DNA from: an uncultured Mitsuokella sp.
GTDB lineage: Bacteria > Bacillota > Negativicutes > Selenomonadales > Selenomonadaceae
Reading direction: 5' to 3'
Length of the DNA: 33,412 nucleotides
Assembly (NCBI GenBank): GCA_945877355.1
Contig: CAMCRT010000022.1
Coordinates: forward strand, 1 to 33,412
Notes under the pieces: generated by a model
Databases searched by the model: none
What the model was told of the DNA's origin: nothing
The model's input: the letters and a program-made list of their open reading frames with translations, nothing else
Translations under genes and position numbers: made by a program
Shown here: positions 1-33,412 of the stretch, piece after piece
Layout: every line of letters begins with the position of its first letter
Position numbering within the stretch: the first letter of the stretch is position 1

Positions 1-19
1 CACGGTGGTGTGAGAGGTC

Positions 20-42
20 GGCTGGTCAAATAATGGCCAGCC
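20..42 (+). other. Hairpin at left edge, possible terminator of the gene before the window
   Basis: Positions 20-28 and 34-42 form a 9-bp stem with one G-U pair and a 5-base loop. No T run follows, so intrinsic termination is uncertain. Short open stretches run in from the left edge in all frames and end at 11-13, 31-33 or 99-101; none is recognisable. In many Firmicutes alaS lies directly upstream of ireB, but no AlaS C-terminus can be read here. Confidence 0.4.
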
Positions 43-154
43 TCCTACTCGATTATCCAGGCGGATTTTGGAAACAAGAAGATTTCTTTCATCGAACTTA
101 AAGGAAGTGCAGGTAATATAGTACAGAGTGTAAATCATACTGGGAGGGATAGGA

Positions 155-406
155 ATGGTAAGCGACGAAACGATGATGTTCCAGTTCGGGAAAAATGAAA
201 ACAAGGCGGAGCAGGTCATTCTTGCGGCATGTAGTGCCATGAAGGAAAAGGGATACAACTCCGTAAATCAGCTTGTGGGTTATCTGCTGTCGGGAGATCC
301 TTCTTATATTACGAGCCATAAGAATGCACGTACAAATATCCGCACGCTTGATCGGGACATGCTTTTGGAGGAGCTCGTACGATTCTATTTGGAGAACCAC
401 AAGTGA
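155..406 (+). CDS. ireB: IreB family regulatory phosphoprotein (DUF965)
   Basis: An 83-residue protein of the IreB/YrzL family (UPF0297). In Enterococcus IreB is a substrate of the PASTA kinase IreK and a negative regulator of cephalosporin resistance; a similar link to cell-wall signalling is inferred here. The family features are visible: the ETMMFQF start region, YNSVNQLVGYLLSGDPSYIT in the middle, and a charged helix ending LVRFYLENHK. Length is typical for the family. The ATG follows a GGGAGGG ribosome binding site at about 141-147. The stop overlaps the ruvX start by 4 bp (GTGA), so the two are translationally coupled. A weak possible promoter lies at about 92-119 (TCGAAC, 16 bp, TAATAT). 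Confidence 0.93.
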   Translation: MVSDETMMFQFGKNENKAEQVILAACSAMKEKGYNSVNQLVGYLLSGDPSYITSHKNARTNIRTLDRDMLLEELVRFYLENHK

Positions 407-828
407 AGCGATACATCTCCCTTGACATAGGGGATCGCACAATAGGTGTTGCAGTCAGCGACCTGCTGGGGATTACAGCTCAGGGGATAGAGACAATACA
501 TCGCAGATCCCTGGCGGAGGATCTTGAGCGCATCGGAGCTCTGATGGAGCAATATGAAACATCTTCCCTTGTCCCCGGCTATCCCAAGAATATGAATGGG
601 ACAGAGGGGCCTCGGTGCCGTGTGGTAAAGGACTTTATGGAGGAAGTGAAGAAACGTTTCCCCACTGTGGAAATCACATATTGGGATGAGCGGCTCTCCA
701 CTATGGAAGCAAACCGTCCCCTTGCCGAGGCTTCGCTTTCCTGGAAAAAAAAGAAAAAAGTCATTGACAAGATGGCAGCTGTCATCATATTGCAGGGGTT
801 CTTGGAACGCCAGCATAGCAGGCTGTGA
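403..828 (+). CDS. ruvX: RuvX/YqgF, RNase H-fold pre-16S rRNA nuclease
   Basis: A 141-residue protein of the YqgF family, a cytoplasmic RNase H-fold nuclease implicated in maturing the 5' end of 16S rRNA and formerly annotated as a Holliday junction resolvase. The first strand with its acidic residue is clear (LDIGDRTIGVAVSD, near residues 7-20). The DERLSTMEA motif near residues 98-106 and a C-terminal acidic site (IDKMAAVIILQGFLE) complete the family pattern. The start is GTG, forming a GTGA overlap with the ireB stop. An A-rich stretch at about 746-759 encodes five lysines in a row. Gene order ireB-ruvX-DUF1292-mltG matches Bacillus yrzL-yrrK-yrzB-yrrL. Confidence 0.95.
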   Translation: MKRYISLDIGDRTIGVAVSDLLGITAQGIETIHRRSLAEDLERIGALMEQYETSSLVPGYPKNMNGTEGPRCRVVKDFMEEVKKRFPTVEITYWDERLSTMEANRPLAEASLSWKKKKKVIDKMAAVIILQGFLERQHSRL

Positions 829-858
829 TTGACACGGCTTATATTTATACGGTAAAAT
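829..858 (+). promoter_or_regulatory. Sigma-A type promoter for the DUF1292 gene
   Basis: A perfect TTGACA at 829-834 starts immediately after the ruvX stop codon. It is followed, after 18 bp, by TAAAAT at 853-858. The predicted start of transcription (about 865) leaves only a very short leader before the AGGAGGG site at 868-874. Confidence 0.6.
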
Positions 859-882
859 CATTTCAACAGGAGGGATGTTGCA

Positions 883-1191
883 ATGAAGCAGGAACAAATG
901 AACCAGGAAGAAGATGTCCTCGTCATCATGACGGACGAGGAGGGCAACGAATATAAATATATCGAGGAAATGATTCTGCCTGTTGATGGACAGAACTTTG
1001 CGCTTCTGACGGAGGTCACGGATCATGAAGACCATGATGAGTCCTGTGATTGCGGCTGCGGCGAGGATGCCGTCATCATCGCCAAGATAATTGAAGGCGA
1101 TGATGGGGAGGCTGAGTATGTCGAGCCGACCGATGAGGAATTCGAGCTTGTTCAGAAGGCATACGATGCAATCGTAGAGGATGAGGATTGA
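883..1191 (+). CDS. DUF1292 domain protein with Cys/His cluster
   Basis: A 102-residue, very acidic protein of the DUF1292 (YrzB) family; no molecular function is established. The family core is seen in EEDVLVIMTDEEGNEYKYIE (residues 9-28) and in the C-terminal EFELVQKAYDAIVED. Between them sits a short insert, residues 49-60, rich in potential metal ligands (His49, His51, Cys55, Cys57, Cys59). Metal binding is inference. The ATG has a consensus AGGAGGG site at 868-874. The gene has its own promoter just upstream and a strong hairpin just downstream, so it can be a one-gene transcript inside the conserved cluster. Confidence 0.85.
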   Translation: MKQEQMNQEEDVLVIMTDEEGNEYKYIEEMILPVDGQNFALLTEVTDHEDHDESCDCGCGEDAVIIAKIIEGDDGEAEYVEPTDEEFELVQKAYDAIVEDED

Positions 1192-1194
1192 GAG

Positions 1195-1222
1195 ATAAGC
1201 CGCTATTTTGATAGCGGCTTAT
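1195..1222 (+). terminator. Hairpin after the DUF1292 gene
   Basis: A perfect 11-bp stem (1195-1205 with 1212-1222) with a 6-base loop begins 3 bases after the stop codon. Only a short T-rich stretch follows, so it may terminate partially or protect the 3' end rather than fully separate the gene from mltG. Confidence 0.6.
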
Positions 1223-1280
1223 TCGATTGTAGTCGTTGTGATAGTTCAATCGTGCACAGTACGGGTAAGGAGATGTATCT

Positions 1281-2396
1281 TTGCAATTGAAACTTCCTTC
1301 GGGAGACAATCTAAAGGACTTTGGGAAAGAATCTGCCAATCGGATCCAGGAGCTTTTCTCCGGTATCCAGGACAAGCTTGTGGCACTTAGCGAATTTCTG
1401 ACCTGGAAGATATCGCTGGCTGCAATCCTGCTTGTTTTCACGTTGACAATGGGCGCATTCTATTATGCATTTGGAGCGACCTCTCATAAAGCGATACCTT
1501 CCGACACGAAAATTTATGTCACGGTCAAGCAGGGGATGACAGCGTCTGAAATTGCGGACACGCTCTATTCTCACGGAGTCATAGACAGCAAGCTTTCATT
1601 TTGGTGGAGGACGCGTTTCGGTGGAAATGCAAATGCATTTCACTCGGGAACCTACGTGTTTTCTCCTGGCATGGATGCAGAAGCTGTCCTTGCCAAGCTC
1701 GTCTCTGGTGAAACGGTCACAGTAAAATTCACCATTCCAGAAGGCTTTACGGTGAAGGACATCGCGGAACGGCTTGATCAGCAAGGTCTTGTGAAAAAAG
1801 AAGAGTTTTTGTCCAAGGCAAAGACATTTGCTCCCTATTCCTATATGAAGAAGGAGCCCGATGTCCTGTTTTCAGCAGAGGGGTATCTCTTTCCGGACAC
1901 CTACGAATTGCATGAGGATCCCAGCGCAGACAGCATTTTGAAGATGATGGCTGAGGATTTTGACCAGCGCCTGACCCAGAGGCTGCGCAACCGGGCAAAG
2001 CAAATGAACCTTTCGATACATGATTTGATTACATTGGCTTCCTTGGTAGAAAAAGAGGCGCGCTATGATGAGGATCGTCCCATTATCGCCCAGGTTTTTT
2101 TCAAGCGGCTGAAGATAGGAATGCCCCTCCAGACAGATGCGAGCCTCCAGTACCTGATGGACGCGCCGAAGGAAGATGTGTCCATAGAAGATACGAAAAT
2201 GGATTCTCCGTACAATACGTACCAGCATACAGGATTGCCCCCCGGACCCGTTGCAAATCCCGGGATGAAGGCGATCGAAGCTGTGCTGGAGCCCTCTAAT
2301 ACGGACTACCTTTATTTTGTGGCAGATCATAACGGACATAATCATTACGCGACAAATTATGCGGAGCACATGAGGCTTGTGAACCAGTACAGATGA
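1281..2396 (+). CDS. mltG: MltG endolytic murein transglycosylase
   Basis: A 371-residue membrane-anchored YceG/MltG enzyme. It cleaves nascent glycan strands in the periplasm and is thought to set glycan chain length together with the penicillin-binding proteins. A cytoplasmic stretch of about 42 residues is followed by one membrane segment (about 44-65). A LysM-like subdomain covers about 75-145 and the catalytic domain extends to the C-terminus. The catalytic glutamate is the first Glu of LVEKEAR (Glu257). Other conserved blocks are LQTDASLQY, SPYNTY, GLPPGPVANPG and the C-terminal YLYFVADHNGHNHYA. The start is TTG at 1281, chosen because AAGGAG at 1267-1272 sits 8 bases upstream and no usable ATG precedes the membrane segment. 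Confidence 0.95.
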   Translation: MQLKLPSGDNLKDFGKESANRIQELFSGIQDKLVALSEFLTWKISLAAILLVFTLTMGAFYYAFGATSHKAIPSDTKIYVTVKQGMTASEIADTLYSHGVIDSKLSFWWRTRFGGNANAFHSGTYVFSPGMDAEAVLAKLVSGETVTVKFTIPEGFTVKDIAERLDQQGLVKKEEFLSKAKTFAPYSYMKKEPDVLFSAEGYLFPDTYELHEDPSADSILKMMAEDFDQRLTQRLRNRAKQMNLSIHDLITLASLVEKEARYDEDRPIIAQVFFKRLKIGMPLQTDASLQYLMDAPKEDVSIEDTKMDSPYNTYQHTGLPPGPVANPGMKAIEAVLEPSNTDYLYFVADHNGHNHYATNYAEHMRLVNQYR

Positions 2397-2432
2397 TATA
2401 CCGCTTTGACCCAAGGACACGTTGAGGAGATT

Positions 2433-3653
2433 ATGAAAAAACCAGAATTGCTTGCGCCAGCTGGCACAATGGAGAAGTTGAAAGTCGCTCTCCTGTATGG
2501 GGCGGACGCAGCGTATGTGGCGGGGAAAAGCTTTGGCTTGCGGGCATTCGGCGGCAACTTCACGAGGGAAGAGCTGAAAGATGCAGTCGGTTTTGCGCAT
2601 GCACTCAAAAAGAAGCTCTATGTCACGCTGAATATATATGCACATAATTCGGACATCGAACAGGCACCGGAATATATCGCGTATCTGGACCAAATCGGCG
2701 TGGATGCGGTGCTCGTTTCCGATTTGGGGCTGTTCATGCTGTGCAGGGAGAAGGCTCCCGATCTTCCCGTACATATCAGCACGCAGGCAAACAACACGAA
2801 TTGGCGGACGGCAGAGGCCTGGAAGGCTCTCGGGGCGACCCGCGTCGTGCTGGCGAGAGAGCTTTCTTTCCCTGAAATTGCAAAAATACGAAAGCAGACG
2901 GATGTCGAGCTTGAGATGTTTGTCCATGGAGCCATGTGCATATCCTATTCCGGGCGATGCTTGCTGTCGAATTTCTTCACGCACCGGGATGCAAACAGAG
3001 GGATGTGCGCACAGGTCTGCCGCTGGAAATTCGCACTATCGGAAGAGAAGAGCCCTGGGGAATATTTCCCGATTGCAGAAGACGAGCGGGGAACCTACAT
3101 CATGAACTCAAAGGATCTCTGTCTGCTGGATCGGATCGGAGCGATTGCAAGGCTGGGGATTGACAGCCTAAAGATCGAAGGCCGTATGAAAAGCGTGCAT
3201 TATGTCGCAAGCGTGACAAAAATATATCGCGAAACGATTGATGCCTGTCTTGCCGGCGAGGATGTAACGGAGATGCTTCCTATATGGCGGGAGGAATTGG
3301 AAAAGATTTCCCATCGGCCCTATACAGAAGCGTTTTATGACGGGGGACATGCCGAAGGCACCCAGAATCTTGGCACATCAAAAAACATGCAATCGACGGA
3401 ATTCGTGGGGCTTGTGCGGGCCTATGATGAAAACACGAAGATGGCAACCATTGAGCAAAGGAACCATATAAGAACAGGCGAGACGGTGGAGATCTTCCAG
3501 CCGACACTCCCTTCCTTTTCCCAGGAAATCAAAGCGATGTCGGATCCCGAAGGGAATGCAATACAGGCTGCGCCGCATGCCCAGCAGATTTTCCGGATGC
3601 AGGTGGAATCACCCGTCGAGCCCTATGCAATCGTCCGACGGAACATAGATTGA
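2433..3653 (+). CDS. Peptidase U32 family protein, TrhP/YrrO-like (tRNA U34 hydroxylation)
   Basis: A 406-residue U32 family protein. Relatives such as TrhP in E. coli and Bacillus act in prephenate-dependent 5-hydroxylation of uridine 34 in tRNAs; others are collagenase-like proteases or ubiquinone hydroxylases. The start PELLAPAGTMEKLKVALLYGA, the signature VHGAMCISYSGRCLLS and the motif SLKIEGRMKS are present. Four conserved cysteines (169, 176, 192, 196) fit the iron-sulfur ligands of this family. The ATG at 2433 gives the family N-terminus, although its GAGGAG site is only 3 bases away; an upstream TTG at 2406 has no ribosome binding site. In Bacillus trmR and a second U32 gene lie between mltG and this gene; here both are missing. 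Confidence 0.9.
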   Translation: MKKPELLAPAGTMEKLKVALLYGADAAYVAGKSFGLRAFGGNFTREELKDAVGFAHALKKKLYVTLNIYAHNSDIEQAPEYIAYLDQIGVDAVLVSDLGLFMLCREKAPDLPVHISTQANNTNWRTAEAWKALGATRVVLARELSFPEIAKIRKQTDVELEMFVHGAMCISYSGRCLLSNFFTHRDANRGMCAQVCRWKFALSEEKSPGEYFPIAEDERGTYIMNSKDLCLLDRIGAIARLGIDSLKIEGRMKSVHYVASVTKIYRETIDACLAGEDVTEMLPIWREELEKISHRPYTEAFYDGGHAEGTQNLGTSKNMQSTEFVGLVRAYDENTKMATIEQRNHIRTGETVEIFQPTLPSFSQEIKAMSDPEGNAIQAAPHAQQIFRMQVESPVEPYAIVRRNID

Positions 3654-3683
3654 GGATTTTTGTTCACAAAGGTGGTGTTTCTT

Positions 3684-3962
3684 ATGAAAATGGCTCGTTA
3701 TTTTTGTACAGCCACAGGCCGGGTGCAGGGCGTCGGCTTCCGCATGTTCGTCCAGCAGCATGCCATGGAAAAGGATGTCACAGGATGGGTCAGGAATATG
3801 GAGGATGGAAACGTTACGATGGAGCTGCAGGGCCAGGAGGATGTTTTGGATGCGCTTCTTGATACCATAAAAAAGGGAAACTATTTCATCCGCGTCAAGA
3901 GTCTGTCCGTGGAGATGCGCGAGATTATCCCGGATGAAAGCCGCTTTCAGATACGATACTAG
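3684..3962 (+). CDS. acyP: Acylphosphatase
   Basis: A 92-residue acylphosphatase, a small cytoplasmic enzyme that hydrolyses carboxyl-phosphate bonds such as those of carbamoyl phosphate or 1,3-bisphosphoglycerate. Both active-site blocks are intact: GRVQGVGFR (residues 12-20, phosphate loop with Arg20) and GWVRNMEDGNV (residues 34-44, with Asn38). Length is normal. The ATG at 3684 is preferred over an in-frame TTG at 3660 because AAAGGTGG at 3668-3675 lies at good spacing and the protein then begins like its relatives. It sits 30 bp after the U32 gene and 12 bp before aroQ, so all are probably cotranscribed. Confidence 0.95.
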   Translation: MKMARYFCTATGRVQGVGFRMFVQQHAMEKDVTGWVRNMEDGNVTMELQGQEDVLDALLDTIKKGNYFIRVKSLSVEMREIIPDESRFQIRY

Positions 3963-3974
3963 GAGAAACAGAAT

Positions 3975-4412
3975 ATGAATATACTTGTAATCCACGGCCC
4001 GAACTTGAATCTCTTGGGGATGCGGGAGCCTGAGATTTACGGGCATACCACGCTGGAAGATATCAATGCTCTGCTGCAAAAACGAGCGACAGAGGCCGGA
4101 GCATCGATTGATTTTCTGCAATCCAATCACGAGGGCGTGCTGGTGGATGCCATCCAGAAAGCAACCGATCGATATGACTATATCATTTTGAATGCGGGGG
4201 CGTTCACCCATTACAGCATTGCCATCCGCGATGCGATTGCCGCCATCAAGCCGCCGGTGATAGAGGTGCACCTTTCCAATATTTATCAGCGGGAGGAGTT
4301 CCGGCACAATTCCGTCATTGCTCCCGTGGCATTGGGGCAGATTTCCGGCTTGGGGGCAGGAAGCTACCTGGCTGCCCTGGAGGCCATTTTATGGAAAGCG
4401 GATTTGCGGTAA
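3975..4412 (+). CDS. aroQ: Type II 3-dehydroquinate dehydratase
   Basis: A 145-residue type II dehydroquinase, third step of the shikimate pathway (3-dehydroquinate to 3-dehydroshikimate). It is expected to form a dodecamer in the cytoplasm. The N-terminus carries the binding loop HGPNLNLLGMREPEIYG, with Asn12, Arg17 and the catalytic Tyr22. The family motifs NAGAFTHYS and EVHLSNIYQREEFRHNS follow, and the C-terminus GLGAGSYLAALEAI is typical. An AGGAG site precedes the ATG. The aroQ-M24 peptidase pair is common in Firmicutes, where efp usually follows; no efp is present here. Confidence 0.96.
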   Translation: MNILVIHGPNLNLLGMREPEIYGHTTLEDINALLQKRATEAGASIDFLQSNHEGVLVDAIQKATDRYDYIILNAGAFTHYSIAIRDAIAAIKPPVIEVHLSNIYQREEFRHNSVIAPVALGQISGLGAGSYLAALEAILWKADLR

Positions 4413-4429
4413 AGGAAGAGAAGCATATC

Positions 4430-5503
4430 ATGTATAAAAGTCGGCTGGATGCATTGCGGGGGTTCCTGGATAAGGAAAGCTGCGATGGCATCGTACTTAC
4501 AAAATTATCAAATATCCGTTATTTCAGCGGGTTTCGCGGGGATGATACGGCGCTTTTCATCACAGCGGATGCCTGCTACCTTGTGACGGATAGCAGGTAT
4601 ACGGAACAGGCTGGAAGCGAAGCTCCTGATTTTGAAATTGTAGAGCAAAAGCAAGGACTGCTCCGCAAGCTGGGAGAGCTCATTTCCTCTTCGAACGTCA
4701 AGGAAGTTGCGTTTGAAGGGGATGCAATGACATTTTCAGCCCATGAGCAGCTCCTGCAGTTCCTGGAGGGATCATCCCTCCGGAAAAGCCTCTCGGTAGA
4801 TTTTCTACGGGAAATCAAGGATGCTGCGGAAATCGAGCTGATCCAAAAGGCGTGTGATATTGCGGATGCCGCCTTTGCAAAGGTTCTGGAATTCATCCGG
4901 CCAGGTGTACGGGAAACAGAGATTGCTGCACAGCTTGAATATGCCATGCGCCTTGAAGGGGCGGATGGCACCTCCTTCGATACGATCGTGGCTTCCGGCT
5001 TGCGGGGAAGCATGCCGCACGGGACGGCAACGGAAAAACAGATCGAGCTAGGCGACTTTGTGACGATGGATTTCGGCGCGAAGTATCAGGGATATTGTTC
5101 TGACATCACGCGAACCATCTGCGTTGGGCAGGCGACGGAAAGGCAGCGTGAAGTCTATGCAGCCGTCCTTGCGACGCAGGAAAGGGTGCTGGAGGAAATC
5201 GCGCCGGGAAAATCCGGCAAGGAAATCGACAGGGTCGCACGGGAAGAGCTGAAGAAAGCGAACCTTGAAGAGTATTTCACCCATGGACTGGGCCATAGCC
5301 TCGGCCTCGAGATTCACGAGGAGCCCCGGCTGTCGAGGTATAGCAAGTGCGAGGATCTGCGTCCCGGAATGCTTATAACAGATGAGCCGGGCGTCTATAT
5401 CCCCGGGTGGGGGGGGCTGCGCATTGAAGACACTGTCCTCATATCGCAGGATGGATGCAGGCCGCTCACGCATTCAAAAAAAGAATTGATTGAAATCCTG
5501 TAA
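4430..5503 (+). CDS. M24 family Xaa-Pro aminopeptidase
   Basis: A 357-residue Xaa-Pro peptidase (aminopeptidase P/PepQ family), a cytoplasmic dimetal enzyme that cleaves bonds next to proline. The creatinase-like N-terminal domain covers about 1-125 and the pita-bread catalytic domain about 130-357. All five metal ligands are present: Asp214, Asp225, His289, Glu319 and Glu333, within MDFGAKYQGYCSDITRT, HGLGHSLGLEIHE, TDEPGVYIPG and GLRIEDTVL. The ATG at 4430 is preferred to one at 4391 inside aroQ because it has an AAGGAAG site and gives the usual N-terminus. A run of eight G at 5409-5416 lies in the active-site region. Whether it is an aminopeptidase or a dipeptidase cannot be told from sequence alone. 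Confidence 0.93.
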   Translation: MYKSRLDALRGFLDKESCDGIVLTKLSNIRYFSGFRGDDTALFITADACYLVTDSRYTEQAGSEAPDFEIVEQKQGLLRKLGELISSSNVKEVAFEGDAMTFSAHEQLLQFLEGSSLRKSLSVDFLREIKDAAEIELIQKACDIADAAFAKVLEFIRPGVRETEIAAQLEYAMRLEGADGTSFDTIVASGLRGSMPHGTATEKQIELGDFVTMDFGAKYQGYCSDITRTICVGQATERQREVYAAVLATQERVLEEIAPGKSGKEIDRVAREELKKANLEEYFTHGLGHSLGLEIHEEPRLSRYSKCEDLRPGMLITDEPGVYIPGWGGLRIEDTVLISQDGCRPLTHSKKELIEIL

Positions 5504-5529
5504 TCTCTTTGGATCCGTCTATCTTTCGG

Positions 5530-5558
5530 TTGCGCCTGTTTCCGGATTTCGTTATAAT
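5530..5558 (+). promoter_or_regulatory. Promoter for the pyrophosphatase gene
   Basis: TTGCGC at 5530-5535 and a perfect TATAAT at 5553-5558 are separated by 17 bp. The leader would be about 65-70 bases, ending with an AGGGGG site at 5617-5622 ahead of the ATG. Confidence 0.65.
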
Positions 5559-5632
5559 AAGGATTGTGTCCAAAATAATACATTTTATGCAATAGAAGAC
5601 AATATCCAATATATTAGGGGGAAATTGTAGGA

Positions 5633-7285
5633 ATGAACCATACGAAGCCTATTTATGTGACGGGGCATCGGAATCCGGATACGGATTCCATCTGCTCGGC
5701 AATCGGATATGCACATCTCAAGCAATCCCTTGGGGAGAATGCCGTTCCTGCCCGTGCGGGGAAAATCAATGCAGAAACGAAGTATGCATTGGAGTACTTC
5801 AAAATGGAGCAGCCGCTCCTTTTGACGGATCTTTATCCCCGCGTCAAGGATGTGACGCTCGATTGCAAGATCGTTGTCAAGCAGCATGATACGTTGCGCC
5901 ATCTCGGCGAGGTGATGCGTGAGCACAATCTGAAGTCTGTCCCCGTGACAGACAGCAAGGGGACCCTTGTGGGCATCGTTACGGTTTCCGACCTTGCAAA
6001 ACGCTATTTCCAAGAGCTCGGCATGCAGAATCTGGCGGATATGCGTGTGCGTTACCGCGATATCATTGCAGCCACGGACAGCAAGGTCATCGTATCTGGC
6101 GAGGAAGGCGATACGATAAAGGGCAATGTCCGCATTGCAGCGGGATCCATCAAGACCATCAAGAACACGATTGGCGAAAACGATATTGTCATCATCGGCG
6201 ATCGCCACGATGAAACATTGATCGATTGCGTCAACCAGGGCATTTCCTGCCTGATCGTTTCAAATAACGGCCGCGTGCCGACTGATGTCATCGAGGAAGG
6301 CGAGAAGAAAGGGATGTTTGTCCTCTCTACGCCCTATGACACCTATACGGTCGCACGCCTCATCAACCAGTGCGTCCCCATCCGTCGGATCATGCACCCG
6401 GATCCGGTCTGCTTCAAGCCGATGGATCTCCTTTCCGACATCAAGGGTACGATGGAAAGCACGAATTTCCGCAACTATCCTGTCCTGGAGAATGGTCGGC
6501 TTGTCGGTCTCGTCAGCAGTGACCAACTGATGGTGCCGGAGAGGGAGCGCGTCATCCTTGTCGACCATAACGAGCGCGGCCAGGCTGTGGAGGGCATTGA
6601 AGAGGCCCGCGTCCTGGAGATTATCGATCATCATCGCATCGGCGGGGTTCAGACGAGCGAGCCGATTTACATGCATTCGGAGCCGGTTGGCTGCACGGCT
6701 ACGATTGTAGCCAACATGCATTGGCATCGCGATGTGGATATCCCGTCCTCTATTGCGGGACTGCTCCTTTCGGCCATCATTTCTGATACGGTGCTTTTCA
6801 AGTCTCCTACCTGCACGCCCTACGATAAGAAGACGGCAGAACGTCTCGCTGAAATCGCAGGAGTCGATTTGCAGGAATACGGCATGGCACTCTTGAAGGC
6901 GGGCTCGGGTATCGGGGATATGACGCCCCAGGAGATTGTCAAGAATGATCTCAAGGAGTTCACCATCGGGGACTACCGGGTCATCGTCAGCCAGATTTCC
7001 GTCATGGATCCCAAAGAGGTCATGGACATCGAGCCGAAGCTTATCGAGGCAATGCATGATCTTTGCGAAAAGGAAGGCTTTGATTTGAGCCTTGTCATGG
7101 TTACGGATATCCTGCAGGAAGCTACATACCTGCTTTATTCTGGCTCTCCAAAGACATTGATCGGGGAGGCATTCAAAAAGGATGCCAGCGGAACGCATGT
7201 GTATCTGCCTGGGGTCATGAGCCGCAAGAAGCAGATTATCCCGCCCTTGTCGGAAGCAGTGAAACGTATCAATAATAACAACTAA
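5633..7285 (+). CDS. ppaC: CBS/DRTGG-regulated manganese-dependent inorganic pyrophosphatase (family II)
   Basis: A 550-residue family II pyrophosphatase with an internal regulatory insert. It hydrolyses pyrophosphate to phosphate and drives biosynthesis; related CBS-PPases are inhibited by AMP/ADP and activated by ATP or diadenosine polyphosphates. The N-terminal DHH part has GHRNPDTDSICSAIGY (His12, Asp16, Asp18). A first CBS repeat covers about 72-130, a DRTGG domain about 135-250 and a second CBS repeat about 255-305. The second half of the DHH domain has the DHH signature at 332-334, and the C-terminal DHHA2 domain ends with SRKKQIIPPL. Length fits the CBS-DRTGG subgroup. It has its own promoter and terminator. 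Confidence 0.95.
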   Translation: MNHTKPIYVTGHRNPDTDSICSAIGYAHLKQSLGENAVPARAGKINAETKYALEYFKMEQPLLLTDLYPRVKDVTLDCKIVVKQHDTLRHLGEVMREHNLKSVPVTDSKGTLVGIVTVSDLAKRYFQELGMQNLADMRVRYRDIIAATDSKVIVSGEEGDTIKGNVRIAAGSIKTIKNTIGENDIVIIGDRHDETLIDCVNQGISCLIVSNNGRVPTDVIEEGEKKGMFVLSTPYDTYTVARLINQCVPIRRIMHPDPVCFKPMDLLSDIKGTMESTNFRNYPVLENGRLVGLVSSDQLMVPERERVILVDHNERGQAVEGIEEARVLEIIDHHRIGGVQTSEPIYMHSEPVGCTATIVANMHWHRDVDIPSSIAGLLLSAIISDTVLFKSPTCTPYDKKTAERLAEIAGVDLQEYGMALLKAGSGIGDMTPQEIVKNDLKEFTIGDYRVIVSQISVMDPKEVMDIEPKLIEAMHDLCEKEGFDLSLVMVTDILQEATYLLYSGSPKTLIGEAFKKDASGTHVYLPGVMSRKKQIIPPLSEAVKRINNNN

Positions 7286-7289
7286 GCCT

Positions 7290-7320
7290 ATGCCTTCCTC
7301 TTTGCGAGGAAGGCATTCTT
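7290..7320 (+). terminator. Rho-independent terminator after the pyrophosphatase gene
   Basis: A perfect 11-bp stem (7290-7300 with 7306-7316) with a 5-base loop is followed by TCTT. It starts 4 bases after the stop codon and ends just before the pcrA ribosome binding site. Confidence 0.75.
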
Positions 7321-7336
7321 AACAGGAGGGAATTTC

Positions 7337-9646
7337 TTGAACATCCTCGAAGGACTGAATGCGCAGCAAAAAAAGGCAGTGGAGCATATCGACGGGCCGC
7401 TTCTGATCATGGCCGGCGCAGGTTCGGGCAAAACAAAGGTTTTGACCCGCAAAATTGCAAATCTCTTGGCGCACGATGTACCAGCCTATCGGATTCTTGC
7501 CATCACATTCACGAATAAGGCTGCCACAGAGATGCGGGAGCGTGTCGACAGGATGATAGGGGAAGGTGCAAGCGAAGTCTGGCTCGGGACATTCCACTCC
7601 TTCTGCGCCCGATTCCTTCGGCGCGAAATCGAGGCGACGGGGCTGTATCAGAAGAATTTTGTCATCTACGATGCCTCCGATTCCCAGACGGTCATCAAAA
7701 ACATTTTGAAAGAAATGAACCTGGATGACAAGCAGTATCGTCCCTCAGCCATACAAAACGAGATCTCAAACGCCAAGAACCAGATGATGGGGCCGAAGGC
7801 GATGGAGCGGAATGCAGACGGGTTCCACCAGAAGAAAGTCGCTGAGATCTATCGCTCGTATACGGCAAAGCTTCGTTCCAATAATGCGCTTGACTTTGAC
7901 GATCTGCTGATGATTTCCGTTCTCTTGTTGGAGGAAAATCAGGAGATTCGCGAAAAATATCAGCGGCGTTACCAGTATATCCTGGTGGATGAGTATCAGG
8001 ACACAAACGGTGCACAATACGCCTTGACCCAGCTTCTGGCGGAAAACCACCATAACATCTGCGTTGTGGGAGATGCGGATCAATCCATTTATGGGTGGCG
8101 CGGTGCGGATATCTCGAATATCATGAATTTCGAGCGGGACTATCCAGAGGCGACGCTCATAAAGCTGGAACAAAATTACCGCTCGACAAAAACCATCCTC
8201 TCTGCGGCAAATTCCGTGATTGAGCATAATTTCAAACGGAAGAAGAAAGACCTTTGGACCGATAACGATACTGGCGACAAGATTACGATATTTGATGCAA
8301 GAGATGAAAGGGAAGAGGCAAATTTCCTTGTCCAGTCCATAGAAAAGGAACGGAAAAAACGCCAGGCGACCTATGGGGATATGGCTATCCTGTATCGGGC
8401 AAATGCCCAGTCCCGTGTCATAGAAGAAGCGTTTATGCGTGCTGGTGTCCCGTACACCATGGTCGGCGGGCTGAAATTCTATGATCGGAAGGAGGTCAAG
8501 GATGTCCTGGCCTATCTCCGGCTGATATACAATCCGATGGATGCGGTCAGCCTGTTGCGCATCATCAATGTTCCCAAGCGGGGGATTGGTGCAACGACAT
8601 TGGAGAAGCTTGCGACCTATGCGGCCGACAACGAGTGCACTCTCTATGAAGCTATGACCGCGCTCGCTTCTGACGGATCCTCCACTCTGACTGCCCGAGC
8701 AAAAACGACGTTGTCTCTCTTTTCGGAGTGGCTTGAGAAAATGATGCGGGACTATTCCTCCATGCATCTTAACCAGCTTGTGGAGCGCATCCTGGAGGAT
8801 ACGGGCTATCGGAGGGAGCTGGAAGCCGACAAAAAGACGGAAAATGAGACGCGTCTGGAGAATCTTCGTGAATTTATCGGCGTGGCACGGGACTTTGAGC
8901 GGCAGGAAGAAGAGGCAAGCTTGGAGACATTTCTTTCCCAGATGTCTCTTGTCTCTGATGTCGACAATGCGGACATGTCGGAGGACCGCGTAACGCTGAT
9001 GACGCTTCATTCAGCAAAGGGGCTGGAGTTCCCGATTGTGTTCATGGTCGGCATGGAAGAAGGGATTTTCCCCAATCAAAGGACACTTATGGAGCCCGAT
9101 GAAATCGAGGAGGAGCGGCGGACCTGCTATGTGGGCATCACTCGGGCAGAGCGCAAGCTCTATCTGAGTTTTGCCAAAACACGTACCCTGTACGGCCGTG
9201 CCAATGCAAACCCGCCTTCGCGTTTCCTGAAGGAAATTCCTGTTTCCTGCATGGAAAGAGCGACACTGTTCCCATCGAATTTCTCCTATATGCAGCAAAG
9301 GCAGCAGTCCTCTGCTTTTGAGCGAAACGGAAGCCAGCCACCACGAAAGATACAGTCCGGGTATGAGATGCTCTCGTCCCTCGGCATTACAGGGCGGCCC
9401 CACAAGACTGCGGAGAACTTGCCGTCGTCTTCTCCTGGGCGCATCACATCCCCGCAAATTGTCCGGCCGAATACGGATCTAGTTTGGCGTGTGGGAGATA
9501 AGGCGCGTCATGGGAAATGGGGGATTGGCACGGTGGTCTCTGTCCGCGGCAGCGGGGAAGAAACGGAACTCCAAATCGCTTTTCCCGGGCAGGGGGTCAA
9601 GCCGCTGATGCAGAAGTATGCCCCCATTGAAAAGGTGCAAAGATGA
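7337..9646 (+). CDS. pcrA: UvrD/Rep-type DNA helicase PcrA
   Basis: A 769-residue superfamily 1 3'-5' DNA helicase used in excision repair, removal of RecA filaments and resolving replication-transcription conflicts. Helicase motifs appear in order: AGAGSGKT (Walker A, Lys32), TFTNKAATEM, DEYQDTN (Walker B), GDADQSIYGWRGAD, QNYRS, TLHSAKGLEFPIVF and YVGITRAERKL. The C-terminus has the Tudor-like RNA polymerase-binding domain typical of PcrA (VGDKARHGKWGIGTVVSV, then an FPGQGVKPL segment). The start is TTG at 7337, supported by AGGAGGG at 7324-7330 with 6-base spacing and the family N-terminus. It overlaps ligA by ATGA, the usual pcrA-ligA pairing. Confidence 0.97.
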   Translation: MNILEGLNAQQKKAVEHIDGPLLIMAGAGSGKTKVLTRKIANLLAHDVPAYRILAITFTNKAATEMRERVDRMIGEGASEVWLGTFHSFCARFLRREIEATGLYQKNFVIYDASDSQTVIKNILKEMNLDDKQYRPSAIQNEISNAKNQMMGPKAMERNADGFHQKKVAEIYRSYTAKLRSNNALDFDDLLMISVLLLEENQEIREKYQRRYQYILVDEYQDTNGAQYALTQLLAENHHNICVVGDADQSIYGWRGADISNIMNFERDYPEATLIKLEQNYRSTKTILSAANSVIEHNFKRKKKDLWTDNDTGDKITIFDARDEREEANFLVQSIEKERKKRQATYGDMAILYRANAQSRVIEEAFMRAGVPYTMVGGLKFYDRKEVKDVLAYLRLIYNPMDAVSLLRIINVPKRGIGATTLEKLATYAADNECTLYEAMTALASDGSSTLTARAKTTLSLFSEWLEKMMRDYSSMHLNQLVERILEDTGYRRELEADKKTENETRLENLREFIGVARDFERQEEEASLETFLSQMSLVSDVDNADMSEDRVTLMTLHSAKGLEFPIVFMVGMEEGIFPNQRTLMEPDEIEEERRTCYVGITRAERKLYLSFAKTRTLYGRANANPPSRFLKEIPVSCMERATLFPSNFSYMQQRQQSSAFERNGSQPPRKIQSGYEMLSSLGITGRPHKTAENLPSSSPGRITSPQIVRPNTDLVWRVGDKARHGKWGIGTVVSVRGSGEETELQIAFPGQGVKPLMQKYAPIEKVQR

Positions 9647-11652
9647 CGATACAAGATATCAAAAAAGAATTGAACAGCCTGCGGAAGGAAATCCGTTATC
9701 ATAATGTCCAGTATTATGATAACGATTCCCCTAAAATCTCTGACTACGAGTATGATCAGCTTATGCTGCGGCTGAAGCAGATCGAGCAGCAATATCCGGA
9801 ACTCATCACAAAAAATTCGCCGACGCAGGTCGTCGGCGGGGATGCTCTCCGGACAGCGGGCGTTCTCGTCAAGCATGATGTTCCCATGCTATCCCTGCAG
9901 GACGTTTTTTCAAAGGAAGAAATCTATGACTTCGTTCGCTCCCTCCAGGAAGAGCTCGGCTCTCCGGAATTTGTCGTAGAAGAAAAAATTGATGGCCTTT
10001 CCATGGCCGTGCGCTATGTGGATGGAGAGCTTGAGCGGGCAGTCACACGCGGCGATGGCACGACGCAGGGGGAGGATGTCACAGAGAACGCGCGTGTCAT
10101 CCGCGATGTCAAAAAACAGCTCAAGGAAAAGCTTCCGTATTTTGAGATACGCGGTGAAGTGTACATGACAAGGGAGGCCTTCGAGCAAGTAAATACAAGG
10201 CAGGAGCTTCTCGGCATGAAGCCCTTTGCAAATCCGCGAAACTGCGCGGCAGGAACGTTGCGCCAGCTGGATTCCCGCATTACAAAGGAGAGGAATTTAT
10301 CCTTTTTTGTCTTTAACCTGCAGCTGAGCCGCGGACGAGAGTTCAAGACCCACACAGAGTCCTATGAATTCATGAAGCAACAGGGAATCAAAGTGATTCA
10401 TGGGTATCAGGTTTGCCGGACAGCTGATGAGGTATGGAAGGCAATCCAGGCGATTGGCGAAAATCGTGGAAAACTTTCTTATGATATCGATGGCGCTGTC
10501 GTGAAGCTGAACAATCTGCAGGATCGGGAGAAGCTTGGCAACACATCGAAAGTTCCCCGTTGGGCAATTGCCTACAAGTATCCGCCAGAGCGAAAAGAGA
10601 CAAAAATCCGCTCCATAGAGCTATCCGTCGGCCGGACAGGACGCATCACCCCCACAGCAGTATTTGATCCCATCCACCTTTGCGGCACGACTGTAGAGCG
10701 GGCCACGCTTCATAATCAGGCCTTTATCGATTCCTTGGATATCCGGATTGGCGACACTGTCCTGGTCTACAAATCGGGAGAGATCATCCCGAAGATTGAA
10801 TCCGTTGTCAAAGAGAAGCGTCCTGAAGGGACACAGCCGTTCATCATTGGAAGTCACTGTCCTGCCTGCGGGAGCCCCGTTGTCCATATAGAAGGAACGG
10901 CGGATATCAAATGCCAGAATCCGGATTGCCCCGCCCAGCTCGAAAATCATATTTTATATTTCGTCGGACGAGATGCAATGGATATCAAGGGGATAGGCGA
11001 GGCCTCGATAAAAGCCCTGGTGGATGCGGGTCTTTTGCATCATATTTCCGACCTGTACCATCTGGCAGCAGCTAGAGATATGCTCATCGAAAAGGGGATT
11101 GTCGGAAAGGAAAAAAGCACGGACAATCTATTGCAGAGCATCGAGGCAAGCAAAACGAATCCTCCCGATTGCCTTTTGACGGGACTGGGAATCCCGGGGA
11201 TAGGAAAGGCGGCCGCAAAAGCACTCATGCGCCATTTCCACTCGATTGATTCCCTTATGGCAGCTCCAGTGGAGGAAATACAGTCGGTTGAAGATATCGG
11301 CGAGGTCAGTGCCAAGGCAATTGCCGGATATTTTCAAAATCCCTTGCATCAAAAGATGCTTGACGACCTGCGGAAACAAGGACTCTCGTTTGAAATGCAA
11401 CAAACAGACGAAGGGGATGATTCCTTGCAGGGCCTTTCCTTTGCTGTTACAGGTACGCTGGAGACAATGAGCCGAAAAGAATGCACAGCGTATATTGAGC
11501 AGCATGGCGGAAAGGTGACGGGATCCGTCAGCAGGAAGACGAACTACCTCATTGCGGGGGAGTCGGGCGGCAGCAAATTGCAAAAGGCGCAAGAGCTGTC
11601 AGTCCCCATCCTTACAGAAGAGGAATTCCGGAAAATGATAAAGCTGCAGTAG
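9643..11652 (+). CDS. ligA: NAD-dependent DNA ligase LigA
   Basis: A 669-residue NAD-dependent ligase that seals nicks during replication and repair. Domain Ia (about 1-70) carries the NMN-binding region with YYxxDxPxISDYEYD. The nucleotidyltransferase domain has the adenylated lysine in EEKIDGLSM (Lys115). An OB fold follows, then a four-cysteine zinc finger (CPACGSP and CQNPDCP), helix-hairpin-helix repeats (GLGIPGIGKAAAKAL) and a C-terminal BRCT domain (about 590-669, with GKVTGSVSRKTNYLIAGE). Length and domain order are standard. Translation is probably coupled to pcrA through the ATGA overlap. Confidence 0.98.
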   Translation: MTIQDIKKELNSLRKEIRYHNVQYYDNDSPKISDYEYDQLMLRLKQIEQQYPELITKNSPTQVVGGDALRTAGVLVKHDVPMLSLQDVFSKEEIYDFVRSLQEELGSPEFVVEEKIDGLSMAVRYVDGELERAVTRGDGTTQGEDVTENARVIRDVKKQLKEKLPYFEIRGEVYMTREAFEQVNTRQELLGMKPFANPRNCAAGTLRQLDSRITKERNLSFFVFNLQLSRGREFKTHTESYEFMKQQGIKVIHGYQVCRTADEVWKAIQAIGENRGKLSYDIDGAVVKLNNLQDREKLGNTSKVPRWAIAYKYPPERKETKIRSIELSVGRTGRITPTAVFDPIHLCGTTVERATLHNQAFIDSLDIRIGDTVLVYKSGEIIPKIESVVKEKRPEGTQPFIIGSHCPACGSPVVHIEGTADIKCQNPDCPAQLENHILYFVGRDAMDIKGIGEASIKALVDAGLLHHISDLYHLAAARDMLIEKGIVGKEKSTDNLLQSIEASKTNPPDCLLTGLGIPGIGKAAAKALMRHFHSIDSLMAAPVEEIQSVEDIGEVSAKAIAGYFQNPLHQKMLDDLRKQGLSFEMQQTDEGDDSLQGLSFAVTGTLETMSRKECTAYIEQHGGKVTGSVSRKTNYLIAGESGGSKLQKAQELSVPILTEEEFRKMIKLQ

Positions 11653-11673
11653 AACACCATGCGGCTTCGCAGA

Positions 11674-11721
11674 ATAGGAAAAAGGCATCCGCTTGAGAGC
11701 GCAACGGATGCCTTTTCCTAT
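11674..11721. terminator. Bidirectional terminator between ligA and the AsmA-like gene
   Basis: Arms at 11674-11691 and 11705-11721 pair over 17 bp with one bulged A. A/T runs inside the stem give a T run on both strands. It serves the convergent ligA and AsmA-like genes. Confidence 0.8.
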
Positions 11722-11726
11722 GGAAT

Positions 11727-13091
11727 CTATTGATAATGATAATTCATCAGGAAGTTTCCCTTTTCATCATAAACTTCTATGGGATTCATTGTGAGCTTTC
11801 CATCTTTGACCCGGAATGCATCCGTATCCACCGTAAATCCATGAAACTTTATCTGGACATCGGAAAACTGCAGATCGCGATAGGTGCTGTGCACTTTTCC
11901 AGCTATGGAATAAAAGGGGATGTAGTGATAGGTTCCCGCCCCAGAGCAAAAACTGCCATCGATTGCTATGGCTCGCGGAGAGCCCATGCTTGCAAAGGCA
12001 AGCTCCAGATCGATGGGGCAGTCAAGACCGCTCCCTGGAAGCGCCTTGCTCGCCTGAAGTCTTTTCCCGATTCCGTATATGTGATAGAACCGCGTGTCAA
12101 AGTTATAATCTCCATTTGCATGGAAATCGCCGCCGAATACCTTTGCCTTTACATCATCAAAGGTCAGGTTCCCGTCTTTGTATGTGATTTCTCCTTGGAT
12201 TTTTTCAAAATGCAATGCGGGGATGTTCAGCTCATCCATTGCAACTGTGCCGGAACCCAAGGGATTTGATAAGGGGCCGGTAAAATATGTTTCCAATGAC
12301 ATCCGCTCTTTTACGTCCATGCCTATGCCAAGAGAAGATGGCTGCACTGCATAAAAGGCAAGAGCCAGGTCAAGAGCCGGCTCTGCTTTCTCTTCAAAGA
12401 GTATTTTTCCGTGAACGGAAATCCCGTCGCCGACCATTGTTCCTCCAAAGCCGCCGATGGAAGCATTGATTGTCATATCCTTATCTGTGTTGATTGTGGA
12501 AACGATATGTACATGATCCATGCGGTATTGCATCTTGCGATAGAAAACCTCCATGCGGCAGTTGTTCAAGAGAAGCTTTGCCTTGATTTTCTTTCCTTCC
12601 CGGTTGAAATTCTGCCATTTTTTCTGCATGGACATTTCACGTCTTTGGCGGCGTTGCTTCCCAATCCATTTGCGTTCTTCCTCGCTCAATCCGTCAAGCT
12701 TGATATTCCGATATGGATCATCGTCCTCCTCTTTCTTCTCTTCTGGGGAGGTCGGCTTGATGAAGTCCAATCGTCCCTTTTCATCCACATGCAGGGAAAA
12801 GACTGCGTTGTTTATGGTGAGTTCCTGGATTGTCGTGGATTTGTAATTGCGGGTAAGGACATCCCAAATGCGGACGCGAAAATCTCCGCTGGGGATATAT
12901 ACGATGGTTTCCCCCTGCATGTCCTTCCATGTGAGGCCTGTAAAATATACGTGACCCGTCAAGTCGGATATGAGACGTTCTACTGTGATCGTTCCCCGGA
13001 ACATGCTCTGTTCTTCCATGGCAGCATTGAAAATTCTTGCAGCACCGAGGCTCAGGAGCTCCAACAGGAGAAGTGTCAGCAAGAACAGCAC
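11727..13091 (-). CDS. AsmA-like/DUF748-type envelope protein, start uncertain
   Basis: At least 454 residues. The N-terminus is a hydrophobic membrane segment. It is followed by a long beta-rich region typical of AsmA, TamB and DUF748 proteins, with motifs such as TIQELTINNAVFSLHVDEKG, DLALAFYAVQPSSLG and LTFDDVKAKVFGGDFHANGDY. A charged, lysine-rich insert covers about 118-165. Relatives bridge the inner and outer membranes and move phospholipids, which fits a diderm Firmicute; that role is inferred. The 5' end is odd. The first conventional start is GTG at 13091, but the frame is open upstream to a stop at 13158-13160 and encodes a basic stretch before the membrane segment, without an ATG, GTG or TTG (see findings). 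A promoter lies at 13191-13220. Confidence 0.75.
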   Translation of the reverse strand: MLFLLTLLLLELLSLGAARIFNAAMEEQSMFRGTITVERLISDLTGHVYFTGLTWKDMQGETIVYIPSGDFRVRIWDVLTRNYKSTTIQELTINNAVFSLHVDEKGRLDFIKPTSPEEKKEEDDDPYRNIKLDGLSEEERKWIGKQRRQRREMSMQKKWQNFNREGKKIKAKLLLNNCRMEVFYRKMQYRMDHVHIVSTINTDKDMTINASIGGFGGTMVGDGISVHGKILFEEKAEPALDLALAFYAVQPSSLGIGMDVKERMSLETYFTGPLSNPLGSGTVAMDELNIPALHFEKIQGEITYKDGNLTFDDVKAKVFGGDFHANGDYNFDTRFYHIYGIGKRLQASKALPGSGLDCPIDLELAFASMGSPRAIAIDGSFCSGAGTYHYIPFYSIAGKVHSTYRDLQFSDVQIKFHGFTVDTDAFRVKDGKLTMNPIEVYDEKGNFLMNYHYQ

Positions 13092-13190
13092 CAGAATCCC
13101 TGCCAGGATGAATCTGCATTTTTTTCGGATTGCCCGTAGTATGACGTAGATGATGTTTTACCCCTTTTCTTTTTGTCTTTTATACACTTC

Positions 13191-13220
13191 AGTATATCAT
13201 AATACCATTGAGTGTGATAA
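13191..13220 (-). promoter_or_regulatory. Possible promoter of the AsmA-like gene
   Basis: On the minus strand TTATCA (13220-13215) and TATACT (13196-13191) are spaced by 18 bp. The predicted RNA start at about 13184 lies upstream of the possible non-AUG start region at 13142-13154. Confidence 0.4.
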
Positions 13221-13286
13221 AATAAAATAAGAAACTTTGTGGAAGCAATTCATGATTCGAACGAGGCAGATGGGGAGAGGCATGTC

Positions 13287-14159
13287 ATGAGAAATAACGA
13301 AAAGAAACTGGAGCTTCGTTTCGAACAGAAATCCAATCAGAAGCTTCGGAAAAATCAGAAGATAAAGGAACAATCAGATCATGAAATCGGATGGCAACAA
13401 GCAACACAGGGGGAGGAATCGCCAGGCAAAGCGCGGGCAGCAGGCCGTTCTGAGCAGCTTCAGAAAAAACACAGGAGCCGTCAGCTGGAGCGTGTGATTC
13501 GTTCCCGGATTCTGCATATGAAAGAGCTGTCTTCCATGATGCCTGCTCCGATTGTTGCCTTTGATTTGGAACTTGCTGGATCATTTGCAGATGATATCAT
13601 CGAGATTGGCGCTATCCGGGTATCTCCCACTGAGGATCACATCCGCATATTCAGTTCGCTCATCCGGCCGCGCACCTTTGTCAATCGGACGGTACGGAAG
13701 ATGACGGGCATCACGAAAGAAGAGTTGCGTGATAAGAAAACGATTGCCGAGGTCTTGCCGGAATTCCTTTCCTTTGTAGGGGATGATTCCATCATGCTGG
13801 GACACGCGATAGGCGATAACGATCTTCTGAGCATCAATCTCGCCATGTCACGCCTTCGGAAATGTACACATTCACAACGACGATTTTATCCACGTTATAT
13901 CGACACCGTACGGGTTGCACAGAAGGTCTTGCCGAAAACTGTCAAGAAGTTTAATCTGCAATTCCTTCTGGAACAATTCGGCTGGAAGGCGAACCAGTCC
14001 CATCGGGCGTTGGATGATGCGATTGCTTCCTATTTGCTCTTCCAGATGCTTTTGGGTTATCAGGGTGGAAAACCCGCATGGATTCCCAATATCATGAATA
14101 TGAGCGAAGGAGAGGCCTTGCTCAAAGATCGTTTTTTTCATACGCCGAAACTGTTGTGA
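13287..14159 (+). CDS. DEDDh-type 3'-5' exonuclease with a charged N-terminal tail
   Basis: A 290-residue protein. Residues 1-80 are rich in Lys, Arg, Gln and Glu and look disordered or nucleic-acid binding. Residues 88-260 form a DnaQ/epsilon-like exonuclease domain: FDLELAGSFADDIIEIGAI (Asp93, Glu95), a middle GHAIGDND motif (Asp177 or Asp179) and HRALDDA (His239, Asp244). The substrate is unknown; DnaQ-like proofreading or repair is plausible. The ATG at 13287 follows GGGAGAGG at 13273-13280 with 6-base spacing; an upstream in-frame GTG at 13239 lacks such a site. A weak promoter may lie at 13173-13200 (TTGTCT, 16 bp, TATCAT). The probable RNA gene at 14232 is transcribed in the same direction just downstream. 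Confidence 0.85.
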   Translation: MRNNEKKLELRFEQKSNQKLRKNQKIKEQSDHEIGWQQATQGEESPGKARAAGRSEQLQKKHRSRQLERVIRSRILHMKELSSMMPAPIVAFDLELAGSFADDIIEIGAIRVSPTEDHIRIFSSLIRPRTFVNRTVRKMTGITKEELRDKKTIAEVLPEFLSFVGDDSIMLGHAIGDNDLLSINLAMSRLRKCTHSQRRFYPRYIDTVRVAQKVLPKTVKKFNLQFLLEQFGWKANQSHRALDDAIASYLLFQMLLGYQGGKPAWIPNIMNMSEGEALLKDRFFHTPKLL

Positions 14160-14196
14160 TACAAACAGATATGTTTTATTGTACAAGACATTTGAC

Positions 14197-14225
14197 TTTA
14201 ATCGCCACTTGAATACCCATATAAT
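14197..14225 (+). promoter_or_regulatory. Promoter of the structured RNA
   Basis: TTTAAT at 14197-14202 and a perfect TATAAT at 14220-14225 are separated by 17 bp. A TTGACT at 14192-14197 is also present but lies 22 bp from the -10 box. The predicted RNA start is at about 14232. Confidence 0.55.
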
Positions 14226-14231
14226 AAAAAT

Positions 14232-14390
14232 GAAGGAGATAGGTTGGCAGCCGAAAGGCAATGTATCTTGCCGGCTTCAGTCATATCCTGGGATTTGAAC
14301 GCCAACCACAAATCCGAGTGATAGAAGCCGGCGCCCTTCAACTATATGTTTTTACCAAAAACACGCTCCCTTGCGAGAGCGTGTTTTTGG
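14232..14390 (+). ncRNA. Probable stand-alone structured RNA with a pseudoknot, class not recognised
   Basis: This gene-free stretch carries its own promoter and terminator and several perfect complementary segments. Helix C pairs 14270-14278 with 14324-14332 (9 bp). Helix D pairs 14291-14297 with 14309-14315 (7 bp) and holds an 11-base loop. Seven bases of that loop (14301-14307) are the exact complement of 14242-14248 upstream, which would make a pseudoknot. A small hairpin with a GAAA tetraloop covers 14250-14259, and 14232-14236 can close on 14335-14339. The next downstream gene is convergent, so this is not an obvious mRNA leader. I could not match it to 6S RNA, SRP RNA, RNase P RNA, tmRNA or a riboswitch class I know. 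A 25-codon reading frame starting at TTG 14244 is an alternative reading. Confidence 0.55.
14355..14390. terminator. Strong bidirectional terminator between the RNA and rqcH
   Basis: A perfect 14-bp stem (14355-14368 with 14377-14390) with an 8-base loop has five T within the 3' arm on either strand. It ends the structured RNA on the plus strand and rqcH on the minus strand. Confidence 0.85.
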
Positions 14391-14427
14391 TTGCGAAAAA
14401 TTCAATGTCAACTATCAAGGAAAAATT

Positions 14428-16188
14428 TCATGTTGTCGGTTTGCTGTCAGGAATTTTTGCTTTCTGCGGGTCGATTGGATTGACGTATACTGTCGTCTGA
14501 TTGGTGAAAATGACAAAACCAGGCCTGCTGTGCGCAGGTTTTTTGACATAGCGGACCTTGGTATAATCAACGGGAACCTGTGAGGAATCGCGTGCCTTGC
14601 TGAAATGAGCAGCGAGACCAGCTGCTATCCTTATTGTTTCTTCCGCAAGGGGTTCTCCTCCGTTTTGTACGATTACATGGGAACCGGGGATATCCTTCGT
14701 GTGAAACCATGTATCACTTGGCCGAGCCGTTTTGAAGGTGAGCCGATCATTTTGCGTATTGTTTTTTCCAATCAAAATCAAAGTCCCGTCTGGAGCAGAA
14801 AACTGGAAGGGCCGCGATGGGGGAGCACTGGAATTCTTTTTTTGCTTTTCATGCAGATACCCGGAATTTATGAGCTCTTTTTGGATCTCCGCGATTTCAG
14901 CGAGGGATTCCGATGCATAAAGAGACGATTCTATGCTTTCCAAATAGCGAATGGAGGCCAAGCATTCATCCTTTTGATCTTGGAGGAGGATCTGTGCCCG
15001 CTTGAGCTTGTCATATTTTTTATAGTAGGCCTGCATATTTTCGATCAGCGTGTGCCTCTGATCCAGCTCAATTGTGATTTGTTCTCCTGCCGTACTATAT
15101 ATGTTAGGAACTGTAATAGAGGGATTTTTTCTATCGCTATACGCATATTGATATGTCTGCAGGTTGTCTCCCTTTACTTTGTAGGAATCTGCATTCTCAG
15201 CTGTTTCGATTTCTTCTTCCAGCTTATCAAGTTTGTTTCTTGCACGGGATAATTCATTGCGTACGAATTTTTTGAAGCGTTCCTTGTCCGGCAGTATATA
15301 GGACCCCAACAGGGTATCGGCCTTTTCCAGCATGGAGCTGATAGAGTGGAACGGCAAAGAGGTTGCTGCAGGGAGATAATGCAGCGGGAAGGATGCCATG
15401 GCAAGTATTTTCTTGTTGTCATCCAGCAGGAGGACAGGCTGCGGGGGGGGGGCAAGGATTGCAGTGCGGATTGTCTCAAGCGCATGGGAAATCGAGTCAA
15501 AATCTTTCTCATCAAGGGCATTGATCCGTATCGATACATTGAGCCCTGCCGAAAAACAGATTTCCTTAGCTGTATATGGACCTGCCCCGGAACAGGTTGC
15601 GATAATCGCCTTGTCAAGCCGCTCCTCTTTTTTCTCTTTCAACGATGTTATGATATCTGCAACAGATTGCGTAAGAAGATTACATTTCCTTTGAGCAGGT
15701 GGCAGCTCATAGGGGTTCCCAGGGAGTACGGTTCTGACGCGGCTGTTGTTCTCCCCGATCTTCCGCATTGCATCCACAATTTTCCCATCCGAGATAAGAA
15801 TGATGTTGCTGTATTTCCCCATCAGCTCCAGGGCGAGCGTCTTTGTCACGATTTTTCCGCCAGAAGCAATGCAGTCGATATCGATAAAAATGATGCGATC
15901 GATTTCCCTCTGGCGGATATCGCCAATACGTCCCATCTCGAGCTGCTTCCGGAGCACCATGCAAAACACAGGGGGGATCAATGGATTTTCCATGCTCCTC
16001 TCCATCAAGTAAGCCGAGGAGTTTTGGGAAGCAATCGATATACATAGTGTATGCTGCTTCCCTGTTTGGCGTATGGTCATAAGTACGGTATATTTATTTG
16101 GTTGAAAAATTTTATCGACACGACCGCCAAGCAGGGCATGGCGCAATTCATTGACCAGTGGAACCATAGAAAGTGCATCAAGTGCCAT
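14428..16188 (-). CDS. rqcH: RqcH/NFACT family ribosome quality control protein
   Basis: A 586-residue NFACT protein, formerly annotated as fibronectin-binding protein FbpA. RqcH binds stalled 50S subunits and recruits tRNA-Ala to add C-terminal alanine tails to blocked nascent chains. The NFACT-N domain covers about 1-200 and includes Asp97-Arg98 (in REIDRIIF), the same positions needed for activity in Bacillus RqcH. Helix-hairpin-helix and coiled-coil regions follow, and the NFACT-R domain near the C-terminus has DTWFHTKDIPGSHVIVQ. The ATG at 16188 is chosen because GAGAGG lies about 7 bases upstream and the protein then starts as usual (MALDALSMVPLVNEL). A run of ten C in the coding strand lies mid-gene (15443-15452). 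Confidence 0.95.
   Translation of the reverse strand: MALDALSMVPLVNELRHALLGGRVDKIFQPNKYTVLMTIRQTGKQHTLCISIASQNSSAYLMERSMENPLIPPVFCMVLRKQLEMGRIGDIRQREIDRIIFIDIDCIASGGKIVTKTLALELMGKYSNIILISDGKIVDAMRKIGENNSRVRTVLPGNPYELPPAQRKCNLLTQSVADIITSLKEKKEERLDKAIIATCSGAGPYTAKEICFSAGLNVSIRINALDEKDFDSISHALETIRTAILAPPPQPVLLLDDNKKILAMASFPLHYLPAATSLPFHSISSMLEKADTLLGSYILPDKERFKKFVRNELSRARNKLDKLEEEIETAENADSYKVKGDNLQTYQYAYSDRKNPSITVPNIYSTAGEQITIELDQRHTLIENMQAYYKKYDKLKRAQILLQDQKDECLASIRYLESIESSLYASESLAEIAEIQKELINSGYLHEKQKKNSSAPPSRPFQFSAPDGTLILIGKNNTQNDRLTFKTARPSDTWFHTKDIPGSHVIVQNGGEPLAEETIRIAAGLAAHFSKARDSSQVPVDYTKVRYVKKPAHSRPGFVIFTNQTTVYVNPIDPQKAKIPDSKPTT
15443..15452. repeat. Ten-base G/C homopolymer inside rqcH
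   Basis: The plus strand has ten consecutive G, read as C on the coding strand and encoding Ala-Pro-Pro-Pro. A tract this long can slip during replication and shift the reading frame. Confidence 0.9.
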
Positions 16189-16233
16189 AAAATGACCTCT
16201 CTTATTCAAAATGAAGCGAATCATGCAGCTTAA

Positions 16234-16263
16234 ATTATATCATTTTCGCATTTGAATGGTCAA
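16234..16263 (-). promoter_or_regulatory. Promoter of rqcH
   Basis: On the minus strand TTGACC (16263-16258) and a perfect TATAAT (16239-16234) are separated by 18 bp. The leader to the ATG at 16188 is about 40 bases. Confidence 0.75.
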
Positions 16264-16430
16264 ACAAAGCATTATTTGGCTGCAGGATGTCCCGACCGCT
16301 ACTGATTTTTGAAGAATATTTTTCCAATCCAGCAATAACAGCAGGATTTTTCAAGAAAAAGGGGAATACTATTAACAATGTATATTGTCCTATTGGACGA
16401 ATGAACGAAGAATTTAGGAGGACAATCTTT

Positions 16431-17222
16431 ATGATGGACGAACAGGACTGGGCAGCATTCAAAAAGAAACTAAAGCAGCGTACGGAAATCGATCTGGATC
16501 TATATAAAGAGCCCCAAATGAAGCGCCGTATAGGAAACCTTGTCACGCGTGCAGGATTCGATTCCTATACGGGATACTTTGATGATGCGGCAAAGGATAA
16601 GGATGCATTTGCCGCGTTTATTGAGTACCTGACAATCAACGTATCCGAATTTTTCCGTACACCTGAGAAATTTGGTAAGCTGGAAACGGATGTCATTCCA
16701 GATCTACTGAAGAGATCCCCAAAACTCAATATCTGGAGCGCAGGCTGCTCCATTGGCGCAGAGCCGTATTCTCTGGCAATCATCTTGAAGGAAATGACGC
16801 CGAATGTCCGCCATCGCATTTTGGCAACGGATCTCGATGTGGAGATCATTGCAAAGGCAAAGCGGGGAGAGTATTCGGGAAACGAAATCAAAAGCATGTC
16901 TGATACGCGCAAGAAAAAATATTTCGATGCCATTGGGGAAGACCGCTTTGCTGTAAAGAGCGATATCAAAAGCTGTATAGAATTCAAACGTCATAATCTT
17001 TTGAAGGACCCGTTCGAAAAGGGATTTGATTTGATTCTTTGTCGGAATGTCGTTATTTATTTCACGGAAGAAGCGAAGGAAGAACTGTATGCGAATTTCT
17101 TCAAGGCTTTGAAGCCTGGCGGCATACTTTTTGTTGGTGCAACGGAAGCGATTTTGAACTTCAGAAAACTGGGCTACACAAGCTTTCAGCCGTTTTTCTA
17201 TCAGAGGCCGCTGGAGTCCTAA
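16431..17222 (+). CDS. cheR: CheR-type protein-glutamate O-methyltransferase
   Basis: A 263-residue chemotaxis methyltransferase, which uses S-adenosylmethionine to methylate glutamates on chemoreceptors. A small alpha-helical N-terminal domain (about 1-75) is followed by the Rossmann-like domain. The SAM site is seen in IWSAGCSIGAEPYSLAII and ATDLDVEIIAKAKRGEYS, and later motifs are FDLILCRNVVIYF and ALKPGGILFVGATEAI. The ATG at 16431 has AGGAGG at 16416-16421; a second ATG follows directly at 16434. An earlier in-frame ATG at 16287 lacks a ribosome binding site. No other chemotaxis gene is in the window. No clear promoter was found in 16264-16430. SAH, the product of this reaction, is the substrate class handled by the module at 20654-23191. 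Confidence 0.93.
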   Translation: MMDEQDWAAFKKKLKQRTEIDLDLYKEPQMKRRIGNLVTRAGFDSYTGYFDDAAKDKDAFAAFIEYLTINVSEFFRTPEKFGKLETDVIPDLLKRSPKLNIWSAGCSIGAEPYSLAIILKEMTPNVRHRILATDLDVEIIAKAKRGEYSGNEIKSMSDTRKKKYFDAIGEDRFAVKSDIKSCIEFKRHNLLKDPFEKGFDLILCRNVVIYFTEEAKEELYANFFKALKPGGILFVGATEAILNFRKLGYTSFQPFFYQRPLES

Positions 17223-17240
17223 GCTGCGCAGGTGAAAAAG

Positions 17241-18218
17241 ATGTTTGCGAATCCCAGGATGGAACAGTTAAGCCGGAAAGCGCTGCAAGAGTATCAATTG
17301 AAGCTCTTGAAAAAACAGATCCGTTGGGCGGAAGAAAAGGTTCCCCTCTATCAGAAAACTTTTCATCAAGCGGGTGTTTCAGGAAAGGATATCGATTGCC
17401 TGGAGGATATTCGGCAGTATCCTTTTCTAACCAGCGAGGATTTGCGGCGTGCGGATGTGTTTGATCGTGTTGCGCTCCCTTTGTCGGGGATTATACGATA
17501 TGACTCGCTGGATATGCAGACGGGCGGTGTGAGCTGGATGTATACGGGTGGGGACATAGCGCATAATCTTGATATGCTCACCCGTGCGATGGTGGCAGGA
17601 GGCATGCATAGGGCATCGATCGTCGGCATTTTAGGCGATCTGTCGAATAGCAGGATGCTTGATGTGCTTCAAGCCTCGGAAGCTATCGGCGCAACGGTGG
17701 TCATTATGGGAGCGGATTATAACAGGTGGGTGCGGATCGTACAAAAGATGCAGATGGATATCCTGATAGGTGCTTCCCAGTCTATCATGCAGCTGATCAT
17801 ACAGCTGCAGGGAAATGGTCTGAATACCTCATCTACCGCCCTTCGAAGTGTTTTCTGCATGAACGAGAGCAGCATCCAAAATCCTATGCAGCGTCATATA
17901 CAGGAGCGCATGCAGGCAAAGGTGTTTAATTTATATGCGACTGTTGACCTGGGAATGTCAGGGATGCTCTATCAATGTTCCGAGCATATCGGACAACATA
18001 TACAGGAAGATTATTTTTATCCTGAACTTGTTGCGTTTAATAGTGATACGCCTGTTGCAGATCTGAATCAAATGGGGGAGCTTGTCATAACATCATTGCA
18101 GGCAGAAGCGATGCCGTTGATACGTTATCGAACAGGCCAAGCTGTCAGTCTGCAAAAGGATCCCTGTGGCTGCGGCAGAACCCATTTACGTATACTGACT
18201 CCATTCCGGATTGTATAG
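17241..18218 (+). CDS. PaaK-like adenylate-forming enzyme homologue, degenerate and C-terminally short
   Basis: A 325-residue relative of phenylacetate-CoA ligase. The fold is recognisable from the N-terminal ALQEYQLKLLKKQIRWAEEKVPLY, from HIQEDYFYPELV (about 253-264), and from the MPLIRYRTG and CGCGRTH motifs. Key parts are missing or changed. The glycine/serine/threonine-rich ATP loop SSGTTGKP has no counterpart (TGGVSWMYTGGD is in that place). The YGxTE motif reads YATVD. The aspartate of RYRTGD is Gln (RYRTGQ). The protein stops just after CGCGRTH, so the C-terminal domain with the catalytic lysine is absent. It is probably not an active ligase; a binding or structural role is a guess. 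The ATG at 17241 follows AGGTGA at ideal spacing. An amidohydrolase follows 41 bp downstream. Confidence 0.75.
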   Translation: MFANPRMEQLSRKALQEYQLKLLKKQIRWAEEKVPLYQKTFHQAGVSGKDIDCLEDIRQYPFLTSEDLRRADVFDRVALPLSGIIRYDSLDMQTGGVSWMYTGGDIAHNLDMLTRAMVAGGMHRASIVGILGDLSNSRMLDVLQASEAIGATVVIMGADYNRWVRIVQKMQMDILIGASQSIMQLIIQLQGNGLNTSSTALRSVFCMNESSIQNPMQRHIQERMQAKVFNLYATVDLGMSGMLYQCSEHIGQHIQEDYFYPELVAFNSDTPVADLNQMGELVITSLQAEAMPLIRYRTGQAVSLQKDPCGCGRTHLRILTPFRIV

Positions 18219-18259
18219 AGTTTTCAATCTATGAGATTGATTTCCAAGAGGTAAGCGTT

Positions 18260-19084
18260 TTGAAAATTATAGATGCGCATCTTCATCTGGGAAAGGATGC
18301 ATATTTCGATGAGATTGCAAAATTAGCCCATCACGAGAATACAGTAGCTCATTTGCGGGAACAGTACCAAAAGTTAGGATTTGTCCATGGCATCATCATG
18401 GGGAATCTGCCTGTTGAGATAGTGGATGTGCCATATCCTGAATTCTTATCCTATTGCGTCGGCCTGGATAGTCGAGTATTCTCATTGGATCAAATCAAAG
18501 AGAAACTTCCTTATATTGAAAAACATCTGCGGCAGGATTCCTGCAAGGGAGTGAAGCTTTATCCAGGCTATGCACCATTTTACATATACGATGATCGCTT
18601 GGCACCGCTTTATGAGCTTGTAGCAAAGCATGACAAGCTTGTAGCTGTGCATACAGGGCTTACTGCAACGGAGCAGGCCTTGCTGAAATACAGCCATCCG
18701 ATGGTGATGGATGACGCAGCGACAAAATTCCCGTATGTTACATTTGTCATGTGCCATTTGGGAGAGCCTTGGTTTACTGACGCAGTAGCCGTGATGGAAA
18801 AAAATTCGAATGTCGTAGCGGATTTGTCTGGGATGCTTGAAAGCAAAATCCCTTCTTTCCCTGATTTCTTTCAAAAAAAGCATTTCTATATGGAACGATT
18901 GAAAGGCTGGCTTTCGTATCTGGGAGATTATCAGCGTGTTATGTTCGGTACGGATTGGCCCCTCGCCAATTTGGGAGACTATGTCGCTTTTACGAAAGAA
19001 GTAGTCCCGGAAGAGTTTTGGAATGCTGTTTTTTTCGAGAATGCATGTAGAATCTACAAGATTGACCCCGAAAGCCACCTGTAA
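18260..19084 (+). CDS. Amidohydrolase family metal-dependent hydrolase
   Basis: A 274-residue amidohydrolase_2-type TIM-barrel protein. Metal-site motifs are in order: DAHLHLG (HxH, near residue 5), AVHTGLT, FVMCHLGEPWF and FGTDWPLANLGDY with the conserved aspartate. The C-terminal FFENACRIYKID is typical of this group, which includes decarboxylases and lactonases. The exact substrate cannot be told. The start is TTG at 18260, supported by AAGAGGT at 18246-18252; there is no nearby ATG in frame. It lies 41 bp after the PaaK-like gene and 58 bp before a strong terminator, so it is the last gene of that transcript. Confidence 0.85.
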   Translation: MKIIDAHLHLGKDAYFDEIAKLAHHENTVAHLREQYQKLGFVHGIIMGNLPVEIVDVPYPEFLSYCVGLDSRVFSLDQIKEKLPYIEKHLRQDSCKGVKLYPGYAPFYIYDDRLAPLYELVAKHDKLVAVHTGLTATEQALLKYSHPMVMDDAATKFPYVTFVMCHLGEPWFTDAVAVMEKNSNVVADLSGMLESKIPSFPDFFQKKHFYMERLKGWLSYLGDYQRVMFGTDWPLANLGDYVAFTKEVVPEEFWNAVFFENACRIYKIDPESHL

Positions 19085-19141
19085 CTGTTTTTATGACATT
19101 TCATTTATCCATGCCATCAGACTGCGATGGCTGTCAATGCA

Positions 19142-19184
19142 CAAAAATGGCGGCAGAGCTTGAAAAGCTTTGTCGCCATTTTTG
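19142..19184. terminator. Terminator after the amidohydrolase gene
   Basis: Arms 19142-19161 and 19165-19184 pair over 20 bp with two G-U pairs and a 3-base loop. The T run in the 3' arm continues into a T-rich stretch. Runs on both strands suggest it also ends the small minus-strand gene at 19231-19437. Confidence 0.85.
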
Positions 19185-19230
19185 CAATTCTTTTGATGTG
19201 GAATTCTTCTGCAGGTCGAAAACTACACGC

Positions 19231-19437
19231 TTATTTTTTTAGAGCTTCCGACAAAATGCCGGTCAGGGAACGCTGTGTAATACGCATCATATCACCAAGA
19301 AGCGCATTGTAAAGATCACCACCATCCGTTACCCCACGGCCGTTCGCCGTGATGAAGAATTTCTTCGGATGATCTTCTGCCTTGTACGCTTCGTCCAGCT
19401 TTTCCTTGACAAGCTTCTCGATATCCTGTTCTGCCAC
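19231..19437 (-). CDS. Small conserved-looking hypothetical protein
   Basis: A 68-residue protein that I do not recognise. The first third is a charged helix (EQDIEKLVKEKLDEAYKA). It is followed by HPKKFFITANGRGVTDGG and a helical end (LYNALLGDMMRITQRSLTGI). There is no membrane segment or signal peptide. The GTG at 19437 is preferred to the GTG at 19446 because the AAGAGGTGAG site then has a normal 6-base spacing. It is flanked by terminators and by the tRNA-Lys promoter region, so it is transcribed alone. Codon use resembles its neighbours and the ribosome binding site is good, so it is likely real. Confidence 0.7.
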   Translation of the reverse strand: MAEQDIEKLVKEKLDEAYKAEDHPKKFFITANGRGVTDGGDLYNALLGDMMRITQRSLTGILSEALKK

Positions 19438-19582
19438 GTAGCTCACCTCTTTTCTATAAGTCCTGTAGTAATATATACGACATGCATCTGCGATTTTCCT
19501 TGTGGAATATATATTATATTTTGTCTTTTACACGATAGATTATTAAAATATAGCTAAATAACGAACAACTATAAATTATTAT

Positions 19583-19611
19583 TTGACAGAATGACCTAGA
19601 ACTGATATATT
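19583..19611 (+). promoter_or_regulatory. Strong promoter of tRNA-Lys
   Basis: A perfect TTGACA at 19583-19588 is followed after 17 bp by TATATT at 19606-19611. The RNA would start at about 19618 and carry a 59-base leader before the tRNA. The stretch 19447-19676 holds this promoter, the leader hairpin and no gene. Confidence 0.8.
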
Positions 19612-19628
19612 ATGTAGTGTTCTTAGTG

Positions 19629-19668
19629 GATGTCCTTTATTGAAATTTTGTTCTAGCTATCGGACATC
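19629..19668 (+). other. Leader hairpin upstream of tRNA-Lys
   Basis: Positions 19629-19635 and 19662-19668 are exact 7-base complements with a 26-base loop, directly between promoter and tRNA. It may be a processing element for the tRNA precursor. Confidence 0.4.
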
Positions 19669-19676
19669 GTTTATTC

Positions 19677-19752
<76 letters not shown>

Positions 19753-19763
19753 TTAGAAATTTT

Positions 19764-19789
19764 GCTCCCTTGGCGACAAGGGAGCTTTT
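19764..19789 (+). terminator. Terminator after tRNA-Lys
   Basis: A perfect 9-bp stem (19764-19772 with 19777-19785) with a GCGA loop is followed by TTTT. It ends the tRNA transcript 40 bases before surE. Confidence 0.85.
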
Positions 19790-19829
19790 CCTATTCTGTA
19801 CAAAATAGAATTATAAGCGAGGGCTTGTT

Positions 19830-20582
19830 ATGCGAATTTTGCTTTCTAATGACGATGGAATTCGTGCCGAAGGCTTGGAGGCGTTGGTCAGCACATTGTA
19901 CAAACACCATGAAGTCATTGTATCTGCACCTTTTCGCCAGCAAAGTGGCATGTCGCAGGCTTTGACAGTAGGATCTGCTATGGAGCTTCTGCAAGATGAA
20001 ATGCTTTCCACCCGCTACGGCATTGAAGCCTGGGCAGTAGACGGAACACCAACGGATTCGGTGAAGCTTTATCTCGAAGCCCTAGCAGATGCTCCCCCTG
20101 ATGTTGTCATATCAGGAATCAACCATGGAGCAAATCTAGCAACAGATATTCTTTATTCCGGAACGGTAGGAGCTGCAACGGAGGGATATCTGCATAATAT
20201 TTCCTCCCTAGCCATCTCTCTTGATGCGGAGAGCTCTCTTTCCTTTCAAACTGCGGCAGAAATCTCTGCTGATTATTTAGAAAAATTAGTAAAAAGAGGT
20301 TCCAAACCATTTCTTTTCAATATCAACTTTCCTCGTAAGCTACGAAATGACATGCCGACCTTTGTTATGGGACGGCAGGGGAAACGCGATTATAAAAATG
20401 CTTTTTTTCGAGAGGAACGGGAGGACGGTCGCGTGTTTTATGTGGTGAAAGGAGAAATATTTGATACGGATAAAAGTGAACCAACGGATATTTTTGCAGT
20501 GGAGCAGGGGTATATCTCTGTTACTCCTCTTATGACAGACAGGACAGACTATATGTGTATGGAAAATCATCTTGATGCATAA
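19830..20582 (+). CDS. surE: 5'/3'-nucleotidase SurE
   Basis: A 250-residue SurE phosphatase that removes phosphate from nucleoside 5'- or 3'-monophosphates and acts in stationary-phase nucleotide salvage. The family pattern is complete: MRILLSNDDGI with the metal-binding Asp pair, APFRQQSGMS, AVDGTPTDSVKL, and VISGINHGANLATDILYSGTVGAA. Length is normal. The ATG follows GAGGG. It is 71 bp before the SahH-family gene, with a likely promoter in the gap. SurE would handle the nucleotide side of purine nucleosides released by the neighbouring methyl-cycle enzymes; this link is inference. Confidence 0.95.
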   Translation: MRILLSNDDGIRAEGLEALVSTLYKHHEVIVSAPFRQQSGMSQALTVGSAMELLQDEMLSTRYGIEAWAVDGTPTDSVKLYLEALADAPPDVVISGINHGANLATDILYSGTVGAATEGYLHNISSLAISLDAESSLSFQTAAEISADYLEKLVKRGSKPFLFNINFPRKLRNDMPTFVMGRQGKRDYKNAFFREEREDGRVFYVVKGEIFDTDKSEPTDIFAVEQGYISVTPLMTDRTDYMCMENHLDA

Positions 20583-20590
20583 GATAATAC

Positions 20591-20619
20591 GTGACATTTT
20601 CGACAGTATTTTGTAAAAT
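20591..20619 (+). promoter_or_regulatory. Promoter of the SahH-family gene
   Basis: GTGACA at 20591-20596 and TAAAAT at 20614-20619 are spaced 17 bp apart, starting 8 bases after the surE stop. Confidence 0.5.
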
Positions 20620-20653
20620 AAGAGTGTTGTATAAAATTATGGAGGGAATTCCA

Positions 20654-21895
20654 ATGGAATCGATGATTCGCGATATCAATCTCGCAGCTTCTGGACATGA
20701 TAAAATCAACTGGGTAAAGAATTTTATGCCAGTTATGGCGGCAATTGACAAGGAGTTTTCCACTTCGAAGCCCTTTGCAGGAAAGAAAATGGTCATTACG
20801 CTCCATCTAGAGGCGAAGACAGCCTATATGGCAGAGATCTTCCAGCATGCAGGAGCAGAGGTCTCCGTCACGGGCAGCAATCCGCTTTCGACCCAGGATG
20901 ATGTGGCAGCTGCCCTTGTGGAGGATGGTGTCCATGTTTTCGCGACCCACGGCTGTACAGAAGAAGAGTATAGTACCTATATCAATAGGGCACTTGACTG
21001 CAAGCCAGACCTTGTTATTGATGATGGCGGCGACCTCGTGCACATTCTGCATACAACACGGAGGGAGTTGCTCTCGGGAATCATCGGTGGATCCGAAGAG
21101 ACGACCACTGGGGTACATCGGTTAAAGGCTCTTGCTTCAAAAGGGGAGCTGGAGTTCCCGATGATTGCAGCAAACGACGCCTACGCAAAGTTTCTCTTTG
21201 ACAACCGCTACGGCACCGGACAATCGACATGGGATGGCATCATGCGTACGACGAACCTGGTCATTGCTGGCAAAAACGTGGTTATCGCTGGCTATGGCTG
21301 GTGTGGCAAGGGCGGCGCTATGCGCGCCCGCGGCCTCGGTGCCAATGTCATCATCACGGAGGTTGATCCCATCAAAGCGGTAGAGGCTGTATTTGACGGC
21401 TTCCGCGTCATGCCCATGGATGAGGCGGCAAAAATCGGTGATATTTTCCTGACTCTTACAGGAGACAAAGATGTCATCGTTAAACGCCATTTTGAAGTGA
21501 TGAAGGACGGAGCAATGCTTGCAAATTCTGGTCACTTTGACGTAGAAATCAATATTCCGGATCTGGAATCCCTCTCGGAGTCACGTCGCACGGTTCGCAC
21601 CAATATTGAGGAATTCAAGCAAAAGGACGGGCGCAAGCTGTATCTTCTCGCGGAGGGACGCCTTGTAAACCTTGCCGCAGGAGATGGTCATCCTGCTGAA
21701 ATCATGGATCTCTCCTTTGGTGTGCAGTTTTTCTCGGCACTTCATCTTCTTCGCCACGGCAAAGAAATGTCGCATGAGGTTCATCTCATGCCGGAAGAAA
21801 TCAACACGAAGCTGGCAGAGATCAAGCTGAAGTCCATGGGGATTGGCATTGATACCCTGACAGATGAGCAGCGGGCCTATTTGAATATGAATTGA
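20654..21895 (+). CDS. SahH-family hydrolase, predicted S-inosylhomocysteine-type
   Basis: A 413-residue NAD-dependent member of the adenosylhomocysteinase family. The NAD-binding domain has GYGWCGKGGAMRARGLGANV and the substrate domain has the catalytic Lys179 and Asp183 (NDAYAKFLFDNRYG). NSGHFDVEI is also conserved. It belongs to the shorter subgroup that lacks the insertion found in many bacterial enzymes. At the purine-binding site, where classical enzymes read HxTxE (human His55-Thr57-Glu59), this protein reads HLEAKT (His51, Glu53, Lys55). From memory, this HxExK form marks enzymes that prefer S-inosylhomocysteine. The next gene is a SAH/MTA deaminase, which would supply that substrate. 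The ATG at 20654 follows GGAGGG. Annotation pipelines would call it ahcY. Confidence 0.9.
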   Translation: MESMIRDINLAASGHDKINWVKNFMPVMAAIDKEFSTSKPFAGKKMVITLHLEAKTAYMAEIFQHAGAEVSVTGSNPLSTQDDVAAALVEDGVHVFATHGCTEEEYSTYINRALDCKPDLVIDDGGDLVHILHTTRRELLSGIIGGSEETTTGVHRLKALASKGELEFPMIAANDAYAKFLFDNRYGTGQSTWDGIMRTTNLVIAGKNVVIAGYGWCGKGGAMRARGLGANVIITEVDPIKAVEAVFDGFRVMPMDEAAKIGDIFLTLTGDKDVIVKRHFEVMKDGAMLANSGHFDVEINIPDLESLSESRRTVRTNIEEFKQKDGRKLYLLAEGRLVNLAAGDGHPAEIMDLSFGVQFFSALHLLRHGKEMSHEVHLMPEEINTKLAEIKLKSMGIGIDTLTDEQRAYLNMN

Positions 21896-21907
21896 GGCGG
21901 TGTTGTC

Positions 21908-23191
21908 TTGAAGACACTTATCAAAAATGCCAACGTACTCTTGCCGGATGGTACGACGCCGATTGCTAATATCTGTATCGACGGAAGTCGAATCACGCAT
22001 ATCGGAGATTTTCCGGAAAATTTTCGGCCAGGACGCGTCATTGATGGGCATGACATGCTGGCAACCCCTGGTTTTGTCAATGCCCATACCCATGCTTCCA
22101 TGACGCTCTTGCGCAGCTATGCTGATGACATGGAGCTTATGGACTGGCTCAATAAAATAATATGGCCAGCTGAGGCAAAGATGAATCGAGAAGATATTTA
22201 CTGGGGCGCGATGCTGGCAGCCCTGGAGATGATTCAGACGGGAACAACGGCCTTTGCGGATATGTATGGCCCCTGGATGGATACCGTTGCAGAGGTTGTG
22301 GCGGATTCTGGCCTTCGCGGTGTCCTGTCCCGAGGGCTCATCGGCGTCGCCCCAGATTCAGAGGAAAAGCTTGCAGAAGGTGTGGCCTTCTACAGAGATT
22401 TTCATGGGGCGGCAAATGATCGCATTCATGTGATGCTCTCGCCCCATGCTCCATATACCTGCCCTCCAGATTATATGCGAAAGGTTGCGGCGGCAGCACA
22501 AAAGGATGGAATCAAAATTCATATCCACATGCACGAGACGAAGACAGAGATTAACGACTCTTTGAAGACCTATGGAAAGCGTCCCTTTGCATGGGTCAGT
22601 GAGACAGGACTGTTTGATGGGGGAGCCACAGTTGCCGCCCATTGTGTTCACATGGATGATGAAGATATCGCCATCATGAAGAAGTACGATATCCGTGCTG
22701 TGCATAACCCTGGAAGCAATATGAAGCTTGCTAGCGGAGTTGCACCTGTTCCCCGTATGCTTGCTGAGGGAATCTGTGTGGCTCTCGGCACAGATGGAGC
22801 ATCTTCCAACAACAATATGGACATGTTGGAGGAAACGGCCCTTGCAGCATTACTTCATAAAGTGGATTCCTATGATCCCCTTGCCATTCCTGCAGCAACC
22901 AGCCTGAAGATGGCTACGGAATATGGCGCAAATGCACTGTCACTTACAGACGTAGGCCGCCTAGAGGTAGGGGCAAAGGCGGATATTGTTCTTTTCTCCA
23001 TGAAGAGCGCAAAATGGACGCCACGAAACAATCTTGTATCCCTGCTGACCTATTCGGCGAATTCCTCTTCGGTGGATACCGTTCTCGTTGATGGGGCAGT
23101 GCTCATGGAGCATCGGGAGCTCAAGACGCTTGATGAGGAGCGCATTCTTTTTGAGGCGCAACGCTCTGCTGAACGATTGACAAAGGCATAA
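21908..23191 (+). CDS. mtaD: 5'-methylthioadenosine/S-adenosylhomocysteine deaminase
   Basis: A 427-residue amidohydrolase-superfamily deaminase that converts SAH or methylthioadenosine to the inosyl form and ammonia. Metal and catalytic residues are in place: NAHTHASM (His60, His62), IHMHE (His207, Glu210), AAHCVHM (His245) and LGTDGASSNNN (Asp296). The family pattern matches Thermotoga TM0936 and the methanogen enzyme DadD. The start is TTG at 21908 with GAGGCGG at 21894-21900; no ATG is nearby. It lies 12 bp after the SahH-family gene, so the two are cotranscribed and probably act in sequence. A terminator follows. Confidence 0.93.
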   Translation: MKTLIKNANVLLPDGTTPIANICIDGSRITHIGDFPENFRPGRVIDGHDMLATPGFVNAHTHASMTLLRSYADDMELMDWLNKIIWPAEAKMNREDIYWGAMLAALEMIQTGTTAFADMYGPWMDTVAEVVADSGLRGVLSRGLIGVAPDSEEKLAEGVAFYRDFHGAANDRIHVMLSPHAPYTCPPDYMRKVAAAAQKDGIKIHIHMHETKTEINDSLKTYGKRPFAWVSETGLFDGGATVAAHCVHMDDEDIAIMKKYDIRAVHNPGSNMKLASGVAPVPRMLAEGICVALGTDGASSNNNMDMLEETALAALLHKVDSYDPLAIPAATSLKMATEYGANALSLTDVGRLEVGAKADIVLFSMKSAKWTPRNNLVSLLTYSANSSSVDTVLVDGAVLMEHRELKTLDEERILFEAQRSAERLTKA

Positions 23192-23194
23192 AAG

Positions 23195-23226
23195 AAGCCG
23201 CCCGCTTAAAAATGCGGGCGGCTTTT
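23195..23226 (+). terminator. Terminator between the deaminase gene and ftsK
   Basis: A perfect 11-bp GC-rich stem (23195-23205 with 23214-23224) with an 8-base loop ends in TTTT. It comes 3 bases after the stop codon, and the ftsK ribosome binding site starts only 7 bases later, so ftsK depends on read-through or a promoter hidden upstream. Confidence 0.85.
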
Positions 23227-23245
23227 GAACGAAAAGGAGACAAAC

Positions 23246-25750
23246 GTGGCAAAAAAAACAGATGCAAAACGAAGAACGAAGTCGCGAGGCAAACCCCAGA
23301 AACAAGAGTCTTCTGTCGCAACTAATCCAAGCAGACGGTATGAGTTGCTAGGTCTCGCATATACGGCAGTAGCCGTAGTTGCACTCTGCGGCCTATTCGG
23401 CTGGAATGTGGGCTGGGTCGGCCTTTTTGTAGCAAAATGTCTTCGCTATGTCTTTGGCGTAGGAGCAATTCCTGCGGTTCTCTTTGTCCTGCTACTAGGC
23501 TGGCAATATATGACGCGTCACAGGGGACTTTGCTACTCCATGCGCTTTTTCGGCCTACTATTCCTGTTTTGCGCTTTGCTGGCGATCTGGCATCATATAG
23601 TGACCGTCCCCGGTGCAGAGATAATGCCCGACAGTCTTCCCGCCGGAGGGGGCTTCATTGGTGGCGGCCTATTACTTCTTATTCGGAAGTTTTTTGGCGT
23701 TGATGGGGCACTGATTCTTTTGTGCTTTGCCTCTGTGGCGTCTATACTCATAGCAACAAGCTGGTCCCTTTCCAAGGGACTGACGCGTACAGAGGAAACA
23801 GCAAAGAAAAGTGTTGCTGCTGCGGGCTCAGCGTTATCTGAAGCCTATGACAAGATGTCTACCGTCGGAGAGCGCGTTGAAAATCAGGTAGTAGAAAAAG
23901 TCCGAGATCGGGTAAAACATTCCTTTTATGATCAGGAAAAGGATACGAGCTTTTCCGAATCAACAGAGGAAAAACAGAAAGCCGCCAACGGCAAAATCGA
24001 ATTCTCGCCAGAATTTGGTGAAGAGACAGAGACCGTAAAAACTATATCTGCAAAGGAGAAGAAAGAAAATACAGGAGAACCTCCACGTTTTACCATTGAG
24101 TATGGTACATCTGAAGAAAATATGCAGAATGTGGCTTGCTCTCAGCCTTCGCCTGTACAGCCTTCCAAGAATTTAATGAAAAAAGCAAAGATTCCTGTTC
24201 CAGAGTATGAGGAGATTGCACCGATACAGCCTGCTGCAGCTCTGTTGGATGGGTCTGAGGCAGCTAGACAGAAAGCAACCAATGCAGAATCTCAGCCAGA
24301 TCGCCCCTATGTGCTCCCCAATATCACCGAAATCCTATCAAAGACAGCAAAAAAGAAGAATGTGGCTCTCGAAATTGAGATTGAGGAAAATGCGAGGGTA
24401 CTGCAAAAGACCCTGGAGGATTTTCGCGTCAGCGCACGCATAGTCAATGCGTGCCATGGTCCAGCCGTCACACGATATGAGGTGGAACCGGCCCCCGGTG
24501 TTAAAGTCAGCAAAATTACGAACCTTGCCGACGATATCGCACTGGCTCTAGCTGCCTCTGCTGTTCGAATCGAACCGATCCCAGGGAAAGCAGCCATTGG
24601 CATCGAAGTCCCCAACAAGGAACTGGAGGGGGTACAGCTCCGAGAGGTTTTGGAAAAGGAAGCCTTCCAGACAGCAAAATCAAAACTCACCGTGGGGCTC
24701 GGAATCGATATCGGAGGGAAGGCAATTTTTGCAGATCTCGCGAAAATGCCACACCTCCTAGTTGCTGGTGCCACAGGCTCAGGAAAATCCGTATGCGTCA
24801 ACACACTCATTACTAGCATACTCTTTAAGGCAAAGCCGGACGAGGTCAAGTTCATCCTTGTGGATCCCAAGATGGTTGAACTCTCAAACTACAACGGAAT
24901 CCCACATCTAATGGTTCCAGTTGTTACAGAGGCAAAAAAAGCTGCATCTGTGCTCAATTGGTCTGTACAAGAGATGGAAAAGCGCTATACGAAGTTTGCG
25001 AACTGCAACGTGCGCAATATGGAAACCTATAATAATAAATTTCCGGATGATAAAATGCCAGCCATTGTCATTATCATCGATGAGCTGGCTGACCTAATGA
25101 TGGTGGCCCCTCACGATGTGGAAGATGCAATATGCCGCTTGGCACAAAAGGCACGTGCTGCTGGCATCCACATGGTGCTTGCTACGCAGCGCCCTTCCGT
25201 TGATGTCATCACGGGGATCATCAAGGCGAATATTCCCTCACGGATTTCCTTTGCCGTTTCCAGCCAGGTAGACTCTCGTACGATTCTCGACCGTAGCGGA
25301 GCGGAAAAACTGCTAGGCAAGGGAGATATGCTCTTTTTCCCCATCGGAGCTTCAAAGCCCCAGCGAGTTCAGGGAGCCTTTATCAGCGATGAGGAAGTAG
25401 AAAGCCTCCTGGACTTCATTCGATCCCAAGGGCAGGAAATGGAGACAAATGAGGAAATCGTTGCCTTCACAGAAAATGCCATGAAGGAAGAGGCAGAAGG
25501 GGAGGATAGTTCCGCAAAACAGAAGCGAGACGAGCTCCTCCCTGAGGCGGTGGAACTTGTCATGTCCACGGGACAGGCTTCTACTTCTTCAGTTCAACGA
25601 CGCTTTCGGGTAGGCTATACCCGGGCTGCCCGTCTCATTGATGAAATGGAAGCACTGGGCATTGTTGGCCCAAACATTGGGAGCAAGCCCCGTGAGATCT
25701 TGATGTCCAGCGAGGAAGCCGAAAACGTACTTCAATCAATCGCAACATGA
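23246..25750 (+). CDS. ftsK: FtsK/SpoIIIE DNA translocase
   Basis: An 834-residue septum-located DNA pump that clears chromosome ends during division. Four membrane segments lie in about residues 30-175. A charged linker of low conservation spans about 185-370. The RecA-like motor follows, with Walker [15 protein letters not shown] near 507 and Walker [13 protein letters not shown] near 610. The C-terminal winged-helix gamma domain, which reads KOPS-like polar sequences, is [16 protein letters not shown] to the end. The GTG at 23246 follows AAGGAG at about 7-base spacing; an upstream in-frame TTG at 23225 falls inside the terminator tail. Confidence 0.96.
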
Positions 25751-25762
25751 TTCCCGTATGAG

Positions 25763-25801
25763 AAAAATGGGGCAAGAGCGCATACGCTCTGCCTCATTTT
25801 T
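25763..25801. terminator. Terminator after ftsK
   Basis: Arms 25763-25780 and 25785-25801 pair with one bulge and one G-U. Five A precede and five T end the stem, so it works in both directions. Confidence 0.8.
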
Positions 25802-25843
25802 ATTACAAGCAGGAATACACCAGGTATTAAATTATGCAAAAAT

Positions 25844-25880
25844 AAAGCGGATTCGACGATAACTCTCGTGAATCCGCTTT
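25844..25880 (-). terminator. Terminator of tRNA-Arg
   Basis: Arms 25844-25859 and 25866-25880 form 11 plus 4 bp with one bulged base. On the minus strand it is followed by ATTTTTGC. It lies just after the 3' end of the minus-strand tRNA. Confidence 0.85.
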
Positions 25881-25888
25881 CATTCAAA

Positions 25889-25963
25889 TGGTGCGCTCGG
25901 GCAGAGTCGAACTGCCGCCTTCGGCTCCGGAGGCCAACGTCCTATCCACTGGACTACGAGCGC
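25889..25963 (-). tRNA. tRNA-Arg (anticodon CCG)
   Basis: A 75-base cloverleaf on the minus strand. The acceptor stem is GCGCTCG/CGAGCGC. The anticodon arm is TTGGC, loop CTCCGGA, GCCGA, so the anticodon is CCG. The T-arm has AGTTCGACTC. CCA is encoded. Confidence 0.95.
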
Positions 25964-25971
25964 ATGATGAT

Positions 25972-26002
25972 ATTATAACACAGGACATCGGCACTTTGTC
26001 AA
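25972..26002 (-). promoter_or_regulatory. Promoter of tRNA-Arg
   Basis: On the minus strand a perfect TTGACA (26002-25997) and a perfect TATAAT (25977-25972) are spaced 19 bp apart, slightly long but within working range. The -10 box is only 8 bases from the tRNA, so the leader is almost absent. Confidence 0.7.
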
Positions 26003-26023
26003 CTCCTTTTTTGAAGAATTACG

Positions 26024-26043
26024 CATATAGACACATATAGACA
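26024..26043. repeat. Two tandem copies of CATATAGACA
   Basis: The ten-base unit occurs twice without a gap, and the second copy provides the -35 box (TAGACA) of the dapF promoter. Confidence 0.7.
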
Positions 26044-26066
26044 AATGAAGGAGCAAAGAATATAAT
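26038..26066 (+). promoter_or_regulatory. Promoter of the dapF operon
   Basis: TAGACA at 26038-26043 and a perfect TATAAT at 26061-26066 are spaced 17 bp apart, divergent from the tRNA-Arg promoter. It would drive dapF through the metallo-beta-lactamase gene. Confidence 0.6.
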
Positions 26067-26122
26067 ATAGAGATGATATGAACGTAAAATACAGAAACAA
26101 TATGGATTTACGGGGGCATACC

Positions 26123-26959
26123 ATGAGATTTACAAAATGGCAAGGTTGCGGAAATGACTTCATTCTACTTGATTTTATTGATAAATCTGATATAGATTTT
26201 AGCTCGCTTGCGAAAAAGCTTTGTGATAGGCACTATGGCATTGGGGGGGATGGCGTACTCATTATTGCAAACTCTACGGTAGCAGATTTTCGCATGCGTC
26301 TTTTCAATGCAGATGGCAGTGAGGCAGAGATGTGTGGGAATGGCATTCGATGTGTTGCCAGGTATCTCTATGATGAGAAAAAGACAGATCAAGTAGAATT
26401 CACAATAGAAACAGGAGCCGGTATTCTTATTCCGCATTTGCTGGTTGAGCAAGGACGTGTTTCGGGGGTTCGAGTCGATATGGGCGAACCGCATCTTTCT
26501 CCTGAGGAAATACCAGTACAAGGCTATACGGGTGATATGGTTGTGAATCAATCAATCACGGTAAAAGAGAATAACTACCAAATGACATGTGTGTCGATGG
26601 GAAATCCTCATGCAGTTGTCTTTATCAAAGATGCAGATTCCTTCCCTCTTCAGGATATTGGCCCTGCTTTTGAGCATCATTCTGCATTTCCAGCACGCAC
26701 GAATACAGAGTTTGTAACTGTTCTTGATCCTGCCCATGTTCGTATGCGAGTTTGGGAACGTGGAGCTGGTATTACTCTTGCATGCGGGACAGGAGCCTGT
26801 GCAACGGTAGTGGCAGGTGTTCTTACGAAGCAACTGGAACGCAAAGTGGAGGTCATATTGGATGGAGGAAAACTCACCATCGAGTGGGCTGAGAACAATC
26901 ATATCTTTATGACAGGTCCCGCTGAACTCGTTTTTTCGGGAGAGGTTCTGGATGATTAA
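26123..26959 (+). CDS. dapF: Diaminopimelate epimerase
   Basis: A 278-residue cofactor-independent racemase that interconverts LL- and meso-diaminopimelate for lysine and peptidoglycan synthesis. Both catalytic cysteines are present: Cys71 in NADGSEAEMCGNGIRC and Cys221 in ERGAGITLACGTGACAT. GCGNDF, GGDGVL and MGNPHAV are also conserved. Length is normal. The ATG at 26123 follows GGGGGC and gives the family N-terminus (MRFTKWQGCGNDF); earlier in-frame ATGs at 26078 and 26102 lack sites and family support. The stop overlaps the yicC start by 8 bp. It opens an operon with yicC, remA, gmk, rpoZ and coaBC. Confidence 0.96.
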   Translation: MRFTKWQGCGNDFILLDFIDKSDIDFSSLAKKLCDRHYGIGGDGVLIIANSTVADFRMRLFNADGSEAEMCGNGIRCVARYLYDEKKTDQVEFTIETGAGILIPHLLVEQGRVSGVRVDMGEPHLSPEEIPVQGYTGDMVVNQSITVKENNYQMTCVSMGNPHAVVFIKDADSFPLQDIGPAFEHHSAFPARTNTEFVTVLDPAHVRMRVWERGAGITLACGTGACATVVAGVLTKQLERKVEVILDGGKLTIEWAENNHIFMTGPAELVFSGEVLDD

Positions 26960-27839
26960 ATATCTGCGTAGTATGACGGGCTTTGGTTCAGCGCTTTTTG
27001 AAACAGAGGATTTCTCTGTGCATGTTGAGATGAAGTCGGTAAACCAGCGTTATTTGGAAGTTCAGTTTCACATGCCTCACGCGTTATCTGCATTGGAGGT
27101 AAGATTACGACGTACTATCTCGGAAACACTGTCCCGAGGGAAAGTGGATGTCTACATCTCCTATCGTTGCAAGAAAAAGGCCTTGCAACGTGTAATGCTT
27201 AACGAAGCTCTCGCAAAAGAATATAGCACTGCCTTGGATCGACTAAGTGAGCTGCTCAAAATGGAGCGTTGCAAGGATGTTCATACGATTGCATCATACC
27301 AGGATGTCCTTCTTGTTGAGGATATGGATGCACCTAAAGGGCTTGAAGAAATCATTTTTGAAGCTTTGCAATTTGCTTTAAATCGACTCGATACAATGCG
27401 TCAAGAAGAGGGCGCACATATCGGGGAAGATTTTTTAGAGCGGATGGATCGTTTGCAAGATTATACGGATCAACTGGAATCTATTGCCCCCAATTTGGCG
27501 GAGCATTATAAGCAGCACCTTATGGAGAAAATTCATGCGCTTCTCCTAGACACCTCAGTTGATGAAGCTCGCTTGCTACAGGAAGTCGCCATTTATGCTG
27601 ATAAAGTTGACTACACGGAAGAAATCGTCCGTCTCCATAGTCATTTCAATCAATTTCATGAAATAATATGTGAAGAAAAGGGCCCCTGTGGTAGACGACT
27701 TGATTTCTTGTTGCAAGAAATTAATCGTGAAGCTAATACGATTGCCTCCAAGGTCAACAATGCTGAAGCTGCGCAAATTGTCGTTCTCATAAAGAGCGAG
27801 CTGGAAAAGATACGAGAGCAAGTCCAAAATCTTGAATAA
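26952..27839 (+). CDS. yicC: YicC/YloC family endoribonuclease
   Basis: A 295-residue protein of the YicC family. E. coli YicC was reported to help degrade the small RNA RyhB and to have endoribonuclease activity; the role here is by homology. The N-terminal domain starts with RSMTGFGSALFETEDFSVHV and EMKSVNQRYLEVQFHMP. The C-terminal DUF1732 domain ends with DYTEEIVRLHSHFNQF and RRLDFLLQEINREANTIAS, both strongly conserved. The ATG overlaps the dapF stop by 8 bp with GGGAGAGG upstream. The order yicC-remA-gmk-rpoZ-coaBC is conserved in Bacillus and relatives. Confidence 0.94.
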   Translation: MIKYLRSMTGFGSALFETEDFSVHVEMKSVNQRYLEVQFHMPHALSALEVRLRRTISETLSRGKVDVYISYRCKKKALQRVMLNEALAKEYSTALDRLSELLKMERCKDVHTIASYQDVLLVEDMDAPKGLEEIIFEALQFALNRLDTMRQEEGAHIGEDFLERMDRLQDYTDQLESIAPNLAEHYKQHLMEKIHALLLDTSVDEARLLQEVAIYADKVDYTEEIVRLHSHFNQFHEIICEEKGPCGRRLDFLLQEINREANTIASKVNNAEAAQIVVLIKSELEKIREQVQNLE

Positions 27840-27851
27840 AGGGATGTTTTT

Positions 27852-28145
27852 ATGGATATCAAGCTGATAAATATAGGATTCGGAAATTTCGTCTCTGGAA
27901 ACCGGGTAATTGCAATCGTCAGTCCAGAGTCTGCTCCGATAAAACGCCTCATTCAAGAAGCGCGCGATGGCAATCGTCTTGTAGATGCTACATACGGTCG
28001 GAGGACGCGTGCAGTGCTAATCATGGATAATGATCACATAGTCTTATCGGCAGTACAGCCTGAAACCGTTTCTAACCGTGTCAATGATACGGCTTCGGAG
28101 GATTTGAAACAAAAAGTAAAAGAAACGGAGGAGGATATCGAATGA
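27852..28145 (+). CDS. remA: RemA family DNA-binding regulator (DUF370)
   Basis: A 97-residue RemA-like protein. In Bacillus RemA forms ring-shaped oligomers and activates genes for biofilm matrix and osmoprotection by bending DNA. The family core is clear: [61 protein letters not shown] and VQPETVSNR. The last 20 residues are an acidic, lysine-rich tail. The ATG has AAAGGGA upstream. The stop overlaps the gmk start by 4 bp. The targets in this organism are unknown. Confidence 0.93.
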
Positions 28146-28741
28146 AAGGGCTTCTGATAGTCGTGTCTGGCCCATCTGGTACAGGAAAAGGCACAGTCTG
28201 CGATGTACTCCTGAAGGAAACAAAAAACTTAGCATATTCCATTTCGGCAACGACCCGTCAACCTCGCGCAGGAGAGGTCGATGGGAAAAACTATTATTTC
28301 CTAACGAAAGACGCCTTTGAGGAGAAAATACGAGAAAACGCATTCCTGGAATACGCCAATGTATATGGAAATTATTACGGAACTCCGCTGGGGCACATAG
28401 AAGATCGGAGAAATAGGGGAGAAGATATTCTGCTGGAGATCGATACACAGGGAGCCCTGAATATCATGGAGAGATGTCCTGACGGAGTGTTTATCTTTTT
28501 GATTCCACCTTCTCTGCAGGAGTTGGAGCGCCGAATCCGAGGAAGGGGTACAGAGTCACAGGACTCTCTGGAGAAGCGCCTATCCTCTGCTGAACAGGAA
28601 ATTCGTATTGGGAAAAAGTATCAGTATGTTGTCGTGAATGATGACATTTCAAATGCGGTGCATCAGATACAGGCGATTCTTTTAGCAGAGCATTGCCGGA
28701 ACGAAAAGGAATATAAGATTGAAGAGGTGCTCAAAAAATGA
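28142..28741 (+). CDS. gmk: Guanylate kinase
   Basis: A 199-residue guanylate kinase that phosphorylates GMP to GDP using ATP, and influences (p)ppGpp levels in Firmicutes. The P-loop is [14 protein letters not shown] (residues 7-20). The GMP-binding region has [21 protein letters not shown] and the lid has [18 protein letters not shown]. Length is standard. It overlaps remA upstream and rpoZ downstream, each by 4 bp (ATGA), so translation of all three is coupled. Confidence 0.97.
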
Positions 28742-28974
28742 AGGCAAATACAACAGTAGAAATGAGTATGGTAAATCCCCCAACGGATGCCCTGATGCAG
28801 AAGGTAGATAGTCGTTACGGACTTGTGGTACTTGCGTCTAGGCGCGCCCGTCAGCTTTTAGCGGGAGCTCCGATGAAGTCTCTTCAACATCATTCCACTA
28901 AAAACGTGACAAACGCATTGGAAGAGATTCTGGAAGGGAAGATTTCCTATAAAATCTCGAAGGAGAATCAATAA
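28738..28974 (+). CDS. rpoZ: RNA polymerase omega subunit
   Basis: A 78-residue omega subunit that stabilises the beta-prime subunit of RNA polymerase. The core is the segment VDSRYGLVVLASRRARQLLAG, followed by KNVTNALEEILEGKISY. The gene overlaps gmk by ATGA and has GAAGAGG upstream. The gmk-rpoZ-coaBC order is widespread. The N-terminal 20 residues are less conserved. Confidence 0.94.
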   Translation: MKANTTVEMSMVNPPTDALMQKVDSRYGLVVLASRRARQLLAGAPMKSLQHHSTKNVTNALEEILEGKISYKISKENQ

Positions 28975-28977
28975 TCC

Positions 28978-30189
28978 ATGACATCCTTGTCAAAGAAAAA
29001 CATTGTACTGGGTGTCACTGGTGGAATTGCCGCATATAAGGCAGTCGAGCTCGCAAGTAAATTAAAGAAAATGGGCGCAGCAGTTCATGTGATAATGACA
29101 AAAGGGGCAACGTCATTTGTGACAGAGCGCCTATTTCAGGAAATCACCGGACAAGCTGTCGTAAGTGATATGTGGGCAAAGACTGAGTTTCATGTGGAGC
29201 ATATTGCACTGGCAAAACTTGCTGATCTCATGATCATTGCCCCTGCTACAGCAAATATATTAGCAAAGGTTTCTGCAGGTATTGCTGATGACATGCTGAC
29301 AACGACAATCCTAGCAACGAAGGCACCTATATTCTATGTCCCTGCGATGAATACAAATATGTATGAGAATCCTGTGACACAGAATAACCTTGACCAGCTA
29401 AGAAAATATGGTGCACACATTATTGAGCCGGATTCTGGTTATCTCGCCTGTGGGGTGGAGGGGAAAGGGCGATTCCCGACCACAGACCGCATTATTGCAG
29501 AGATTTCCTCGTTTCTAAAAAAAGGACAAACGCTGACAGGCCGTAAGATTCTTGTGACGGCTGGCGGTACCCGAGAGGCTCTTGATCCAGTGCGTTTTTT
29601 GGGCAATCGATCGACGGGTCGTATGGGATATGCTATTGCAGCAGAAGCTGCAAGGCGTGGTGCAGATGTCTATCTGGTTTCTGGTATCAGTGAATTACCC
29701 TGTCCAGATAATGTACGTCGTGTATTTGTAGAGTCTGCCTTGCAAATGCGCGAAGCCGTGCTGCGAGAATTTGATGATGCGGATGTTGTTATAAAAGCAG
29801 CTGCGGTTGCGGATTACCGTCCGAAAATGGTGGCTCAACAGAAAATCAAAAAGCAAGAAGGGGAGCTTTGCCTGACGTTGGTCAGAAATCCAGACATTCT
29901 GAAAGAGCTAGGAGAAAGAAAAAAACAGCAAATCCTTATGGGATTTGCTGCAGAAACGGAAAATGTTGAGAACTATGCACAAGATAAAATGCATAGGAAA
30001 AATCTTGATTTTATCGTCGCGAATGATGTATCCGCAAAAGATGCTGGGTTTGGAACCGACTCGAATCGAATCATCCTTTTTGAACGAACCGGAGGTCGGA
30101 CGAAATATCCTTTGATGGAAAAAGAAGCATTGGCAAAGTGTATTTTAGACAAAATAGAAATGGCGTTAGAAAAGCGGGGGAATGTATGA
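28978..30189 (+). CDS. coaBC: Bifunctional CoaBC (phosphopantothenoylcysteine synthetase/decarboxylase)
   Basis: A 403-residue bifunctional enzyme for two steps of coenzyme A synthesis. The CoaC flavoprotein half (about 1-180) has His75 (FHVEHIALA), the VPAMNTNM motif with Asn125 and Cys158 (YLACGVEGKGRFP), which match the E. coli numbering exactly. The CoaB half (about 185-403) has ILVTAGGTREALDPVRFLGN, STGRMGYAIA and IKAAAVADYRP. It ends with an ATGA overlap into the metallo-beta-lactamase gene. In Bacillus priA follows here; in this window it does not. It starts 3 bp after rpoZ, with AAGGAG at long spacing. Confidence 0.96.
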   Translation: MTSLSKKNIVLGVTGGIAAYKAVELASKLKKMGAAVHVIMTKGATSFVTERLFQEITGQAVVSDMWAKTEFHVEHIALAKLADLMIIAPATANILAKVSAGIADDMLTTTILATKAPIFYVPAMNTNMYENPVTQNNLDQLRKYGAHIIEPDSGYLACGVEGKGRFPTTDRIIAEISSFLKKGQTLTGRKILVTAGGTREALDPVRFLGNRSTGRMGYAIAAEAARRGADVYLVSGISELPCPDNVRRVFVESALQMREAVLREFDDADVVIKAAAVADYRPKMVAQQKIKKQEGELCLTLVRNPDILKELGERKKQQILMGFAAETENVENYAQDKMHRKNLDFIVANDVSAKDAGFGTDSNRIILFERTGGRTKYPLMEKEALAKCILDKIEMALEKRGNV

Positions 30190-30815
30190 TCATCACGGCA
30201 ACGGTAATGAAATATATTCCGACGAACGCATATTTCTACGTTGACGATGGGACAAAGCATGCCTTTTTAATTGATCCCGGTGCTCAACCAGAGGTGTTAA
30301 TGAAGATTGTGCAAGAGCGCGAGCTTATTGTGGAAAAGATTCTCCTGACACATGGCCATTTCGATCATATTGGTGCGGTTTCTACACTTCAGAAAGAGCT
30401 GTCTGTTCCTGTTTGTATGGGAATGCGTGGACGCGAATACATCGAAAATCCAGAATGGAATTTATCTGCTCAAACAGATGAGCCTATTGTACTAAAAAAT
30501 GTTGCATTTTTACCAGCAAGAACGACGTTATCCTTGTCATCGAATCCAGAATATACATTGCAAGTCATCAATTCCCCCGGTCATACGACAGATGGCGTTA
30601 TCTATTATGACTCCCGGGATAAAGTCGCATTCGTAGGTGATACGATTTTTGCTGGAAACTACGGGAGAACAGATTTGTATGGCGGAGATGAATCTACGCT
30701 TCTGAATACTATTCATAATGTCGTATTTAAGCTTCCAGCTGAAACAGTCCTCCTTTCCGGACACTCGGAACCAACGACTGTTTCAGCGGAAAAAAAGATG
30801 GCGTTGTATGTCTAA
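30186..30815 (+). CDS. Glyoxalase II-like metallo-beta-lactamase fold hydrolase
   Basis: A 209-residue MBL-fold protein. The metal site is intact: THGHFDHIGAV (HxHxDH), NSPGHTTDGV, VGDTIFAGNYGRTDL and the final LSGHSEPTT. The pattern is closest to the small bacterial glyoxalase II-like hydrolases; the substrate (thioester or other) is not known. The ATG at 30186 overlaps the coaBC stop. An earlier in-frame ATG at 30138 lies inside coaBC and gives a non-family N-terminus. It is the last gene of the dapF operon; no hairpin was seen in the 8 bp before the convergent DUF441 gene. Confidence 0.9.
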   Translation: MIITATVMKYIPTNAYFYVDDGTKHAFLIDPGAQPEVLMKIVQERELIVEKILLTHGHFDHIGAVSTLQKELSVPVCMGMRGREYIENPEWNLSAQTDEPIVLKNVAFLPARTTLSLSSNPEYTLQVINSPGHTTDGVIYYDSRDKVAFVGDTIFAGNYGRTDLYGGDESTLLNTIHNVVFKLPAETVLLSGHSEPTTVSAEKKMALYV

Positions 30816-30823
30816 ATATTTCA

Positions 30824-31279
30824 TTACCGTAGAGAAGAAGCAATCCAAAAAACAAAGTAGGTTACACCGCCTGCAATTAATGGCCCCACAGCGATTCCTT
30901 TGAAGAAAAATACACCCGCCATCGTACCGATGATAAGAGCTGGCACTACCTCTGGAGAATCCTTTAATAATGTGATCCCGCTTCCACCGGCTACTGCAGC
31001 GAGTATGCCTGCAAGTACAGCAACTATTCCAATTGGCGTTTTGAATGAATCGATCATCGTGGTTATTGTGACTGTTCCCGTAGCGATCGGCACGAGTATC
31101 GCTGCTGTAAGCAGGATAATTCCCCAATTCAGCCCTTGACTTCCCAGTGTGGAAAGCAGAGAGGTGAGTCCGAGAGCCTTCAAGGCAAGTACGATAAGGG
31201 CGGCATAGATGACCGTCGAATTGTGACCGAGTATGCTCAAGGCTAAGACAATGAGCAAGGTAAGATATTCATTGACCAA
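30824..31279 (-). CDS. DUF441 family membrane protein
   Basis: A 151-residue, very hydrophobic protein of the DUF441 (YeaL) family with four predicted membrane segments. Examples are YLTLLIVLALSILG near the N-terminus, VIYAALIVLALKALGL, GIILLTAAILVPIATG and a C-terminal segment ending FVFWIASSLR. The TTG at 31279 is preferred to the GTG at 31288 because the AGGAGA site then lies upstream rather than touching the start codon. Function is unknown. It is divergent from the Nudix gene and ends 8 bp from the convergent MBL gene. Confidence 0.85.
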   Translation of the reverse strand: MVNEYLTLLIVLALSILGHNSTVIYAALIVLALKALGLTSLLSTLGSQGLNWGIILLTAAILVPIATGTVTITTMIDSFKTPIGIVAVLAGILAAVAGGSGITLLKDSPEVVPALIIGTMAGVFFFKGIAVGPLIAGGVTYFVFWIASSLR

Positions 31280-31324
31280 AGAAAACACTCTCCTATGATG
31301 TGATGTAAATTTAACGAGGGAAAC

Positions 31325-32158
31325 ATGTTACAGGATATTGCACCGAAAAAACTAGATAACACATACCGACCAGAAACGCCTCCTTCTGAGGATAGCGTAC
31401 TTTTTTTGTTTCGACAAAATAATGCTCTCGTGCGAATAGGTGAGGGGAAGCTTTTTCCTACCTATGCAGAGATGAATTGCCCAAAAGGCATAATCTATCT
31501 GTTCACCATCGGTAAAATTGCATTTTTCTTGCTGCAAGATACAAAAGGCGTGAAAATCCCAGAGGGGTTTGCCTTCGAATCGGTACGAAATATCCGATTT
31601 AAAAGGATTGCTGCACAGGCAAGTTTTTTTGCCTTCTACACAGCACTTCATTTATCTGAGTGGTATCGAACGAATCGTTACTGCGGAATATGCGGGGCAC
31701 CGATGAAACTAGGAGGTCAGGAGCGCAGCCTTTGTTGTACAAAATGCAAGGCTGTTGTCTATCCACGCATCAATCCGGCCGTCATTGTTGGCGTCTTGCA
31801 TGATGGCAAGATTCTCTTAACAAAATATGCGGACAATCGTGGATTTTCCTTTGCTTTGATTGCTGGATTCACCGAGATAGGTGAAACCTTCGAGGAAACC
31901 GCAGCGCGAGAGATAATGGAAGAGGTCGGGCTCAAGGTGAAAAACCTTCGCTACTACAAGTCACAGCCTTGGGGAAGTGCAGCCGATATTCTTGCAGGTT
32001 TTTACTGTGACTTGGATGGATCAGATTCTATACATCTGGATACGAACGAGCTTAGTCGTGCAGTCTGGGCTTCTCCCGAGGAAGTCATTCTGCAGCAGGA
32101 TGACTGGAGCCTGACAAATGAAATGATGAAGCGCTTCAAGGATGGACTACCTTGTTAA
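31325..32158 (+). CDS. NudC-like Nudix hydrolase, NAD-diphosphatase family, altered signature
   Basis: A 277-residue NudC-like protein. An N-terminal domain (about 1-110) is followed by a zinc ribbon with Cys120, Cys123, Cys138 and Cys141. The Nudix box GFTEIGETFEETAAREIMEE (181-200) continues to Leu203 and is complete. NudC proteins hydrolyse NAD(H) and remove NAD caps from RNA. Their marker SQPWPFPxS is changed here to SQPWGSAAD (213-221), so the substrate may differ. The ATG follows GAGGGA at 5-base spacing. The gene is followed by a strong terminator. Confidence 0.85.
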   Translation: MLQDIAPKKLDNTYRPETPPSEDSVLFLFRQNNALVRIGEGKLFPTYAEMNCPKGIIYLFTIGKIAFFLLQDTKGVKIPEGFAFESVRNIRFKRIAAQASFFAFYTALHLSEWYRTNRYCGICGAPMKLGGQERSLCCTKCKAVVYPRINPAVIVGVLHDGKILLTKYADNRGFSFALIAGFTEIGETFEETAAREIMEEVGLKVKNLRYYKSQPWGSAADILAGFYCDLDGSDSIHLDTNELSRAVWASPEEVILQQDDWSLTNEMMKRFKDGLPC

Positions 32159-32171
32159 AATGAAAAGAATG

Positions 32172-32204
32172 AGAGCACCAAAAGTGTGGTGCTCTTATTT
32201 TTTT
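32172..32204. terminator. Terminator between the Nudix and recombinase genes
   Basis: A perfect 9-bp stem (32172-32180 with 32187-32195) with a 6-base loop is followed by TATTTTTTT. It serves the Nudix gene and overlaps the end of the convergent recombinase gene. Confidence 0.85.
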
Positions 32205-33214
32205 GAATCTGCTTGAGGAATGACAGCCGAAGTTGCCCGATGCTCTAGACGATGATTTACATGAGCATATCGTGCCGTTACCTTGGGATCTCTTTGACGA
32301 AGTGTTTCCTGGACAACGCGCAAATCCTTCGTGGCCTGATACAAATTGGTACCACAGCTATGACGAAAGATGTGGCAGGAATATCCAGAGTGTTTTAAAT
32401 TGGCTGCTGTAAGTGCCTTGTTCATGATGGAACGAATTCCATTCCGTGTGATGCGTCCAAGGTAATTGCGGTTCGAGGAGGATAGAATAAGCGGGGTAAG
32501 CATTCCATCTTTTTTTATGGCATGTTCTTTCGGGATCTCCTCTAGGTATTTTTGTAAAAGTTCAAACGTCTCATCACAGGGATAAATAGGATCCATGCGA
32601 CCTTTTGAACCTTTGCCGCGAATCATGATCGCCTTGACATCCCAGTTGATATCTTCTACACAGGCGCGGTGGATTTCTACATTTCGAAGTCCTTCAACGC
32701 CCATAAGATAAAGAATCAGCATGTTCCGATAGCGCGTAAAAAGATTTTCATCCGAGTCAAATACCTGAACTATTTCATTCATCTGGGCAGGCGTATAAAA
32801 GTGGAGTAATGCTTCATTATAGTATACGGTTGGCGCTGTTATATCAAGAGAAGGATTCTCTTCAATAAGGTGCATCTTAAAAGCTGTGGTGTAAAAGGCT
32901 CGTACAGCAGCCAGCATGAGCTGAATACTATCCGCCTTGTAATTTTGTGCGACAAGCGATTCGCGATACATACGGATTTGATATTCCGTGAGTGCCAAAG
33001 GGTGCCATCCGGATTGGAGGCACCAGCGAATAAATGAAAGAATTTGATTGGTATAATGGCGCAGCGTATCCTCTGAGGGATTTCCCTTGGCTATATATCG
33101 TGGCAAGAATTCTTGAAAATGCTCTACAAAGTAATTTGCATCAACATGATCCTGCTGAATTTTTGTAGTTAGCATTTGCATGGGAGGGATTTGTAATGTG
33201 TGATTTTGTTGCAT
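32195..33214 (-). CDS. Tyrosine recombinase (phage integrase family) with altered active site
   Basis: A 339-residue XerC/D- or integrase-like tyrosine recombinase. The N-terminal core-binding (SAM-like) domain covers about 23-120 and the catalytic domain about 140-320. Active-site residues read Arg177 (GLRNVEIHRA), Lys201 (RGKGSKGR), His281 and Arg284 (HIFRHSCGTNLYQ) and Tyr316 (VTARYAHV). The usual LGH motif before the tyrosine reads LRQ (Gln307), so the second histidine is replaced. The ATG at 33214 has AGGAG 9 bases upstream; a longer frame to 33319 lacks support. Upstream are a good promoter and a pair of DnaA-like boxes. Its target site is unknown. Confidence 0.85.
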   Translation of the reverse strand: MQQNHTLQIPPMQMLTTKIQQDHVDANYFVEHFQEFLPRYIAKGNPSEDTLRHYTNQILSFIRWCLQSGWHPLALTEYQIRMYRESLVAQNYKADSIQLMLAAVRAFYTTAFKMHLIEENPSLDITAPTVYYNEALLHFYTPAQMNEIVQVFDSDENLFTRYRNMLILYLMGVEGLRNVEIHRACVEDINWDVKAIMIRGKGSKGRMDPIYPCDETFELLQKYLEEIPKEHAIKKDGMLTPLILSSSNRNYLGRITRNGIRSIMNKALTAANLKHSGYSCHIFRHSCGTNLYQATKDLRVVQETLRQRDPKVTARYAHVNHRLEHRATSAVIPQADSKK

Positions 33215-33251
33215 GTTATGCAGCTCCTGGTAGGGATCATTCAATAGGAGA

Positions 33252-33280
33252 ATTATATCACAAATGTCCATACAGTTTAA
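33252..33280 (-). promoter_or_regulatory. Promoter of the recombinase gene
   Basis: On the minus strand TTAAAC (33280-33275) and a perfect TATAAT (33257-33252) are spaced by 17 bp, about 38 bases upstream of the start codon. Confidence 0.65.
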
Positions 33281-33309
33281 GTTATTTCTTTTAGTGTTGC
33301 TAATTCCTA

Positions 33310-33333
33310 TTATCCACACTAAAATGTGGATAA
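33310..33333. promoter_or_regulatory. Two perfect DnaA boxes in inverted orientation
   Basis: TTATCCACA at 33310-33318 and its exact reverse complement TGTGGATAA at 33325-33333 are separated by 6 bases. TTATCCACA is the consensus high-affinity DnaA box. The pair sits 30 bp upstream of the recombinase -35 box. The same sequence could also form a 9-bp hairpin. Confidence 0.6.
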
Positions 33334-33390
33334 ATATAAAGCAGCGGAAAATTCTCTTAACTCAAACTTCCCACATGCAAAATACCCAAA

Positions 33391-33412
33391 GTTCTTTGAA
33401 AACTGCATATCT
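33391..33412 (+). other. rRNA-leader-like sequence at the right edge
   Basis: GTTCTTTGAAAACTGCATA resembles the sequence found just before 16S or 23S rRNA genes in many Firmicutes, where TTTGAAAACTG is part of the precursor processing region. An rRNA operon probably begins just beyond the window; no rRNA is inside it. Confidence 0.45.

Follow-up and report, generated by a model that had tools for sequence, protein, structure and literature searches.

A very probable stand-alone structured RNA, unlisted so far, in Mitsuokella and some Selenomonas

A real, so far unlisted and stand-alone structured RNA is very probably encoded in the window, i.e., the whole analysed stretch of 33,412 nucleotides from a gut bacterium related to Mitsuokella. 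The segment is located between an exonuclease gene (RNase_T domain, 13239-14159, plus strand) and rqcH (NFACT domains, 14428-16224, minus strand), and its features are compiled in Table 1. Since evolution has preserved the fold in Mitsuokella and in part of Selenomonas, the RNA is also very probably regulatory. It represents a new family of a kind already known (stand-alone small RNA) and has a narrow distribution.

The arms of the four helices named in the preceding sequence-only reading proved to be exact complements at the positions given there, and two further helices (P1 and P2) were recognised, with P1 closing the structure directly 3' of the -10 box. Folding of the 159-nt segment is far more stable than that of shuffled sequences (z = -7.3; 0 of 200 shuffles equally good), as is that of the 108-nt core without terminator (z = -4.8; 0 of 1000). 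A 7-bp hairpin with seven consecutive loop bases complementary to a segment elsewhere in the RNA was obtained in 16 of 20,000 dinucleotide shuffles. The TATAAT box and the 14-bp terminator hairpin claimed earlier are both in place. A strict promoter/terminator scan of the window reported neither the promoter nor the terminator of the RNA, the former because a consensus -35 hexamer is lacking and the latter because the T run lies inside the stem. Since this stem carries an A tract as well as a T tract, the terminator should be usable from both strands, i.e., also for the convergent rqcH. A TATAAT/TATACT box is found at the equivalent position in nearly all homologues (unclear in member G190), and hairpins with T runs likewise follow P1 in nearly all of them, their sequences being unrelated among copies.

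Table 1 Features of the RNA gene and positions in the window
Feature	Position	Strand	Sequence	Pairing and remarks
Whole RNA gene	14231-14391	+		predicted transcript of ~160 nt with terminator; based on promoter box, structure, terminator and homologues in 12 other genomes
-10 promoter box	14220-14225	+	TATAAT	lies ~6 bases 5' of P1; consensus -35 lacking; assigned by sequence
P1, 5' strand	14232-14236	+	GAAGG	pairs with 14335-14339; weak in short forms; certain Selenomonas have AGGGA/TCCCT
P2, 5' strand	14238-14241	+	GATA	pairs with 14264-14267; weak, missing from short forms
Pseudoknot, 5' strand	14242-14248	+	GGTTGGC	pairs with loop 14301-14307 (GCCAACC); in all long forms, absent from four short Selenomonas forms
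P3 mini-hairpin	14250-14259	+	GCC-GAAA-GGC	retained solely in Mitsuokella-type copies
P2, 3' strand	14264-14267	+	TATC	pairs with 14238-14241
P4, 5' strand	14270-14278	+	GCCGGCTTC	pairs with 14324-14332; double-sided compensating changes
P5b, 5' strand	14291-14297	+	GGATTTG	pairs with 14309-14315; covariation strongest here, with double-sided changes in 6 of 7 pairs
11-nt apical loop	14298-14308	+	AACGCCAACCA	GCCAACCA invariant across all homologues
P5b, 3' strand	14309-14315	+	CAAATCC	pairs with 14291-14297
P4, 3' strand	14324-14332	+	GAAGCCGGC	pairs with 14270-14278
P1, 3' strand	14335-14339	+	CCTTC	pairs with 14232-14236
Terminator hairpin	14355-14390	+		14-bp stem 14355-14368/14377-14390; A tract and T tract

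The helices are present in the relatives, and the compensating changes that had been proposed as a check were found in P4 and P5b, though not in the pseudoknot helix. In a MAFFT alignment made without fitting to the structure, pairing is found in 82.7 % of the cells. Both partners of a pair have changed in 32 cells of P1, P4 and P5, as compared to 13.0 +/- 3.1 in shuffles (0 of 500 reached this count), and the signal was lost when the partners were slid against each other (4-15 such cells). The loop-adjacent pairs of P5b, for example, are T-A in Mitsuokella and C-G in Selenomonas, with pairing kept, another A-T pair of this helix becomes T-A or G-C between genera and is still paired, and in genome G090 the P4 helix is kept despite G-C to A-T changes. 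Most variant pairs are G.U when read on the plus strand and few are A.C, as expected for an RNA with the sequence of this strand. The pseudoknot held up in part: its pairing is exact and occurs in most copies, including Selenomonas copies with diverged flanks, whereas covariation is absent and the 5' strand is missing in four homologues. Since its two strands almost never vary (the sole variation being one G.U), the pseudoknot rests on conservation rather than covariation. In two long Selenomonas forms (L118 and L046), the 5' end may also pair as GGGAYA/TGTCCC, where a T-to-C change stays paired; this pairing competes with P1 and represents a possible alternative fold.

A DNA search of related genomes yielded three strong homologues. 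Covariance models, the first built from four sequences and the second from ten, identified the RNA in 13 genomes including that of the window, with one copy each: three in the genus of the window, three in Mitsuokella (including M. multacida DSM 20544 and M. jalaludinii DSM 13811) and seven in a Selenomonas ruminantium-like clade. No further clear member was detected among 380 genomes of the class searched with strict filters. An exact-pattern scan of 84,980 species gave 21 matches, with clear model scores only in Mitsuokella, Selenomonas and a Selenomonadaceae MAG. The genome of the window contains no second copy, and searched phage and plasmid records contain no real homologue. Two pattern matches in viral contigs (model E ~0.09) were rejected as chance, since the inspected one falls within a long ORF.

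The RNA occurs at two unrelated loci. In Mitsuokella and the genus of the window, its upstream neighbour is the exonuclease gene, and downstream follow the convergent rqcH, a LysR-type gene or others, the LysR-type gene of Mitsuokella being 270-370 nt away and having a promoter-like sequence of its own. In Selenomonas, the RNA is divergent from pflB, starting ~180-200 nt from the pflB start codon, and ftsY is convergent further downstream, where checked. These two settings, and the -10 box and terminator hairpin that almost all copies possess, argue for an independent RNA gene rather than a leader, as had been claimed in the sequence-only reading: no constant same-strand position upstream of a controlled gene, as a riboswitch or leader should occupy, was found, and a promoter and terminator belonging to the RNA itself are recognisable by sequence. 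Derivation of the RNA by processing from the 3' end of the exonuclease transcript was discarded as a general account, the Selenomonas copies being divergent from pflB. The other Selenomonas genomes examined lack the RNA in the intergenic region next to pflB. Within one Selenomonas genus-level group (g17), the seven RNA-bearing genomes share a pflB type of their own, with 77-92 % identity to an 87-aa N-terminal probe (partly approximate in sequence and serving as probe only); the other 14 genomes of this group with a pflB match show 57-70 % identity and no RNA at that site. In Mitsuokella sp. oral taxon 131 (locus L042), the RNA ends at 1611 and is followed by GATAGGGGTTCAATTCCTATC and then the terminator; GATAGGGGTTCAATTCCTATC resembles a tRNA T arm, the rest of a tRNA being absent.

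As judged from the aligned copies, conservation is at the RNA level, the RNA strand is the plus strand, the RNA is independent of its neighbours, and the loop is invariant even where its cis partner has been lost. The loop follows the consensus A(A/T)(C/T)GCCAACCA, with one base missing at the start in three short forms. Four short Selenomonas copies lost the P2/P3 domain together with the GGTTGGC strand and kept the loop CGCCAACCA exactly, suggesting that the loop is probably constrained beyond the cis pseudoknot and probably has a partner other than the pseudoknot strand. In searches for short exact sites, the loop complement GTGGTTGGC was not clearly commoner than a reversed control, and at translation starts no gene carrying it was shared between genera. 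Likewise, GGAGGTTGGC overlapping the Shine-Dalgarno sequence is neither enriched nor common to genera at start sites (again short exact sites), and GGAGG-TTGGC at start sites is not more frequent where the genome has the RNA (6/86) than where it does not (8/68). Selenomonas pdxT-like and nitrogenase-like genes (named by eye) carry GGAGGTTGG and represent candidate start sites.

Because the loop appears to be constrained by something besides the cis pseudoknot, a contact in trans, with RNA or protein, is the simplest account. Base-pairing through the loop is the favoured mode of such action, at about even chances. The single-copy, non-coding gene would be transcribed independently, yielding a product of ~110 nt plus terminator, in which P1 would enclose a long P4-P5 arm beside the small P2/P3 domain. 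This arm would present the 11-nt apical loop, and the exposed, invariant loop bases would pair with a further RNA of the cell. In copies of the long type, GGUUGGC of the P2/P3 domain would fold onto the loop as a 7-bp pseudoknot, thereby possibly masking or presenting it. One may further speculate, tentatively, that the loop switches between two states, one in which the pseudoknot strand shuts it in cis and one in which it is free for one conserved partner in trans, and that one lineage lost the cis lock and kept the contact.

A protein-binding RNA would account for the same observations as a base-pairing loop. Here, the GCCAACCA loop and the P4-P5 arm would bind a protein for titration or guiding, similar to 6S or CsrB and without mRNA pairing. 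The invariance of the loop next to varying stems, the single-copy, stand-alone gene and the lack of conserved complementary target sites in the short exact-site searches agree with such a role. On the other hand, no protein is pointed to, and an open loop of 10-11 nt with an exact cis complement (in the long forms) would be more typical of base-pairing. This less probable explanation is the main rival and is retained because the short exact-site searches gave neither enrichment of RNA targets nor a start site shared between genera.

An orphan ligand-sensing RNA, whose pseudoknot would close on a metabolite and thereby control terminator read-through, would be compatible with the compact pseudoknotted fold preceding a terminator hairpin and with the alternative 5' pairing predicted for two long Selenomonas forms. 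It is nevertheless improbable, since no downstream gene stands in constant relation to the RNA (rqcH in the window and ftsY in Selenomonas being convergent, and the LysR-type gene of Mitsuokella having its own promoter-like sequence), the pseudoknot is dispensable in four genomes and no Rfam riboswitch matches. The sensor suggested in the sequence-only reading finds no support, there being no controlled downstream gene, a neighbour that differs by lineage and a terminator in between. Even less probable is a non-functional remnant, i.e., a cryptic hairpin or decayed element kept by recent common descent alone: the narrow distribution and the loss of P2/P3 and half of the pseudoknot in four Selenomonas forms would be expected from decay, whereas compensating changes across genera, the persistence of promoter box and terminator, the occurrence of conserved copies at two unrelated loci and the absence of other copies from the genome and from phage or plasmid records would not. 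Least credible is a small protein-coding gene or leader peptide with codon constraints mimicking structure. Mechanical ORFs do cross the region, so that its earlier description as gene-free is correct only in the sense of lacking a conserved reading frame, and one frame is open in the window and in genome G001. However, the homologues vary in length by 1, 2 and more bases, stops interrupt the frame in other members, and paired positions covary at the RNA level. With homologue cores of 89-119 nt and indels not divisible by three, no reading frame is conserved, and the broken frames largely refute a coding function.

The earlier assignment outside known RNA families withstood the covariance-model search that it had named as a possible refutation. 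In Rfam 15, the window segment matched nothing at gathering score and, at E<=10, gave chance matches only, mostly to the terminator; the RNA body of seven homologous loci had no match either. The ribozyme considered in the sequence-only reading finds no support, ribozyme families being included among those without a match. The window RNA likewise shows no match to the 6S model (RF00013). It resembles 6S RNA in being a stand-alone non-coding RNA gene and differs in being a separate gene in the same genome, where 6S RNA lies on another contig (C1:58885-59063) and scores above the family cut-off. Bacterial small RNAs that act in trans through an open hairpin-loop seed are typically intergenic, single-copy and 90-160 nt long, with their own promoter, an intrinsic terminator and an exposed loop. 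The window RNA is alike in its intergenic position, length, promoter box, terminator, single copy and exposed invariant loop, and it differs in that the 7-bp pseudoknot of long forms additionally pairs with the loop in cis and in that no Rfam 15 family matches.

Structured RNAs described for Negativicutes include the gltD, ldh2, ilvD and potE motifs (PMC8632094) and the SLH motif (PMC6429828), as well as the guanidine-IV variant Gd4v (PMC9788692), which consists of two hairpins joined by a pseudoknot, one of them being the terminator, and occurs in Mitsuokella jalaludinii. They share with the window RNA the bacterial class and their discovery by comparative genomics, and Gd4v also has a pseudoknot. 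All of them, however, are described as leaders upstream of associated genes, whereas the window RNA has no such gene. As far as the descriptions show, their architecture also differs, and the two-hairpin layout of Gd4v is unlike P1-P5. No description of the window RNA was found in the literature consulted, leaving aside the human-microbiome candidate list of PMC8040213, where an anonymous earlier listing is possible. A stand-alone small RNA is added here to a class whose described RNAs, in the literature found, are leaders. This unlisted RNA gene with covariation support belongs to common gut and rumen bacteria with culturable hosts (Mitsuokella multacida, M. jalaludinii and Selenomonas ruminantium), and the natural long and short versions provide a built-in test of the role of the pseudoknot.

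Elsewhere in the window, two long open frames at 17232-18215 and 11730-13091 (328 and 454 aa) have no Pfam match at E 0.001; the one at 17232-18215 resembles, by eye, an adenylate-forming enzyme.
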